Assembly: GCF_034092375.1 (NCBI RefSeq)
Contig: NZ_CP139302.1
Location: forward strand, 124,001 to 188,000
Origin: Prochlorococcus sp. MIT 1300
GTDB taxonomy: Bacteria; Cyanobacteriota; Cyanobacteriia; PCC-6307; Cyanobiaceae
DNA length: 64,000 nt
Direction: 5' to 3'
In this document: positions 1-64,000 of the stretch, one piece after another
Position numbering within the stretch: position 1 is the stretch's first letter
How the letters are laid out: every line of letters starts with the position of its first letter
Translations under genes and position numbers: made by a program
The notes under the pieces: generated by a model
What the model was told of the DNA's origin: nothing
The model's input: the letters and a program-made list of their open reading frames with translations, nothing else
Database searches by the model: none

Positions 1-452
1 CCTCCTACGTAAACCAGCGCTGGTTAGGTGGCATGCTTACTAATTGGTCAACTATGAAGGCTCGGATTGACCGTTTAAAAGACCTAGAAAGGATGGAATC
101 CAGTGGCGCTATTGCTATGCGCCCTAAGAAAGAAGCCGCTGTTCTTCGAAGAGAACTAGAGAGACTCCAAAAATATCTCGGTGGCTTGAAAGGAATGCGA
201 CGTCTTCCTGATGTTGTGGTCTTGGTTGATCAGCGTCGTGAGACAAATGCAGTCTTAGAAGCTCGCAAGTTGGACATCCCTCTTATTTCCATGTTGGATA
301 CCAACTGTGATCCCGATCTTTGCGAAGTTCCTATCCCTTGTAATGATGATGCAGTTCGCTCTGTTCAACTTGTTCTGGGCAGATTAGCTGACGCAATTAA
401 TGAAGGGCGCCATGGATCTAATGATCAACGCGGTCATGGAAGTGACAATTAA
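1..452 (+). CDS. rpsB: 30S ribosomal protein S2, C-terminal part (truncated by window edge)
   Basis: Component of the small ribosomal subunit. The reading frame is open from base 3, so the gene enters from the left and only its last 149 residues are seen. The stretch [14 protein letters not shown] is the conserved S2 signature, followed by [18 protein letters not shown] and the [13 protein letters not shown] segment. It lies 83 bases ahead of tsf on the same strand, the usual bacterial rpsB-tsf operon order. The C-terminal tail is rich in His, Gly and Asn, as is common for a disordered end. Confidence 0.97.
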
Positions 453-535
453 GTTTGCTTCTGTAATTAACCTCTCTGCTCTGGCATCTATTTAGCCGAG
501 CTTTTTCTCTTAAATCCTTTTAACTCAAATTAAAA

Positions 536-1192
536 ATGGCCGAAGTATCAGCCAAGCTTGTCAAAGAACTGCGTGACAAAACAGGCGCAGGAATGATGGA
601 TTGCAAAAAAGCCCTAGGTGAAACTGGTGGTGATGCAACCAAAGCCGTGGAGTGGTTAAGACAGAAAGGCATTGCAAGTGCAGAAAAGAAATCAGGGCGG
701 ATTGCTGCCGAAGGAGCTGTTGGCAGTTATATCCATACTGGTGCACGGGTGGGGGTGCTTTTAGAACTAAATTGTGAAACAGATTTTGTTGCCCGAGGAG
801 AACTGTTCCAAGGCCTGCTGAGAGATATATCAATGCAGGTCGCTGCATGCCCGAATGTTGAATACGTCTCTACTGACCAGATTCCGAATGAAGTGGTTGA
901 AAAAGAGAAGTCTATTGAAATGGGGAGAGATGATTTGTCCGGCAAACCTGATCAGATGAAGGTAAAAATTGTTGAAGGAAGGATTGCTAAGAGATTGAAA
1001 GAACTTGCATTAATGGAACAACCTTTTATTCGGGATGGTTCAATGTCAGTTGCGGAACTTGTGAAACAAGTTGCAGGTCAGATAGGAGAGAACATTCAAG
1101 TTCGTCGTTTCACTCGATATACCTTGGGAGAAGGAATTGAAATTGAGAAAGTTGACTTCGCTACTGAAGTAGCTTCTATGACAGCAGCCTGA
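536..1192 (+). CDS. tsf: Translation elongation factor Ts
   Basis: Guanine-nucleotide exchange factor for EF-Tu. The N-terminal UBA-like domain (about residues 4-45) carries [20 protein letters not shown], followed by the core with [11 protein letters not shown] near residue 80. At 218 aa it is the short cyanobacterial form rather than the roughly 280-aa enterobacterial form. It starts at an ATG preceded only by an A-rich leader, and ends two bases before the next gene, so the operon rpsB-tsf-unknown-recG is likely. Confidence 0.97.
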
Positions 1193-1194
1193 TT

Positions 1195-2391
1195 TTGTCG
1201 ATTAAAAACCAGTTTCCTTCAAAATATGATCCTGAACATCAGCTTGAATCTCTCAAGCTGATATGTAAGAAGTTTGCACCTGTCATTTATAAAGATCAGG
1301 CCTTATACCTCCAGTTATTACGAAGTGAATTGAAGAAAGCAGTTCACCAAGCATTGTTTTGTCTTCTTGAAGATTGCGAAAATAACCCTTTAAAGACTTT
1401 CCCTGAGAACAAAAGAAGGTCTTTAAAAGAACAAATCGATCAGTTGGTTTCTAAGTGCCTTTCCTTGCTAACGATCGAACATCTAATGGATCTTGCTAGG
1501 CAAATGGAGATTGAGAGAAGACTTAAGGATGAGAAGGCTAGAAAACAACTATTGAGAGAGTTGGACCAGGAAGAACCTTCAATTGTTGAGGATAAAGTAT
1601 CAATTAATTTAGATGAATCCTCCTCAAAAGACCATAAAATTGGCCAATTTCTATTGGGTAGATTTGATAACGACATTTCTTTAGATTCACCTGTTGATAG
1701 TTCTAACGAGTTGAATTATGGAGAAGAATTGAGAGATGAACACGACTCAAAAGACAAATGCAATGATCTTTTGGAGGAAGATTTAGGCTCCTCTCCCCCC
1801 ATTAACAATGATTTAGAGGTTTTACGTTCGCTATTTGCTTTAGCTGGCGAGACACTGAATCCTGACGATGCTAAGGGTGAGGGTGATTTTGAGAATTTAA
1901 ATCAGCAAGAACTCTCTTTTGAAAGCCAAACAAATTTTGGTAAAGAGTTTCTACCAAGCAATCCAAGAGAGTTGATTAATTGGATGGAATTTATAGACAT
2001 AGCAACTTCCAGAAGACTAAGGAATCTTTCTCATACGTTAAATATAGAGTTGCTTAGAGCTGGGATTGTAAATACTCTTTTGCCGGTTAACCTTCTTGAT
2101 GCTGCTATTAGAGGTCAGTTAGAAACACAACCTGTTCCTTCAAATCTTCTTAGGCTCCGACTTCCTGCCCCAAATGGTTCCCTTGAGGACTCTATGGAAA
2201 TTACTTGTTTATTATTTCGTACGTCTGAGTTGGAATTTGATGCTCCACTTTTACGGAGGTGTAGGTCGCAGTTAAAGCATCATCGTCGTGACCTACTAAG
2301 AATGGCTTTACAGCAACGACATTGGCAAAGTCGCTCAGTAGCCAAGGAGGCTCGTCTTTTATGGTGGCAGAAACCTCTAGAAAATTTGTAG
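1195..2391 (+). CDS. Unknown acidic protein between tsf and recG
   Basis: I do not recognise this 398-aa protein. It begins at a TTG two bases after the tsf stop; no ATG occurs near the start. The N-terminal 120 residues look helical, followed by an acidic, Ser/Asn-rich, low-complexity linker (about residues 130-230). The last 150 residues look folded, with a Leu/Arg-rich end. Its 3' end overlaps recG by about 30 bases, so it is probably co-transcribed and translationally linked with recG. It is probably a lineage-specific cyanobacterial protein; no function is assigned. Confidence 0.8.
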   Translation: MSIKNQFPSKYDPEHQLESLKLICKKFAPVIYKDQALYLQLLRSELKKAVHQALFCLLEDCENNPLKTFPENKRRSLKEQIDQLVSKCLSLLTIEHLMDLARQMEIERRLKDEKARKQLLRELDQEEPSIVEDKVSINLDESSSKDHKIGQFLLGRFDNDISLDSPVDSSNELNYGEELRDEHDSKDKCNDLLEEDLGSSPPINNDLEVLRSLFALAGETLNPDDAKGEGDFENLNQQELSFESQTNFGKEFLPSNPRELINWMEFIDIATSRRLRNLSHTLNIELLRAGIVNTLLPVNLLDAAIRGQLETQPVPSNLLRLRLPAPNGSLEDSMEITCLLFRTSELEFDAPLLRRCRSQLKHHRRDLLRMALQQRHWQSRSVAKEARLLWWQKPLENL

Positions 2392-4898
2392 AGGTTTCAC
2401 CTCATGTGCTGACTTCAGATCAGTTAAAACAGTTGTTGGATTGGATTCAACCAATCCAACAGGCTCTTAGAGTGGAAGCAGAGTCTGGTTTTGGCAATCT
2501 TCAAGGCAGACAGGAATATTTTGATGTTTTTTTGATTAGGCAACTCTCGAATCCGCCCGACGCGAAGCTTTCTATAGATGCTGTTACTCTTTTAAAACAA
2601 TTAGTTGAATCTTTTAAGAGTTATTCTCAGAGTAATGATGTAACAAGAAGGAGATTAGTAACAACTACACGCCAGTTCTTACATGAATCTTCAATGAGTT
2701 TGAGGCCTGTCGCTCCTGTTGCCTCTCCACGGCTAAAACTTAGTAACTTGGATCAAAAGTTTAAGACTAGAGATGATCTTAATGAATCTTGTAATTTAGA
2801 TAGCCCTATTTCCTGTATCAAGGGGATTGGTCCTAAGATATCTGAAAAATTAGTTTCTCTTGGAATACTTTTAATACGAGATTTGATTGAGTATTATCCT
2901 CGAGATTACCTAAATTATGCCTCTTTAAAGCGCATTCAGGATATTGAAGCAGGAGAAACTGCGACAATTGTTGCAAGTATCAGAAAAGTAAACAGTTTCA
3001 TTAGCCCTAAAAATCCCAACCTGTCGATCCTTGAATTACATGTGCAAGACCAAACTGGAAAACTTAAGGTAACAAGGTTTTTCGTTGGAAGACGTTTTTC
3101 AAGCTATCATTATTTAAAAACTCAGACTAATTTATACCCTCTAGGGTCAATTGTTGCTGTAAGTGGACTTGTTAAAGAAGGCAATTACGGTAAGACTTTT
3201 CTGGATCCACTTATAGAAGTTATGGAATCGAAAGAGTCAACTCTTAGATCTAGATGGATAGGTAGATTAATGCCTATTTATTCATTAACTGAGGGTCTCA
3301 AAGCAGAACGCTTCCGTTCCTTAGTAGAAGATGTTATGCCCTATGTTTATTTATATAAAGACCCTTTACCTTCGAATAGACTTAAGAATTTAAATCTTGT
3401 GAATATTTCCACGGCACTGTCAGATATTCATATGCCAAAGGACAATTCATCATTGCAATTAGCAAGAAGGAGACTTGTCTTTAATGAGTTCCTTATGCTC
3501 CAACTTGGTTTACTGCAACGCCGAAAAGAGTTTCGTAAACATCCCTCTCCTGTTTTTGATAGTGTTACAAGAAGAGATGGACTTGTTGGTAGTTTTTTAG
3601 CTTTACTGCCTTTTAGCCTTACAGCAGCACAAGAGAGGGTTCTTTCGGAAATCGAGGCTGACTTAACTAGTCTCAAGCCAATGGCACGTTTAGTTCAAGG
3701 TGATGTAGGTTCTGGCAAAACTGTAGTTGCTTTAGCATCACTACTTAACGCAGTTCAATCTGGTTGGCAGGGGGCAATAATGGCTCCTACAGAAGTTTTA
3801 GCAGAACAACATTATCAAAACTTTTGTAATTGGTTGCCGAAGATCCATGTCACGGTTGCTCTGCTCACAGGTTCAACTTCCTCAACAAAACGTAGGAAGA
3901 TCCTTGATGACTTAGCGAATGGAACATTAAACATTATTGTTGGCACACACGCCCTTATTGAAGATTCAGTTGTTTTCAACCGATTAGGACTTGTTGTTGT
4001 GGATGAACAGCATCGTTTTGGTGTACGCCAACGAAATCTTTTGCTTGATAAAGGTTTGCAACCTCATCTCCTTACAATGACAGCCACTCCTATTCCAAGG
4101 ACTCTTGCTTTATCTATTCATGGCGATTTGGATGTTAGCCAAATAGATGAACTGCCGCCAGGAAGGATGCCTATTAAAACTCAAATTATTAGCTCAGTGA
4201 ATAGGAATAAGGCTTACGCGCTTATTAGGAATGAGGTAGATCTTGGGCATAAGGCATATGTTGTATTGCCCTTAATAGACGAATCTGAGAAATTAAATCT
4301 CCGTTCAGCGATAGAGACTTACAAGAAGTTATCAGAGGGAGTTTTCGCAGACATTAATGTTGGCTTATTGCATGGACGTATGACCAGTGCTGAGAAGAAT
4401 GAGATAGTACGAAATTTTGCCTCTGGAACTTGTCAGGTACTTGTTTCTACAACAGTCGTTGAAGTTGGAGTTGATGTTCCTGAAGCAACTGTGATTTTGA
4501 TAGATCATGCCGATCGTTTTGGTTTGGCTCAACTCCATCAACTACGTGGTCGTGTTGGAAGAGGCCACGCCAAGTCGCATTGTTTGCTTATACATGACCG
4601 TAAAAATGATTTGGCTGGTAATCGTTTAGAGGTTTTGGTGAATTCTGACGATGGTTTTGAGATCGCTGAAATTGATATGACCTTACGAGGACCTGGTCAG
4701 GTTTTGGGCACAAGACAATCAGGCATTCCAGATTTTGTTTTGGCCAGTTTGGAAGAGGATGGTGATGTGCTTTTGCAAGCAAGGAATGAGGCCATTGCTC
4801 TTTTAGAACAGGATCCTGAATTGAATGAGTTTCCTTTGTTAAAAGATTTGCTCAGAAGGTATTGGCATAAGATTCGCGGTAATGAACACCTAAATTAA
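2361..4898 (+). CDS. recG: ATP-dependent DNA helicase RecG
   Basis: Branch-migration helicase that remodels stalled forks and Holliday junctions. A wedge/OB region follows the helix-hairpin-helix-like CIKGIGPKISEKL. The helicase core has Walker A GDVGSGKT (about residue 447), the DEQH box (about 548), TMTATPIPRTLAL (motif III) and the C-terminal LRGRVGRG. I chose the ATG at 2361 because AAGGAGG at 2344-2350 gives a strong ribosome site. An in-frame TTG at 2322 would add 13 residues. The roughly 845-aa length, with an N-terminal extension before the wedge, is normal for cyanobacterial RecG. Confidence 0.96.
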   Translation: MVAETSRKFVEVSPHVLTSDQLKQLLDWIQPIQQALRVEAESGFGNLQGRQEYFDVFLIRQLSNPPDAKLSIDAVTLLKQLVESFKSYSQSNDVTRRRLVTTTRQFLHESSMSLRPVAPVASPRLKLSNLDQKFKTRDDLNESCNLDSPISCIKGIGPKISEKLVSLGILLIRDLIEYYPRDYLNYASLKRIQDIEAGETATIVASIRKVNSFISPKNPNLSILELHVQDQTGKLKVTRFFVGRRFSSYHYLKTQTNLYPLGSIVAVSGLVKEGNYGKTFLDPLIEVMESKESTLRSRWIGRLMPIYSLTEGLKAERFRSLVEDVMPYVYLYKDPLPSNRLKNLNLVNISTALSDIHMPKDNSSLQLARRRLVFNEFLMLQLGLLQRRKEFRKHPSPVFDSVTRRDGLVGSFLALLPFSLTAAQERVLSEIEADLTSLKPMARLVQGDVGSGKTVVALASLLNAVQSGWQGAIMAPTEVLAEQHYQNFCNWLPKIHVTVALLTGSTSSTKRRKILDDLANGTLNIIVGTHALIEDSVVFNRLGLVVVDEQHRFGVRQRNLLLDKGLQPHLLTMTATPIPRTLALSIHGDLDVSQIDELPPGRMPIKTQIISSVNRNKAYALIRNEVDLGHKAYVVLPLIDESEKLNLRSAIETYKKLSEGVFADINVGLLHGRMTSAEKNEIVRNFASGTCQVLVSTTVVEVGVDVPEATVILIDHADRFGLAQLHQLRGRVGRGHAKSHCLLIHDRKNDLAGNRLEVLVNSDDGFEIAEIDMTLRGPGQVLGTRQSGIPDFVLASLEEDGDVLLQARNEAIALLEQDPELNEFPLLKDLLRRYWHKIRGNEHLN

Positions 4899-5010
4899 AG
4901 CGCATAATATTTTTTCCACAGGTCCGAGACTCGTATAAGACTCAAATGAGAACAACCTTGCTGTGCGTTGTCTCTTGAAGTCTGTCTATGAATTGAATAT
5001 TTTGAGACGC

Positions 5011-5055
5011 TTTCGAGAATTCCTGGATCAAGATTTGCTGACCGAATTCTCGAAA
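5011..5055. repeat. Perfect 12-bp inverted repeat
   Basis: TTTCGAGAATTC at 5011-5022 is exactly complementary in reverse to GAATTCTCGAAA at 5044-5055, with a 21-base loop. No T-run follows either arm, so it is not a classic intrinsic terminator. Confidence 0.8.
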
Positions 5056-5081
5056 ACATACCTTTTTGCAACTGTTTTCGA
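5050..5081. repeat. Overlapping 9-bp inverted repeat that competes with the upstream stem
   Basis: TCGAAAACA at 5050-5058 pairs with TGTTTTCGA at 5073-5081 across a 14-base loop. The left arm shares bases 5050-5055 with the right arm of the preceding 12-bp repeat, so the two hairpins are mutually exclusive. Confidence 0.75.
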
Positions 5082-5178
5082 ATAACTGTGACAAAAGGAA
5101 CAGTCGGGTCAGGCTCTAATAAAAATTTTAAAGTTAAGAGGATTTGAAGGGATTTTGTGCATGCTTTATTTTTAGTCC

Positions 5179-5988
5179 GTGGGATCCTTAAGAGTTTCCA
5201 TTTGTGGAAAACCCTCCCTTGCTTGTGGAAATGATTGTTTTAGCCCTTCTTTTATGGACCGACCTTGGACAAAATGGCCAATAAATGAGTGTGGTGAAAA
5301 CCTTGTAAAAATTCCAGTTTCTTTCTTTCGATTGCAACCTCATCCCTATGTTGCCCTTGGGGCTCCATATCAAAGAATTGATGCGCCTTATTTTTTGAGA
5401 AAGGATGTTGTTCGTCGTTTGTTGGCTGCCCAGGATGAGCTTCAGAGAATTGACCCAGAGACCTCTTTGGTAATTTTCGATGGATGGAGGCCTATAAACG
5501 TTCAAGCTTTCATGGTTGAACATGCTATTAATCAAGAATGTGAATCAAGGGGTATTGCCCCTCTTGATCCAACTAAAAGATTCGAGCGAAAAAAAGCAAT
5601 TGAATCTGTTAAGAGGTTTTGGGCGGCACCAAGTTTTGACCCAATGACACCTCCACCTCATAGTACTGGGGGAGCTGTTGACATAACAATTTCTGATGTT
5701 AATGGTCGACCACTAGATATGGGGAGTGAGATTGATCAAATTGGAGCTATTTCTGAACCTGATTATTTTTCAGACTTACGGCAGAAAATTGTTACTAATA
5801 AAACACGACTTTTTAACTATAGAAGAAGAATTCTGGCTATTGCAATGAGTAAGGTTGGTTTTTTACAACACCCAAATGAATGGTGGCATTTTAGTTATGG
5901 AGATCAGATGTGGGCTTTTATCTGTAATGAGAGAGAAGCTATTTATGGAGCTTTGTCTTCAATAGATAATAAGTCTAGAACTGCTTGA
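5179..5988 (+). CDS. D-alanyl-D-alanine dipeptidase-like (VanX/DdpX, peptidase M15D)
   Basis: Zinc metallopeptidase of the VanX/DdpX family, which hydrolyses D-Ala-D-Ala and is likely to serve peptidoglycan turnover here. FDGWRP is seen near residue 98. The metal motif HSTGGAVD gives His161 and Asp168, and NEWWHF gives the catalytic Glu234 and third ligand His237. At 269 aa it is a little longer than VanX. The start is a GTG at 5179; an ATG 25 codons later would also keep the whole catalytic domain. No vanH/vanA partners are nearby, so antibiotic resistance is unlikely. It converges on sulfite reductase with a 46-base 3' overlap. Confidence 0.8.
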   Translation: MGSLRVSICGKPSLACGNDCFSPSFMDRPWTKWPINECGENLVKIPVSFFRLQPHPYVALGAPYQRIDAPYFLRKDVVRRLLAAQDELQRIDPETSLVIFDGWRPINVQAFMVEHAINQECESRGIAPLDPTKRFERKKAIESVKRFWAAPSFDPMTPPPHSTGGAVDITISDVNGRPLDMGSEIDQIGAISEPDYFSDLRQKIVTNKTRLFNYRRRILAIAMSKVGFLQHPNEWWHFSYGDQMWAFICNEREAIYGALSSIDNKSRTA

Positions 5989-7739
5989 TCACCAATGGCC
6001 TTGATATGAGAACCAAAACTTTTTCTTCCTCCAGATTCTTTCCAATTAATTAATAGTGGCTCAATAGTTCTTTCTAAATCTTTCAAAGGCATTTTTTGAA
6101 TGTAGGGTTTAGCTAGTCTCTTTAAATTAGGGGTTCCGCCTAGCCACAGCTGATATTGGTCCACTCCACTTCCAACTAATGCCAGCTCGGCCATATATGG
6201 CCGAGCACAACCATTAGGACAGCCAGTCATCCTTACAAGGATTGTTTTGTTAATGTCTAGACGTTTCAATTGACTCTCTATTCTTTCAAGGATATTAGGC
6301 AAGGATCTTTCGGCTTCTGTTATAGCAAGGCCACATAGTGGTAGTGCTGGACAGGCAATTGCATGTCTTTTAATAGCTGCAGGAGTCGCTGGATTTTTAA
6401 TACCTAGAGAAGCCAGGGCTTCTTTGATGCTGGAAAGTTGTGTTCCACCAATATTGCAGAGAAGTAAATCTTGGTTGGGTGTAAGGCGGATCTCTAGTTG
6501 ATATTTTTCTACTATTTCTCTAATACCTTTTTTCAGTCCACCTTCTAACCTGCCTGATAGAAGAGGAATCCCCACAAACCATTTACGGGAACCTTGTCTA
6601 TGCCATCCAAGATAGTCTTCTAGTTTATCTTTTGGTTCAGGCCTTAGTGGTTTTATTTCATGTTTAAAGTAACTTTTCTGGAGCTCATTCTTAAACCATT
6701 CAATTCCTTGGTCGTGAAGCAAATATTTCATGCGAGCATGCCGTCTGGTTTTGCGGTCTCCGTAATCTCTTTGAAGTGCCAATATTGACTGTACTAGTTC
6801 TAAAATATAATTTCCAGGTATATAACCAAGAGGATCAGCTGCCCTAGCAAAAGTTTCGTCATTATTATGGGTTCTTCCCATGCCTCCGCCTACGTAAACG
6901 TTGCATCCTTTTAGTAGACCTTTTGAATCAGTAAAGGCTACCAGGCCTACATCATTTGTGAGCAAGTCAACAGAGTTATCTCCTGGGACTGTAACTGCAC
7001 ATTTGAATTTACGTGGCATATAGGTAGCGCCATATAGCGGTTCGTTTTTGTCTCCACTAAAGACTCCTTTCTCATATTGTTTGGCACGGGCTTTTTTGAC
7101 TTGAATGTTGGGTCGTATTTGATAAGTAAGATCTCCATCTACCCAAAGATCCAAATAGGATGTCTCAGCTTGTTTAGGTGATAAAAGATCAGCAATTTGA
7201 TTGGCAAGCTCTCGCGCTGCAGGATAGGAACCTTTTTCATAAGGAGCTGCAGGAGCCATAACATTGCGAGTGATATCTCCACAGGCCGCGAGGGTTGAAC
7301 CCATTGACACAAGGATTTTGCCAATTACTTGTTTAAGATTTGCTTTGCTAACACCATGCATTTGAAATGCTTGGCGCGTTGTCGCACGAAGAGTCCCATT
7401 ACCTAAGGCGTTAGAGAGATTATCTAGTTCAACAAATAATGATGCAGGAATCCTCCCTCCAGGACTCCTAAGCCGGAGCATCATCTGCCAGTCCTTCCCT
7501 AGGCCTTTTTTGCGGTTATCTCGATTGTCTTGTTGATAACTACCGTGAAACTTCAGCAGCTGCAGGGCGTCATTTGAGAAATGGTCACTTTTTGCCGATA
7601 GTTCCGAGGCAAGGGGCTCTTGTAGATAGCCACTTTTTTCCTTGAACTCCTCGAACTTACTTGTTCCGGAACCAGTTGCTATGCAAGGTGAGAATCTTGT
7701 CTCTACCTTTTTGTCCAATGCTGTGTCCCCTGCGGTCAC
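5943..7739 (-). CDS. sir: Ferredoxin-dependent assimilatory sulfite reductase
   Basis: Six-electron reduction of sulfite to sulfide with photosynthetically reduced ferredoxin. The siroheme/4Fe-4S ligands are the Cys pairs at about 463/469 (ACPALPLCG) and 507/511 (TGCPNGCARP). Two ferredoxin-like half repeats are visible, including MLRLRSPGG and GDITRNVMAP in the N-terminal half. The start is a GTG at 7739, the only plausible start since the next Met lies inside the first conserved domain. It diverges from glyS across 79 bases. Nitrite reductase is related, but the overall sequence fits sulfite reductase better. Confidence 0.9.
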   Translation of the reverse strand: MTAGDTALDKKVETRFSPCIATGSGTSKFEEFKEKSGYLQEPLASELSAKSDHFSNDALQLLKFHGSYQQDNRDNRKKGLGKDWQMMLRLRSPGGRIPASLFVELDNLSNALGNGTLRATTRQAFQMHGVSKANLKQVIGKILVSMGSTLAACGDITRNVMAPAAPYEKGSYPAARELANQIADLLSPKQAETSYLDLWVDGDLTYQIRPNIQVKKARAKQYEKGVFSGDKNEPLYGATYMPRKFKCAVTVPGDNSVDLLTNDVGLVAFTDSKGLLKGCNVYVGGGMGRTHNNDETFARAADPLGYIPGNYILELVQSILALQRDYGDRKTRRHARMKYLLHDQGIEWFKNELQKSYFKHEIKPLRPEPKDKLEDYLGWHRQGSRKWFVGIPLLSGRLEGGLKKGIREIVEKYQLEIRLTPNQDLLLCNIGGTQLSSIKEALASLGIKNPATPAAIKRHAIACPALPLCGLAITEAERSLPNILERIESQLKRLDINKTILVRMTGCPNGCARPYMAELALVGSGVDQYQLWLGGTPNLKRLAKPYIQKMPLKDLERTIEPLLINWKESGGRKSFGSHIKAIGDQAVLDLLSIEDKAP

Positions 7740-7818
7740 GGCGTCATTATTTTTCTATTACACGGTAGCGAAGTTCACAGCACTTTTTACCAATCGATTT
7801 ATATACAGTGTCAACCAG

Positions 7819-9999
7819 ATGCCCTTGGCAGACTTGTCGACCTTTTTGCTTGAGATCGGTACTGAGGAATTGCCAGCAGATTTCGTAAGACTTGCACCCC
7901 CTCAGCTGGAAAAGTTGGTTAGTCAACACTTTGAACAGCGGAGGCTTGGTTACGGAAAAATTCTTTCAACGGCGACTCCTAGGCGAATTGTCTTATTAGT
8001 CGATGATTTGGCTTCAAAGGCTGAGGACTTTGAAGAGGAGAGAAAAGGGCCTCCAGCGAGTACGGCCTTTGTGAATGGTTCTCCAACTGCTGCTGCAATT
8101 GGGTTCGCAAAGCGATTTGGCTTAGAAGTCAATGATCTAGAAGTGCGAGAAACTGCAAAAGGGGCCTTCGTTTTTGCAAAGGTTATTGAACAGGGGGTTT
8201 CTGCGAATGAATTGCTCGCTGAAATTATTCCTAATTTGATAGCGGCTCTACAGGGGAAGCGATTTATGCGTTGGGGTACTGGTGAAAGACGTTTCTCTAG
8301 ACCGATTCGCTGGTTGGTTTCTCTTTTAGACAGTGAAGTAGTTCCTGTGTGCCTTGATGGCGGTGACCCTAAAGTTCTTGCGGGTAAAAGCAGCAGAGGC
8401 CATAGACTTCACAAACGCATAGTAAATATCGAATCAGCAAGTTCATATTTGGATTCTCTTTTACATGCAGGTGTAATGGTTGAAAGGACTGAGCGCAATC
8501 AATTTATTAAAGGAGAAATTGAAAAGTCAGCCGAAAAACTCAATGCTATTGCGGATGTTCCACAAACATTACTAGATGAACTAACTGATTTAGTTGAGTC
8601 GCCAGACCTTATAGAAGGTGAAGTGGATGATTCTTTCTTGGACTTGCCAGCAGAAGTTCTTAGTACCGTAATGCGACTTCATCAGCGTTATATACCTCTT
8701 TATAAAAAAAATGCATCTAAAGATTCACTTGAACTTCAGGCAAGAAACGATCTTCTCCCCCGTTTTATTTGTATTGGCAATGGATTGAAGGAATCAAGAC
8801 CTAGTATTAAGCGAGGTAATGAGAGAGTCCTTAAGGCAAGGCTTGCTGATGCGGAATTCTTTGTTCAAGCTGACAGAGCAGTTAAAAGCTCGATCAGATG
8901 TGAGCAACTGGCTCAGGTTACCTTTGCCGATGGCCTTGGTTCAGTGCTTGATAGGGTTCATCGACTGGAATGGGTAGCTCAGTTGTGCCTGAGTCATTTA
9001 ACACTTGCTAACTCTGTCTCTGAAAATGTACTCCGAGCAGCGAGTCTTTCAAAACATGATTTAGTTAGTCAGATAGTTGGAGAATTCCCAGAACTACAAG
9101 GGATTATGGGCGCTAAATATTTAATTGCTGAGGAAGAGTCAAGAGAAGTTGCTCTTGCTGTTTCAGAACAATATCTTCCAAGAGGAGCAGGTGATCTTCT
9201 GCCTGAGTCTGAGGCTGGGGCTGTTTTAGCTTTAGTAGATAGATTGGAGCTTTTGATAAGCATCTATTCAAAAGGAGAGCGACCAAGTGGGTCTTCTGAT
9301 CCTTATGGCTTGAGACGAGCTGGAAATGGGATTTTGCAGATTTTGTGGTCAAGAGGATTAAAACTAAATCTTTATGAGGTTTGTCAACTGGCTACAATTC
9401 ATTGGTCAAAACTTTTCCCTGATTTTAGTATTGATCATTCTTCATTGTTTATTGATATTGGAGAATTTTTTCAGCAAAGAATTAGTACTTTATTGGAGGA
9501 GGCTGGGGTTGATATTGATATTGCTCAAGCAGTTTCAGGGAAAGGAACCTCGATAAAAAGATTGCTTTCTGACCCATCAGACTGCAGAACAAGAGCTAAT
9601 CTCCTGACAGACATGAGAAGAACTGGTGAGTTGATTAAGCTTCAAGCTGTGGTAACTCGAGCATCAAGATTGGCAGAGAAAGGTGATCTTACTCTTGATA
9701 TATTGAGTGCATCAGGGGTAGTAAATCCTAGTCTATTCGAGAAGAAGAGTGAGCATCAGATGCTTTCTGTAATCAATAGTCTTGAACCTATAGCAGTAGG
9801 AAAACTCGAGTCTGGCTATAAACAATTGGCTGATGGTTTGCAGTCAAGTACAGAAGCTCTTTCGTGTTTCTTTGATGGTGATCAAAGTGTAATGGTAATG
9901 ACTGAAAACTTGGAAGTTCGTAAGAACCGCTTGAACATGTTAGGTGTGCTAAGAAATCAGGCCAGGCTTTTGGCGGATTTCAGTCAAATAGTTGGTTAA
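7819..9999 (+). CDS. glyS: Glycyl-tRNA synthetase beta subunit
   Basis: Beta subunit of the heterotetrameric glycyl-tRNA synthetase, with roles in tRNA recognition. The family start LLEIGTEELPADFV is seen at residues 9-22, and KRFMRWGTGERRFSRPIRW around residue 138. SDPYGLRRAGNGILQIL lies near residue 495, and a DALR-type anticodon-binding C-terminal region follows. The frame is open 59 codons further upstream, but the ATG at 7819 matches the family N-terminus and leaves room for the divergent sir promoter. The length of 726 aa is typical. glyQ is not in this window. Confidence 0.95.
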   Translation: MPLADLSTFLLEIGTEELPADFVRLAPPQLEKLVSQHFEQRRLGYGKILSTATPRRIVLLVDDLASKAEDFEEERKGPPASTAFVNGSPTAAAIGFAKRFGLEVNDLEVRETAKGAFVFAKVIEQGVSANELLAEIIPNLIAALQGKRFMRWGTGERRFSRPIRWLVSLLDSEVVPVCLDGGDPKVLAGKSSRGHRLHKRIVNIESASSYLDSLLHAGVMVERTERNQFIKGEIEKSAEKLNAIADVPQTLLDELTDLVESPDLIEGEVDDSFLDLPAEVLSTVMRLHQRYIPLYKKNASKDSLELQARNDLLPRFICIGNGLKESRPSIKRGNERVLKARLADAEFFVQADRAVKSSIRCEQLAQVTFADGLGSVLDRVHRLEWVAQLCLSHLTLANSVSENVLRAASLSKHDLVSQIVGEFPELQGIMGAKYLIAEEESREVALAVSEQYLPRGAGDLLPESEAGAVLALVDRLELLISIYSKGERPSGSSDPYGLRRAGNGILQILWSRGLKLNLYEVCQLATIHWSKLFPDFSIDHSSLFIDIGEFFQQRISTLLEEAGVDIDIAQAVSGKGTSIKRLLSDPSDCRTRANLLTDMRRTGELIKLQAVVTRASRLAEKGDLTLDILSASGVVNPSLFEKKSEHQMLSVINSLEPIAVGKLESGYKQLADGLQSSTEALSCFFDGDQSVMVMTENLEVRKNRLNMLGVLRNQARLLADFSQIVG

Positions 10000-10048
10000 C
10001 TTTATTGGTAAGATTTTTTGGTTAATTATAGACCTGTAAAAACTTGCT

Positions 10049-11398
10049 TTACTTAGAGCTTTTTCTCGCTCCTACTTTAATACCGCCTTTAATTGTGCTT
10101 ACTTTTAACATAGCAGTTACTTCTTCTTCATTGCGCACGGCACTCGGTACTGGTTTGTAGCGCGCCGGTGCAAGTGCTCTGCCACGAAGTACTGAACCGA
10201 AGGTAAGGAAAGTAAGTTTAATTTGCTGCCAGGGATTCATAGCAACTACACGCTTATATAAGTAACTGTCAAAAGTTAACCTCTGAACATCTTTGTCATC
10301 ACACATCTCTACAAAAGCTTCTCTAGCAGAATCGCTTGTATAGAAAATATTTTGCAGTATTTCTAGGACTTTATATGTAGTGCCATATTTCTTGTCCCAC
10401 TTTTTGAGATATTTTTTTAGTTCTCCTTCGCTGGGCACTATCTTGCCACCCTGGCTCGATTCAACAACTTGCTCTGCGCACATTCTCCCACTCTTCGCTG
10501 CAAAATATATCCCTTCGCCTGAACTTTTGGTTACGTATCCAGCCGCATCACCAACTAATGCCATTCGTCCTACTACTCTCCTTGGGCGTGGATGTTCGGG
10601 AATTGGATGGGCCTCTACCTTGATTACTTCGCCATTAACAAGTCTTTTTTTCGCTCTTTCCCGAACCCCTTCTTGAAGACTTTTAATGAGCGATTGGTTT
10701 TCTTGCATCGTTCCAGTACCAACAGCTACGTGATCATATTTTGGGAAAACCCAACCATAGAAATCAGGAGACACATCAGTGCCAACATACATTTCTGCCA
10801 GGTTTTCGTAATAACTCATTTCTTTTTCAGGAAGCTTTATTCTCTCTTGAAAAGCTATTGCGACGTTGTAGTCACCAGCATCCATTGCCTTCGCAACACG
10901 ACTATTTGCACCATCGGCACCAATTAATAGATCAACTTCTAGAGTTTTGGTTTCACCAGTGGCATCACCATTTGAATAGTCAGAATAAGTAAGTGTGTAT
11001 GGCCCTTGGCGCTGTGCTCCAGTGTCAATTTTGGTAACTAGGCCATTGATTAATGTCGCTCCTAGCTCTGCTGCACGATTTCTCATAAACGCATCCATTA
11101 CTTCCCTGCGGCACATTCCTATGTATTCGTTCTCTTCTTGAGTGCCATAAACAGTGTCTAGGCTTATGTCCACTTCACGATTTGAAGGTGAAATCATGCG
11201 CATATTCCGAACTTTGCGATCAATAATTTCTTCTGGTAAATCAAATTCTGAAACCATACACAGTGGAATTGCTCCTCCACAGGGCTTGGCATTGTCAAGT
11301 TTTCGCTCAAAGATCCAGGTTTTTATGCCTGCTTTAGCCAAAGTTTCTGCGGCGCAGGACCCACTAGGACCACCCCCAATCACGGCAACACGCAACAT
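10049..11398 (-). CDS. chlP: Geranylgeranyl reductase (chlorophyll phytyl-chain reductase)
   Basis: Reduces geranylgeranyl diphosphate or geranylgeranyl-chlorophyll to the phytyl form needed for chlorophyll and tocopherol. The N-terminal FAD/NAD(P) Rossmann motif VAVIGGGPSGSCAAET lies at residues 4-19, the second FAD motif DLLIGADGANSRVA near 157-170, and GDAAGYVTKSSGEGI near 290. The length of 449 aa is standard for cyanobacterial ChlP. It is a single minus-strand gene between glyS (convergent) and the VanY-like gene (divergent). Its product should be peripheral to the thylakoid membrane. Confidence 0.95.
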   Translation of the reverse strand: MLRVAVIGGGPSGSCAAETLAKAGIKTWIFERKLDNAKPCGGAIPLCMVSEFDLPEEIIDRKVRNMRMISPSNREVDISLDTVYGTQEENEYIGMCRREVMDAFMRNRAAELGATLINGLVTKIDTGAQRQGPYTLTYSDYSNGDATGETKTLEVDLLIGADGANSRVAKAMDAGDYNVAIAFQERIKLPEKEMSYYENLAEMYVGTDVSPDFYGWVFPKYDHVAVGTGTMQENQSLIKSLQEGVRERAKKRLVNGEVIKVEAHPIPEHPRPRRVVGRMALVGDAAGYVTKSSGEGIYFAAKSGRMCAEQVVESSQGGKIVPSEGELKKYLKKWDKKYGTTYKVLEILQNIFYTSDSAREAFVEMCDDKDVQRLTFDSYLYKRVVAMNPWQQIKLTFLTFGSVLRGRALAPARYKPVPSAVRNEEEVTAMLKVSTIKGGIKVGARKSSK

Positions 11399-11510
11399 TC
11401 TTTAGGACCACAATCTTGATTGTGTTTTGAAAGCTAACACTGCGAGAAACATTCATGCAGATTGAATTGCCTTAGACCGTTACGATCGACACATCTAATG
11501 CATCAATTCT

Positions 11511-12245
11511 GTGGCTCGAGCTAGCACCGCTCAGAGCATCAAGAGGGATGAAATCCCTCTCGCAAAACGTTCAAGTTCCAGGCGCTGGAGAGGACTTTCT
11601 CAGTTGTGGCTCTTGGTACTGATGGCCTTCAGCGTGGGAGGAATCGTTTTTACAGCTTCTTTACAAAAAGGCTTTGTCCTTTTCGGTAACACACAAAAAA
11701 ATACAAACACAACGGCTAAGGAGCTGGTTGAAGATCGACGATTACGAGGACACTTCCCCTATGCAGAAGTTGACTCTTCTTTACTAACTGAGATATCGCC
11801 GGGCCTTTCTGTTCATATTGATACAGCTAAGGCATTAAGGAATATGCGTAATGCCGCATCAGCAGCAGGAGTAAACCTGACCCTATTAAGTGCCTACCGG
11901 TCTCATGAATTGCAGAGACAAATCTTTTTTGAAATTAAATCTGAGAGGAATCAAACAGCCACTGAAAGAGCAACAGTATCAGCTCCTCCAGGGCACTCCG
12001 AGCACAGTACCGGCTATGCGATTGATCTTGGTGACGCAACTCGACCCGAGACGCATTTTGAGACTACGTTTGAAACCACTGAGGCTTTTCGTTGGCTTAG
12101 AAACAATGCGGCTAAATATCACTTCATAATGTCCTTCCCTAGGAACAACCCCCATAAGGTGAGCTATGAACCCTGGCATTGGAGGTTTGAGGGGACTGCG
12201 GCAGCGCTCCGAGAATTTGAGGAAGCCAATAGATTTACTCCTTGA
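11511..12245 (+). CDS. D-alanyl-D-alanine carboxypeptidase, VanY/DacB type (peptidase M15B)
   Basis: Zinc carboxypeptidase that trims the terminal D-Ala from peptidoglycan stem peptides. An N-terminal membrane anchor covers about residues 34-58. The metal motif GHSEHSTGYAID supplies His165 and Asp172, and EPWHWRFEG supplies catalytic Glu220 and ligand His223. SAYRSHELQ near residue 127 is the conserved Arg motif. The protein should act in the periplasm. It starts at a GTG; no ATG is available close by. It is the second LAS-fold peptidase in this window and is not adjacent to the first. Confidence 0.88.
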   Translation: MARASTAQSIKRDEIPLAKRSSSRRWRGLSQLWLLVLMAFSVGGIVFTASLQKGFVLFGNTQKNTNTTAKELVEDRRLRGHFPYAEVDSSLLTEISPGLSVHIDTAKALRNMRNAASAAGVNLTLLSAYRSHELQRQIFFEIKSERNQTATERATVSAPPGHSEHSTGYAIDLGDATRPETHFETTFETTEAFRWLRNNAAKYHFIMSFPRNNPHKVSYEPWHWRFEGTAAALREFEEANRFTP

Positions 12246-12246
12246 A

Positions 12247-12265
12247 TACAAGCTCTTTGCTTGTA
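12247..12265 (+). terminator. Short perfect hairpin just after the carboxypeptidase gene
   Basis: TACAAGC, a TCTTT loop and GCTTGTA form a perfect 7-bp stem beginning two bases after the stop codon. No T-run follows, so termination may be weak or Rho-dependent, or the hairpin may only protect the mRNA end. Confidence 0.45.
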
Positions 12266-12424
12266 AAAGCTAACTATCCTTTCGTAATCAACATAAAGGG
12301 TTTGAAAGGCTCATTTTGTACGCTACGTATCTGAATCTTTTCATGGCTATTTAATTCCATGCTGATATAGCCTGCTACAGCTACGCCAAAGTCGCTGTCT
12401 TTTAATTTCAATGTTGCTAATCAG

Positions 12425-14227
12425 ATGAGCGTCCAGACCCAATCGATTCGCAACATCGCGATCATTGCCCATGTTGACCATGGCAAAACAACACTAGTTG
12501 ATGCATTGCTTTCACAGTCGGGTATTTTTCGCGATAACGAGGCGGTCCCCACATGTGTGATGGATTCCAATGACTTGGAACGAGAGCGGGGCATAACCAT
12601 CCTTTCAAAAAACACTGCGGTTACCTACAAGGGAACAAAAATAAATATTGTTGATACACCAGGCCATGCCGACTTCGGGGGCGAAGTCGAGCGTGTTCTT
12701 GGGATGGTTGATGGATGTCTATTAATTGTAGATGCCAATGAAGGCCCAATGCCCCAGACACGTTTTGTACTAAAAAAGGCTCTTGAGCAAGGCCTTAGGC
12801 CAATAGTATTTGTCAATAAGATTGATAGAGCTCGCGTAGAGCCAGAAACAGCAGTTGATAAGGTCCTTGATCTTTTTTTAGAGCTTGGAGCAGATGATGA
12901 TCAGTGTGATTTTCAATATTTGTTTGGTAGTGGCTTAGGTGGTTTTGCACAGCCAGATATGAAAACGAAGAGTGAAGATATGCAACCTCTTCTTGATGCA
13001 ATCCTTCGACATGTGCCGCCCCCGGTTGGAGATCAGACTAAGCCATTGCAGATTCAAATAACAACATTAGACTATTCAGATTTTTTGGGGAGAATTATTA
13101 TTGGTAGAGTTCATAATGGAATGATTAAAAGTGGGCAAAATGCCTGTCTAATTAAAGAAAAAGGCACTATTAAGAAAGGACGGATTAGTAAATTATTGGG
13201 GTTTGAAGGGTTGCAGCGAATTGAAATAGAACAGGCTTTCGCAGGAGACTTGGTTGCTTTAGCAGGTTTTGATGATGTGAATATTGGAGAGACAATTGCA
13301 TGCCCTGATGAGCCTAAGGCTTTGCCTTTGATTAAGGTTGATGAGCCAACCTTGCAAATGACTTTTGTTGTTAACGACTCTCCTTTCGCAGGGAAGGAAG
13401 GAAAGTTTGTAACTAGTCGACAACTGCGAGATCGCTTGAAGAAAGAATTACTTACAAATGTTGCATTACGAGTAGATGAAACTGATTCTCCAGATCGATT
13501 TGCAGTGAGTGGTAGAGGTGAGTTGCATTTAGGTATTTTAATCGAAACAATGCGTCGAGAAGGATTTGAGTTTCAGGTCTCTCAACCACAGGTGATTTTT
13601 AGAACGATTGATGGAACTCCTTGCGAACCAGTTGAGACACTTGTTATGGATGTACCAGAGCAGGCTGTAGGAGCTTGTATTGAAAAACTAGGTGTTAGAC
13701 GTGGTGAAATGCAGAATATGGAGGCAGGAGGTGATGGAAGGACTCAATTGGAGTTTGTTGTTCCATCTAGAGGCTTAATTGGCTTTAGAGGAGAATTTGT
13801 AAGGGCGACTAGAGGAGAAGGGATTATGAGCCATTCCTTTTTTGACTATCGTCCAATGATTGGAGAGTTTGAAACGCGGCGTAATGGAGTTTTGATTTCC
13901 TTTGAAGAAGGGACAGCAACTTTTTACGCACTAAAGAATGCTGAAGATCGAGGACAATTTTTTATCAAGCCAGGTGTTAAAGTTTACAAAGGAATGATTA
14001 TTGGGGAAAATAATAGGCCTCAAGATCTTGAGATTAATGTATGTAAGACCAAGCAATTAACTAATATGCGTTCAGCTGGGGCAGAAGAATTAGATACTTT
14101 ACAGTCACCAATTGAGATCACTTTAGAAAGAGCTTTGGAGTATATAGGACCAGATGAAATGCTTGAAGTTACTCCACAATCAATTCGCTTGAGAAAGCTA
14201 CCCTCTAAGAGGATGGCCAAACGTTAA
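12425..14227 (+). CDS. typA: Ribosome-associated GTPase TypA/BipA
   Basis: Translational GTPase of the EF-G class that helps ribosome assembly and stress adaptation. G-domain motifs are AHVDHGKTT (G1, residues 15-23), RGITI (G2), DTPGHADF (G3) and NKID (G4). The EF-G-like domain III/V and the BipA-specific C-terminal domain follow, including [18 protein letters not shown]. The length of 600 aa is normal. Its TAA stop overlaps the ATG of the following DUF309 gene by one base, so the two are translationally coupled. Confidence 0.97.
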
Positions 14228-14619
14228 TGAATACATTTTCTGACGAAAAACCTCCCCTTATAGAAGACCCACGCTTTTTGAAGGCTGTGGATTTGTTTAA
14301 CCAAAAAGACTGGTATTCCTCTCATGACTTTTTTGAGGAAATTTGGCATGAGTCGCATGGCCCTGAGAGGATTACAATACAGGGTATTTTGCAGGTTGCT
14401 GTAGCACAATTACATCTCGAAAGCGGCAACAAGAATGGAGCGACGATTTTGTACGGAGAAGGTTTAGGTAGGCTCAGGATGAATAAATCTATAGACCTAG
14501 GTATTGATCTGGAAAGTTTTTGTATTTCAGTTAATCAGAGACTTTCTCTCCTACAAAGTGGTGCCTCTATAGATGAGTCGCCGGTTCCTTCTTTGAAAAT
14601 TAGAGCTGCAAAGGATTAA
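14227..14619 (+). CDS. DUF309 family protein
   Basis: A 130-aa helical protein of the DUF309 family, whose function is unknown. Residues 18-60 carry the family pattern AVDLFNQKDWYSSHDFFEE...IWHE...IQGILQVAVA, in which the acidic and His residues are conserved. The rest is helical, with a variable tail. Its start codon overlaps the typA stop (TAATG), and it precedes a short ORF and the lptB-like pair, a neighbourhood I regard as typical of picocyanobacteria. No enzymatic role is proposed. Confidence 0.8.
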   Translation: MNTFSDEKPPLIEDPRFLKAVDLFNQKDWYSSHDFFEEIWHESHGPERITIQGILQVAVAQLHLESGNKNGATILYGEGLGRLRMNKSIDLGIDLESFCISVNQRLSLLQSGASIDESPVPSLKIRAAKD

Positions 14620-14697
14620 CGGGTTGGCTGATCTTCCTCCCTTCCTCCCTAAGGAAATGTTTTCTGCCAATGAAGTCCTTTTTGTTATTATCTCTTT

Positions 14698-14865
14698 ATG
14701 TTCATGGCTATAGCCTTATCAAGTTACGTTGTTTTCGGTTGGAAATCTAAATTATATGGGATTAAATGCTATAAAGGTTGTCTATTTCGCTATGAATTTA
14801 ATTCATTTCTAGAAAAGCAACTTTTACCTATTCGTAGAGATCTAATCAAACCATTTCAGGAATGA
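14698..14865 (+). CDS. Possible 55-aa small protein ahead of lptB
   Basis: An ATG-initiated frame of 55 codons fills most of the 253-base gap between the DUF309 gene and lptB and ends 8 bases before lptB. It encodes a short hydrophobic start (MFMAIALSSYVVFGW) followed by a basic, aromatic-rich segment. Other genomes often carry an LptC/OstA-like gene at this point, so this could be a small membrane protein or the remnant of such a gene. There is no clear ribosome-binding site, so the call is tentative. Confidence 0.35.
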   Translation: MFMAIALSSYVVFGWKSKLYGIKCYKGCLFRYEFNSFLEKQLLPIRRDLIKPFQE

Positions 14866-14872
14866 AATTATT

Positions 14873-15601
14873 ATGAGTCTCTTGCTTAATAAAGTGGCCC
14901 TAGAGATTGCTGGGAGACCTTTGGTTAAGGATATATCATTGGAAATTAAACCTGGCGAAGTTGTTGGTTTGCTAGGTCCAAACGGAGCAGGCAAGACAAC
15001 CACTTTTAATTTGATCATCGGTTTGCTTCGACCAGACAAGGGTGAGGTTTTGTTAGATGGGGCTGAAGTTTCTAATTTGTCAATGCCAAACAGGGCCCGC
15101 ATGGGAGTTGGTTATTTGCCTCAAGAGCCAAGTGTCTTTAGGCAGTTGACTGTTCGTCAGAATTTAGAGGTTGCTCTTGCTCAAAGTGGTTTGAGTGGGC
15201 TCATGTCTAGAGGTTTGAGAGACCAGTTGATAGAAGATTTTCATCTATCGCCATTTATGAATCGATTCGGGTATCAGCTTTCCGGTGGCGAACGACGACG
15301 TTGTGAGGTGGCAAGAGCTTTAGCTGTAGGAACAGAAGGTCCTAAGTATTTATTGCTTGACGAGCCATTCGCTGGAGTTGACCCGATGGCGGTGGCAGAT
15401 CTTCAGGGCCTTATTCAATCACTACGTAGTAGGGGAATGGGGATTTTGGTGACTGATCATAATGTTAGAGAAACTCTTGCAATTACAGATCGTTCTTACA
15501 TATTAAATGAGGGTGGGATCCTTTCTTCGGGTAGATCTCAGAATGTGGCAAACGATCCATTGGTACGTCGTCATTATCTTGGGGAGGACTTTAGGCTTTG
15601 A
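14873..15601 (+). CDS. lptB: LPS-export ABC transporter ATP-binding protein (LptB-like)
   Basis: Cytoplasmic ATPase that powers lipopolysaccharide transport to the outer membrane. It has Walker A GPNGAGKTT (residues 35-43), signature LSGGERRRCEVARAL (about 139), Walker B YLLLDEPFAGVDP and the switch His in VTDHN. GYLPQEPSVFRQLTV is the LptB-type Q-loop sequence. At 242 aa its length is right for LptB. Its stop overlaps the start of the next gene, a LptF/LptG-type permease, supporting the assignment. Confidence 0.9.
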   Translation: MSLLLNKVALEIAGRPLVKDISLEIKPGEVVGLLGPNGAGKTTTFNLIIGLLRPDKGEVLLDGAEVSNLSMPNRARMGVGYLPQEPSVFRQLTVRQNLEVALAQSGLSGLMSRGLRDQLIEDFHLSPFMNRFGYQLSGGERRRCEVARALAVGTEGPKYLLLDEPFAGVDPMAVADLQGLIQSLRSRGMGILVTDHNVRETLAITDRSYILNEGGILSSGRSQNVANDPLVRRHYLGEDFRL

Positions 15602-16812
15602 AGATATTGACCTTTACTGAGCTTGAAGAAATTCTTCAGGTAACTTTCATAAGGTTTAAACACTTTCTTTCTATTAATTTGCAAAGGATACCTTTAATTG
15701 ATAGGTGGCTTTTTGGAGAGTTATTCCCACCATTATTTTTTGCCGTTTCGGCCTTTACTACTGTATCCCTTTCAGTGGGAGTAATGTTTGACCTAGTGAG
15801 AAAGATTGTTGAATCTGGCCTCCCCTTAAATGTTGCTGTTCAGGTCTTAATACTCAAATTGCCAGGTTTTTTAGTCATTTCATTTCCTATGGCAATGCTT
15901 ATGGCAACTTTGTTGGCATATAGCCGTCTTTCTGCAAATAGCGAGCTTAAAGCTTTACGTAGTTTAGGGGTAAAAACTCGAAGGATGATAGCTCCTGCTT
16001 TGGTTTTGGCATTTTTAATGACAGGCCTTACATTTATCTTTAATGATGTAATTGTGCCTAATGCAAATCGAACTGCTGAAGTAACCCTAAAGAGTGCTCT
16101 AGGTAAATCCATTTCAATGGAAAAAGGAGATGACATTATTTATTCTCGATTTGGCAATATTGTTAGTTCTCAACCTGATAAACGCAAAAAGGGACTCGCT
16201 CAGTTGTTTTATGCAAAAGAATTTAGAGGTAGCCAAATGAAAGGAGTAACTGTTCTCGATTTTTCAAGACTTGGTTATACCCAAATGCTTGTTGCTAATA
16301 CAGCTATTTGGAATGAAAGTGAGGCAAAGTGGGAATTTACTGATGGGCAAATTCTTACTCTTGCTCCTAATGGAACAACTACTACTGTTGGCTTTGATAG
16401 TTATTTATATCCTATGGGGACAGGCCCTAGACAAGTCGCTCAGCTGCCTAAAAGTGCAAACGATATGACTGTTGCCCAGGCCATAAGAGCAGAACGCTTG
16501 TATCAGGAGTCAGGAAATCGAAAACAAGCAAGGAAAATGAAAGTACGAATTCAAGAGAAGTTCACACTGCCCATGGCTTGTTTGGTTTTTGGTCTTATTG
16601 GAAGCAGCTTGGGAGCCAAGCCAAATACACGTACCAGCCGAAGCCAGGGCTTTGGAATAAGTGTTGTTCTGATATTGGTTTATTACGTATTGAGCTTTGG
16701 ATTTAGCTCTTTGGGAGTTAAGGGAACCCTAATTCCATTTGTTGCAGCTTGGTCACCTGTGTTTATATCCCTTTTTGGTGGTTGTGTTTTGCTTAGGCAA
16801 GCAAGTCGCTAA
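15598..16812 (+). CDS. LptF/LptG family permease (YjgP/YjgQ)
   Basis: Inner-membrane permease of the LPS-export machine. It is 404 aa with membrane segments at about 45-65, 85-115, 130-155, 325-345, 355-375 and 380-400, and a periplasmic domain between the third and fourth. The N-terminal half includes PLIDRWLFGELFPPLFFAV and the coupling-helix region SANSELKALRSLGV, which is conserved in LptF/G. It starts at a TTG that overlaps the lptB stop by four bases. Only one permease gene is present here, so it may act as a homodimer or pair with a copy elsewhere. Confidence 0.88.
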   Translation: MKILTFTELEEILQVTFIRFKHFLSINLQRIPLIDRWLFGELFPPLFFAVSAFTTVSLSVGVMFDLVRKIVESGLPLNVAVQVLILKLPGFLVISFPMAMLMATLLAYSRLSANSELKALRSLGVKTRRMIAPALVLAFLMTGLTFIFNDVIVPNANRTAEVTLKSALGKSISMEKGDDIIYSRFGNIVSSQPDKRKKGLAQLFYAKEFRGSQMKGVTVLDFSRLGYTQMLVANTAIWNESEAKWEFTDGQILTLAPNGTTTTVGFDSYLYPMGTGPRQVAQLPKSANDMTVAQAIRAERLYQESGNRKQARKMKVRIQEKFTLPMACLVFGLIGSSLGAKPNTRTSRSQGFGISVVLILVYYVLSFGFSSLGVKGTLIPFVAAWSPVFISLFGGCVLLRQASR

Positions 16813-16860
16813 AACTGAATATCAGACTTTTGTCAATCCCTTTCGCTTTGGGAGATTGTT

Positions 16861-17808
16861 ATGAACTCTTTGGACTTGGCATCTGTGGTTGGTGATCCGG
16901 TGATTGCGTTGGGACTTGTAGCATTTGCAGTCCTTTTGCTGGCATTACCTTTTGCTTTTTGGGCTGTTGGAGGAAGTCAGAGTTCCTCTGTGGTAAGAGT
17001 TTTGATCGCTCTCGCGAACATGGCATTAACTACTCAATTAACTCTTAGATGGTGGCAATCAGGTCATTTCCCAATCAGCAACTTATATGAATCTCTTTGT
17101 TTTCTGGCTTGGGCTTGCACTCTTACACAGCTGCTGGTTGAACGTAATTGGCCTTCTCCAATAGTTTCTGCAGCTTCTACTCCAATGGCATTAATAGCAG
17201 TGGCCTTTGCGAGTTTTGCTTTGCCTGACCGCCTACAGGAAGCATCGCCGCTAGTACCTGCCCTTAGATCTAGTTGGCTTGTCATGCATGTGAGTGTAAT
17301 TATGTGTAGTTATGCGGCATTATTAATTGGCTCATTGCTTTCTACCGCTGTTTTATTTACGGATAGAGGAGAGTTTCTTCAATTAAGAGGTAGTTCTATA
17401 GGGACAGGTGGATTTAGGAAAGGTACTGTTGTGGCAGGTGGAGCTTCTTCTGATAGAAACATCAGCCTTAGTTCAGTAGAGCTATCTAGAACTGAACAAT
17501 TGGATAGTCTTAGTTATCGAACGATTACAGTCGGCTTTTTATTATTAACTGTTGGTTTGATAAGTGGTGCTGTCTGGGCAAATGAAGCTTGGGGAAGTTG
17601 GTGGAGTTGGGATCCTAAAGAGACTTGGGCTCTTATATGTTGGTTGGTTTATGCAGCATATTTGCATACAAGACTATCTCGTGGCTGGCAGGGAAGAAGG
17701 CCCGCTATTGTTGCTGTTATTGGTTTATTTGTGATAGTTGTTTGCTATATAGGTGTAAATTTATTAGGGATAGGTCTCCATAGTTATGGGTGGTTTTTTG
17801 GTTCCTAA
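16861..17808 (+). CDS. ccsA: Cytochrome c biogenesis protein CcsA (system II heme handling)
   Basis: Membrane protein that, with Ccs1, moves heme to the lumenal side and attaches it to c-type cytochromes such as cytochrome f and c6. The heme-binding WWD motif is [15 protein letters not shown] (about residues 242-256). About eight hydrophobic segments are visible, with conserved His residues at LVMHVS (about 142), YLHTRLS and GLHSYGW at the end. The length of 315 aa matches family members. It would serve petJ found near 53 kb. It converges on rpe. Confidence 0.92.
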
Positions 17809-17853
17809 ACCTTTTTTAATATTCTACATTTTTATCGAACCATTTTAAATAAT

Positions 17854-18522
17854 TTATGGCCTCTTGCTATTTCGTATGCCTTGTATGGCATCTGCATAGC
17901 TTGGCTGGTTGAACACACCTGACCCGCTGACAATTGCATTAGCTCCCGCTTCTATTACCTTCCAGGCGTTGTTTGCTTTGATTCCACCGTCTACTTCTAT
18001 CCAGGGATCAAGATTTCTTTCATCGCACATTTTGCGAAGATCAATGATTTTTTGAACTTGACTATCAATAAAACTTTGTCCGCCGAATCCTGGATTAACA
18101 CTCATTATGAGAACTAGATCACATAGCTCGAGGCAGTATTCGAGGGTGTCAAGAGGAGTGCTTGGATTAAGGACTGCACCTGCCTTTTTGCCAAGATCTT
18201 TAATTTGGGCAAGGTTTCTGTGTAGATGAGGACATGCTTCAACTTGTACATATATGTGGTCCGCCCCTGCTTTCGCAAAGTCTTCTACATATTTTTCAGG
18301 CTCAACAATCATTAAATGAACATCAAGAGGTTTTGATGTGACAGGTCTCAGGGCTTCAACAATGAGAGGGCCAATGGTGATGTTGGGAACAAATCTCCCA
18401 TCCATGACATCAACATGAATCCAGTCTGCACCTGCCTCGTCGACTGCTTTTACTTCTTCGCCAAGTCTTGCGAAGTCAGCTGAAAGAATTGAAGGGGCTA
18501 TGACAAGAGACTTTGAGCTCAT
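17854..18522 (-). CDS. rpe: Ribulose-phosphate 3-epimerase
   Basis: Interconverts ribulose-5-phosphate and xylulose-5-phosphate in the Calvin and pentose-phosphate pathways. It is a TIM barrel of 222 aa. Seen motifs are [16 protein letters not shown] (residues 8-23), [18 protein letters not shown] (about 35), [20 protein letters not shown] and the C-terminal EVDGGI with [12 protein letters not shown]. Metal-binding His and Asp of HVDVMDG are intact. It diverges from glpX, so two Calvin-cycle genes share one 211-base intergenic region. Confidence 0.96.
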
Positions 18523-18648
18523 CGATCTTCTAGAAGTGGGGTCGATTCTAAGAATTGGACGTACTAGTACCTGCTGGAGTTACTTGCACTGATACAGTTA
18601 GCCCCGCTAAAGAGCTGAGAACCATTGCGGTATCGGGCCACTGCAATT

Positions 18649-18666
18649 GAACGGTTTAATCCGTTC
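18649..18666. repeat. Perfect 6-bp hairpin in the rpe-glpX intergenic region
   Basis: GAACGG, a TTTAAT loop and CCGTTC form a perfect stem within the region shared by two divergent Calvin-cycle genes. It is palindromic around an AT core, so an operator is as likely as an RNA hairpin. Confidence 0.4.
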
Positions 18667-18733
18667 TCTTTCAGAGATTAACCCAGCCACAATCAAAGCT
18701 TTTTTCAAAAACATCCCAATCGCCGCTTAGTCT

Positions 18734-19738
18734 GTGGACCGCACCCTTATCCAGGAAATTCTCGAAGTAGTAGAGCAAGCGGCCATCGCTTCTGCAAAGT
18801 TGACCGGTTTAGGTAAAAAAGACGAGGCTGATGCTGCTGCTGTTGAAGCCATGCGAGACCGCATGGGACAGATTGCAATGCAAGGGCGAATCGTTATTGG
18901 TGAAGGTGAACGTGATGAAGCACCCATGCTTTATATCGGCGAAGAGGTAGGAAGCGGTAAGGGGCCTGGAGTTGACTTTGCGGTTGATCCATGTGAAGGA
19001 ACCAACCTTTGCGCTAACAATCAGAGAGGTTCCATGGCTGTTTTGGCAGCCTCCGATCGAGGTGGGTTATTTAATGCTCCTGATTTTTATATGAAAAAGT
19101 TAGCTGCTCCACCTTCAGCAAAAGGAAAGGTTGATATTAGGAAGTCCGCCACAGAGAACATCAAAATCCTTAGTGAATGTTTGGGCCTTGCGATTAGTGA
19201 ACTGACTATCGTTGTTATGGATAGGACCAGGCACAAGGACCTAATAGCTGAAATCCGTTCAACAGGTGCAAGAGTTCAACCAATTTCAGATGGTGATGTA
19301 CAGGCGGCTATTGCCTGTGGATTTGCTGGGACTGGAACACATTGTCTTATGGGTATAGGAGCAGCTCCCGAGGGCGTTATCTCAGCTGCTGCAATGAGAG
19401 CTCTTGGTGGTCATTTTCAGGGTCAATTGGTTTATGACCCTGCTATTGCTCAAACAAGTGAATGGGCCGATTACACAAAAGAGGGAAATATTTCTCGTCT
19501 GAACGAAATGGGTATAACTGATATTGATAAAATTTATGAGGCTGAGGAGCTTGCTTCAGGGGAAAATGTCGTCTTTGCAGGAAGCGGGATTACAGATGGT
19601 TTGCTGTTCCATGGGGTTAAGTTTGAAACTGATTGCACTCGTACAAGCAGTCTTGTAATTAGTACCTTGGACAACACTGCTCGCTTCACCAATACTGTTC
19701 ACATCAAGGAAGGCGCTAAAAGCATCGCCTTGAGCTGA
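18734..19738 (+). CDS. glpX: Fructose-1,6-/sedoheptulose-1,7-bisphosphatase class II (GlpX)
   Basis: Bifunctional phosphatase of the cyanobacterial Calvin cycle. The metal-binding motifs [15 protein letters not shown] (about residues 56-70) and VDPCEGTN (about 88) are intact, as is the later [19 protein letters not shown] region (about residue 197). At 334 aa it matches cyanobacterial FBPase/SBPase. It starts at a GTG encoding the family start [17 protein letters not shown]. The gene lies next to rpe and upstream of hemA, which follows after 34 bases. Confidence 0.95.
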
Positions 19739-19772
19739 ATTTTTTCAAGCAAAGGACTTCCGGTATTTATTT

Positions 19773-21086
19773 ATGCACATTGCCGTAGTCGGTCTAAGTC
19801 ATCGAACGGCACCTGTGGAAATCCGTGAGAAACTCAGTATCCCTGAGCAGAACATGAAGATTTCTCTTAAAACCCTTACGGGTAATGAGCAGGTCCTCGA
19901 GGCATCAATTCTCAGCACATGTAATCGGCTAGAGATATATACATTGGTTAGGAATCAAGAGAAGGGGATTTTTGCGGTCAAGGATTTTTTAAGTTCTCAT
20001 TCAGGTCTTCCTCAGGAAGAACTTAATCCTCATTTATTTACTTTCAACCAAGAGGAGGCAGTTTCTCACTTGATGAGAGTTGCTGCTGGTCTTGATAGTT
20101 TGGTCTTAGGCGAAGGACAAATTCTTTCTCAAGTAAAGAAGATGGTTCGCCTTGGGCAGGAATATCAGTCTATGGGCCCAATCTTGAATCGACTTTTAAC
20201 GCAGGCTGTTAGTACTGGTAAGCGAGTAAGGAGTGAAACCAACCTTGGCACTGGAGCTGTTTCAATTAGTTCAGCCGCTGTTGAACTTGCTCAGTTGAAG
20301 CTTGGTCAAGCCCAAGGATTAGATGAATTGGTGAGCCTTGAGTCTGAAAAAGTTGCTGTTGTAGGAGCTGGTCGCATGAGTAGGCTTCTTCTTCAACACC
20401 TTCAGGCCAAAGGTTGTTCTGGGGTAACTCTTTTAAATCGAACCCTTAAAAGAGCTGAGGGGCTGGCGGCTGATTTTCCTGATATGCGAATTGATTGTCG
20501 ACTTCTTGATCAGTTAAATAATGCCCTTGTTACCTCATCACTTGTTTTTACTAGTACAGCTGCTGAGGAGCCGATTATTGATGCTTCACGCCTTAAAACT
20601 ATTTCAATTAATGGTTCTTTGAGATTGATCGATATAGGTGTCCCTCGCAATATATCTGCAGATGTAGAGGCTATGCCTGGTGTTGAATCCCATGATGTAG
20701 ACGATTTGCAAGAAGTTGTTTCTAGGAATCAAGAAGCTAGGCAGCAGATAGCTCTCCAGGCAGAGAGCTTGCTTAATGAAGAAGGACGATTATTCCTTGA
20801 ATGGTGGGAGAGCCTTGAGGCTGTACCAACTATTAATAAACTCAGAGCCTCATTGGAATCAATCCGTAGTGAAGAGTTGATGAAGGCTTTAAGTAGGATG
20901 GGACCAGACTTTTCCGCGAGGGAAAGGAAGGTCGTAGAAGCTCTTAGTAAGGGGATAATTAATAAGATCCTTCATACACCCGTAACAAAATTAAGAGCAC
21001 CTCAGACACGCTCTGAAAGACAACAGGCATTGCTTGCGGTAGAAACCCTTTTTGCACTTGATAATTCTGACCAGCAAGATGACTAG
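19773..21086 (+). CDS. hemA: Glutamyl-tRNA reductase
   Basis: First committed enzyme of tetrapyrrole synthesis by the C5 route: reduces glutamyl-tRNA to glutamate-1-semialdehyde with NADPH. The family start VVGLSHRTAPVEIREKL lies near residue 5. The nucleophilic Cys is in LSTCNRLEIY (about residue 50), the NADPH-binding motif is VAVVGAGRMSRL (about 195), and SRNQEARQ and the helical dimerisation tail follow. The length is 437 aa. It feeds chlorophyll and heme synthesis and lies 34 bases downstream of glpX. Confidence 0.96.
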   Translation: MHIAVVGLSHRTAPVEIREKLSIPEQNMKISLKTLTGNEQVLEASILSTCNRLEIYTLVRNQEKGIFAVKDFLSSHSGLPQEELNPHLFTFNQEEAVSHLMRVAAGLDSLVLGEGQILSQVKKMVRLGQEYQSMGPILNRLLTQAVSTGKRVRSETNLGTGAVSISSAAVELAQLKLGQAQGLDELVSLESEKVAVVGAGRMSRLLLQHLQAKGCSGVTLLNRTLKRAEGLAADFPDMRIDCRLLDQLNNALVTSSLVFTSTAAEEPIIDASRLKTISINGSLRLIDIGVPRNISADVEAMPGVESHDVDDLQEVVSRNQEARQQIALQAESLLNEEGRLFLEWWESLEAVPTINKLRASLESIRSEELMKALSRMGPDFSARERKVVEALSKGIINKILHTPVTKLRAPQTRSERQQALLAVETLFALDNSDQQDD

Positions 21087-21209
21087 TTCTAATACTTGCC
21101 CTGTTCGCAATTTAATTCTTAGCAGTCTTAACGGATCTTTCCAAAACCTCAACTCTTGTGGACCAAATTCCAGTAGGTTTGTTGAACACCGCCAAACTAC
21201 GGGGTCTGG

Positions 21210-22505
21210 ATGAAGCGTGTTTTGGCAATAATTCTTGGGGGAGGAGCTGGTACTCGCCTTTATCCTCTTACCAAGATGCGGGCTAAACCTGCAGTACCTC
21301 TTGCAGGAAAGTATCGACTGATTGACATTCCAATTAGTAATTGCATCAACTCAAGCATCAACAAGATGTATGTGTTGACTCAATTCAATAGCGCCTCGCT
21401 AAATAGGCATTTAACTCAGAGTTATAACTTGAGTGCACCTTTTGGCCAAGGTTTTGTTGAGGTCTTGGCAGCCCAACAGACACCTGAGAGTCCTTCGTGG
21501 TTTGAAGGAACTGCAGATGCAGTCCGCAAATATCAGTGGCTTTTTCAAGAATGGGATGTTGACGAATATTTAATTCTTTCTGGTGATCAACTTTATAGGA
21601 TGGATTACAGCCTTTTTGTTGAGCATCATCGGTCCCAAGGAGCAGATCTTACAGTAGCTGCTCTTCCTGTAAATGCAGAACAAGCAGAAGCTTTTGGCCT
21701 CATGAGGACTGATAAGGAAGGCAATATTCAAGAGTTTCGAGAGAAGCCGAAGGGGGACTCTCTTAAAGCCATGGCTGTTGATACCTCACGCTTTGGATTA
21801 AAGCCTGAAGATGCTCTTGAACGTCCCTATCTTGCTTCTATGGGGATTTATGTATTTAGTAGGGCTACTCTTTTTGACTTACTTAATAAAAATCCTGGTC
21901 ATAAAGACTTTGGGAAAGAGGTCATTCCAGAGGCTTTATCTCGAGGAGATAAGTTAAAAAGCTATGTTTTTGATGATTATTGGGAAGATATTGGAACTAT
22001 AGGTGCATTTTACGAGTCTAATCTTGCACTTACTCAACAACCATCACCCCCATTTAGTTTCTATGATGAGAAATTCCCAATTTATACTCGACCAAGATAT
22101 TTGCCCCCTACCAAATTAGTTGATGCACAAATCACAGAATCAATTATTGGGGAAGGATCAATACTTAAATCTTGTAGTATTCATCACTGCGTACTTGGTG
22201 TCCGGAGTCGTGTTGAGAGGGATGTAGTACTTAAAGACTCCTTAGTAATGGGATCTGACTTTTATGAATCTTCAGAAGAAAGAAGTCTTTTACGAAAAGG
22301 AGGGGGCATTCCTTTAGGGGTTGGACAGGGAACAACTGTTAAAGGAGCTATTCTTGATAAAAACACTCGTATTGGAAATAATGTCACGATTATCAATAAG
22401 GATCATGTTGAGGAGGGAGATTGCCCTGATAAAGGTTTTTATATTCGCAATGGAATCGTAGTGGTCGTAAAGAATGCAACAATTTCAGATGGAACAATTA
22501 TTTGA
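21210..22505 (+). CDS. glgC: Glucose-1-phosphate adenylyltransferase (ADP-glucose pyrophosphorylase)
   Basis: Makes ADP-glucose from glucose-1-phosphate and ATP for glycogen synthesis and is allosterically controlled by 3-phosphoglycerate in cyanobacteria. The nucleotide motif [12 protein letters not shown] is at residues 9-20, [11 protein letters not shown] near 84, and GDQLYRMDY near 130. A left-handed beta-helix domain fills the C-terminus, with [16 protein letters not shown] at the end. The length of 431 aa is standard. It is followed by gnd and pgl, grouping carbon storage with its oxidation. Confidence 0.97.
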
Positions 22506-22570
22506 TTTTCGCTTCAAATTCTTAGCAATATCAAAAAAAAATAAACCTTTCACTCATTGATTCTCTCAGA

Positions 22571-22613
22571 AGGCTTCAAGACTAACAATGGTTCAACGCT
22601 GACATTGAAGCCT
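22571..22613 (+). repeat. Inverted repeat between glgC and gnd
   Basis: AGGCTTCAA at 22571-22579 pairs perfectly with TTGAAGCCT at 22605-22613 over a 25-base loop. It sits about 60 bases ahead of gnd and could be part of the gnd leader or an end structure of glgC mRNA. No T-run follows. Confidence 0.5.
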
Positions 22614-22674
22614 ATATCCCAGCAGTTTTGCTCCTTAATCGTCACACTATCGCAAGTAAGAAACCCCATTGGTA

Positions 22675-24090
22675 ATGGCCAAGGCACATTTCGGTTTGAT
22701 TGGTCTGGGAGTTATGGGGGAGAACCTTGTACTCAATGCGGAGCGGAATGGATTTTCCAGCGTCGTGTACAACAGAACTTTTTCAAAAACTGAACAATTT
22801 CTTAGTGGTTCTGCTGCTGGGAGAGATATTCAAGGTGCAGTAGACCTTAAAGATTTTGTCAACAAGTTGGAACGTCCAAGGCGCATTTTGATGATGATTA
22901 AGGCAGGTTCTGCAATTGATGCCGTAATTGAGCAAATTTCTCCATATTTGGAAGAGGGTGATTTACTTATAGATGGAGGCAATTCGGAATTCCGTGACAC
23001 TGAACGTCGAGTCGCTGAACTGGAGAGTAAGAGTTTTGGTTATATAGGCATGGGTGTTTCTGGAGGAGCCAAGGGGGCTTTAGAAGGTCCAAGCATGATG
23101 CCAGGTGGCACCAAAGCTTCTTATGAAGCAATAGAAGCTTTGGTTTCCAAAATGGCAGCCCAAGTAGAAGATGGCCCTTGTGTTACATACATAGGTCCAG
23201 GAGGATCAGGACACTTTGTTAAAACCGTCCATAACGGTATTGAGTATGGCATCGAGCAAATTCTTGCTGAAGCATATGACTTGATGAAGCGTGTATTTAA
23301 CTTTGATAGCCCTGAGATTGCTGATGTATTCGCTGAATGGAATAAAACTGAGGAACTTTCCTCTTACCTTGTAGAGATAACAGAAGTCTGCTTGAGAACA
23401 AAGGATCCTGAAGACAATTCTTACGTTGTTGAGAAAATTTTGGATAAAGCTGGTCAGAAAGGAACAGGGCTTTGGACTGTTATGAGTGCTCTTGAATTAG
23501 GTGCTTCTGTTCCGACTATTTATGCTTCTTTAAATGCTCGTGTTATGAGTTCATTGAAGAGCGATCGGGAAATTGCTGAGTCGACACTTAGTGGACCTAA
23601 TACCGTTTTTGATTTCGATTGCTCTCAAGAAGACATTTCTAATTTGACTGATGCAGTTGTGTTGGCAAGTATTGCAAGTTATGCCCAGGGCTTGGATTTA
23701 TTGAGGGTTGGGTCTGATCAATACAACTACGAGCTTTCTATGCCTCATATCGCTAAAATTTGGAAAGGTGGTTGCATTATTAGATCTCGTTTACTCAACC
23801 GGATTCAAGAGGCATTTACTAAGAATCCAGGGCTATCCAACTTATTGATAGATACTTGGTTCGCTGAACAGGTCAAGATTCGACTTGTTGGTTTATCGAA
23901 GATTGTTGCTATTGCCGCAGCAAATGGTGTTCCAGTCCCTTGTTTAAGCAGCACTCTTGACTACATCAATAGTTATCGAACGGCTCGCTTACCTCAAAAC
24001 TTAGTGCAAGCAATGCGAGATTGTTTTGGGTCTCATACCTACCAACGAGTAGATAAGGAAGGTACTTTTCACACCCATTGGCTTGATTGA
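22675..24090 (+). CDS. gnd: 6-phosphogluconate dehydrogenase (decarboxylating)
   Basis: NADP-dependent oxidative decarboxylation of 6-phosphogluconate to ribulose-5-phosphate in the oxidative pentose-phosphate pathway, which supplies NADPH at night. The Rossmann motif is FGLIGLGVMGENL (residues 5-17). The substrate-site stretch IGMGVSGGAKGA lies near 125, and GPGGSGHFVKTVHNGIEYG, containing the catalytic Lys, near 180. I start it at the ATG at 22675; a TTG two codons earlier is less likely. It is directly followed by pgl, the preceding step of the same pathway. Confidence 0.96.
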   Translation: MAKAHFGLIGLGVMGENLVLNAERNGFSSVVYNRTFSKTEQFLSGSAAGRDIQGAVDLKDFVNKLERPRRILMMIKAGSAIDAVIEQISPYLEEGDLLIDGGNSEFRDTERRVAELESKSFGYIGMGVSGGAKGALEGPSMMPGGTKASYEAIEALVSKMAAQVEDGPCVTYIGPGGSGHFVKTVHNGIEYGIEQILAEAYDLMKRVFNFDSPEIADVFAEWNKTEELSSYLVEITEVCLRTKDPEDNSYVVEKILDKAGQKGTGLWTVMSALELGASVPTIYASLNARVMSSLKSDREIAESTLSGPNTVFDFDCSQEDISNLTDAVVLASIASYAQGLDLLRVGSDQYNYELSMPHIAKIWKGGCIIRSRLLNRIQEAFTKNPGLSNLLIDTWFAEQVKIRLVGLSKIVAIAAANGVPVPCLSSTLDYINSYRTARLPQNLVQAMRDCFGSHTYQRVDKEGTFHTHWLD

Positions 24091-24099
24091 TTTTCTTTT

Positions 24100-24813
24100 A
24101 TGGCTTCTTATCATCTCGAAAAGGCAACTAATTCAGATGACTTCGCTAGACGAGCTGCTGAAACTATCGCCTCCTACATAGATCTAGCTTTAGATCAACG
24201 AGATCGTGCTCAAATTGCATTGTGTGGTGGATCTACACCTCAACTTGCATATTCTTTTCTGGGTGAAGAGCACATCCCTTGGGATCGCGTAGATATTTTC
24301 TTGGGAGATGAGCGTTGGGTTGATCCTCTAAGTGAGACAAGTAATGCACTAATGATCAAACGAACACTACTTTCAGGAGGCTTGGCCTCAAAAGCAGTTT
24401 TTAATGAAGTTCCTACAATTGACCTTCCTAGTCCTAAGGATAGTGCGAAAGCATATGCCTCATTAATTGAGAAAACTTGTTTAGGAAACCCTCCACTTTT
24501 TGATTTGACTGTTTTGGGCCTTGGCACAGACGGTCATACAGCTTCGCTATTTCCTGGAACAGATTCTTTAAATGTTAAGAATGAGTGGGTAACTGTCGGA
24601 AATGGTAATGGTATGAAAAGAATTACTCTTACTGAGCCCGTATTGAGTGCTTCGCGTAAGGTGATTTTTCTAGTTGCAGGTAGCAATAAGAAAACAGCAA
24701 TAAGACGCTTGATGGACCCCAATGAACCTCCCTCAAGAACACCTGGAAGATTGGTAAATCCTACTTCTGAAATATTGGTATTGGCAGATCAATTTGCATC
24801 AGAAGGGCTTTGA
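24100..24813 (+). CDS. pgl: 6-phosphogluconolactonase
   Basis: Hydrolyses 6-phosphogluconolactone to 6-phosphogluconate. It is 237 aa, with the DevB/SOL-type motifs LCGGSTPQ (about residue 44), IFLGDERWVD (about 65) and LGLGTDGHTASLFPG (about 138). The C-terminal VIFLVAGSNKKTAI is also typical. It lies nine bases after gnd, so the two genes are almost certainly one transcript. The enzyme should be cytosolic. Confidence 0.94.
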   Translation: MASYHLEKATNSDDFARRAAETIASYIDLALDQRDRAQIALCGGSTPQLAYSFLGEEHIPWDRVDIFLGDERWVDPLSETSNALMIKRTLLSGGLASKAVFNEVPTIDLPSPKDSAKAYASLIEKTCLGNPPLFDLTVLGLGTDGHTASLFPGTDSLNVKNEWVTVGNGNGMKRITLTEPVLSASRKVIFLVAGSNKKTAIRRLMDPNEPPSRTPGRLVNPTSEILVLADQFASEGL

Positions 24814-24901
24814 ATATTCTTACTTTAATTACTACCTTTATTTCCCAACATACTATTTACTGGATGTGAAAGAAGACTTATTGCCGGCTCAGTCAGACCC
24901 A

Positions 24902-25441
24902 ATGGTTCTTTTTGATGTGAACCGATTCAATGCTTGGACATCACTTAATGATTCAATAATGGGAGGGAGTAGTGAGGCAACTTGCCATGTCTGTGAAGAT
25001 GGTCTTTTACTAGAAGGTGAATTAATTGAAGATGGAGGGGGCTTTGTGAGTTGTAAATCTCCTTTAATTTTACCTCCTTTAAATTTGTCTTCATATCGTG
25101 CTCTTCAGTTAGAAGTTGATGGGGAAGGAAGGACCCTTAAGCTTGCTTTGGCTTGCCGAGATAAATTTTTTGGCCTTTCTGAATTGATTCAAGGAGGTAT
25201 CCGTTGGATTGCTTCCGTTCCTACTAATTCAAAAGGGACAACAAATTTTCAAGTCCCATTTAGTTCTTTGGAACCAACCATTCGCGCAAAACCTGTAAAT
25301 TTCCCTGTTAGTTTCAATAAGTCGACTATCACACAATTGCAACTACTTCATTCTAAGTTTGGGCAGCCTGGTGAACTGAATGAGGGATTCCGCGCTGGTC
25401 CTATAAGAATTCTTATTCGTTCAATTAGTGCAATCCATTAG
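24902..25441 (+). CDS. CIA30-like protein (complex I intermediate-associated 30 family)
   Basis: The CIA30 fold has been linked to assembly of NADH dehydrogenase-like and photosynthetic complexes. The family pattern is LFDVNRFNAWTSLNDSIMGG, matching the usual start of a CIA30 domain, followed by beta-rich sequence with YRALQLEVDGEGRTLKL. The start is uncertain: the frame is open back to a TTG at 24794 inside pgl. I prefer the ATG at 24902, directly before the domain. It overlaps the next gene by 14 bases. Confidence 0.72.
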   Translation: MVLFDVNRFNAWTSLNDSIMGGSSEATCHVCEDGLLLEGELIEDGGGFVSCKSPLILPPLNLSSYRALQLEVDGEGRTLKLALACRDKFFGLSELIQGGIRWIASVPTNSKGTTNFQVPFSSLEPTIRAKPVNFPVSFNKSTITQLQLLHSKFGQPGELNEGFRAGPIRILIRSISAIH

Positions 25442-25868
25442 ATATATTTCAGAGCTTTGTGCATTGGTTGCCTCTGCCGCCGATGTTTCTTTTAAACCAT
25501 GGGTTCATGCTGCCGTTGTTGTTGAGGACCAATCAATTCTTGATTTAAGTGAATCAGATACTTCACTCTCTCTTGTTAAGAAAGAATTCTTTGATCTGAC
25601 AATTCGTGTTGAGTGTAGAGACCGTGAGGGTAAGAGATATGTAGAACAGGATCTTGAATTAGAAATTTATCGCAGTGGAAAGGAATTGAATCTGATGTTG
25701 AGTTGGCTGACTTATGTAAATAGGCCAATCCTTTGGCATGGACAACATCCTATTTGGATGGATGGAGCTACTGGTGAAAGATGTACCCCCCCAAAGGATG
25801 GCTCTCAAATGGAGTCTTTTAGTAGAAGATTACGTGCTTTGTTGATGCCCTGTGAAGAAGACAGTTAA
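25428..25868 (+). CDS. Conserved cyanobacterial protein of unknown function
   Basis: A 146-aa soluble protein I cannot assign to a family. It begins at a GTG within the last 14 bases of the CIA30-like gene, indicating translational coupling. It has alternating beta-like hydrophobic stretches (FFDLTIRVEC, LEIYRSGKELNLMLSWL) and an unusual motif LWHGQHPIWMDGATG near residue 106. No signal peptide or membrane segment is seen. It ends four bases from the convergent ilvD stop. Shared expression with the CIA30-like protein suggests a related role, which is inference. Confidence 0.65.
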   Translation: MQSIRYISELCALVASAADVSFKPWVHAAVVVEDQSILDLSESDTSLSLVKKEFFDLTIRVECRDREGKRYVEQDLELEIYRSGKELNLMLSWLTYVNRPILWHGQHPIWMDGATGERCTPPKDGSQMESFSRRLRALLMPCEEDS

Positions 25869-25871
25869 TCC

Positions 25872-27542
25872 TTAAGGTTGATCTGTAACTGCTCCTGTAC
25901 TTGAACTGCTCACTAGGCGTGAGTATTTCCCAAGAATCCCATGTTTGTATCTTGGTTGAGGCTTTTTCCAAACCGAACGGCGTCTTTCCAGCTCAGAATT
26001 GTCCACATTTATTTGAATAAGGCGTTCATTTGCATCAACTGTGATGCTGTCACCTTCGTGAATTAGGCCAATATTCCCTCCTACAGCCGCCTCGGGGGCC
26101 ACATGGCCTACTACGAGTCCATAAGTGCCACCACTAAACCGACCATCTGTTATTAAGGCAACTTTGTCTCCCAGTCCTTGACCAACAATGGCTGAAGTTG
26201 GAGCAAGCATTTCTCGCATACCGGGTCCACCTACTGGGCCTTCATAACGTACGACAACCACATCACCCGCAGTGATCTGATTTTTCAAGATAGCTTCAAG
26301 ACATTCTTCTTCACTTTCAAAAACTTTTGCTGGGCCAGTAAGAACAGGGTTTTTAATTCCACTTATTTTTGCCACACTTCCTTCTTGAGCTAAATTTCCT
26401 TTCAGGATTGCTAGGTGCCCTTTGGAATAAAGAGGATTTGAGAGTGGCCTAATCACCATTTTTTCTGTTGAAACCTCAGACGGTACGTTCTCAAGTATTT
26501 CTTTTATTGATTTGCCTTCTATATTTCGACATTCGCCATGAAGTAATCCCCCATCAAGTAGGATTTTCATGACTTTTGGAATTCCTCCAGCTTTATGTAG
26601 GTCGACTGTCACATAGCGACCACTAGGCTTTAAATCACAAATAACAGGTACCCTTTGTCTAATAACTTCAAAATCGTCAATAGTTAATTCCACACCTGCA
26701 GTTCGTGCAATTGCCAGGAGGTGTAATACAGCATTCGTAGATCCTCCTACAGCCATAATTACACTAATTGCGTTTTCAAATGCTTTTTTTGTTAAAAGAT
26801 CAAGAGGGCGAATATTTCCTTTAATAGCTTCTACAAGTACTTCAGCACTTCTTGCAGCATTATCACACTTTTCTTCATCTTCAGCCGCCATTGTTGAGCT
26901 ATAAGGCAAACTTAATCCAAGAACCTCAATTGCCGCAGACATTGTGTTCGCGGTAAACATTCCCCCACAACTGCCTGCGCCAGGGCAAGCATTCTTTTCA
27001 ACCTCTATAAGCTCAGCTTCATTAATCTTTCCACTGGCAAGCTGGCCAACGGCTTCAAATGCACTTACTACAGTTAGATCATTACCCTTTAACTTGCCAG
27101 GTTTTATTGTGCCTCCATATACAAAAACAGCCGGAATATTCATCCTCGCCATAGAAATCATTGCACCCGGCATATTTTTGTCACAGCCCCCAATAGCTAA
27201 TACACCATCCATACTTTGAGCATTGCAGGCAGTTTCGATGGAATCGGCAATTACCTCTCGAGAGACAAGAGAATATTTCATGCCCTCTGTGCCCATTGAG
27301 ATACCATCGCTGACCGTTATCGTGCCAAACATTTGAGGCATTGCTCCAGCTAATCTAATTGCCTCTTCTGATCGCAGGGCCAGCTGATTTAGGCCAATAT
27401 TGCATGGTGTAATGGTGCTGTATCCATTAGCGATACCAATAATTGGCTTGTCAAAATCCCCATCTTTAAAACCTACGGCTCTTAACATTGCCCGGTTAGG
27501 TGATCTTTGTACTCCTTGGGTTATTGCTTTTGATCGGAACAT
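25872..27542 (-). CDS. ilvD: Dihydroxy-acid dehydratase
   Basis: Iron-sulfur dehydratase of branched-chain amino acid and pantothenate synthesis. The cluster and substrate motifs are [10 protein letters not shown] (about residue 119), [17 protein letters not shown] (about 187) and the C-terminal [15 protein letters not shown] (about 467). Cysteines in GCDKN and GSCGG are the usual cluster ligands. The length of 556 aa is standard. It begins at an ATG with GGAGG-like bases a few positions upstream, and heads a separate minus-strand unit upstream of no other biosynthetic gene. Confidence 0.96.
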
Positions 27543-27579
27543 AGGAGGGACTAAAAATTTGTATCGATAACCTAGTTAA

Positions 27580-27885
27580 TTATTCAGTTCTTGCTCCAAG
27601 GTCTTCAAGTTGTCTACGAACATCAGCAATTGCTGAATTGAGTTGCTCAACGCGTTGTTCAAGTTGTTCGCTGGTTTGACCCTCTTTATTTGAAGCGTCG
27701 ACTTCAAGGGCTTCGGAACCATCTTGAATCCGTGGGGCGTAAAGCATGGCTTGTTGCTTTCGGCTTTTTTGTCTGTTTTCAGCTTCTGAGAGTAACCACC
27801 AAGCCAATCCAGCAGCTCCAAGGACGGCGCCGCTTATTAATGAAGGTAGTGAGCTGCCGGTTGCCGGCTCACGATGCTGGCTCAT
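27580..27885 (-). CDS. Small membrane-anchored coiled-coil protein, function unknown
   Basis: A 101-aa protein with one hydrophobic segment (LPSLISGAVLGAAGLAWWLL, about residues 14-33) and a C-terminal coiled coil (TSEQLEQRVEQLNSAIADV, about 71-90). The Ala/Gly-rich segment ending in Trp-Trp looks like a single membrane span. It lies 37 bases upstream of ilvD and 24 bases downstream of the uracil phosphoribosyltransferase gene on the same strand. I do not recognise a named family. A shorter frame overlapping it on the same strand lacks any such pattern. Confidence 0.72.
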   Translation of the reverse strand: MSQHREPATGSSLPSLISGAVLGAAGLAWWLLSEAENRQKSRKQQAMLYAPRIQDGSEALEVDASNKEGQTSEQLEQRVEQLNSAIADVRRQLEDLGARTE

Positions 27886-27909
27886 TCGAGCAAAAGTGTT
27901 TCCTAGATT

Positions 27910-28527
27910 TTAGTTCGAGGAATGAATTCTGGTGCGCAAACGCAAAGAAGGGTCTCCTATACCTGGACAAATGGAGCCTTTTTCAGTCAATTCAGCATCT
28001 ATACATGTTGTGTAAATGGTTAGCTCCTTGATAGCTTCCCCAATAGTTTGTAGTCCTGGACTGCTTGCTATAGCGCTTATAACTCTTAATCTCTCTGGTT
28101 GAACTTCTTGTTTCTCTAGCTCTTTAAGGATTTTTAAAAGGGTCTCACCACTCGCAATTTGATCAATGAATACAAGGACTCCCGCATTCCTTTCAATGTT
28201 CTTTGGAATCCCTTCAATAGATATCCGAGCATTTGGGACTACTTTTCTAGCTCCTTGCCATAACTCCAACCCCCCTGGGCGAATGGTTATTGAAAGCAAT
28301 GGAATATTCGATTCAATTACTGTCCCCTCAACTTCACATCCCGAGGCACACACTTTTTCTATACGATATGGAAGCCATTCACGTAAGGCTTCATAGCTAA
28401 GCCATCGACCAATTTCCTCCAGACCTGTTGCATAGAGTGGTGCAGGGGTTTGATCGCTCCGTAACACCGTCAACCAATGTGCTATTAGCGGATGAGGAGG
28501 AACAACTATTTTTAGGCTTATGGTCAT
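27910..28527 (-). CDS. upp: Uracil phosphoribosyltransferase
   Basis: Salvages uracil with PRPP to give UMP. The PRPP-binding loop is VLVFIDQIASGETLLKIL, a degenerate form of the usual acidic-acidic-TGG motif. The N-terminal VVPPHPLIAHWLTVLRS is a good match to the family start, in which substrate loops HPLI and VLR recur. I start at the ATG at 28527; an in-frame TTG six codons earlier is possible. The changed loop (Gln and Ser for the usual Ala and Gly) is a caution against assuming normal activity. Confidence 0.75.
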   Translation of the reverse strand: MTISLKIVVPPHPLIAHWLTVLRSDQTPAPLYATGLEEIGRWLSYEALREWLPYRIEKVCASGCEVEGTVIESNIPLLSITIRPGGLELWQGARKVVPNARISIEGIPKNIERNAGVLVFIDQIASGETLLKILKELEKQEVQPERLRVISAIASSPGLQTIGEAIKELTIYTTCIDAELTEKGSICPGIGDPSLRLRTRIHSSN

Positions 28528-28601
28528 GAGGTTTTTCTTTGGCAATTAATTGCCATAACGTGATTTACAAATTACTGGCTTGAGGTCAAGCTCAACTTAA
28601 A

Positions 28602-29114
28602 ATGTTCTATTTAATCAATTTCTCTAAGCGAGCTAAAGCCTTTCTTTCGTTTCTGCTTCTATTTTGGCTTATTGGATTTCATGTCGTTGAGGCTAAGGCG
28701 ATCACTCCTCCTGAAATAAGAGGTCAGCGAAGTGAGGCAATCACCCAAGATATGCGAGGAAGAGACCTTAAAGGTTATGAATTTGTCAAGGATGATTTGC
28801 GAGGAGTTGACTTTTCCGAAGCAGATCTTCGTGGAGTAGTTTTTAATAACACCCTATTGCAATCCTCAAGTCTAAAAGAGTCGGACATGGAGGATGTAGT
28901 CGCCTTCGCAAGTATTTTTGATGGTTCAGATCTTAGTGGTGCCAATCTAACTAATGCACTCTTAATGCAAAGTACTTTTAAGGATTCACTTATTGAAGGA
29001 GCTGACTTTACCAACGCTGTGCTGGACATTAGTCAGCAGAAATCCTTATGTGAAAGAGCTAATGGTGTTAATTCACGTACCGGTATAAGCACACAAGAAA
29101 GTCTTGCGTGTTGA
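28602..29114 (+). CDS. Pentapeptide-repeat protein, probably thylakoid lumen or periplasm
   Basis: The 170-aa protein has an N-terminal signal peptide (hydrophobic FLSFLLLFWLIGFHVVEAKA, about residues 13-32, with an AKA cleavage site). Repeats of the A(D/N)LxX type follow from about residue 48 to 143, for example DLRGVDFSEADLRGVVFNN and DLSGANLTNALL. These build a right-handed beta-helix. Two Cys near the end (LCERA and the final Cys) could form a disulfide. Lumenal pentapeptide proteins are common in cyanobacteria; the exact role is unknown. Confidence 0.82.
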   Translation: MFYLINFSKRAKAFLSFLLLFWLIGFHVVEAKAITPPEIRGQRSEAITQDMRGRDLKGYEFVKDDLRGVDFSEADLRGVVFNNTLLQSSSLKESDMEDVVAFASIFDGSDLSGANLTNALLMQSTFKDSLIEGADFTNAVLDISQQKSLCERANGVNSRTGISTQESLAC

Positions 29115-29141
29115 ATTTTTACTTCTAAAAAGCTTATTTAA

Positions 29142-30233
29142 ATGAACCAGCGTATACCTGTAACTGTTATCACAGGCTTTCTCGGAACAGGGAAAACCAC
29201 TGTTTTACGCCATTTACTTCTTCATTCAAAACAGCGGTTAGCTGTAATGGTCAATGAATTTGGAAGTGTTGGTTTGGATGGCGATCTCATTCGAACATGC
29301 GGCTTTTGTCCAGAGGAGGAGATTGAAGGAAGACTGGTTGAACTTAATAACGGATGTCTTTGTTGCACTGTGCAGGATGATTTCCTTCCAACGATGGAGA
29401 AATTGCTTGGTCGAGCAGACGATCTTGATGGAATTGTTATTGAGACTAGTGGACTTGCATTGCCCAGACCTTTACTGCAGGCCATTGAATGGCCTGCAGT
29501 ACGAAATCGAATTTTTGTAAATGGGGTTGTAACTTTGGTAGATGGAGAAGCTGTTTCTGCTGGTAGTCCTGTTGGAGATCTTTTGGCATTAGAGAAACAA
29601 CGAGCGGATGATCCGAACATTGACCATATAAACTCTGTTCAGGACCTTTTCTCGAACCAACTAAGTTCTGCTGACCTGGTTTTAATTAGTCGCGCAGATA
29701 AATTATCAACTAATCAAATTGATAATTTAAAGACTCATCTTTCAGAATTGGTACGGTCAGGGACCCCTTTATTGCCAACTACCTACGGGAACATTAATCC
29801 AGAGATTGTGCTTGGTATGCAAGTAGGTTCACGAAAGGATTTGAATGATGACCATGACCATGACCATGACCATGACCATGACCATGACCATGACCATGAC
29901 CATGACCATGAACATGTTGAGATTGTTAGTGAAAATGTACGTTTAGAATTACCTTTTGACCCTGTCTTGATAGAGAAACTTCTGCCAAAATTATCTGCAA
30001 AGTATAAGGTTGTACGTTTAAAGGGGCGGTGCTGGTTGCCTGGAAAAGTTTTCCCTCTTCAATTACAGATGGTGGGTCCTCGACTAAGTACTTGGTTTGA
30101 AAAGTCACCAGAGGAGGCTTGGAGGCCTAAATCGGGAGGAATTGATTTAGTGATTTTAACTTTTAATGCAGGTACTGCTAAAGCTATTAGCAGAGAATTG
30201 CTGCAGGCGGCTTTGGAAAACAAGGATGAATAA
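29142..30233 (+). CDS. CobW/COG0523-family metal-chaperone GTPase with a long His-Asp tract
   Basis: G3E-family GTPase that delivers a metal (cobalt or zinc) to a client enzyme. It has Walker A GFLGTGKTT (residues 11-19), the metal site GCLCC (about 70), ETSGLALP (switch) and SRADK (guanine specificity). A run of ten Asp-His pairs plus one Glu-His (about residues 237-258) forms a metal-binding linker before the CobW C-terminal domain with GRCWLPG. At 363 aa it is normal for the family. The client is unknown. It follows the pentapeptide gene after 27 bases. Confidence 0.88.
   Translation: MNQRIPVTVITGFLGTGKTTVLRHLLLHSKQRLAVMVNEFGSVGLDGDLIRTCGFCPEEEIEGRLVELNNGCLCCTVQDDFLPTMEKLLGRADDLDGIVIETSGLALPRPLLQAIEWPAVRNRIFVNGVVTLVDGEAVSAGSPVGDLLALEKQRADDPNIDHINSVQDLFSNQLSSADLVLISRADKLSTNQIDNLKTHLSELVRSGTPLLPTTYGNINPEIVLGMQVGSRKDLNDDHDHDHDHDHDHDHDHDHDHEHVEIVSENVRLELPFDPVLIEKLLPKLSAKYKVVRLKGRCWLPGKVFPLQLQMVGPRLSTWFEKSPEEAWRPKSGGIDLVILTFNAGTAKAISRELLQAALENKDE
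29473..29501. repeat. Perfect 13-bp hairpin inside the CobW-family gene
   Basis: TACTGCAGGCCAT, a TGA loop and ATGGCCTGCAGTA form a perfect 13-bp stem with a three-base loop inside the coding region, around codons for LLQAIEWPAV. This is stronger than expected by chance in an AT-rich gene. Confidence 0.75.
29850..29909 (+). repeat. Ten perfect tandem copies of GACCAT
   Basis: Sixty bases are ten identical GACCAT units encoding ten Asp-His pairs, followed by one GAACAT (Glu-His). There is no synonymous variation between copies, which points to recent slippage expansion; copy number probably varies between strains. Confidence 0.95.
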
Positions 30234-30325
30234 ATAGTTTATTTAGTAGAAAAATTTAAAGTTTCTTTCATTTTACCTTTGAGACTCCATCTAGTTATTC
30301 TATATGGATGCCTAATTTTGGTGGT

Positions 30326-30838
30326 TTAAGTAAATTGATTGGATGGTGAATTGTTCCCTATAAACTGTCGTAGATTTACTCCTGCTTCTCTAGATGCATT
30401 TAGAAGCTGGGCTTTCTGAATTTCATTTAAGCCTCCCCAAAAGGCGTTAAAGACTTCAATAGAAGCTTTGCTTGCTCCTAGTAATCCAAGAATTGATAGT
30501 GGAAGTCGCAGCCATGGGAAGACTATTAGTAGACAGCTGAGTGAAAGGCTGATAGCTGCACCTTCTTTTAAAGAGTTAGAAACACTTGAAAAAATTAATT
30601 GTATTTGCATGGACTTAGTTATTTGATCTCTATTAACCATTGCTTGACTTCTAAGGCCTGTGAGTAGAACCTGATAAGCCGTGGAGACAACAACTCCTCC
30701 TAATGTTGATTTTGCAATGAATTCAGCGTTGTTTAACGTGCCTCCATTTATCTTCAAGTCAATAGACGCTAGTCCAGCCATTGAAGCCATCTCTAGCTTT
30801 ATGCCTGGCAATTTGGAATGACTACGTTTAGTAAACAT
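30326..30838 (-). CDS. Putative membrane protein of unknown function
   Basis: A 170-aa protein from the ATG at 30838 (a TTG two codons earlier is possible). A hydrophobic stretch, AISLSLSCLLIVFPWLRLPL followed by SILGLLGASK, covers about residues 95-125 and probably spans the membrane once or twice. The rest is Ala/Ser/Asn-rich and helical, with the conserved-looking end FWGGLNEIQKAQLLNASREA. I do not recognise the family. It is convergent with the CobW-type gene and is flanked upstream by a 350-base region with no clear gene. Confidence 0.6.
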   Translation of the reverse strand: MFTKRSHSKLPGIKLEMASMAGLASIDLKINGGTLNNAEFIAKSTLGGVVVSTAYQVLLTGLRSQAMVNRDQITKSMQIQLIFSSVSNSLKEGAAISLSLSCLLIVFPWLRLPLSILGLLGASKASIEVFNAFWGGLNEIQKAQLLNASREAGVNLRQFIGNNSPSNQFT

Positions 30839-31191
30839 TTTCAAGAGGGAGAAGTCTTAAGAATTAAACGCGAAGGATTTGATTGCAGGTTAGGACTCGT
30901 CCGGTGATATTTCATTATCAACTTACAATTAATCCATCATTGATCCTATCAATTTCTGAGAGCTTTTAGTCACGGGGAACTTTCCAGCAAGAGTTAGGAG
31001 ATAGCCCTAGAGGCTTAAGATTTGCTTAATAATCCTAAGCCGATTCTCCCTTGAAAAATAATATCAAGTAAAAATTTTCCACTAAAGGGTTGTTTCTTTT
31101 GAGAAGATTGGCGATTCTGTTGAAACGAAGTTGAAAGTTGCTTCCGCTTCGCTTCATCCATTCTCCTTTATTTACCCCAGCGGGCCACCTA
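30839..31191. other. Gene-free stretch with one hairpin
   Basis: About 350 bases without a convincing gene separate divergent neighbours. It holds GCTTAAGATT at 31013-31022 facing AATCCTAAGC at 31031-31040 (one mismatch, 8-base loop). A 76-codon minus-strand frame overlaps its right end but shows no recognisable pattern and runs against the zinc-finger ORF. No tRNA or known RNA was recognised. Confidence 0.4.
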
Positions 31192-31377
31192 GTGACTTCC
31201 TTGAATACATTGAATGAGGCAAAATTCCACTCATTCAATTCACCGGTAAAGAAACCTGTAACCATCTGTTCTCATTGTGGTGGGAATGGGTATATGAAGA
31301 CCAACCCGAACTGCTATCACACCTGCTTGGCCTGCCTAGGGCGTGGATTTGTTATCAATTCAGTTGTTGGCAAATAA
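31192..31377 (+). CDS. Small DnaJ-type zinc-finger protein
   Basis: A roughly 61-aa protein with two CxxCxGxG-like knuckles: CSHCGGNG and CLACLGRG, separated by about 15 residues. This is half of a DnaJ/BSD2-type zinc-binding domain. Such mini proteins in photosynthetic organisms can act as thiol-disulfide chaperones for photosynthetic enzymes, but the role here is unknown. The start is uncertain: GTG at 31192 is chosen, while a TTG at 31138 would add 18 residues. The knuckles lie at the C-terminal half in either case. It lies 153 bases upstream of purS. Confidence 0.6.
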   Translation: MTSLNTLNEAKFHSFNSPVKKPVTICSHCGGNGYMKTNPNCYHTCLACLGRGFVINSVVGK

Positions 31378-31530
31378 AATTTTGTCTACTCTTCAGTTTT
31401 CATTTTCCAAATTCGTTTGCAGATCTTTGTATTAAGGGTTGTAGATTTAAATTTCTGTTTAATGAAAATCTGTTTTCAAGCCTCTTTTTTAGCGCTTTAT
31501 TTGTATGTGGCTAAAATCTATTAATTACTT

Positions 31531-31812
31531 TTGGAGACCGTGTCCTACTTTAAAGCTCGCGTAGATGTTAGTTTAAGACCTTCAGTGCTAGATCCTGCAG
31601 GAGAGGCTGCTAGATCGGCAGCTCAGAAGCTTGGAGTTAAAGGTATTTCCAAGTTGCGAATTGGCAAGGCTATTGATCTTGAGCTAGAGGCGCCAGATGA
31701 GGACGAGGCTCGCAGACGTGTTGAGCTTTTGAGTGATCGCTTATTGGCTAATCCTGTAATTGAGGATTGGACTTTTGATGTTGAATCCATTCAATCTTCT
31801 AAATTTTCTTAA
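31531..31812 (+). CDS. purS: Phosphoribosylformylglycinamidine synthase subunit PurS
   Basis: Small subunit bridging PurL and PurQ in the fourth step of purine synthesis. The 93-aa protein shows the family pattern YFKARVDVSLRPSVLDPAGEA (start, shown in part), then LGVKGISKLRIGKAIDLEL and LLANPVIEDWTFDVE. The start is either the TTG at 31531 or the GTG at 31540; neither has a well-spaced ribosome site. It is followed by purQ after five bases, a standard operon. Confidence 0.92.
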   Translation: METVSYFKARVDVSLRPSVLDPAGEAARSAAQKLGVKGISKLRIGKAIDLELEAPDEDEARRRVELLSDRLLANPVIEDWTFDVESIQSSKFS

Positions 31813-31817
31813 ATTAA

Positions 31818-32471
31818 ATGAATCTTGGGATAGTTGTCTTTCCTGGCTCTAACTGCGACAGAGATGTTCAATGGGCTACTCAAGGGTGTTTGGGGATAAA
31901 AACAAGCTTCATATGGCATGAACAAAGAGATCTAAGTGCATTCGATGCCATTGTTCTCCCGGGGGGGTTTAGTTATGGCGATTACCTTCGTTGTGGTGCA
32001 ATTGCTCGGTTTGCCCCTGTCCTTGAATCTTTAGTTGAATTTGTTCAGCGCGGAGGACGTGTTTTGGGAATATGTAATGGATTCCAGGTTTTAACTGAAT
32101 TGGGGCTGCTCCCAGGAGTTTTAACTCGTAATCGTGATCTTCATTTTATTTGTAAAGAAGTAACTTTAAAAATAGTGAGCAATAGAAGTACTTGGCTTAA
32201 CTCTCAAAGCATTGATGACTCTTTGGTACTTCCTATCGCCCATGGAGAGGGTCGTTATCAGTGTAGTGAAGAAACATTTTTGAAACTTCAAGATACAGAT
32301 TCAATTGCATTGAAGTATGAAAAAAACCCTAATGGGTCGCTCTTTGACATTGCAGGAATCACTAATACTTCAGGAAATGTTTTGGGCTTAATGCCTCATC
32401 CTGAGAGAGCCTGTGACCCAAGTTTAGGTGGAGTTGATGGAAGGAAAATACTCGAATCTTTGCTTGGATAA
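31818..32471 (+). CDS. purQ: Phosphoribosylformylglycinamidine synthase subunit PurQ
   Basis: Class I glutamine amidotransferase subunit that supplies ammonia to PurL. The N-terminal motif [23 protein letters not shown] (oxyanion region) and nucleophile GICNGFQ (about Cys 87), with the His-Glu pair in MPHPERA near the C-terminus, are all visible. The 217-aa length is standard for the PurSQL system. It ends 17 bases before a long terminator-like hairpin. Confidence 0.96.
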
Positions 32472-32488
32472 TATATATTTATAAAATG

Positions 32489-32538
32489 TTTGCCAAGCGA
32501 ATAAAAGAAACTTTTAGCACTTTTATTCGCTTGGCAAA
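32489..32538. terminator. Bidirectional terminator-like 19-bp perfect stem between purQ and fba
   Basis: A perfect 19-bp stem (arms 32489-32507 and 32520-32538, TTTGCCAAGCGAATAAAAG and its complement) with a 12-base loop lies between convergent purQ and fba. On the minus strand it is followed by a T-rich run, suiting termination of fba; on the plus strand the flank is less T-rich. Confidence 0.85.
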
Positions 32539-32544
32539 GACTTG

Positions 32545-33618
32545 CTAAGCAGCAACAGCAGTTTTAGGATCTAATGTGCCATTTGCGTAAAGATCAGCAT
32601 AGTAATTAATACTTTGCTGTTTGATCTTACTTGCTTGACCTGCGCACCAGAACTGTTGATATCTATCAAGACAAACTTGTTTCATATATTTTCTTGCTGG
32701 TTTGTTGAAGTGTCTTGGATCAAAGTTGGTGGGGTCAGCAGCAGCAGCCTCCCGAACAGCTGCGGTAAAGGCAAGACGGTTGTCAGTATCAATATTTACT
32801 TTTCTGACCCCATTTCTAATTCCTTCTTGAATCTCTTCTACAGGAACGCCATAAGTTTCAGGAATTGCCCCACCAAATTTGTTGATCATGTCCAACCATT
32901 CTTGAGGAACTGAGCTGGATCCATGCATAACTAAATGAGTATTGGGGAGTGCCTTATGTATTTCTGCAATTCTGCTAATAGCTAGTACTTCTCCTGTTGG
33001 CTTACGAGTGAATTTGTAGGCACCATGACTTGTACCAATTGCAATGGCAAGAGCATCTACCTTTGTTTTGGCAACAAAATCTGCTGCTTCAGCTGGATCA
33101 GTCAGAAGCATGTCTTTGGACAGCTCACCTTCAAACCCATGGCCATCTTCGGCTTCGCCTTTGCCAGTTTCTAATGAACCAAGGCATCCAAGCTCGCCTT
33201 CAACGCTCACTCCTACAGAGTGTGCGAAGTCAACAACGGTTTTGGTGACGTCTACGTTGTATTCATAGCTTGCTGGTGTCTTGGCATCAGCTTCAAGAGA
33301 GCCATCCATCATTACGGATGTAAATCCATTTATTGCTGCTGAGTAGCACGTTGATGGATCATTCCCATGATCCTGATGCATCACCACAGGAATGTTTGGA
33401 TAAGTCTCTGTGGCGGCAATAATTAGGTGGCGTAGGAAAATCTCGCCTGCATAGCTTCTTGCTCCTCGTGAGGCCTGAAGAATTACAGGACTATCTGTTT
33501 CTGCAGCAGCCTCCATAATCGCTTGCACCTGTTCAAGGTTGTTTACGTTGAAAGCGGGTATGCCATACCCGTTTTCTGCGGCATGGTCTAGTAGAAGCCT
33601 TAGGGGAACAAGGGCCAT
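32545..33618 (-). CDS. fba: Class II fructose-1,6-bisphosphate aldolase
   Basis: Zinc-dependent aldolase of the Calvin cycle and gluconeogenesis, also able to make sedoheptulose-1,7-bisphosphate. The zinc-site motif [10 protein letters not shown] lies near residue 80 and the second His in [11 protein letters not shown] near 198. [12 protein letters not shown] (about residue 232) and [16 protein letters not shown] (about 270) are also family motifs. The length of 357 aa is right. It ends close to a strong stem-loop that should stop transcription. Confidence 0.96.
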
Positions 33619-33734
33619 CGATGTCTCCGAGGTGTCAGGAGGACCCAGTTCTCATTTATAAGTCCCGGGTCGGGGGCCCAGGACTGTAAAAGATGAAGGG
33701 AAAATGAACAAGACCCTAGAAATTATTTAATCAA

Positions 33735-34841
33735 CTACCTGAGAAATATTTTTTGACCTGATGCAGCTGATTCCAATATTTGATCACATACTTTTTGGCT
33801 GGCTGCTCCTTCTACAAGGCCTGGAATCATTGGAATCCCTGATTGAATACTTTCTCCCCACCAATCTTGGAGTCTTCTTACAGGGGCAATGCGACCATCA
33901 CTCCAGGTCCGTGAGAAGGCAAGGTCTGAATCTGGGCTAATGCTAATAAGTGGTTCCCCTGGATTTGAATGCAAGAGACTAAATCCGTGAACATAGTCTT
34001 TTTGGTTATTGCTTCCTAGAAGGAGTGTCCCATCACTGCCATATATTTCAAGCCAAAACCCTCTGCCTTGCCTAGTTACCGCACTTAGGGTTACTTGAGC
34101 TGGTATTTCTGCATTTTGATGTGTACCAGCAATCATTAATTGTGCGAGGACTAAATCCTCGCTAGTAACTTTTTTGGGAATCCCATCATTTGGGTCTTTC
34201 CTCATTTTGATAGAAGTTGAGCAATGGGAGCCAACTTGAATAGTTGGTCCAAAGAGCCAATGCAAGAGATCAAAGGCGTGTGTTCCAAGAGCACCTAATA
34301 CGCCTCCTCCTTGGTCTCGTTGTGAATACCAATTCCATGGTCTGTCTGGATTAGCTCTGCTACTCATAAGCCAGTCAAGTTTGACTAGCCATGGCTCCCC
34401 AACAGCTCCTTGATCCAACATTCTTTTAGCTTGCATAAATAAGGGCACTGCTCTGTATTCGAAATCGACAGCAACAGATAATCCTTTTGCTAAGGCGATT
34501 TTTTGAAGTTCGATAACTTGATTGAAATTTAACGCTACTGGCTTTTCAAGCAGTAAATGCTTACCAGCTTCAAGTGCTTTTTTGGCTAGTTCAAACCTAG
34601 GAGCAGGAGGGGTGGCCAATACAATTGCTTCGACTTTGGAGTTTGCAAGGAGCTTTTGCCAATCATTTTCTCCAGGAAGATTGTATTTTTGACAAGGATC
34701 TATAAGACGTTCTTTGATTGGGTGCCATAGGCACACTGGCTCGAGGGTATTGGTTGCTCTTAAGGCCGGTAAATGAACAGCTTCTCCAAAACCTATTCCA
34801 GCAATTGCCACTCCAATAGAAGCTTGAGTTCCTGCGTTCAT
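33735..34841 (-). CDS. Gfo/Idh/MocA-family NAD(P)-dependent oxidoreductase
   Basis: Acts on an unidentified sugar-like substrate. The Rossmann start is VAIAGIGFGEAVHLPALRAT (about residues 10-29), then the family EKPVALN motif (Lys near 95), and the DLDWLMSSRANPD region of the substrate domain. LGTHAFDLLHWLFGP supplies the catalytic His. The ATG at 34841 has GGAGAAG bases upstream and overlaps the stop of the preceding secreted-protein gene as ATGA. A TTG nine codons earlier is less likely. Substrate cannot be inferred. Confidence 0.88.
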   Translation of the reverse strand: MNAGTQASIGVAIAGIGFGEAVHLPALRATNTLEPVCLWHPIKERLIDPCQKYNLPGENDWQKLLANSKVEAIVLATPPAPRFELAKKALEAGKHLLLEKPVALNFNQVIELQKIALAKGLSVAVDFEYRAVPLFMQAKRMLDQGAVGEPWLVKLDWLMSSRANPDRPWNWYSQRDQGGGVLGALGTHAFDLLHWLFGPTIQVGSHCSTSIKMRKDPNDGIPKKVTSEDLVLAQLMIAGTHQNAEIPAQVTLSAVTRQGRGFWLEIYGSDGTLLLGSNNQKDYVHGFSLLHSNPGEPLISISPDSDLAFSRTWSDGRIAPVRRLQDWWGESIQSGIPMIPGLVEGAASQKVCDQILESAASGQKIFLR

Positions 34842-35263
34842 GTTTTCTTCTCCGTTTGTGGCATACAAACATCTTTAATTACGCCTTCTATAAGAATATC
34901 TCCTTGTGCAGATCTCCAGTTTTGGATGAGTTCAGGTGCGCCATTGACACTTATGTCTTTGAAAGTTCTATTGCTGCAGTTTATATTCATTCCATAGAGA
35001 ATAGCTTGTTTTTCTCTCGATTCACTATCGCCTTTTGGTATAAATTTTGTCAAAATACTAAGATTTTCGTCATTGTCTTTCATAAGACTTTCTGTATCCC
35101 ACCATTGGTGGCCAAATTCACTACTAGGGACTTCCTTCCACTTTAGACTTTCTGTTTTTGCTGGAGAAACTCCAATTAATATTGGAAATATGATTGCGAT
35201 TATTATTATTAGAATCTTTTGAATATGTATAGAAGAAAATTGCTCCTGAATGTAACTTCTCAT
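34838..35263 (-). CDS. Secreted protein of unknown function
   Basis: A 141-aa protein with a long basic N-terminus and a hydrophobic signal/anchor at about residues 17-35 (ILIIIIAIIFPILIGV), followed by SPAKTES, a possible cleavage site. The mature part has the pattern WKEVPSSEFGHQWWDTESL, resembling small cyanobacterial proteins with a surface-exposed beta domain, and two Cys (NINCSNRT and KDVCMP) that may form a disulfide. It overlaps the following oxidoreductase start by four bases (ATGA), so translation is coupled. No named family is recognised. Confidence 0.7.
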   Translation of the reverse strand: MRSYIQEQFSSIHIQKILIIIIAIIFPILIGVSPAKTESLKWKEVPSSEFGHQWWDTESLMKDNDENLSILTKFIPKGDSESREKQAILYGMNINCSNRTFKDISVNGAPELIQNWRSAQGDILIEGVIKDVCMPQTEKKT

Positions 35264-35277
35264 TAGCTTCTGTCCTA

Positions 35278-36150
35278 CTAAGATTTGACTGGCACACTGC
35301 CATGGAGGCGTAAAAGATTGCTTAGGGTTGCTTTTAGCTTTGTTCTGGGAACAATTGTGTCCACGAAGCCATGTTCCTGTAGGTACTCTGCCGTTTGAAA
35401 GTTTTCTGGGAGCTTTTCCCGAAGAGTTTGTTCAATAACGCGTCGACCTGCAAATCCTATAAGTGCTTTTGGTTCAGCAAGTATTAAATCTCCCAGCATT
35501 GCGAAGCTTGCAGTGACTCCTCCTGTCGTTGGATGCGTTAGTAAGGGCATATAGAGAAGTTCGGCTTCTCTATGACGTTCTAAAGCTCCTGATATTTTTG
35601 CCATCTGCATAAGGCTTAGCATCCCTTCCTGCATTCGGGCTCCTCCTGAGGCACAAACAATGAGTAATGGCATTTCTTTTGCCGTAGCTCTTTCGATCAA
35701 TCTGGTTATTTTTTCTCCGACAACTGATCCCATTGATCCACCCATAAACCTGAAGTCCATTACCGCCATTGCCATAGGAATCCGATCTACACGGCAGGTC
35801 CCTGTAATGACGCCATCTTTAAGACCAGTGATTGCTTGGCTTTCTCTAAGGCGATCAGCATATGCCCGCCGATCTTTGAAGCCTAGGGGGTCAGTAGGGC
35901 TTAATTCTTTATCTATGGCTTGAAAGCTATCTTCATCTGCAATTAGGCGGATTCGTTCTGTGCTGTCGATTCGATTGTGGTGGCCGCAATTGCTGCAAAC
36001 ACTGGCATTTGCAATTAGATCTTTCCTGTAAACAACCTGCCCGCATTCGGGGCACTTGTCCCAGAGACCATCGCTTTCGTCAGTTTCCTGGCTCACTTTG
36101 CCAACAAATTGACCTTTACGGCGATCTGCAAACCAGTCGAAAAGTGACAC
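35278..36150 (-). CDS. accD: Acetyl-CoA carboxylase carboxyltransferase subunit beta
   Basis: Transfers the carboxyl group from biotin to acetyl-CoA at the start of fatty-acid synthesis. A zinc ribbon precedes the crotonase-like fold: [10 protein letters not shown] and [11 protein letters not shown] (about residues 34-64). [18 protein letters not shown] and the SGGARMQEG oxyanion motif (about 168) are intact, with [19 protein letters not shown] afterwards. The length of 290 aa is standard. It lies 14 bases upstream of the secreted-protein gene. Confidence 0.96.
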
Positions 36151-36173
36151 GGAACTCTAAATCCTTTCCACTA

Positions 36174-36803
36174 TTAAAGACCCATAAGGGCTATCCATTG
36201 ATTTATCCACCACTCTGGACTTAATAGCCACACACTCCAGATTCCAAATGCAATAAAAGGAGAAAATGGAAAAGGCTGTAGTGGGCTTAGTTTTGAGGTA
36301 ATCCGACCTGTAAAGCTAAAAAGACCACCACTTAAAAAAGCTATAGCCATCGAAATAGAAATACCTTTAATTCCAAGCCATGCCCCTCCAATCGCTGCCA
36401 GCTTGGCGTCTCCTAGGCCAAGAACAGTTTTACCTGTACATCCTTTGCCGAACTGGTTAATAGCAGTCATTGATAAATATGCTGCTGATGAGCCAATTAG
36501 ATGATTGAAAATCAGAATGTCAATTTCACTATTACAAAGAAACGCGTTGAACCATGTCAAGAGAACTCCAGATAGCCATCCTGAAAGGCATATACTCTCT
36601 GGGAGCAACATAGTTTTTAAGTCGTTAACTACTAAGGCAAGTAAAAATGTACCTAAGATCATCCCTTGCAAAGTTACGGTAAATGGATAAATATTGATTT
36701 GGCTAATCAACTTGAAAAGATATATAGGTATAAAGACAATAAATAAAATCCAAGCTCTGTTTTGTGGACTTGATTGGTTTACAATTGTTTTCCGAGAAGC
36801 CAT
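36174..36803 (-). CDS. Prepilin peptidase-like A24 protease (minimal, no methylase domain)
   Basis: Aspartic membrane protease that cleaves type IV prepilin leader peptides. The paired catalytic Asp motifs are seen: VVNDLKTMLLPESI (about residue 60) and GLGDAKLAAIGGAWLG (about 127), the second being the diagnostic GxGD. About six hydrophobic segments occupy the 209 aa. The N-terminal Cys-rich methyltransferase domain of PilD is absent. No pilin genes are nearby in this window. It follows accD by 24 bases, but a shared function with it is unlikely. Confidence 0.78.
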   Translation of the reverse strand: MASRKTIVNQSSPQNRAWILFIVFIPIYLFKLISQINIYPFTVTLQGMILGTFLLALVVNDLKTMLLPESICLSGWLSGVLLTWFNAFLCNSEIDILIFNHLIGSSAAYLSMTAINQFGKGCTGKTVLGLGDAKLAAIGGAWLGIKGISISMAIAFLSGGLFSFTGRITSKLSPLQPFPFSPFIAFGIWSVWLLSPEWWINQWIALMGL

Positions 36804-36895
36804 TATTGATTTAGTGAATTTATGGTTGGCGTATTAGTTAATGAAGGATGTCAACTTAAAAGACAGATCTAAAATGGTGGGAGTGAAATTTAATT

Positions 36896-37225
36896 TTAAT
36901 CAGATTGATTCGAATATTTTTTGTTTGAATGTGTTTTGACCACTCTTTTGGTTTTCTGGCAGATGTATTCCAAGCCCAAAAAGTGTTCGAATGGTAATAA
37001 TGTATTTAATTCGAATACAACATGACCATAGCCAGTCCGTTTATTGATAACAACTCCACTAGGTTTTGAATTTGTCGAGTTCTTTGAGAGATACTCGAAG
37101 TAAATCAATCTAGCTTTGCAAATTAAGTCGGCACTATTAATTCTGTCCCATCTAGGAGATTCTAATGATCCACTATGGGAGCCATTTATTAGAAAGGATG
37201 GTTGGTTAATTGAGATGAAGGAGAT
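36896..37225 (-). pseudogene. Open frame without a normal start codon; possible degraded gene
   Basis: This is the main content of the 471-base gap between the prepilin peptidase and prk. The frame is open for 109 codons from 37225 to the stop at 36896 but has no ATG or GTG; a TTG occurs only at codon 40. The translation looks protein-like rather than random (LESPRWDRINSADLICKARL, SKPSGVVINKRTGYGHVVFE). It could be a decayed gene, an ORF with an ATT/ATC start, or coincidence. Confidence 0.3.
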
Positions 37226-37274
37226 TTAAGCTAAAAGCAATTATATACATTTTTCAGGAATATGGCATTTCAAT

Positions 37275-38174
37275 TTAGGCTTGTCTTTTCTCCTCAATCA
37301 TTCGGTGGATAATCGGAGTAAGAATTAGTTCCATGGCGAAACCCATTTTCCCTCCGTTGACAACTATACTTGTTGGGCTAGACATAAAGGAGTCGTGGAT
37401 CATAGTAAGCAAGTAGTTGAAATCTATGCCCCATTTCTCTCTGGATCCCTTGCGGAAATGAATAATTACGAAACTTTCGTCTGGTGTTGGAATGTTCCTA
37501 CAGATGAAAGGATTTGATGTGTCTACAGTAGGAACTCTTTGAAAGTTTATATCAGTACGACTAAATTGAGGGCAGATATGATTTATATAATCAGGCATTC
37601 TCCTTAGGATTGTGTCAACAATAGCCTCTGCGGAATAACCTCTTTCTGCGTTATCTCTATGGATCTTTTGAATCCATTCAAGGTTTGTAATTGGTACAAC
37701 CCCAACTAAAAGATCTGCCACTGAGGCGACGTCATAGTTTTCACCAACTACCCCGCCATGTAGACCTTCGTAAAAAAGTAGATCAGTCCCACTAGGTATC
37801 TGCTCCCAGGGAGTGAATTGCCCAGGCCCTAGAGAAGTTCCTAAGCGAGCATTATGTTCATCTGCCTCTTCTGGGCTATGGAGGTAATACCGCTTTTGTC
37901 CAGAGCCGGTTTCTCCGTAAGTACGAAAGAGTTCCTCGAGCTTGTCAAACAAGTTTGCTTCTGGACCAAAGTGGGAAAAGTTCTGACCTTTTGCAAGGGC
38001 ATCTGCCATTGCCTGCTTCATAGGCATCCGTTCGAAGCGGTGATAGCTATCTCCTTCGACGACAGCAGGGGTGATGTCCTCTCTGGCGAAGATGTGCTCG
38101 AAGGCTCTTTTTACGGTGCTAGTTCCTGCTCCAGAGGAACCCGTAACTGCAACAACCGGGTGACGCTTCGACAT
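37275..38174 (-). CDS. prk: Phosphoribulokinase, class I (proteobacterial type)
   Basis: Makes ribulose-1,5-bisphosphate for Rubisco. The P-loop is VAVTGSSGAGTSTVKRAFE (residues 8-26), followed by VEGDSYHRFERMPM. YEGLHGGVVG (about 135) holds the catalytic acidic residue, and DIHR-like sequence KIHRDNAERGYS lies near 167. This 299-aa protein resembles the octameric proteobacterial class I enzyme, not the roughly 330-aa class II enzyme of freshwater cyanobacteria. It lacks the paired Cys for CP12/thioredoxin control. It lies 97 bases downstream of leuB. Confidence 0.93.
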   Translation of the reverse strand: MSKRHPVVAVTGSSGAGTSTVKRAFEHIFAREDITPAVVEGDSYHRFERMPMKQAMADALAKGQNFSHFGPEANLFDKLEELFRTYGETGSGQKRYYLHSPEEADEHNARLGTSLGPGQFTPWEQIPSGTDLLFYEGLHGGVVGENYDVASVADLLVGVVPITNLEWIQKIHRDNAERGYSAEAIVDTILRRMPDYINHICPQFSRTDINFQRVPTVDTSNPFICRNIPTPDESFVIIHFRKGSREKWGIDFNYLLTMIHDSFMSSPTSIVVNGGKMGFAMELILTPIIHRMIEEKRQA

Positions 38175-38271
38175 CTACGCAGGTACTAGTGGATAAGAGA
38201 TTTTTGCAGGTCGCCTGTCAAAACCACAATCTTTTTGAAAATCCAGTATCAGCTTTAGATGTTTATTTACC

Positions 38272-39345
38272 TCAAAGGGCTTCCAGCAATTGCTCACCCA
38301 TTGCTTTACATCCCAGTTTGCTACTGCCTTTAGAGAAGATATCAGCTGTCCGAAACCCTTTATCAAGAACTTTTTCTACAGCAAGTTCAAGATCGTGTGC
38401 AGCATTGTTCTCGTTTAATCCAAGTCGAAGCATCATGGCCGCAGAGAGAACCATCGCAATTGGGTTGGCAAGATCTAGGCCTTCAATATCAGGGGCGGAA
38501 CCATGAACTGGCTCAAACAAGCCGGGTCCATCGCTTCCAAGGGATGCGGAAGGCAACATACCGATTGAACCGGTGAGCATGGCCGCTTCGTCGCTCAGGA
38601 TGTCGCCAAAAAGGTTACTTGTTAAAATCACATCAAATTGCCCAGGTTCTTTAACTAATTGCATGGCTGCATTGTCCACATATAAGTGAGTTAACTCAAC
38701 ATCAGGGAACATTTTGCTCATATTCGTGACACGTTCTCTCCATAGATGACTTACATCAAGAACATTCGCTTTATCAACAGAACAAAGTCTTCCTCTACGG
38801 GATTTGGCTATTTCAAAGCCTATTCTTGAGATCCTATCGATCTCACTACTTGAATAGCACATTGTATTAAAAGCACGTTCTTGTTCGTCAGTTTTTATAC
38901 GCCCTTTTGGCTGGCCGAAATATATTCCACCGATGAGTTCTCTAACAACCATTAAGTCAACATTACTAATAAATTCAGCTTTTAGACTACTGCTATTTAT
39001 TAATGCTGGAAGGACTTTGACTGGCCGGAGATTTGCAAAGAGTTTTAATCCTGCTCTTAACTCAAGAAGACCTGATTCTGGTCTTAGCTCTCTTGGGTTT
39101 TTGTCAAATCTAGGATTACCTATCGCTGCCAGGAGAACAGCATCACTTGCTTGACAGGCCTTAAGAGTATCTGTTGGCAAGGGTTGCCCAACAGCATCGA
39201 TGGCGGCACCCCCAAAAGGCTTTTCTTCAAAGATTAAATTGAATTCATGTTTTTTGCTTGCAGCCTCTAGGAGATTCTTTGTTACTGAAGTGATTTCTGG
39301 GCCAATCCCATCGCCAGCTAGAAGGACTATGCGGTGTTCTCGCAT
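38272..39345 (-). CDS. leuB: 3-isopropylmalate dehydrogenase
   Basis: NAD-dependent oxidative decarboxylation step of leucine synthesis. The start [14 protein letters not shown] (about residues 8-21), [16 protein letters not shown] (about 95), [26 protein letters not shown] and the C-terminal [12 protein letters not shown] are the family motifs. DNAAMQLV, containing a metal-binding Asp, is present. The length of 357 aa is normal. It lies 46 bases downstream of lpxD in the same minus-strand run. Confidence 0.96.
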
Positions 39346-39391
39346 TACTAATTCCTGAGTAATTGCATTATTCCAAAGATTACAGAGCTGG

Positions 39392-40423
39392 TCATTTCTG
39401 GAGCTGACGAACTGTCTTCGCTAGTTGAGGTAATTTGCTGAAAATTGCAGAGCACCTCAACCACAATTTATTCGACATGGCAGGGAAGCCACTTATAACC
39501 TCTCCGGACTGAACATCAGCATGGATGCCAGTTTTTGAACTTGCAATTACTCCATCGCCTACATTTACTCGATTTCCAACGCCGACTTGTCCTGCGAGGA
39601 TTACACCATTCCCAAGATGGGCGCCTCCAGCAATACCAACCTGAGCAGCCATTGCGCATCCTCTGCCTGTAACCACCCCATGCCCAATTTGAACGAGGTT
39701 GTCTATTTTTGTTCCTGCTCCGATTCGTGTTTCACCTACAGCTGGCCTATCTACTGTTGAGCCACAACCTATTTCAACTTCATTCTCTAGAACAACTATT
39801 CCGGTTTGGGGCATTTTTCGCCAGCCTTGATTAGTAGGAACAAATCCAAACCCTTCTGAACCGATGACAGCATTTGAATGAATAACACATTGTGACCCAA
39901 GATTTGACTTCCTTTGGATCACAGAATTTGCATGAATTTCACACCCCTCGCCAACTACAACTTCTTCATATATAACAGTGCCTGGATGTATCAGGGAATT
40001 GGAACCAATACGACAATTATCACCAATGTAAACATTTGCTCCTATAAATACATGCTCTCCAAGTAATACATTCTTCCCAATTACCGCTGAGGAGTGAACT
40101 CCTACTAAAGGTTGTTTTTTAGGGTGCAATACGTCAAGGCATTCTGCGAAGGCAAGTCTAGGGTTTTTTAGCGTTGCCCAGGCAATACCTTTTTGGATAG
40201 CAATTCCCCGTAGCTTTTCTTCATCAGGTAGAAGGATTGCGCCAGCTTTGCTATTAATTAATTCCGATGAGAGAGAGTTTCCTGTCTCTAGAAAACTTAT
40301 CTGGTGTGATTCTGCTTTATCAAGAGATTCTGCTCCTAATAGAAGAGGATCTTGTGCGAAATCATATTCTTGAAGCTCGGCCTTTCCTTTTTTGAGACAA
40401 GAGATTAATTTACTGAATTTCAT
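39392..40423 (-). CDS. lpxD: UDP-3-O-acylglucosamine N-acyltransferase
   Basis: Adds the second 3-hydroxyacyl chain in lipid A synthesis. An N-terminal uridine-binding domain (about residues 1-105) precedes a left-handed beta-helix of hexapeptide repeats, for example [20 protein letters not shown]. The catalytic His region is [20 protein letters not shown] (about 245). The length of 343 aa is right. With the lptB/permease pair elsewhere in the window it shows that this cell makes an LPS-type outer membrane. Confidence 0.94.
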
Positions 40424-40465
40424 CTTAAGAAGGCTCCGCTGTTGATACTAATAGTTCTTTTAGTT

Positions 40466-41563
40466 CTAGGAGATAAGCCCTTCGGTAAGGACTAATACAT
40501 CTCTGTGAATTACGACTGGTGATTTTGTTTCCTGGGCATTCTGAGAAACTAGTGATAACTGCAGTTCTTCACTGCTTAGAGAGCTAATTCCTCTGGCAAT
40601 TTCGATACCAGTGTGATTCATGATTCTTACAGCTTGGTTGGCTGAGAAATTGCCATCAATTTTTTTTACTCCGACTAGCAATAAAGAAGCTCCTTGATTT
40701 TTGATTGCATTGCTAGCTCCTTCATCAAGGGTTAGTTCGCCTAATGGTTTTAAGGCGTGAGCCAACCAGCTTTTTCGGTTGCCTATAGGGCTGGGGTGGG
40801 GATGAAATACCGTTCCACCTCTAGAGCCTTGAAAAAGATCGGTAAGCATTTCTGGACTCCTGCCATCAGCAAGATGCACTGTTATTCCACTAGCAGTGGC
40901 TATGCGGGCAGCTGCCAGTTTTGTTGTCATTCCACCTGTCCCCCATGTATGGACTTCGTTAATTCCATCACTAAAGCACTGAATTTGGTCTGTATGTAGA
41001 ACATCGGTTATGGGTTTGGCTTCTGAGTTAGTTCTTGGATTATCTGAGTAGAGACGATCAACATCAGTTAAAAGAATTAATTGGTCTGCTCCTATGGCTG
41101 CCGCTACTAATGCTGATAGGGTGTCGTTGTCGCCAAATCGTAGTTCTTCTGTAGAGAGAACATCATTCTCATTGACAATTGGTAGGACACCCCAATCCAA
41201 GAGTCTTTTTAAAGTATTAGAAGCATTTCGATAGTTGTTTCTAGATCCAAGATCGGCTCTGGTTAACAGGACTTGCGCTACTTTGATGTTTTTGAGTTTC
41301 ATTTTGGCTTCATAAAGAGCCATTAGTTGGCCTTGGCCAATAGAGGCAGCAGCTTGTAGTGAGATAACGTCTTCAGGCCGCTTTTTTAATCCAAGTTTGT
41401 TACAGCCTAGACCAACAGCACCACTTGTAACAAGAACAACTCTGTCTCCCTTTTTATGACATTGAGCAATGGCTTCACTGAATCCTTCGATTACACTTGC
41501 AGTAGGGTGATCTTTATTGCCTCTTAGCAAGCTTGTTCCAACTTTTACTACCCAAAGAATCAT
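40466..41563 (-). CDS. proB: Glutamate 5-kinase
   Basis: First step of proline synthesis: phosphorylates glutamate. The amino-acid kinase domain covers about residues 1-250, with [11 protein letters not shown] near the start, VTSGAVGLG (about 46), [13 protein letters not shown] (about 143) and [17 protein letters not shown] (about 205). A C-terminal PUA domain follows to the 365-aa end. Its ATG overlaps the stop of the yqeG-like gene (ATGA), indicating coupling. Confidence 0.95.
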
Positions 41564-42069
41564 TTAGAGTAAGCTCCAAGAAACTTTGCAAGTTTTTGCT
41601 CGAACTTTTGAACTCTATATTTTCTAGTCGAAGATCCATCATGACTTATAGGTCTTACAAGTACTGTATATAGACCGAGACGATTACCAGCTAGTATATC
41701 AGTAAATATTCTATCCCCTATAATTGCAATCTTTTTGGGATCAATCTTCAGGTCATTTAGTACTTTTAATAAAGCACGCTTTCGCGGTTTTGCAGCTTTA
41801 CAGGTATAGGCAATTCCAAGCTCCTTGGCTACAGATCCAATCCTTTTGCTTGAAGGGTTGTTGCTGCAAAGATGAAGGTGTAGTTGTTCTTTTGCTTGAA
41901 TTACCCAAGTTTTAACTGAGTGAGGTAAATCAAGATCTCTTCCTGGTAATAGTGTTTTGTCGACATCTAGAACAAGTCCTTTTATTCCTAATTCAAGGAA
42001 GTGATTAATGGGTAGTTCCGCAATGCTTAAACCAGGTTCCCAGTTTGGTTCGAGCCAGTGTTTGTGCAT
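41560..42069 (-). CDS. HAD phosphatase, YqeG subfamily (IIIA)
   Basis: A 169-aa HAD-fold hydrolase of unknown physiological substrate. The catalytic motif is [11 protein letters not shown] (Asp at about residues 36 and 38), the motif II Ser/Thr is in [11 protein letters not shown], and the motif III Asp in [19 protein letters not shown] (about 118). Relatives in plants act on phosphatidylglycerophosphate, so a role in phosphatidylglycerol synthesis beside pgsA is plausible but is inference. It overlaps neighbours on both sides by one and four bases. Confidence 0.85.
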
Positions 42070-42611
42070 TAGTCAGCAGACTCCCTTTCATCTAGTTCCA
42101 TTTCTATTTTTTGTTGGATCTTGTCGAACTCTTCACCTTCTACGAGGATTGCCTGTCCATTTTCTATCCGTGCAACTATGAAAAATGGATCTAAGGGTAT
42201 GTAAAGACCATATTCGTCGTCTTCGACTCTAAATGTCACAAGTAGTTCATAGGTTTCTGAATCATCATCAAAATCATCTTCTTCAAGTTCCTCTGGATCC
42301 GGTTCATCAAGTTCACCAGTAACAGTGAGCGTTACTGCCGAACGGACCAGTGTTAGATCATGCTCTTGAAGAACAACGTCCGCTACAGACAGAATAGGTT
42401 CTGTGCTTGCAACAGTTTCGACGAGTTCTGGGTCAGCGTCTTCTTTGATCTTAAATAGTGAAACAGGAGTATCAACTGGTGTAAGAAGGCCATACTCAAT
42501 GTTATCTAGTGGAATTAATTGCTCTAAGAAGCAAAGCAAACCACTACCTTTGCTATCCCTAACCTGAACAGTAGGGACCTCTCCGTTGTTACTAAGATCT
42601 TGTGAAGACAT
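42069..42611 (-). CDS. DUF3727 family protein
   Basis: A cyanobacterial family of unknown function. From the ATG at 42611 the protein is 180 aa; the frame is open to a TTG at 42680, adding a Cys-rich 23-residue stretch, so the start is not settled. Two beta-rich halves share the phrase 'Y-G-L-(L/Y)-(T/I)-P-(V/L)-D': YGLLTPVDTPVSLFKI (about residue 35) and YGLYIPLDPFFIVARI near the end. An acidic linker (EPDPEELEEDDFDDDSET) separates them. It overlaps the yqeG-like gene by one base and follows ruvX. Confidence 0.75.
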   Translation of the reverse strand: MSSQDLSNNGEVPTVQVRDSKGSGLLCFLEQLIPLDNIEYGLLTPVDTPVSLFKIKEDADPELVETVASTEPILSVADVVLQEHDLTLVRSAVTLTVTGELDEPDPEELEEDDFDDDSETYELLVTFRVEDDEYGLYIPLDPFFIVARIENGQAILVEGEEFDKIQQKIEMELDERESAD

Positions 42612-42680
42612 GAAGGGTGTCTGTTCTTTTGAACAGGATCCACTATCACAGTTGAACTTGCTTGCTTTAGGTGACGCCAA

Positions 42681-43112
42681 TTAGACCGGTTTAAGTTCAG
42701 GCCCTTCTCTTAACCACTGTTCAAGCATTAAAGCTGCACAGGCACTGTCTAGCTTTCCACTTTTATCTTTAGAAAAATTAAAGCGTTCGTTGGCTGCCCA
42801 GGTTGTGCTGTGTTCATTGACTAAGGCCACTGGCAATCGGAGTGCACTCGCAAGTTTTTCCCCATATCTCTTACATAAAACGGCTTGCTTGGTAATGAGA
42901 CCGTTTTCATCGAGAGGTAGTCCGATTATTAATCCTTCTACCTTCCTCTTTTCACAGTGGAGCTTTACTCTTTCTAAATCCTCCTCAAATTTTCCTCTTG
43001 CGAGGGGGGGGAGTTGCGTAATTGATATGCCTAGTGGGTCACAACCAGCTAGGCCTATTCGTTTGTGACCGACATCAATAGCAAGCACTGATCGAGATCT
43101 GGCAATGCTCAT
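42681..43112 (-). CDS. ruvX: Putative pre-16S rRNA nuclease / Holliday junction resolvase-like (YqgF/RuvX)
   Basis: RNase H-like nuclease; family members process pre-16S rRNA and were first predicted as Holliday-junction resolvases. VLAIDVGHKRIGLAGCDP (about residues 9-26) supplies the first Asp, VEGLIIGLPLDENG the Gly-rich middle and VALVNEHSTTWAAN the second acidic residue. LDSACAALMLEQWL near the end carries the last Asp. The 143-aa length is typical. It begins one base inside the preceding gene's stop codon. Confidence 0.9.
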   Translation of the reverse strand: MSIARSRSVLAIDVGHKRIGLAGCDPLGISITQLPPLARGKFEEDLERVKLHCEKRKVEGLIIGLPLDENGLITKQAVLCKRYGEKLASALRLPVALVNEHSTTWAANERFNFSKDKSGKLDSACAALMLEQWLREGPELKPV

Positions 43113-44161
43113 TATCGTGGTTCAAGTGATGGTGTAGGAAGAGGAGGTTGTTGAGGTCGCAATCTTCCAAGCATCGATTCAAGTGGACTAGTACCTGTCT
43201 TGATATTGTTGGATGTTTGCCTACGCCAAACACTTCTTCCCATAAGTAGCTCTTCACCAACTAAATTCCATTTCAATTCACTTAGAAGATCATTTAAGGG
43301 CTTGTCTTCAGTGGCTACAGTGAATTTTAGGTTTGTAGAAGTTGATAGATACTTCTCTAAAACAATTGGGATCGCGCTTGATAATCTTGAGTCCCAGCAG
43401 AGATCTCTAACTATTTCAAATATCTTCTCTGGTGCTGACCCAGATCTTTTTATTACTCCTGCAACTGCCACTTCTCTGGATTCTCTATTGCTCAGCAACA
43501 CTAAGTTCTCTTTTGTGCTTTGAGCTAGTAGGTCAGTCCATTGACGGTCGATGATTTGACGTAGGTGGGCAGATTCAGATGCTTGTTCTAGTGACCAAAG
43601 TAATGGTGCCGTTGCTCTAGTAATTGGAGACCATTTGAAACCTTTCATGTTGTTGTAAATTTGTGAACTTTGTACTGCTATGTCTTGTTTGTTTGGAGGG
43701 GCCCAATTACTAAATAGCTTTAGTTGTTGAAAACCAAGTTCTCTGGTAACACCCAGAAGATCTTTGTCTAACACAGGACATCGAACTATCCAGCTTTGTG
43801 CTCTGTTGCTTTGTAATTCGATTGCCGTTTGAAAAAACTTTAAATTTAACTCTCTTAGAGTTAAGCCTTTTGGATTGTTCAAAAGCTTTGGGTTTGAGAT
43901 CGACCAACAACTTCCTCGTTTATTACATGGTTGTAAGAGTTCATAAGCAATAATCCTCTCATGTTCTATTGCTATTAAACATATAGGTTGTCTTGAGGGC
44001 AGTATTTGCGGAAAAAGGTTTTCTGCTTCTGCAAGCCATCCATTAATTAGTGCTTGTTGAAACCAGCTCAGAAGATCAGACTGCAGGCTGGAACTCAACA
44101 TAGGAAAGTGAACCGCTTTTAGCGGTTCCACACGAACCGGGCTTTTCGATCCCTCGATCAC
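43112..44161 (-). CDS. Conserved cyanobacterial protein, possibly two GNAT-like halves
   Basis: A 349-aa protein starting at a GTG. Sequence such as LIAIEHERIIAYELLQPCN (about residue 62) followed by LDKDLLGVTRELGFQQLKL is reminiscent of degenerate N-acetyltransferase folds, but no clear acetyl-CoA motif is visible, so the comparison is weak. The C-terminus is a Pro-rich, likely disordered tail (PLESMLGRLRPQQPPLPTP). Its stop overlaps the ruvX start by one base. Position at the head of a run through ruvX, DUF3727, yqeG-like, proB and lpxD suggests a housekeeping operon. Confidence 0.6.
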   Translation of the reverse strand: MIEGSKSPVRVEPLKAVHFPMLSSSLQSDLLSWFQQALINGWLAEAENLFPQILPSRQPICLIAIEHERIIAYELLQPCNKRGSCWSISNPKLLNNPKGLTLRELNLKFFQTAIELQSNRAQSWIVRCPVLDKDLLGVTRELGFQQLKLFSNWAPPNKQDIAVQSSQIYNNMKGFKWSPITRATAPLLWSLEQASESAHLRQIIDRQWTDLLAQSTKENLVLLSNRESREVAVAGVIKRSGSAPEKIFEIVRDLCWDSRLSSAIPIVLEKYLSTSTNLKFTVATEDKPLNDLLSELKWNLVGEELLMGRSVWRRQTSNNIKTGTSPLESMLGRLRPQQPPLPTPSLEPR

Positions 44162-44220
44162 GCACTTATAAAGACCTTATTGCAATCTATCTATTTATAA
44201 CTGGAAGTGCCTTTTCGCTA

Positions 44221-45387
44221 TCAGCATGGCCTGACTAGAACAATTGGGGTTTTTTGATCTGCATTTCCTGCAGGATTTGGCTTTAGAGCCTTTTTGAGGA
44301 GTAGACGATTACAGTTTTCACTGGCTGCAATAACTTTGACGCGCCCAAGATCGTTGACATCAACAATCGCTACGTCTACCCCAAGAATTGATGCCGCCTC
44401 TTCGCAGAAAACTTCTGAAGAGATAGGGCCTAGAACAATTGTTTGGTCGTAAGGTGGTGTAGTCCCAGTTATGTCGTCGATGAGCCTCGCTTGTTCCCCA
44501 GCAAAAACATAAAAACCTCCTCTTAATCCTATTAGCTTTGTCACGACTCCTAAAAACCAGGCAATGATTACTCGGCTTGGTCCAACTAAATCAATTAGTG
44601 ATTGAAATCCACAAGCTGTAGCCAGGCTACTGGTTGGATGGAAAGCCCTGCACATTATCAAGGCTAATAGTCCTGGCTTGATTCCCTCTGGATGTTTATA
44701 TCTACCTTGCATAATTGCTAGAGGAGTTTCTCCAATTGTCAAGATATCCCTTGGTTTAAGTAGATTCTCTGAATAATAACTAAGAACCTCTATTGGATTG
44801 TCAAATACACCTAATAGGTGTGTCTTTATTGGTAATACACTATAACCATTATTTTCGTGAAAACTGATACTTTCGGAGTTAACTCTCTGTGGTCTGTTTA
44901 ATGCGATATTAAATCCTTCTCTGCGGTTAAGTCTGCCAAATGGACCATAATTAGTCCAGTGGATATCTAACCATAGATTCTCAAAATACCTTGTTTTATA
45001 ATTTTCTTTTAGATCCTTAATTAATACTCTTATCTCAACTTGTGTTTTCTTTTTTCCTTTGACTATATAGGCCTTCCAGTAATTATCAGGTCGTGAGGTT
45101 TGGTCTGGATGATGAGCTATAGTTTTTGTCTCTATAATGATATCATTGAAGTCCATTGAACCCATTAGGACAGGGTTTACTTTGAGCTCAGGAACCATTA
45201 TCTCAATTGTATCGTTAAGATTCTTTATTTCGAACCAACTTATTATCTCAAGCGCACAATTACTCTCGCTTAACTCGTAACTGATTGCACTTAACTCTAA
45301 AGGCGAGGAGGGCTTTAGAAGGTGATACAGCTCAAGAAGTAATAAACCAATGCCTAAGGCCAGGATTAATACAATAGTTGGTGACAT
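44221..45387 (-). CDS. CofE-like (F420-0:gamma-glutamyl ligase family) membrane-anchored protein
   Basis: The N-terminal hydrophobic segment TIVLILALGIGLLLLELYHL (residues 4-23) anchors a roughly 150-aa beta-rich region of unknown fold. The C-terminal part matches the F420-0:gamma-glutamyl ligase fold: FAGEQARLIDDITGTTPPYDQ (shown in part) and VFCEEAASILGVDVAIVDVNDLG. Catalytic activity cannot be judged, and no other F420 genes are seen here, so the real substrate may differ. It lies 109 bases downstream of the thioredoxin-like gene. Confidence 0.7.
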   Translation of the reverse strand: MSPTIVLILALGIGLLLLELYHLLKPSSPLELSAISYELSESNCALEIISWFEIKNLNDTIEIMVPELKVNPVLMGSMDFNDIIIETKTIAHHPDQTSRPDNYWKAYIVKGKKKTQVEIRVLIKDLKENYKTRYFENLWLDIHWTNYGPFGRLNRREGFNIALNRPQRVNSESISFHENNGYSVLPIKTHLLGVFDNPIEVLSYYSENLLKPRDILTIGETPLAIMQGRYKHPEGIKPGLLALIMCRAFHPTSSLATACGFQSLIDLVGPSRVIIAWFLGVVTKLIGLRGGFYVFAGEQARLIDDITGTTPPYDQTIVLGPISSEVFCEEAASILGVDVAIVDVNDLGRVKVIAASENCNRLLLKKALKPNPAGNADQKTPIVLVRPC

Positions 45388-45496
45388 GCTATTGGATGGA
45401 TTTGGAAATTTCGATTCAGCTTGAAAAGCTAAAAATAATTGTTGGAGGTTTCTATTAGGACAAATTTAAGGATAATTTATTTTTAAAGGGAGTCAA

Positions 45497-46051
45497 TTAT
45501 CGAGGATCTGTATAGCCTTCTTTTGCAGGCTCACTGTTGTATTCGTTAAAGCTTTTTATAGTTACAGAGAATGAGGGGGGCTCAAGTCCTGTAGCAGAAC
45601 TAATCGCAGTATTTATTGTATCTATAGGTACTTGACCTTCTTGGTCAAGCCAAACTTTTCCATTTCCGTCAATTACCACTACCTGAGGAATTTTTCCATG
45701 CCAATAGAAGGCCTCTTCTTTGGGGTCATTTGTTTGTTGACCTTGAATGTTATCTGTTGTTATTGGTAGAAGATCTACAGCTGGACCCCAAAGGAGCTTG
45801 ATACCTGATAAAACTGGAGCAAATGTTTTGCTGGTTGAACTGTCGTCAAGGTAAAAGACAACAACGCTTGTACGATTTTGTTCAAGAGATTCAGCAAGAG
45901 TGTTTGGGGGTGGTACTAAAGAGCCATTACCTGCATAAATAGGAAATATATTCCCGTCATAGCTGTCAGTATCTCTAGCCGCTCTAGCTGGCAGTGCAAA
46001 GAAAATTATTGCAATAACTAGGCTGAAGATTGAGCTTAGTGTTTTTGTCAT
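45497..46051 (-). CDS. Secreted thioredoxin-fold protein lacking the CxxC motif
   Basis: A 184-aa protein with a signal peptide (LVIAIIFFALPARAARDTD, cleavage after ARA) expected in the lumen or periplasm. The pattern NRTSVVVFYLDDSSTSKTFAP, followed by VDLLPITTDN and KIPQVVVIDGNGKVWLDQEG, is a thioredoxin-like beta-alpha-beta core with the cis-Pro (IPQ). The usual CxxC is replaced by STSK, so it is not a dithiol oxidoreductase. Related cyanobacterial lumenal proteins exist but their function is unknown. Confidence 0.68.
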   Translation of the reverse strand: MTKTLSSIFSLVIAIIFFALPARAARDTDSYDGNIFPIYAGNGSLVPPPNTLAESLEQNRTSVVVFYLDDSSTSKTFAPVLSGIKLLWGPAVDLLPITTDNIQGQQTNDPKEEAFYWHGKIPQVVVIDGNGKVWLDQEGQVPIDTINTAISSATGLEPPSFSVTIKSFNEYNSEPAKEGYTDPR

Positions 46052-46114
46052 CAGCCTGAATTGATAAGGAAATAGGTTTACAGAAAGATTTTGGATGTTT
46101 TTGTCTAGTGGGGG

Positions 46115-47782
46115 TTAACTCCGTCCAAGGCTTCGCCCCATCCCTTGGGCGATTCCTCGACCAACTAAGCCTATCGATCTTCCTATTACTTGGGTGAGAA
46201 TAACCACCATAAGATCTCCAAAACGTTGAACGAGTGTTTGCAGTTGTGGGGCAAGGGCATCTCGTGCTTCAAGTAATAGGGCTACTTGTTGTTGCCACCA
46301 ACCAAGTTGGCGAAGCTCTTCATCGCGTGGTTCTGTTATCAGTAGTGGTTCAACTTTTCCATTACGTATCTTGTACAAGAGTCGTTTGCTTTCATAAAGT
46401 TGAATTGGTCTCTGAATTAAGGACGTCCAACGAGCTTTGCTGTTGAGTTGGTTACGCACTCTTTCTAGTTCTCTAGTAGATATCAGCTCTTTGTTTAGGA
46501 GGTAACGACGTAACTCGGGCCATTCGCCGCAAGCAGCAAGAATCTCTGCGCTAAGTAATTCAGCTGTTCTTACAAGCCAATTACTTACAAGAACTTCTAT
46601 TTGTAATAAAGCACGAGGATCGTCAGGCGCGATAAGTTGCCCTTCAAATAACACTGGTTTATTTAGTAGGAGAGGGTCGACAAGGAATTTTGAATTTGGT
46701 AATTCCTCATCTTCTTGGAATAGATCTGAAATGGTAAGGAGCTCTTCAGCTACTGCCGTTAACTCACCATTCTTTGGTAGGCGTACGTAGGCTCCCGTGA
46801 TGTTCCTAAGGGCTTCTTCTTTTAATTCCCGCTGTAGTGAAATCCATGTCTCACAAAGTAATTCTTCAGGGACATTTTCTTGTCCTAGCTTTTCTATGAG
46901 TTTATTTAACTGGGATAATAAAGCTAGTAGAAGTTCTTTTTGTTTCAAAGGATTTAAACCTTCCAGTGCCAATACATTTCCAGTTGCATTTTCAACACCT
47001 CTATTGATTGTTTGCTGAAGTCGATCGCGAATGGCTGTCCAAACGGCGGCACCATTACGCTCAGTGATAGTGATAGTTGTCCCATCGGTCCCTAGAGAAA
47101 GGGCATCCCTAAGGTCTAATCCAAGCCCTTGGCCAGGTGTCTTTTGAGCAATGAAATTTGCATTCGAAGGGTTTGTGGATCCCTGTAATGGTCCCCAAAG
47201 CCATAGTAAAAGTGCTTTGGCGGCGGTTAGCTCTCGTTTGCGGCCTTTTAATATGAATTCCCCATGAATTCTTTGGTGGGGCTCATTTAGAATATTAGAA
47301 ATAAGTTGCAGATCATTATTAATTTGTTGTAGGCCGCTAATTAAAAGCCATTGACCAACACCCATTGCAGGAGTATTTAAGATATTCTTTCGAGGTTCCT
47401 CGCTTTGTAGGCTTACTACTCGCCCACCTCCTAAGAGAGTGCTGATAGCTTCTTTAAGTGTTTCTAGATCAGCTGCTTGTAACAGGCCTGGACAATCTAG
47501 CTCTAAAAGCTCGAGACTATTAAGCCTTACTTGACTAGGGATAAGTAGTAGAACGGGTGTTGAATTCCAACTTCTTTTAAGTTGTTTTAGTTCGAACTGA
47601 ATTGCATTTGGGGCTTCAATACTTTCAATAGACCAGATGATCAGAGCTGGCTGGTGAGTTAGCTGATCGCGATTTAGGAAAACTTGAATATCACATTCAC
47701 TATTATTGAGTTGAAGAGCTAGGGATTCGCCAAGCAAATCTGAAGCCAGCAGCAGTACCTGGTTTGATTCGCTTTTAGCCAA
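46115..47782 (-). CDS. DUF3685 protein (Ycf55-like)
   Basis: A 555-aa protein starting at a TTG. An N-terminal response-regulator-like segment (VLLLASDLLGESLALQL, then QPALIIWSIE and PVLLLIPSQVRL) is followed by a long helical region with no membrane span until the end. The C-terminal sequence VGRGIAQGMGRSLGRS after LTQVIGRSIGL is a Gly-rich tail. Sequence features suggest the DUF3685/Ycf55 family, conserved in cyanobacteria and some red-algal plastids; function unknown. The family assignment is from memory of its pattern, not a search. Confidence 0.6.
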   Translation of the reverse strand: MAKSESNQVLLLASDLLGESLALQLNNSECDIQVFLNRDQLTHQPALIIWSIESIEAPNAIQFELKQLKRSWNSTPVLLLIPSQVRLNSLELLELDCPGLLQAADLETLKEAISTLLGGGRVVSLQSEEPRKNILNTPAMGVGQWLLISGLQQINNDLQLISNILNEPHQRIHGEFILKGRKRELTAAKALLLWLWGPLQGSTNPSNANFIAQKTPGQGLGLDLRDALSLGTDGTTITITERNGAAVWTAIRDRLQQTINRGVENATGNVLALEGLNPLKQKELLLALLSQLNKLIEKLGQENVPEELLCETWISLQRELKEEALRNITGAYVRLPKNGELTAVAEELLTISDLFQEDEELPNSKFLVDPLLLNKPVLFEGQLIAPDDPRALLQIEVLVSNWLVRTAELLSAEILAACGEWPELRRYLLNKELISTRELERVRNQLNSKARWTSLIQRPIQLYESKRLLYKIRNGKVEPLLITEPRDEELRQLGWWQQQVALLLEARDALAPQLQTLVQRFGDLMVVILTQVIGRSIGLVGRGIAQGMGRSLGRS

Positions 47783-47919
47783 GGCGCTTTTTGCAGAATA
47801 CGTTTAAACCAAGGTAACCAGATAGTTTCAAATCCTCCAGCCCATGACATTAAATTCGTTTGTTTTGGTTGTTTTTCAAAACAGATTTTTTGTCTTGGGG
47901 GACCATTATCTATAAGTAG

Positions 47920-48687
47920 CTAGGCATTGAATACATTTTCTTTAGGCGGATCTTGAAGGTTGTAATTGCGCACAACTTTGTTAGCCTCTTGTAGCTCAAA
48001 AGCGTTGTCGTATAAGGCTCTACCTACAATAATGCCTGTTACCCCAATGGATTCGAGAGGTAGTAAAGCAATTATATCTGCTATTGAACCTACCCCTCCA
48101 GATGCAATTACTGGGACATTACTCACACCAGCAACATCTCGCATCGCTTGAAGATTTGGTCCTGCGAGTGTCCCATCAGTCGATATATCAGTACAAATGA
48201 TCGATGAAATATCTATATCCCTAAAGCTCTTGGCCAGCTCTGTTGCTAGAACATCACTCTGATTCAGCCACCCTTGAGTTGCAACTTTTCCATTTTTGGC
48301 ATCTATTCCAACAATGATTTTTTGAGGATATAGGTCTGCAAGCTCTTTGACCATTAAGGGTTTCTCTATAGCAATTGTCCCAAGAATTACTTTGTCTAGC
48401 CCATACTCTATTAATTCTTTTACTCTTTCCTTTGTACGAACGCCACCACCCAGCTGAATGGGGATATTGACGGCTTTTGCTATTGCAAGAATGCTTGAAT
48501 CATTTTTTGGCAGGCCGCTCCTTGCTGCGTCAAGATCTACAAGGTGAAGTCTTGTCGCTCCTTGTGATTGCCAGTACAGAGCTTGTTTTACTGGATCATT
48601 GTTGAAATGAGTAACCCTGTTGTAGTCGCCTTGGTTCAACCTCACACAATTGCCATCAAGTAAATCAATCGCAGGGATGATTTCCAT
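47920..48687 (-). CDS. hisA: Phosphoribosylformimino-AICAR ribotide isomerase
   Basis: TIM-barrel isomerase of histidine synthesis. MEIIPAIDLLDGNCVRLNQG (the first Asp is a catalytic acid), LHLVDLDAARSG, IQLGGGVRTKERV, VGIDAKNGKVATQGW and the second catalytic Asp in CTDISTDGTLAGPN are all present, then VIASGGVGSI. I start at the ATG at 48687 because the frame continues 26 codons upstream without family similarity. The resulting length of 255 aa is typical. It diverges from the epimerase gene. Confidence 0.96.
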   Translation of the reverse strand: MEIIPAIDLLDGNCVRLNQGDYNRVTHFNNDPVKQALYWQSQGATRLHLVDLDAARSGLPKNDSSILAIAKAVNIPIQLGGGVRTKERVKELIEYGLDKVILGTIAIEKPLMVKELADLYPQKIIVGIDAKNGKVATQGWLNQSDVLATELAKSFRDIDISSIICTDISTDGTLAGPNLQAMRDVAGVSNVPVIASGGVGSIADIIALLPLESIGVTGIIVGRALYDNAFELQEANKVVRNYNLQDPPKENVFNA

Positions 48688-48790
48688 AGGAATTTTGTTC
48701 AGGGCCTTTAAAGACCAATATCTAATTCTTTGCTTGACAATAAATGGCTGCGTTACACGCTTCAATGGTCTGTATTGAATTTCTTGTGCT

Positions 48791-49711
48791 GTGAAGATTC
48801 TCGTAATGGGTGGGACCCGATTTGTTGGTAAGCCCTTGGTTCAGGCTCTTGCTGCGAAAGGGCACTCTTTGACTTTGTTTACACGGGGGATTCATTCGAT
48901 CCCAGAGGCTGTTGAGCACATACTTGGTGATAGATCAAATGAAGAAGGTTTGAAGGGGTTACTTGGTAGAAAATATGATGTAATCGTCGATAGCTCAGGG
49001 CGAACGCTTCAAGACACCAAACGTGTCGTCTCTGTAGTAGGACCCCCTAGCAAAAGACTTGTTTATGTGAGTTCTGCTGGAATTTACGCCTCATCTCATC
49101 AGTGGCCGCTTACAGAAGAGAGTCCGATTGACCCTTCTAGCAGGCATATTGGCAAGGTTGAAACGGAAAATTGGTTAAGAAAGGAGGGTATACCTTTTAC
49201 TAGTTTTAGACCTACTTACATTTATGGCCCTGGTAACTACAACCCAATAGAAAGCTGGTTTTTTGACCGAATTGTTCATAACAAGTCAGTTCCAATGCCT
49301 GGAGATGGAAGAACTATTACGCAATTAGGTCATGTTAGAGACCTTGCTGGGGCAATGGTTAGAAGCCTTGATGTAGATAAGGCGATTAATCAGGCATATA
49401 ACTGCTCTGGTAGTAGCGGTATAACTTTTCTGGGTCTTATTCATGCTGCAGCAATTGCTTGTGGCAAATCTCCACAGGATATTGATATACGTCCTTTTGA
49501 ACCATCAGGATTGGACCCAAAAGCACGTAAAGCCTTCCCTCTTAGAATTAGTCATTTTCTTACGGACATAACTAAGATCAAAACTGATTTGGCCTGGTTT
49601 CCAGAGACAGACCTTCAGAAGGGATTAAAAGATAGTTTTGAGAATGATTATTTACTCAATTCTAATAAAGAACCTGACTTTACTTCAGATCAACTTTTGA
49701 TTGGAACTTGA
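48791..49711 (+). CDS. NAD-dependent epimerase/dehydratase family protein (CSP41-like)
   Basis: Atypical short-chain dehydrogenase; relatives in chloroplasts (CSP41) bind RNA and protect transcripts. The N-terminal Rossmann motif MGGTRFVGKPLVQALAAKGH is clear. A Tyr-x-x-x-Lys triad is not evident, and YVSSAGIYASS followed by ENWLRKEGIPFTSFRPTYIYGPGN is present near residues 95-150. The start is a GTG at 48791. Enzymatic activity is uncertain. The 3' end overlaps pgsA by 32 bases, convergently. Confidence 0.85.
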   Translation: MKILVMGGTRFVGKPLVQALAAKGHSLTLFTRGIHSIPEAVEHILGDRSNEEGLKGLLGRKYDVIVDSSGRTLQDTKRVVSVVGPPSKRLVYVSSAGIYASSHQWPLTEESPIDPSSRHIGKVETENWLRKEGIPFTSFRPTYIYGPGNYNPIESWFFDRIVHNKSVPMPGDGRTITQLGHVRDLAGAMVRSLDVDKAINQAYNCSGSSGITFLGLIHAAAIACGKSPQDIDIRPFEPSGLDPKARKAFPLRISHFLTDITKIKTDLAWFPETDLQKGLKDSFENDYLLNSNKEPDFTSDQLLIGT

Positions 49712-50231
49712 GATAGAAAATGGCTGAGCTAATAGATAAAATCAGAGAGATCCAAAAAAAACATAATCCCACTTCGTTTAGGATAATAATTAAGGAATCA
49801 TTCCCCCAGGAATTAGGCCATACAAGTAACATAAGACTTAGAAATTGAAAGATTGTCTTAGCCTTACCCTGTTTTGAAGCAGGACCTCCTGAGATAAGTT
49901 CGGAGCGCCATCCTGAAATAATTGTTTCTCTAGAAAGAACTATCCAAATTGCCCAAAAGGGAAGAATCTTTTCTTCTACTAACCAGATCATTGGTAAGGC
50001 TAATAATATTTTGTCTGCAAGTGGGTCGTAACGAGCTCCCCATTTACTGCCTCCACCTGCTCGCCTTGCTAGCCATCCATCTAGAACGTCAGTTATTCCG
50101 GCAATAAGCATTAGCAACCAAGCGATCGCAACCTCCCCAATTGAGAAGGACACAACCATTGGGATTGCTATAAAAAAACGTGATGAGGTAAGAGCATTGG
50201 CAAGTAGTCTGCTATTTGAGAAAGTCTTCAT
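49680..50231 (-). CDS. pgsA: CDP-diacylglycerol-glycerol-3-phosphate 3-phosphatidyltransferase
   Basis: Integral-membrane enzyme making phosphatidylglycerophosphate, the precursor of phosphatidylglycerol that thylakoids need. The CDP-alcohol phosphotransferase motif spans DVLDGWLARRAGGG to GARYDPLAD with D-x2-DG-x2-AR-x8-G-x3-D-x3-D spacing exactly kept. Several hydrophobic segments fill the rest. I start at the ATG at 50231; a GTG six codons earlier is possible. Its 3' end overlaps the convergent epimerase gene. Confidence 0.93.
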   Translation of the reverse strand: MKTFSNSRLLANALTSSRFFIAIPMVVSFSIGEVAIAWLLMLIAGITDVLDGWLARRAGGGSKWGARYDPLADKILLALPMIWLVEEKILPFWAIWIVLSRETIISGWRSELISGGPASKQGKAKTIFQFLSLMLLVWPNSWGNDSLIIILNEVGLCFFWISLILSISSAIFYLKFQSKVDLK

Positions 50232-50323
50232 CTTTGATTTGGTTGTCACAATCTCAACGTATTTGGTGAATAATGCATTTTCAATGCGAACCTGACATAC
50301 TTAGTAAACTTTGGAGAGCGCCC

Positions 50324-50404
50324 ATGACCACTTTTTTGTTATTGGTTCTAATTGGGTCCCTTGGATTAATGACATATATAGTTAGACGCATGGAGGAGAA
50401 GTAA
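50324..50404 (+). CDS. Predicted 26-aa single-span membrane microprotein
   Basis: An ATG frame encodes MTTFLLLVLIGSLGLMTYIV followed by RRMEEK: one hydrophobic span and a charged C-terminus, the usual shape of small photosynthetic or transport-complex subunits. GGAGAG at 50313-50318, five bases before the ATG, is a good ribosome site. It lies in a gap between divergent pgsA and convergent DUF gene, so it has its own transcript. I cannot match it to known Pet, Psa, Psb or Cyd subunits from memory. Confidence 0.6.
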   Translation: MTTFLLLVLIGSLGLMTYIVRRMEEK

Positions 50405-50471
50405 CAGTTCTTAGAGCTCATATTATAGTAAACCTTTTGTGTTCATTTGGGCCTGTTTAATAATGTCTTTT

Positions 50472-51029
50472 TTAAGGCTCATTAAAGCTATTTTCATATA
50501 AGAATTGACAATTTAAAATTGCCAATGCCTCATCAGGTAGACCTAAGAATTTATCAAGTATTGTGTTTCCTGTAGGTGCAACATTTGCTATGCCGACAAG
50601 TGTTGCTACTCCTTCAGGACTGACGAGCTTTCCTTTAACACTATGACGACTACTTCTTGCCTCTCCAGTGGTTAGATTGGTTTTCACAATGAGATCAGGT
50701 GCTTTGATTAGATTCCCAATAGAGAAACAGAATAAGGCTTCAAACTGTAGATTTACCTTCCCATTTAATCTATTAATCTCTCCACAAAGTTTCTTTGTTT
50801 TAACCGATATCTCAAGGTAAGGAGGTAAAGGGAGTCCAAGAACCTTGGTGCTTTTTGTGTTAAGTGGTGGTATCAATAAAGTATTGGTGTCGAATGTAAT
50901 TTTTTCGTGCTCCCCCTGATCATTTGTTGAGACTTGCCCAACTCCACCGCCTCCGGTGGCATCGTATTTAAACCTTGGATAACCACCGATTGCCAATTCG
51001 CAATCAATAAGACTTTTTAGTTGAACCAC
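50472..51029 (-). CDS. Conserved protein of unknown function
   Basis: A 185-aa soluble protein starting at GTG at 51029. It is beta-rich, with LGLPLPPYLEISVKTKKLCG (about residue 65) and LLIPPLNTKSTKV, and a Gly/Thr-rich patch DATGGGGVGQVST near the N-terminus. No signal peptide, metal motif or domain could be recognised. It may be a picocyanobacterial-specific member of a family with a lipid-binding-like fold, but that is only an impression. It diverges from the PPC-glutaredoxin gene. Confidence 0.55.
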   Translation of the reverse strand: MVQLKSLIDCELAIGGYPRFKYDATGGGGVGQVSTNDQGEHEKITFDTNTLLIPPLNTKSTKVLGLPLPPYLEISVKTKKLCGEINRLNGKVNLQFEALFCFSIGNLIKAPDLIVKTNLTTGEARSSRHSVKGKLVSPEGVATLVGIANVAPTGNTILDKFLGLPDEALAILNCQFLYENSFNEP

Positions 51030-51180
51030 TTATCTTTTAAATTGTGTTAGTCATGATTAATCTCCTTTTGTGGAGCAGGCATCGTTGACTTGAAAAGGTC
51101 ATGATTTGTTGTTTGACTTTAGTTTTCTACTCTCTCCTCTCCGTCATCTCTTATTGTAGTTAATTGAATTAGAGGAACCA

Positions 51181-51801
51181 ATGCGTGCGTTGCCTTTGAG
51201 ATTGTCTCCTGGCAGCGACCTTCGCCTAAGTATTGAGGAGGTGGGTCGTAGGGAGAATGGTTCAGGCTTCGTTTTAGGAGTAGTTGGGAATCTCTCTAGA
51301 GCCGCCTTTCAGTGTCCCGGGCGGGTTCAGCCAACGGTGCTTGAAGGAAATCTGGAGATAATCACCCTTAATGGGACCTTCTCCCCAAAAGGGGTTCATC
51401 TTCATCTCAGTCTCTCTGATGGAGATTGTCAGGTTTGGGGTGGTCACCTCGAGCCAGGCACAATTGTATTAAAAGGGGCGGAGATATTGGTTGGTTTTTC
51501 CGAACTCCCTTTGGATGCCGTTGGGGAGGGACGCAAGGACCCATCTATTAAGACTCTTCAAAGTTTTGAAATTGCTGTTTTGCCCGGATGCCCTTGGTCA
51601 GCAAGGGCGCTTAGAATGCTCAAGACATTACAAGTCCCTTATAAAGTTTTAAATATAGATGATGATAAATCATTTGAAATGATAAAAAAACGTAGTGATT
51701 TGTCTACTTTCCCTCAAATTTTTATTGATGGCAAATTAATAGGTGGGTATGACGCCTTGACAGAATTACATAGGTCTGGAAAATTAGAATCTTACCGGTG
51801 A
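51181..51801 (+). CDS. PPC (DUF296)-glutaredoxin fusion protein
   Basis: Two domains in 206 aa. Residues 5-115 match the PPC/DUF296 domain known from AT-hook proteins: PLRLSPGSDLRLSIEE, FVLGVVGNLSRAAF, GNLEIITLNGTFS and HLHLSLSDGDCQVWGGHLEP. Residues 125-206 are glutaredoxin-like: VLPGCPWSARALRMLKTL, TFPQIFIDGKLIGGYDALTEL. The active site reads CPWS, so it has one thiol rather than CPYC. There is no AT-hook. A redox-regulated or glutathione-related role is possible; this combination is unusual and its function is unknown. Confidence 0.85.
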   Translation: MRALPLRLSPGSDLRLSIEEVGRRENGSGFVLGVVGNLSRAAFQCPGRVQPTVLEGNLEIITLNGTFSPKGVHLHLSLSDGDCQVWGGHLEPGTIVLKGAEILVGFSELPLDAVGEGRKDPSIKTLQSFEIAVLPGCPWSARALRMLKTLQVPYKVLNIDDDKSFEMIKKRSDLSTFPQIFIDGKLIGGYDALTELHRSGKLESYR

Positions 51802-51820
51802 CTGAGTAGCTTTAATTTAA

Positions 51821-52018
51821 ATGGAAAAGAACAGTATCTGGTCACAAAAACCCTGGTGGTGCCAGCCTTGGTCGATCCTATTGACGGGAATATTGGTTAT
51901 AACTTTTAGTTGGTTATTTTTTAATAGCTTAATAATTACGACTTTTGTTTTGGCAGGAGTTGTTCTTTGGTGGTGGCTTTTTCTAATATTTGCTCCAAAT
52001 GCATATGAAGCGGATTAA
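51821..52018 (+). CDS. Small Trp-rich membrane protein (DUF6737-like)
   Basis: A 65-aa protein with two hydrophobic segments: ILLTGILVITFSWLFF (about residues 19-34) and ITTFVLAGVVLWWWLFLIF (about 39-57). The N-terminal KPWWCQPWSI motif is the most distinctive part. It lies 19 bases after the PPC-glutaredoxin gene and is probably co-transcribed. Family naming is from memory of small cyanobacterial membrane proteins and should be checked. No function is known. Confidence 0.62.
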   Translation: MEKNSIWSQKPWWCQPWSILLTGILVITFSWLFFNSLIITTFVLAGVVLWWWLFLIFAPNAYEAD

Positions 52019-52215
52019 GACGTTGCCTTCATATGGATTTCCTGTTATTTGGGATAGTTTTGATAAATATACCTTGTAAGTAAATACAATAATAAGAGTT
52101 CTATATCTTTAAGTTCTTTAAACTTATCTACATTCCTATAACTGTTCATGCCTCCAATTAGAAATATTTTTGTAAGGCATTGGGTCCCTGTTATTTTTCT
52201 TTTGGCGATTTAGAC

Positions 52216-53106
52216 ATGTCATCTTCTCTGCAGATACGTAGCCTTCAGCCCAAAGATATTGCATATGTGACTAATTGGTCGAGAGTTGAAGGCTTTGCAC
52301 CTGGCGCAGGAGATTTAAATATCTATAGGCACACTGACCGTCAGGGATTGTGGGTTGGTTTGTTAAATAAAAAACCAATTGGTTGTATAGCCGGAGTTCG
52401 ATATAACGCTAACTATGGCTTTATTGGTTTGTTTTTAGTTGTGCCAGAACATCGTGGTCATGGCTTTGGACTTGAACTGTGGAAACATGCCTTAAAACAC
52501 TTAGAGGATTTGCCTTGCATAGGTTTGGAAGCAGCATTGAATAGAATTAATGACTACTCAGGATGGGGCTTTCACCCTTCATCTCCTACAACCCGTTGGC
52601 AATGTGAAGGGAATGATGATTTTTTTACTGGGGCTGACTATTCCCAAAATGATGCTTCTGGTCTAATGCTTCTCGAAGGGGGTGCTATTCCATCAAAAGC
52701 AATAGAAGTCTATGACGCAAAAAGAGAACCAAGTCCTAGGCCCCATTTTCTATTTGATTGGCTGAAGCACCCTGCAGGGAAAGTTTTAGCCATTATTGAC
52801 AACAATGGGCAATGTCATGGGTTTGGACGCATAAGACCTTGTTTGTTGAAGAATGGCGAAGGCTGGAGAGTAGGCCCTTTGCTGGCTGACACTAATGAAC
52901 TCGCAGAGCTGCTTCTTAAACAATTAATTCGACGACATAGAGGGACAGTGTTGATAGATACTCCCGGCTTAAATCAATCGGCTTCTCACCTTTGTAGGAA
53001 ACTTGGTTTTAAGCAAATTTCACAGACCTTAAGAATGTATAGAGGAGAGCTTCCTCCCGTATCAATGAAGGAAGTTTATGGCTTGGCTTGTCTGGAACTA
53101 GGTTGA
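52216..53106 (+). CDS. GNAT acetyltransferase with C-terminal Acetyltransf_18-like domain
   Basis: The N-terminal GNAT domain (about residues 5-130) shows FLVVPEHRGHGFGLELW, the acetyl-CoA-binding R/Q-x-x-G-x-G/A pattern. The C-terminal part (about 165-290) fits a second acetyltransferase-like domain with GHGFGRIRPCL-like sequence and LCRKLGFKQISQTLRMYRG. The ATG at 52216 starts directly before RSLQPKDIAYV; a TTG 12 codons earlier is unlikely. Length is 296 aa. The acceptor is unknown. Confidence 0.82.
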   Translation: MSSSLQIRSLQPKDIAYVTNWSRVEGFAPGAGDLNIYRHTDRQGLWVGLLNKKPIGCIAGVRYNANYGFIGLFLVVPEHRGHGFGLELWKHALKHLEDLPCIGLEAALNRINDYSGWGFHPSSPTTRWQCEGNDDFFTGADYSQNDASGLMLLEGGAIPSKAIEVYDAKREPSPRPHFLFDWLKHPAGKVLAIIDNNGQCHGFGRIRPCLLKNGEGWRVGPLLADTNELAELLLKQLIRRHRGTVLIDTPGLNQSASHLCRKLGFKQISQTLRMYRGELPPVSMKEVYGLACLELG

Positions 53107-53218
53107 GAATTTAATTTAGCGAGTAAATTAATTATTTACTAAATAGAAATAGTTGATCCGACTATTGATTTGTATTTATTTTGAAATTTATAAAACAGAA
53201 GGTTTGGAAGAAGTTTGT

Positions 53219-53560
53219 CTAGCCCCAGCCTTGATTAGCCATTGACTCAACATAAGCCGCTACATCATCGATTTCTGATGTTGACAATGCATCGCTAAAG
53301 GAAGGCATTGCATTTTTACCGGATCTAATTTGAGCTGCAATAGCTGATTCATGATCAGATGAGTAATTACTGAGATAGGCCTCAAGATCTGCCTTTTGGA
53401 GAGTGCGGTCTCCATTGACTACATTCCCTCCGCCCATGTGGCAAGCTGCGCAAGTTGAGGAAAAAATTTGAGCACCATTTCCAGCATCAGCTGCAGAAAC
53501 GAGTTTTGGGCAAAGAAGAATAAGCGCAAAGGCTATGCCGAGTGAGAGTAGCTTTCGCAT
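53219..53560 (-). CDS. petJ: Cytochrome c6 (c553)
   Basis: Soluble lumenal electron carrier from cytochrome b6f to photosystem I. A signal peptide (LLSLGIAFALILLCPKLVSA, about residues 4-23) is followed by the mature chain starting ADAGNGAQIF. The heme site is CAACH (about residues 36-40) and the axial Met is in NAMPSFSDALS. Length and order match cytochrome c6. Heme attachment would use the CcsA system encoded near 17 kb. Confidence 0.93.
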   Translation of the reverse strand: MRKLLSLGIAFALILLCPKLVSAADAGNGAQIFSSTCAACHMGGGNVVNGDRTLQKADLEAYLSNYSSDHESAIAAQIRSGKNAMPSFSDALSTSEIDDVAAYVESMANQGWG

Positions 53561-53774
53561 TCATTGAATGTATCTTTTTTACATTACATCTGTTTTGCGA
53601 TTGATGCTTAACTATTGAGGGTTCTTAATGAATGCTCAGGAATAGTAAACATTCTTCTACATAAGCCTTGGATACTTAATGTTTTTAGATTTAAATTCTT
53701 ATTGGTTAAATTATCCCTATAACCAAGATATTTGGGCTCTTTGGATTACTAGGGTTATATCTTTAATTGACCAG

Positions 53775-53984
53775 TCATTCTAAGTTGTTTGGCACTTTTG
53801 CCTCTCTGAGGCATTGCTTTTCGTTTTTCAATTCAGACTCTAGTTGCTCAATAAGCGTTGCTACAAGTGCTTGGAACTCAGGTTGGCATCCTCTAAAGGC
53901 GGCTTTGTGCCGAATGGGTTCGTTGCGAGTCCGCAGATCTGTGAGCATTAGTTGCAGAGCATCAATTTTCGCGTTGGTGTTCAT
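53775..53984 (-). CDS. Small helical protein of unknown function
   Basis: A 69-aa protein, ATG start, with an amphipathic helix pattern (IDALQLMLTDLRTRNEPIRH, then FQALVATLIEQLESELKNE). The middle phrase HKAAFRGCQPEFQALV is probably the conserved part. It lies 24 bases downstream of the SDR-type gene on the same strand, so the two are probably an operon. No membrane span or metal motif is present. I do not recognise its family. Confidence 0.55.
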   Translation of the reverse strand: MNTNAKIDALQLMLTDLRTRNEPIRHKAAFRGCQPEFQALVATLIEQLESELKNEKQCLREAKVPNNLE

Positions 53985-54008
53985 TATTCTTTTAATCTTT
54001 CTTTAAGC

Positions 54009-54686
54009 TTATGATGCTTTTGTCCTAAATCCTTTTATTGCCTCTTTCATGGTTGTCCTTTGATAAGTTTTGTCGCTAGTTACTTCGACAATTTGTCCTA
54101 TTGAACTGACAGTATTCAATGCTTCCATGCAGGACCTCGCTACCAAACGTCTAGGGATATAAGCATCTTCTTGCATATCTGCACCTGTATAACGAATATT
54201 TTCATCAGCTATATCTTCTTCTCTTTCGTTAAGACCACCTGGACGAATAACTGTCCAATCAAGTTTGCTTTCTTCAAGAGCACGCTCACCGATTCTTTTC
54301 CATATCAGAATCAGACCAAACAGATTTAAAGGATGTTGCCATCTCCCTGCGCAAAGAGAGCTCACCAAAATTACGCGTTTGGTACCTACTTGTTCGCAAG
54401 CTTCGACTTGTCTTTTGACACCCCAGGCATCTACGCGTGCCGGACCAGTTAGATCTATAGAGGGTCTGGCTCCTGTGGCTATGAACAAAGCAGAGCAATT
54501 CTCAAGTGCAGCTTTTAGAGCTTGGCTATCGCTTAGAGATAAAACGTGTTGAGTGCATTTTTTGAGGTTTTCAGGTACGACAGAGCCTTTTCTAAGAATC
54601 AATGAAACCTCATAGCCTTTGGCCAAGGCTTCCTCTGCTATTCGAGAACCAGTTTTTCCAGATGCACCACTAATAGCAATTTTCAT
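54009..54686 (-). CDS. Atypical short-chain dehydrogenase (NAD(P)-binding, SDR-a5-like)
   Basis: Rossmann-fold protein of 225 aa from the ATG at 54686. The start is MKIAISGASGKTGSRIAEEA with a GxxGxxG nucleotide motif. ALFIATGARPSIDLTGPARV and KRVILVSSLCAG follow. There is no classical YxxxK site, which fits NAD(P)-binding atypical SDRs seen in cyanobacteria and plants. Seven codons further upstream are open but lack similarity. Substrate is unknown; co-transcription with a small helical protein is likely. Confidence 0.82.
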   Translation of the reverse strand: MKIAISGASGKTGSRIAEEALAKGYEVSLILRKGSVVPENLKKCTQHVLSLSDSQALKAALENCSALFIATGARPSIDLTGPARVDAWGVKRQVEACEQVGTKRVILVSSLCAGRWQHPLNLFGLILIWKRIGERALEESKLDWTVIRPGGLNEREEDIADENIRYTGADMQEDAYIPRRLVARSCMEALNTVSSIGQIVEVTSDKTYQRTTMKEAIKGFRTKAS

Positions 54687-54759
54687 GGCTAGCCTTTTGG
54701 GAATCATACTTTTTTAGCGGAATTTCCCTCTTGGCTGTGGACATTTCTGATTTTATGTG

Positions 54760-55290
54760 ATGAGAAGTCGACTATTAATCCCTTTTAGCCTTCTTTCTGT
54801 TGCCTGGATACAAGAGTTTGTAGATCAGCTTTTTTTTGCCGGGAAGTGGAACTTACCACTTATTCCAAGGTTTTCATGGTGGGGGCTTTTTACAGCTCCG
54901 TTTAGTCACGCAGATTACGGACATTTAATTTCAAACACTTTAGCTTTTTTACCTTTAAGTTTTCTAGTTTTATCAAGAGGCTTTAAAGACTATATAGCAG
55001 TTTGGATTGGGGTAATTATTATGGAAATTCCATTATGGCTTTTTTGGACAAATTCTTTTCATGGCCTCTCCGGAGTGATTTTTGGAATGGTTGGATATTT
55101 ACTTTTGATTGGCATCTTGGAACGAAGTATTAGAACATTATTCTTATCCACACTTTGTTTTTGTCTTTTTGGTAATAACTTGCTTTCTTTGATACCTTTC
55201 TTTTCACCCTCAGGAGTAAGTTGGGAAGGCCACTTCTTTGGATTTCTTGGTGGACTAGGCTCGGCTTGGATAGTAAGAGGTAGGCATTAA
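54760..55290 (+). CDS. Rhomboid-family intramembrane serine protease
   Basis: The protein has about six hydrophobic segments in 176 aa. HLISNTLAFLPL gives the conserved H..N motif (about residue 52), HGLSGVIFGMVGYLL the catalytic Ser in GxSG (about residue 105), and WEGHFFGFLGG the catalytic His (about 160). The set defines an active-type rhomboid. Substrates are unknown. The ATG at 54760 is preferred; a GTG directly before it is also possible. It converges on nth. Confidence 0.82.
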   Translation: MRSRLLIPFSLLSVAWIQEFVDQLFFAGKWNLPLIPRFSWWGLFTAPFSHADYGHLISNTLAFLPLSFLVLSRGFKDYIAVWIGVIIMEIPLWLFWTNSFHGLSGVIFGMVGYLLLIGILERSIRTLFLSTLCFCLFGNNLLSLIPFFSPSGVSWEGHFFGFLGGLGSAWIVRGRH

Positions 55291-55331
55291 GTTTTTAATT
55301 TTTATCTCTTAACTTCTATTGTTTCTAACTA

Positions 55332-55985
55332 TTAGGGCTTAAGAACTTTGACCGGAAAACGCCTTTTTGGATACAATCTTCTGCATAGAGCACATCTCAT
55401 ACCATTACAACCTCTTGCTGTGCAGTATTCACGTCCATAGAAGATGATTTGAAGGTGTAACTTGTTCCATGATTCAATTGGAAATATCCGCTTTAAATCT
55501 CTTTCTGTCTGTTTGACGTTTGACCCATTAGTCAGACCCCACCTTTGCGCTAGCCTATGAATATGTGTATCAACTGGAAAGGTTGGGACCCCAAATGCTT
55601 GTGCCAAGACAACACTTGCTGTCTTATGGCCTACCCCTGGTAATAGTTCTAACTCTTTAAAAGTTTTTGGTACTTCACCTCCGAACTTATCTACAATTAA
55701 ATTAGATAGTTTAAATATATGTTTTGCTTTTTGCCGTGCAAGGCCTAGGTGTTTGATTGACTTATAGATTTGATCCTCCCCAAGTTCAATCATTTTGCTA
55801 GCGGTATCTGCCAAATGAAATAGACCGGGGGTTACTTCATTTACTTTCTTGTCCGTACACTGGGCACTTAGTAATACTGCTATTAGTAAAGTAAAAGTAT
55901 CCTTATGGTCTAGTGGAATAGGTGGGTTTGGGTAGAGGGACTCAAGCTCTTGCCGAATTATTTCCGCACGCTTGTTTAATCTCAC
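55332..55985 (-). CDS. nth: Endonuclease III
   Basis: Base-excision-repair glycosylase/AP lyase for oxidised pyrimidines. The helix-hairpin-helix ELLPGVGHKTASVVLAQAFG includes the catalytic Lys, and FPVDTHIHRLAQRWG the catalytic Asp. The C-terminal cluster Cys are spaced C-x4-C-x4-C-x2-C (EYCTARGCNGMRCALCRRL) instead of the usual C-x6-C-x2-C-x5-C, so the 4Fe-4S ligation is unusual but four Cys remain. Length 217 aa. The start is a GTG. Confidence 0.93.
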   Translation of the reverse strand: MRLNKRAEIIRQELESLYPNPPIPLDHKDTFTLLIAVLLSAQCTDKKVNEVTPGLFHLADTASKMIELGEDQIYKSIKHLGLARQKAKHIFKLSNLIVDKFGGEVPKTFKELELLPGVGHKTASVVLAQAFGVPTFPVDTHIHRLAQRWGLTNGSNVKQTERDLKRIFPIESWNKLHLQIIFYGREYCTARGCNGMRCALCRRLYPKRRFPVKVLKP

Positions 55986-56423
55986 TATTTCTATTTTCGT
56001 TTAGTGACATCCTTTCATACTCTTAGAAGCTCTGGTAAAAAGTTGAATTCCTTGTAATAGGTCATTCCCACAGGACACTAGGCTTGCCTTGCTTGCTAAC
56101 TGCTCCCGTAAATACTTGTTGAATTCATTTCAACAGGTCAGAATTATCCTGTTGGCCACGCATTGCCATAAGGGACTTGCTGCAAATAAATCACACCTTA
56201 GTGTATCTTTTGTCACATTCTCGTATGGATGATATGTATAAATCAAATACTACCTTTGACTAGTCCTAGATTCCTAAACATTGCTTCTTGTAGATTTACC
56301 ACACCAATGTCGCATAGAACCATTTGCAAAACTGATGATTGTTTTTGCACTTTCTTTAGATCAGTTCACTTGGGCTTAGCGGCGATTGATCTTCGAACAC
56401 CATTTGATTGAGATCCAATAAAG
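55986..56423. other. 438-base gap with no convincing gene
   Basis: This gap separates divergent nth and the ABC ATPase. It contains a minus-strand 42-codon frame at 56001-56129 without a start codon, whose reading (LASKASLVSCGNDLLQGIQL) looks protein-like, and three pairing segments at 56117-56154. Promoters for both neighbours must lie here, but none could be identified with confidence. Confidence 0.35.
56117..56154. repeat. Overlapping inverted repeats in the nth-ABC gap
   Basis: TGTTGAA at 56117-56123 pairs with TTCAACA at 56129-56135; CAACAGG at 56131-56137 also pairs with CCTGTTG at 56148-56154. The middle segment can therefore join either partner, but not both at once. This repeats the arrangement seen in the spacer after recG. 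Confidence 0.6.
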
Positions 56424-57479
56424 GTGACTTTTAGCCATGTAAAAATTGAAAATCTTTGGCACCGCTACAAAAAGAGCGCCAGAGATGTTTGGTCTCTTAA
56501 GGGTGTGGACCTAGATCTGCATCATGGTGAATTGGTTGGTTTATTAGGCCCCTCTGGATGCGGAAAAACTACTCTTCTTAGATTGATTGCAGGTTTTGAA
56601 CAGCCATATAAAGGGACAATTTCAATTAATGGAAATATTGTGGCTAGCCCAACTCACATACTTCCTGCAGAAAGACGGGCTGTGGGTATGGTTTTCCAGG
56701 ATTATGCTCTCTTCCCTCATTTGGATGCCTGGAGCAATGTTTGTTTCGGTCTTCGTAAGGGACAAGACATAAGCAGGCCTCGCTGGTTGATGGAATTACT
56801 CGGCTTGGAAGGACTAATGAATCGATATCCTCATGAACTTTCAGGAGGACAAAGACAGAGATTGGCTTTAGCGAGGGCTTTGGCGCCAGGATCATCCCTT
56901 GTTTTATTAGATGAACCCTTCTCTAATCTTGATGTTGAGGTTCGACTTCGCTTAAGAAGTGAGCTTTCGAAAGTTTTACAAACCTGTGGTGCAAGCGGCC
57001 TTTTGGTTACCCATGACCCTCAGGAAGCTTTAGCAATTTGTGATCGTGTAGCAGTATTAAAGTCAGGACAATTGCACCAATGCTCAGCACCATGTGATTT
57101 AGTTCATCAACCTGCAACTCCATTCGTTGGAAGGTTTGTTCTTCAACGTAATGTTCTTCCTGTGGATGTCAGTCATGATCAGTTAAATACACCTTTGGGT
57201 CCAATTCCTAGCTCACAGAATAATATCCATGTAACTGAGCTAATGATTGATGAAATGTCTATTCAAATAACACACGATCCAGAAGGAGAAGGCTTAGTCC
57301 AAGGGCGTGAGTTTTTAGGTAGTTATTGGTTGTTAAGAGTAGAGCTTGGAAGTTATACTCTCAGAATTAGACAGCCATTGGATAATCCTTTAAAAGTTGG
57401 AGATAGATGTTTGGTTAACTTTAAGGAAGGACAAAATGGAATTCTTTTCCCTGGATCAGTGCCATGCTTATTAGCTTAG
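56424..57479 (+). CDS. ABC transporter ATP-binding protein, ferric-iron (FutC/FbpC) type
   Basis: Cytosolic ATPase for import, probably of Fe(III). It has Walker A GPSGCGKTT (residues 42-50), signature LSGGQRQRLALARAL (about 136) and Walker B VLLDEPFSNLDVEVRLRL. About 100 residues of TOBE-like regulatory domain end the 351-aa protein. The start is a GTG at 56424. No permease or binding-protein gene is adjacent, so partners are elsewhere. Iron as substrate is inferred from the sequence type and the adjacent ferritin and Fur-box region. Confidence 0.8.
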   Translation: MTFSHVKIENLWHRYKKSARDVWSLKGVDLDLHHGELVGLLGPSGCGKTTLLRLIAGFEQPYKGTISINGNIVASPTHILPAERRAVGMVFQDYALFPHLDAWSNVCFGLRKGQDISRPRWLMELLGLEGLMNRYPHELSGGQRQRLALARALAPGSSLVLLDEPFSNLDVEVRLRLRSELSKVLQTCGASGLLVTHDPQEALAICDRVAVLKSGQLHQCSAPCDLVHQPATPFVGRFVLQRNVLPVDVSHDQLNTPLGPIPSSQNNIHVTELMIDEMSIQITHDPEGEGLVQGREFLGSYWLLRVELGSYTLRIRQPLDNPLKVGDRCLVNFKEGQNGILFPGSVPCLLA

Positions 57480-57584
57480 AGTACTTATATACTTAAATTA
57501 ATCTATATTTACCTTATTAGTAAAATAACTCTTATACTTATTTTAAATATATTGACCCCTTAAATATTTCCAAACTCTATTTGG

Positions 57585-57719
57585 TTAATTGTTCCCACAT
57601 TGACATTTACCACCTTTCCATTTTGAACACTTTTTCTTTTTACAACCCTTTTTTTTTGATTTTTTTCTAGAACGACTGTCTGGGAAGTCGTCTAATGATT
57701 TCCCTATGGGTTGCCCCAT
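57585..57719 (-). CDS. Predicted 44-aa Lys/Cys-rich microprotein behind a Fur-like box
   Basis: An ATG frame reads MGQPIGKSLDDFPDSRSRKK, then SKKKGCKKKKCSKWKGGKCQ and CGNN. It has four Cys (CKKKKC and CQC) in a strongly basic background, resembling a small metal-binding or nucleic-acid-binding peptide; nothing is known. The frame lies in an otherwise empty gap between the ABC ATPase and ferritin, reading toward the ATPase. A consensus TATAAT and a Fur-box-like element lie directly upstream. The start codon is in a small hairpin (57706-57719), and there is no clear ribosome site. Confidence 0.55.
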   Translation of the reverse strand: MGQPIGKSLDDFPDSRSRKKSKKKGCKKKKCSKWKGGKCQCGNN

Positions 57720-57743
57720 GTCTTAATACGGCTTGCCGCAGCT

Positions 57744-57765
57744 GATAGTGATTCTCATTATTATA
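57744..57765 (-). promoter_or_regulatory. Fur-box-like operator overlapping a TATAAT promoter
   Basis: GATAGTGATTCTCATTATT at 57744-57762 matches the classical 19-base Fur box GATAATGATAATCATTATC at 15 positions. Overlapping it, TATAAT reads on the minus strand at 57765-57760, a perfect -10 box whose start point would fall inside the Fur box. The microprotein begins 41 bases downstream. Ferritin on the other strand starts 137 bases away, so control of both is possible but the microprotein is the better fit. Confidence 0.65.
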
Positions 57766-57898
57766 TCCCTTCCTCTTTCGGGATTCGCAAAGGTTTATTT
57801 ATTTAAAAAACCTTGTATCATTAGTCACGTACGATCATCCAAAGACATAGAACTTACGTTTCTTCTTCACCCCTCTAGCAGTTTCCCCTTTGACAATT

Positions 57899-58477
57899 AT
57901 GACTGCATCAACTAGTGAATTCAAAGTCAAAACTCCTTTAGGCCCATCTGGGAGAGCTATGGCTCAGCCTATGGACCCATCGTTAGTGGAGGCTTTTCAA
58001 CTGCATGTGACTATGGAAAGAAATGCAAGTGCGGCTTATTTAGCAATGGCAATATGGTTGGGTGAAAGAGAGTTGCGTGGGTTTTCTCAGTTTTTTAAGA
58101 ATGAGTCAACAAGTGAACAAGATCATGCCTGTAAGTTTGCTGATTATTTGATTTCCCGGGGTCAGAAAGTTCTACTGCAGGACATACCATCTCCTCGTCA
58201 GGACTGGAGTTCTGTCGAGGAGATCATATCAGCTTCATTCCAGATGGAAGCAGAAGTAACAACCTCTCTCCATAACTTATATAACTTGGCAGAAAGATCA
58301 TCAGATATGCGTACAACCGTTTTCTTAGACCCTACAATTGATGTTCAGGTTTCCGCTGAAGATGAATTCGCTCATCTTTTAGGAAGGGTCCGTTTTGCGG
58401 ACAATCAACCTTCAGCGATGTTAATCCTCGATAGTGAGTTGACAAATGGTCAACATACACGCTTTAAACTTGCCTAG
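57899..58477 (+). CDS. Ferritin with altered iron-site residues
   Basis: Four-helix-bundle ferritin of 192 aa with a 30-residue N-terminal extension. Helix A has HVTMERNASAAYLAMAIWL (Glu40), helix B TSEQDHACKF supplies ExxH (Glu73, His76), and helix C QMEAEVTTSLHNLYNLAE a further Glu. In helix D the canonical EQxxE becomes VQVSA (FLDPTIDVQVSAEDEF), so two Glu of the second iron site are missing. It may store iron poorly, or form mixed shells with the second ferritin. The ATG at 57899 is chosen over a TTG three codons earlier. Confidence 0.85.
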   Translation: MTASTSEFKVKTPLGPSGRAMAQPMDPSLVEAFQLHVTMERNASAAYLAMAIWLGERELRGFSQFFKNESTSEQDHACKFADYLISRGQKVLLQDIPSPRQDWSSVEEIISASFQMEAEVTTSLHNLYNLAERSSDMRTTVFLDPTIDVQVSAEDEFAHLLGRVRFADNQPSAMLILDSELTNGQHTRFKLA

Positions 58478-58540
58478 AATAATTAAAAGTAGACTTATTA
58501 AATAGAATTTTTGTTTTTGATAAAATTAGACCCTCGTTAA

Positions 58541-58837
58541 TTAGGTTAGAGCTAAAGATCTTTTACTAATTTCAATCAAAAACAAAATTGACAGATCATT
58601 TTGCTTGATTAATCGTTTGCATTGTAATGCTGTATGAAGTATTTCAGATTTTCTTTGGTTAAGGCCTTTTAGTTCAATATTTAACCTTTTTAATAGCTCT
58701 TTATTAGTAGAAGAACTAATTGCATTTATTAGGTAGTAACATCTATTATTTGAGTCATCAATTTCTTTACATAGGCTGCCTATAAGAGATTCTGAGAACA
58801 GGGATGCAATATCCCTTTGTTTCATTAATTTATCCAT
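58541..58837 (-). CDS. Small helical protein of unknown function after the CRP-type regulator
   Basis: A 98-aa, entirely helical protein. Its ATG directly follows the TAA of the CRP-family gene, so the two must be co-transcribed and probably translationally coupled. Patterns such as LKRLNIELKGLNQRKSEIL and QCKRLIKQNDLSILFLIEI suggest an amphipathic bundle. The neighbourhood (regulator, two ferritins) suggests iron or stress control. I do not recognise a family. Confidence 0.6.
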   Translation of the reverse strand: MDKLMKQRDIASLFSESLIGSLCKEIDDSNNRCYYLINAISSSTNKELLKRLNIELKGLNQRKSEILHTALQCKRLIKQNDLSILFLIEISKRSLALT

Positions 58838-59431
58838 TTAGGCTGCAAGAGGGGCTGTCTCTATTAGTACAGGAGCTAAACGGAGTATGGGTTCTCCCGC
58901 AGGGACGTTTAGAAGGTCTGCTGATCGAAGGCGTGAAATCAGCCTTGTGGATGTAACTCTTGTGGAGCCAATTAATTCTCCAATTCGCTCATGGGTAAGG
59001 CGAAATGGCAGATCACACCAGTCACCACAACGCCTCCCTAACCTATTTACCAACAGAGCAAGTAATGCTTGTAGGCGTTGTTCTGCACTGCCTAGGTGTC
59101 TAATCCTCAAAAGCTGAAGGGTCCATTCATTGACTGCATCAAAACCAGTTGAACTAGTGGATTCATTTTGTGTTTTGAAACAGAGAGGGGTAAGTGCTTC
59201 AACGCAAACACCTTCACTACATAGGCGATCAGCACGTATCTGATCGCCTTTTTGAAGAAAGGCAAGAGTCATTCCTTCAGTTTCTTCACAAGGGCAATAG
59301 ACCCTTGCGACGCCTTCAATAACTTCGATACAGGATTCTCCAAGACGAGAGGAAGGATCTATAAGTATTGATTGTCCAGTAGGCATCCGCACTGCAGCCA
59401 GTGAGTCTTCGGATGAATAGGTGAAGCCCAT
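58838..59431 (-). CDS. CRP/FNR-family transcriptional regulator with a degenerate effector domain
   Basis: A 197-aa regulator. The N-terminal cyclic-nucleotide-binding-like beta roll (about residues 10-85) lacks a recognisable phosphate-binding cassette. The C-terminal Crp-type helix-turn-helix is LTHERIGELIGSTRVTSTRL, followed by ISRLRSADLLNVP. Several Cys (YCPCEE, LCSEGVC, LCFKT, RRCGDWCDL) could sense redox or metal, but do not form an FNR-like set. It lies between two ferritins and has two operator-like repeats upstream. An iron or oxidative-stress role is inferred. Confidence 0.85.
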   Translation of the reverse strand: MGFTYSSEDSLAAVRMPTGQSILIDPSSRLGESCIEVIEGVARVYCPCEETEGMTLAFLQKGDQIRADRLCSEGVCVEALTPLCFKTQNESTSSTGFDAVNEWTLQLLRIRHLGSAEQRLQALLALLVNRLGRRCGDWCDLPFRLTHERIGELIGSTRVTSTRLISRLRSADLLNVPAGEPILRLAPVLIETAPLAA

Positions 59432-59449
59432 CTACTTAAAAGGTGCTTT

Positions 59450-59506
59450 GTTGAGAATTGCTCTCAACCTATAGCAGGACAAACTCTTTTTGCAAGCGAT
59501 TCTCAA
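59450..59506 (-). promoter_or_regulatory. Twin operator-like palindromes upstream of the CRP-type gene
   Basis: Site 1, TTGAGAATTGCTCTCAA at 59451-59467 (arms GTTGAGA/TCTCAAC when extended), and site 2, TTGAGAATCGCTTGCAA read on the minus strand at 59490-59506, agree at 14 of 17 bases. An extended -10 (TGCTATAGG on the minus strand, around 59468-59476) lies between them, so site 1 would cover the transcription start. The core TGAGAATNRCT also occurs in the Fur-like box near 57.75 kb. Confidence 0.6.
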
Positions 59507-59670
59507 TAGCAACTGTCTTGTTGAGACCTTATTTGTATTTAATGCTCGATTTTGTGGCCTTTTGCTCATATTCGCGTTTCAATTGATACAAGTAGAGAGA
59601 GATGGTCAGCAATCGCTCTTGTCTTATTGCGCAGATATTTTTACTTCAAAAGATTTGTGCGCGGCGAAAT

Positions 59671-60186
59671 TTACCCGGCGGGTCCACCCTTCACTGTAGA
59701 AAGCGCTGTTCCATCAAGGAATTGTTGATCCAGCAATAGAAGGGCTGCACTATTTTCTCCAGCAAGACGAAGGCGCTTTCGTACAAATCTTGCTTCAGCT
59801 TCTTCTTGAAGTTGTTCAGCTATAAACCAGTCGAGCATTGCCGTAGCACTTCTTTCTCCGGCTTGTTCGGCTATTGAGTAGATCCTGTTTATAGATGCTG
59901 TAACCGCTTGTTCCATTTCATAAACCTGATCAAATAATGATTGTGTTGATGTCCAACTCCTTTGCGGCGCTTCAACCCCAGGAAGCTCTACTTGTTCGTC
60001 ACAGTCAACAAGATAAGCAATTAGCCGGTCTGCATGTCCATGTTCTTCCTGACTTTTTGTTTGCATATAAGAGGAAAATCCAGCGAGGTCCTTCTCCCTT
60101 AGCCAGATAGACATTGCAAGATAGGTGTGGCTTGCTTGAAACTCGCATGCCAGATGATTGTTTATAGCCTTTGTAAGTTCTTGCAT
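59671..60186 (-). CDS. Ferritin (canonical, bacterial type)
   Basis: A 171-aa iron-storage ferritin forming 24-subunit shells. Helix A has LACEFQASHTYLAMSIWL, helix B SQEEHGHADRLIAYL (ExxH), helix C YEMEQAVTASINRIYSIAEQ, and helix D MLDWFIAEQLQEEAEA with intact EQxxE. All metal ligands are in place, in contrast with the other ferritin 1.8 kb away. It lies upstream of the regulator on the same strand with a 239-base gap that carries operator-like sites for that gene. Confidence 0.92.
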   Translation of the reverse strand: MQELTKAINNHLACEFQASHTYLAMSIWLREKDLAGFSSYMQTKSQEEHGHADRLIAYLVDCDEQVELPGVEAPQRSWTSTQSLFDQVYEMEQAVTASINRIYSIAEQAGERSATAMLDWFIAEQLQEEAEARFVRKRLRLAGENSAALLLLDQQFLDGTALSTVKGGPAG

Positions 60187-60324
60187 GATCGAACCAATCT
60201 ATTGAAATTATAAATTGCAAGCAGCTATATGCGCCGAGTGTGTAAATGACGAATAGATCTACTGTCAAGTTGACTATTCAATGACACAATACGTATATTT
60301 CACAAGACAAATACAAAGAGCTCT

Positions 60325-61065
60325 GTGTTTAGTACTGACGCTATTCGCTTTCTTTTAAACAAGGTAGATTCAACATCCTATCACAAAAACAAAAACAATC
60401 TCCTTGTTATTGTTTTTGGTGTTCTTGGCGACTTTGACAGCATTGAATACGCTACTAAGTTGGTTTCTGTATTACCCAGATTTAAGAGTTTAGGTGTTGA
60501 CTTAATCGGAATTGGAATTGGAAGTACTAAGTCAAGGGAGCTATTTTGTTCCTTCACAGGCTTTCCCAAACACCAACTCTTAATAGAAAGAGATAATACA
60601 TTGCATTGTCAATTAGAGCTTTATGAAGGAGTGAATACACCATTTGGATCCTGGGGAAATATGTTGATTATGTGTGGCGGTTTTGGTTCCCCTGGAACTT
60701 TAAAAGAAGTTTTGCGTGGATACACTGGAGACAGAGATGCTGATCAGTCTATTGCTTCTGATGAGAAAATAAAAATCGGATTTCTGCCTGAACTTAGTGG
60801 GAAATTCTTTGATATGGCTGGGGGAAATGGGTTCCAGAGACCATTTGAGTTGGCTACCTTACGACTAAGGAATATGTTAGAGGTCTTACATCATTGGAAT
60901 GAATATGTTCCTAATATCAACTTCCTGACACAAAGAGGAGGAACCTTTTTATTCGATAGAGATGATCAACTTTTATATTCATATAAGGCTCAAGGCATCC
61001 TTTGTTATTCGGAAACAATGTCAGAACCCTTATCTTTTCTAGATAGGAGCCTAGGAATACTATAG
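60325..61065 (+). CDS. Peroxiredoxin-like (AhpC/TSA antioxidant family) protein
   Basis: A 246-aa thioredoxin-fold protein of the type often annotated in cyanobacteria as AhpC/TSA-like. VIVFGVLGDFDSIEYATKLVSVL (shown in part) and GVDLIGIGIGSTKSRELFCSFTGFP are the fold pattern; the lone Cys in LFCSFTGFP may be the reactive thiol. The C-terminal NINFLTQRGGTFLFDRDDQLLYSY is also family-like. The start is a GTG at 60325. It lies next to the second ferritin, divergently, consistent with oxidative and iron stress, though the reaction is unverified. Confidence 0.7.
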   Translation: MFSTDAIRFLLNKVDSTSYHKNKNNLLVIVFGVLGDFDSIEYATKLVSVLPRFKSLGVDLIGIGIGSTKSRELFCSFTGFPKHQLLIERDNTLHCQLELYEGVNTPFGSWGNMLIMCGGFGSPGTLKEVLRGYTGDRDADQSIASDEKIKIGFLPELSGKFFDMAGGNGFQRPFELATLRLRNMLEVLHHWNEYVPNINFLTQRGGTFLFDRDDQLLYSYKAQGILCYSETMSEPLSFLDRSLGIL

Positions 61066-61204
61066 AACTATTTACAAATTAAAATAAATTTTGTTTCCGA
61101 TATCCCAAAACACTTCTGCTTAGAATTTAAACAAATAACTTTTTATACCCGTTGTTTGGTTGGTTTTAATTAGTATTGATGGATTAGTGAATATCGTTTT
61201 AAGA

Positions 61205-61420
61205 ATGCACCAACGCTGTTACGCCTGTGGCTCTGATCAACTTCGGGCAGACAGAGCTCTGGCAGGGAGACTCGTTTGCATTAGATGTGGGACTCCGCTA
61301 GGTAAGGCTTCAAGGGGAAATGGACTTAGAAATGTTAGAAGTGCTCGATCAGGAAGAAATGTTTTTAAGTTTTGGCTAATAACTTTTTTAAGCATTAGTT
61401 TGATCTTAATTCTGGCCTAA
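61205..61420 (+). CDS. Small zinc-ribbon membrane protein
   Basis: A 71-aa protein with a zinc ribbon, MHQRCYACGSDQLRADRA and LVCIRCGTPLGKASRG (two CxxC pairs), followed by a basic linker and one C-terminal membrane span (FWLITFLSISLILILA). The ATG at 61205 starts the ribbon directly; a GTG or ATG 15 codons earlier lacks similarity. Such small cyanobacterial zinc-ribbon proteins have no known role. It converges on the ABC ATPase gene. Confidence 0.72.
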   Translation: MHQRCYACGSDQLRADRALAGRLVCIRCGTPLGKASRGNGLRNVRSARSGRNVFKFWLITFLSISLILILA

Positions 61421-61458
61421 AGATTTTAAAATAATCAATTGATAATACTATTCAGGGT

Positions 61459-62253
61459 TTAATGATCAGGTAAGACTTGCCAATAGCCATTTGCACTAAC
61501 TACTTTTAAAGGGATATTAAATAATTCGCTTAATTCCTCTGAATTAATTTTTTCCTTTACACTGCCAACATTGTTTACCTTACCTTCTTTCATGAAGACT
61601 ATTTTATTTATTGTTTTTATTACATTATCAATTTGATGAGTTACAATAAGTAGGGTCTTACCGTTTTTTGAGAGTCGATCTAATATTTGTAATAAAGAAT
61701 ACTTTGCAGATAGATCTAGACCACTGGTTGGTTCGTCTAGAACTATTATCTCGGGATCGTGAACCAAAGCTCTTGCTAGTAGAACCCTTTTCTTTTGACC
61801 ATCAGAAAGTTCACCAAAATTTAACTTGCAGAGTTTTGTTAACCTCATACTCTCTATAAGTTCATCTGTTCGTTCCCTTTGGGCTGGTGATGGTATTTGG
61901 TTCTTTCTTATGCCCAAAGATCCATAAAACCCTGAGCTGATTACATCAGGTGTAAGTATTCTCGGGTTCATCCTTTTGTCGATTTCTTGTGATAGAACTC
62001 CTACTCGCTTTCGAAGTTCTGTTAGGTTTATTTCATCACTCCCGAACATCCTGAATATTGTGCTGGATTTTGACACAGGATAAATCTCCCTTCTTATTAA
62101 CCTTATTAAGGTACTTTTTCCAGCTCCATTAGGTCCTAAGACTATCGTTTGCTCACCACGCATTAGGCTTAAACTTATGTCTTTAAATATTCTTTTGCCA
62201 CGATGAAATACCTCTGCGTTTTCAATTTCTAACCAAGGTGATTCTTGAGTCAT
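61459..62253 (-). CDS. Orphan ABC transporter ATP-binding protein
   Basis: A 264-aa ATPase with Walker A GPNGAGKST (about residues 39-47), signature LSDGQKKRVLLARAL (about 150), Walker B IIVLDEPTSGLD and the H-loop VTHQID. The extension after the switch (INSEELSELFNIPLKVVSAN) resembles iron- or molybdate-type subunits such as ModF/YlmA, but this is only similarity in style. No permease gene lies next to it, so a transport substrate cannot be assigned. Its start lies 73 bases downstream of the Trp-rich microprotein stop, so it may sit in the same minus-strand run. Confidence 0.82.
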   Translation of the reverse strand: MTQESPWLEIENAEVFHRGKRIFKDISLSLMRGEQTIVLGPNGAGKSTLIRLIRREIYPVSKSSTIFRMFGSDEINLTELRKRVGVLSQEIDKRMNPRILTPDVISSGFYGSLGIRKNQIPSPAQRERTDELIESMRLTKLCKLNFGELSDGQKKRVLLARALVHDPEIIVLDEPTSGLDLSAKYSLLQILDRLSKNGKTLLIVTHQIDNVIKTINKIVFMKEGKVNNVGSVKEKINSEELSELFNIPLKVVSANGYWQVLPDH

Positions 62254-62326
62254 GAATAACTAGTAAGACTTAAATCAATAGGAGGTAGAATTTATTAGTC
62301 TATTTTATATGTAATAGACGATGGTT

Positions 62327-62437
62327 TTAATTAGTTAATTTAGTAAACCAGAATCCATAAAGCTGCCAACTTGTCCATAGAAATATACCCAGAAATGCCC
62401 AGTTCATCCATGCTGGTCGATCATTGCCATTTGACAT
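62327..62437 (-). CDS. Predicted 36-aa Trp-rich membrane microprotein
   Basis: A frame reads MSNGNDRPAWMNWAFLGIFL, then WTSWQLYGFWFTKLTN. One hydrophobic span with six Trp occupies most of it. It begins 29 bases after the Rieske-oxygenase stop on the same strand, so it is probably co-transcribed. There is no good ribosome-binding site, but the composition is coherent and the gap would otherwise be empty. It resembles small photosynthetic subunits in style; identity is unknown. Confidence 0.5.
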   Translation of the reverse strand: MSNGNDRPAWMNWAFLGIFLWTSWQLYGFWFTKLTN

Positions 62438-62466
62438 ATTAGAGTTTCAGCTGACTTATTCTAGCC

Positions 62467-63882
62467 TTATTCTTGTAACTTCGATGTGAGAGAAGAGACT
62501 CCTTGGTTGAGTAGTGAATTATCCATATCTTTATTGGAGTTAAATACCAGAACACCTTGTACAATTAGTATGACAGGTATTAATAATCTTATGATTGTTT
62601 GAATAAGGATTTCTCTGTTGTTCTTATCATCTAAGGTTGGATTCTCTGGTGGATATAGCATCGGCATTTCTTCGTGTACTTTATTTGTATGCTCGTTAGT
62701 AGGATGTAGGGACCATGGATTATCCTTTTGCAATGAATTTTGAAACCATCCCCAATAGTATTGAACCATCTTATCCTCACCTAGAAGTTTCACATTATCC
62801 TTTTGAATGTATCCCATCTGCTGATTAAATGTTTGAGTTTTTAGGACCATATAGTCTTCACTAAATATTCTATAAAATATCCTATGCTGAAGAGATTTGA
62901 AAAGGACTAGTTTGGTCAGGAGCTTGTTTTTAAGGAATTTTCTGTAGTGTCTTACGATTACTCTTGACCTGTTCCGACCAAGTGGAATATGGTCTAAGAC
63001 TTGTACATATCTTGCAGATTCTGGTGAGCCTTTATATATGAAAATCCTGCCTGGAGGGACAAAGGTAATAGTAATAAACTCACCCTTACTAGGCTGTTTG
63101 TGGTTGTATTTGCTTTCGATAAAACGCTCATCTCTTTTTATTTTTTGATTAAAGCTGGTAATTACTTTTCTGTTAACATCTTTGTCCGGTATTGTGTCCC
63201 CATGTACCCAGAATATATGTAGTATATCTAAGTGATTTTCTATGATTCTTGCCCAGTCACATTTAAAATCTACACATACTTCCTCAAATGCATATTCTTT
63301 GGGCTTGAATCCAAATGTCTCTGGTACATGATTGCTTAGATCTGTCTTTATTGAGAAATCCTGGACATTTGTTTTTGCTGATCCAGTGTAGTAGATGTAA
63401 ATGTAGCCATCAACTTCAATGCATGGATATTGATAAAGATGAATTTTTTTTGCATAGTTATTATAATTAGAATCAACAATGTGCTGACATGTAATTCTCT
63501 CTAGGTTTGTACATTCTCCTTCGGTAGAGAATCTTGCACCATGATAAGGACAAACAATATTGCCATCTTTTATCTGCCCCCCCTGGAACGAGGCCCCTCT
63601 GTGAGGGCATAAATCTTTGATACATTTGGCTTTTTTATCCTTATCCCTGTATAGGACTAAGGGCTCGTTATACATAGAGAAGAAATATAGTTGGCCTTCT
63701 TTTAAAAGTTGACTGCTGCAGGCCGCATACCAACCTAAAAGGCCACTTCTAAGTTGGTTGTCTGGTTGATTTGAGGTATGTTCGTCAGGAGTTAAGGTTG
63801 TATGACTATCAATTTGAGTTCTCAAATTCGACTTATTGGACACGTCGAATGAAGTATTTCGATTTTCTTTTTCTTCTCTCAT
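62467..63882 (-). CDS. Rieske mononuclear-iron oxygenase (PaO/Tic55/CAO class), candidate chlorophyll-modifying enzyme
   Basis: A membrane-attached 471-aa oxygenase. The Rieske [2Fe-2S] site is DLCPHRGASF and VCPYHGARFS (about residues 90-120), and the mononuclear iron site is IIENHLDILHIFWVHGD, keeping the D-x2-H-x4-H spacing. The C-terminus has one membrane span (LLIPVILIVQGVLVF, about 439-453). The architecture is that of pheophorbide a oxygenase, Tic55 and chlorophyllide a oxygenase. Because this lineage makes chlorophyll b without the classical CAO, it is a candidate for that role, which is inference. The leader region to the window end (63883-64000) shows nothing further. Confidence 0.85.
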   Translation of the reverse strand: MREEKENRNTSFDVSNKSNLRTQIDSHTTLTPDEHTSNQPDNQLRSGLLGWYAACSSQLLKEGQLYFFSMYNEPLVLYRDKDKKAKCIKDLCPHRGASFQGGQIKDGNIVCPYHGARFSTEGECTNLERITCQHIVDSNYNNYAKKIHLYQYPCIEVDGYIYIYYTGSAKTNVQDFSIKTDLSNHVPETFGFKPKEYAFEEVCVDFKCDWARIIENHLDILHIFWVHGDTIPDKDVNRKVITSFNQKIKRDERFIESKYNHKQPSKGEFITITFVPPGRIFIYKGSPESARYVQVLDHIPLGRNRSRVIVRHYRKFLKNKLLTKLVLFKSLQHRIFYRIFSEDYMVLKTQTFNQQMGYIQKDNVKLLGEDKMVQYYWGWFQNSLQKDNPWSLHPTNEHTNKVHEEMPMLYPPENPTLDDKNNREILIQTIIRLLIPVILIVQGVLVFNSNKDMDNSLLNQGVSSLTSKLQE

Positions 63883-64000
63883 GAGGGTATTAGCTTTAAT
63901 TATTAAAGATAATGAAATGGAGATGTTTCAATACATTCTAGTTCATATGCGCCTTTATTTTGCCGGGTTGCAAATCTCTTGGTTTTAATTCACACCATAT

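Follow-up and report, generated by a model that had tools for sequence, protein, structure and literature searches.

Prochlorococcus and marine Synechococcus account for a large part of the photosynthesis in the oceans. Iron often limits them, and to our knowledge their iron regulation beyond Fur is poorly mapped. The locus described here raises a question of this kind. A cysteine-rich regulator of the CRP/FNR family (its gene is called crp below) is encoded between two ferritin genes, and two similar 17-bp sites lie over its promoter. Are these sites operators, and if so, which protein reads them? The locus lies within a 64-kb stretch of DNA (the window, meaning the whole stretch that was analysed), which is part of a 1.86-Mb picocyanobacterial genome, and the closest orthologous loci are those of Prochlorococcus. 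As argued below, the best explanation is that the sites are operators of a Fur-family protein, most likely Fur itself, that would repress crp and also the gene of a nearby microprotein; judging from the sequence evidence, we give this reading a probability of roughly 0.6.

Layout of the locus

The features of the locus are collected in Table 1. The 98-aa ORF is probably co-transcribed with crp. On the far side of ferritin A from crp are the microprotein and an ABC ATPase resembling FutC. Across orthologous loci the neighbours of crp are ferritin and futC genes, and in one relative (G009, locus L175) also futA and futB, the gene order there being futB-futA-crp-ORF-ferritin, with crp directly after futA. 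Many relatives (loci L006, L008, L025 and others) carry a second CRP-family gene, about 33% identical, that adjoins futC; no such gene was detected beside futC in the window. The microprotein matches no family in Pfam or NCBIfam, and its C-terminal motif is kept beside ferritin A in many loci of Prochlorococcus, Synechococcus and Cyanobium. In loci of the HLII type (the strain-type labels HLI and HLII were assigned in this analysis on the basis of genome size and sequence) the microprotein is apparently absent and the box in front of it is retained.

Table 1. Features of the crp locus, with the Zur-type box of the same genome; sequences marked (g) are given in the orientation of the crp gene
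Feature	Position	Strand	Remarks
Microprotein, 44 aa, Lys/Cys-rich	57585..57719	-	Divergent from ferritin A; C-terminal motif CKKxKCSKWKGGKCxC, found at the corresponding position in many relatives
Fur-type box	57737..57762	+	Between microprotein and ferritin A, adjoining TATAAT of the microprotein promoter; 22.2 bits, best in window
Candidate CRP-type box before ferritin A	57815-57840		TGTATCATTAGTCACG; 12.9 bits, good
Ferritin A	57890..58477	+	Convergent with the crp unit; Pfam Ferritin; syntenic
98-aa ORF	58541..58837	-	Directly 3' of crp; same place in most low-GC orthologous loci
CRP/FNR-family regulator (crp), Cys-rich, 197 aa	58838..59431	-	Pfam HTH_Crp_2 and Crp
Proximal site, putative operator	59451..59467	-	TTGAGAGCAATTCTCAA (g); over the -10 and the probable crp transcription start; 6/8 palindromic pairs
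Core -10 region	59466..59473	-	TATAGG / TAGGTT (g), TGC before it; T-n-TA..TT columns conserved, fixed distance to distal site
Whole conserved block	59488..59512	-	TTGCTATTGAGAATCGCTTGCAAAA (g); column conservation in 81 sequences
Distal site, putative operator	59490..59506	-	TTGAGAATCGCTTGCAA (g); conservation; 4/8 palindromic pairs
Candidate -35	59490-59495	-	TTGCAA, within the distal site
Third half-site	59521..59526	+	TTGAGA, or TCTCAA (g); position kept in relatives; absent from the preliminary description
Candidate CRP-type box before crp	about 59570-59595		TGTATCAATTGAAACG; 6.5 bits, weak
Ferritin B	59671..60186	-	Upstream of crp; Pfam Ferritin; syntenic in many Prochlorococcus loci
Zur-type box	znuC-znuA intergenic region (locus L179)		TGAAAATCGTTTTCA; clear, this genome

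The crp product ends in a winged helix-turn-helix (HTH) of the CRP type (PF13545 and PF00325 above cut-off, with matches in 21 of 21 members), and its predicted structure runs from beta strands through a long helix to this HTH (pLDDT 83.7). There is no Pfam match to an N-terminal domain of the cNMP-binding type. Five cysteines (C46, C48, C71, C76 and C139) occur in 81 of 81 sequences and a sixth, C135, in 99% of them. The protein could reasonably be guessed to be a sensor of the redox, Fe-S or metal type.

Two conserved sites over the crp promoter

A preliminary description of this DNA had reported two near-identical palindromes flanking the -10 of the CRP-family gene. Two 17-bp sites are indeed present there and are identical at 14 of 17 bases; they lie where they had been placed, except that the proximal site really starts one base further right, at 59451. 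The description as palindromes suits the proximal site but overstates the symmetry of the distal one, because just four of its eight pairs are palindromic. The promoter between them is not called by a simple sigma-70 consensus scan.

Conservation of the sites was followed in 80 orthologous loci, which together with the window make 81 sequences with a GC content of 32-72%, and for which the upstream regions were aligned. The sample is dominated by Prochlorococcus single-cell genomes, and since related sequences are not independent, shuffle comparisons of the kind given below exaggerate significance. The distal block is near-invariant (TTGCTATTGAGAATCGSTTGCAAAA). From TTGAGAA on, nearly all columns of the 81 sequences are 90-100% conserved, as are 16 of the 17 positions of the distal site, and the outer columns drop to background. 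Allowing one free base, the distal 17-mer is found exactly in 68 of the 80 orthologous loci. Of 151 Cyanobiaceae genomes, 86 contain it, nearly all in single copy; in the two-copy genomes that were checked (Synechococcus BO 8801 and Aphanothece saxicola), each copy precedes its own copy of crp.

The proximal palindrome keeps at least six of its eight pairs in 54 of 80 loci (mean 4.2 and maximum 10 in shuffles), and where it is kept, the spacing between proximal and distal sites is exactly 39 bp in 43 cases. Loci of the HLII type (L018 and L022, for example) have lost it. The third half-site, of the form TCKCAA, precedes the block by 12-14 bp in 71 of 79 loci. Conservation upstream of orthologous CRP-type genes, on which the preliminary description had let its case depend, is thus firm across the 80 loci, and phylogenetic footprinting supports the view that both sites are operators. 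It is this conservation, rather than the number of 11-mers discussed next, that makes up the strong evidence.

The shared 11-mer

The two sites have in common an 11-base core, TGAGAATNRCT, which also occurs in the ferritin/microprotein box at 57.75 kb, as had been pointed out before. The window holds 5 copies of this 11-mer where 0.56 are expected, a count reached in 0 of 100 shuffles, and 3 of the 5 fall within 1.8 kb. Genome-wide there is no enrichment, with 17 matches against 13 for the reversed control. Twelve of the 17 genomic copies fall within long ORFs. The remaining five include the two crp sites and the microprotein site, together with one copy, at 908759, that sits between convergent 3' ends. 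The idea that three copies at promoters go beyond chance therefore stands as far as the local cluster is concerned, which is notable, but finds no counterpart in the genome at large. Nor is the 11-mer enriched near iron-gene promoters in the way that had been expected, isiB and futA being without a clear box, and it was rejected as a genome-wide iron-regulon motif on the count of 17 against 13.

Likeness to Fur boxes

Fur boxes are built as 7-1-7 or GATAAT repeats that form a dyad of odd length, and the crp sites have the geometry of an odd 7-1-7 dyad. In MED4-like (HLI-type) genomes the proximal site reads GATAATGAGAATTATTATC, which agrees with the Fur consensus at 17 of 19 positions and is the best match to it within each 3.5-kb locus. 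The second-best match in these loci, 16/19, is about 1.5 kb off on the ferritin side (shuffles of locus L187 reach 12-15). The distal site of the same genomes, TGATAATGAGAATC, has gained a GATAAT hexamer. In some other loci the proximal site, TTGATATTAATTCTCAATAGC, is the mirror image (the reverse) of the distal site, GCTATTGAGAAT.

In the window itself, a matrix built from 38 ferritin/microprotein boxes of other genomes was scanned over some 128,000 positions. Its top two sites were the box at 57737-57762 (22.2 bits) and the crp distal site (9.0 bits). In a scan of the 64 kb for the 19-bp Fur consensus the former again comes first (16/19), and the crp sites fall outside the top 12. The distal site scores below the 14.3 bits of the genome's own Zur box, and the crp sites are weak as Fur boxes here. 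Neither isiB nor futA of this genome has a clear or significant Fur-type box in front of it; some relatives have single Fur-type sites at these genes. When a sequence model of the ferritin boxes (R1) was run over the whole genome, the window box came out on top (E 0.11), followed by sites inside unrelated genes. A genome-wide search with the canonical TGAGAATNATTCTCA, allowing 3 mismatches, was uninformative (160 matches per strand against 141 for the control).

Among the proteins of the genome are two with a FUR domain: Zur, encoded beside the znu genes, and a Fur-like one. The sequence ACTATTGAGAAAGATC, just upstream of the fur ORF (locus L178), is similar to the left part of the distal block at crp, and Fur might regulate its own gene from there. 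As for the earlier proposal of a shared regulator, probably Fur, a single regulator is plausible because the microprotein, which is divergent from ferritin, has a box of the same type at its promoter; the part of that proposal that gave the 11-mer a role in a regulon is unsupported. That the right half of the distal site, TTGCAA, is unlike a Fur half-site may be put down to its probably doubling as the -35. The near-invariance of the distal block goes beyond what a Fur box should need, and this counts against Fur.

Other candidate regulators

A first alternative is that the CRP-family protein binds the sites itself, with the distal site as its dedicated operator. The distal site occurs essentially only before crp, once per genome, and once per copy at loci with two crp genes, and dedication this extreme is what one expects of an autoregulatory site. 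However, sites of the CRP/FNR class are even in length and the crp sites, at 7-1-7, are odd, and self-binding leaves the drift toward GATAAT in MED4-like genomes unexplained. Moreover, the recognition helix of the protein, GSTRVTSTR, matches the GSTRVTVTR of NtcA, which reads GTA-N8-TAC. A helix of this kind predicts a TGT-N10-ACA site, which again argues against self-binding at the crp sites, and it is better suited by a separate element, TGTR-N8-YACA, further upstream of crp. This element is matched at 7 or more of 8 positions in 36 of 45 low-GC loci (shuffle mean 5.2, maximum 11) and perfectly in 17 of the 45 (0.26 in shuffles), and perfect copies also occur in 16 of 41 ferritin A promoters (0.41 in shuffles); its frequency in the promoters of ferritin B, futA and futC is not above chance. 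With a crp-site-trained matrix, 6 of the 12 isiB promoters have a match between -84 and -87 (at most 4 in 500 shuffles). The CRP-type box is a lead only, because at ferritin A and isiB the TGTAT could be no more than a -10. On balance, we consider autoregulation through the two crp sites rather unlikely. The same holds, if a little less so, for a combined scheme in which the block would be the dedicated, odd-length self-site of a CRP-family regulator with a cysteine-based Fe-S or metal sensor and would form a two-input iron switch together with Fur.

The invariance and length of the block, both greater than a Fur box needs, could also point elsewhere, to SufR or to an unknown regulator, in which case the resemblance to Fur boxes would be a coincidence. 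A SufR-like CAAC-N6-GTTG does adjoin the distal site in the window, but it is retained in just 3 of 79 loci and was rejected as a SufR operator on that count, and in MED4-like genomes the proximal site is a textbook box of the Fur/Zur type; a coincidence of this sort seems improbable. Zur, with zinc as the signal, is harder to tell apart from Fur. It is encoded beside znuABC, and the Zur (znu) boxes of relatives include TGAGAATGATTATCA and TGATAACGATTATCA, so that the motif cannot separate the two proteins; an attempt at such a separation failed, the boxes overlapping between genomes. That said, the Zur box of this genome, TGAAAATCGTTTTCA, has A as its fourth base, a position occupied by G or T in the boxes of crp and ferritin, and the neighbours of crp are iron genes. 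For Synechococcus WH8102, the genes reported to respond to low zinc as well as to the loss of Zur are bmtA, synw0360 and synw0970-0973, the last group comprising znuC, znuA and two unknowns, and no ferritin or CRP gene is named (PMC9337993). For this reason, and on account of the iron neighbours, Fur is favoured and Zur as the binder is judged improbable.

A proposed iron relay

From the conservation, spacing and Fur-type geometry of the sites we infer binding by Fur, repression and a link to iron. The distal operator would cover the -35 of the crp promoter, and the proximal operator its -10 and start. Under iron sufficiency, Fur bound to one or both operators would block RNA polymerase at crp, and the same repressor on the box at 57737-57762 would block the microprotein; when iron is low, both genes would be released. 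The CRP regulator so released would then act on isiB, ferritin A and its own gene through a TGTAT-N6-TCACA box. The first half of this relay, Fur at crp and the microprotein, is argued from sequence evidence, and the half downstream of the CRP regulator, with isiB, ferritin A and crp as targets, is one that may apply.

No description of this regulator or operator was found in the literature within reach of the search, which did not extend to the main Prochlorococcus iron transcriptome papers. If the proposal is true, a Cys-rich regulator placed between ferritin genes and driven family-wide from a Fur-type promoter would constitute a second layer of iron control. The analysis yields short stretches of DNA on which the proposal can be tested, and it adds a conserved microprotein as a candidate for co-regulation.

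Comparison with known systems

With Fur boxes the crp sites share the odd-length dyad, TGAKAAT half-sites, placement over the -35 and the -10/+1, and iron-related neighbours. They depart from them here in the centre (ATTGC, ATCGC) and in the distal right half TTGCAA, which are off consensus; in addition, the distal site varies far less than is usual and is dedicated to one gene. The Zur boxes of cyanobacteria have the 7-1-7 geometry as well, and the znu boxes of some relatives are TGAGAATGATTATCA; they differ in the form taken by this genome's own box, TGAAAATCGTTTTCA, and in that the published Zur regulon names no ferritin or CRP gene (PMC9337993).

The regulator itself belongs to the same HTH class as NtcA and PtrA and has, like NtcA, a recognition helix of the form GSTRVTxTR. 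Nonetheless, it scores only 41 bits against a cut-off of 300 for PtrA, and 31 against 245 for NtcA, and its sensor half, with six conserved cysteines, is different. A parallel in arrangement is IdiB of Synechococcus elongatus PCC 7942, an activator of the CRP/FNR family that acts on idiA under iron limitation. Both systems have a CRP-family gene beside iron genes (futA/idiA in one relative, ferritin and futC here), and isiB has a candidate CRP-type box. On the other side, the best sampled relatives outside the present family are only about 34% identical, and those inspected do not have the CPC/CSEGVC cysteines. By analogy, then, the proposed relay may work as IdiB does in S. elongatus, the likeness being one of arrangement and the synteny with futA coming from one relative only.
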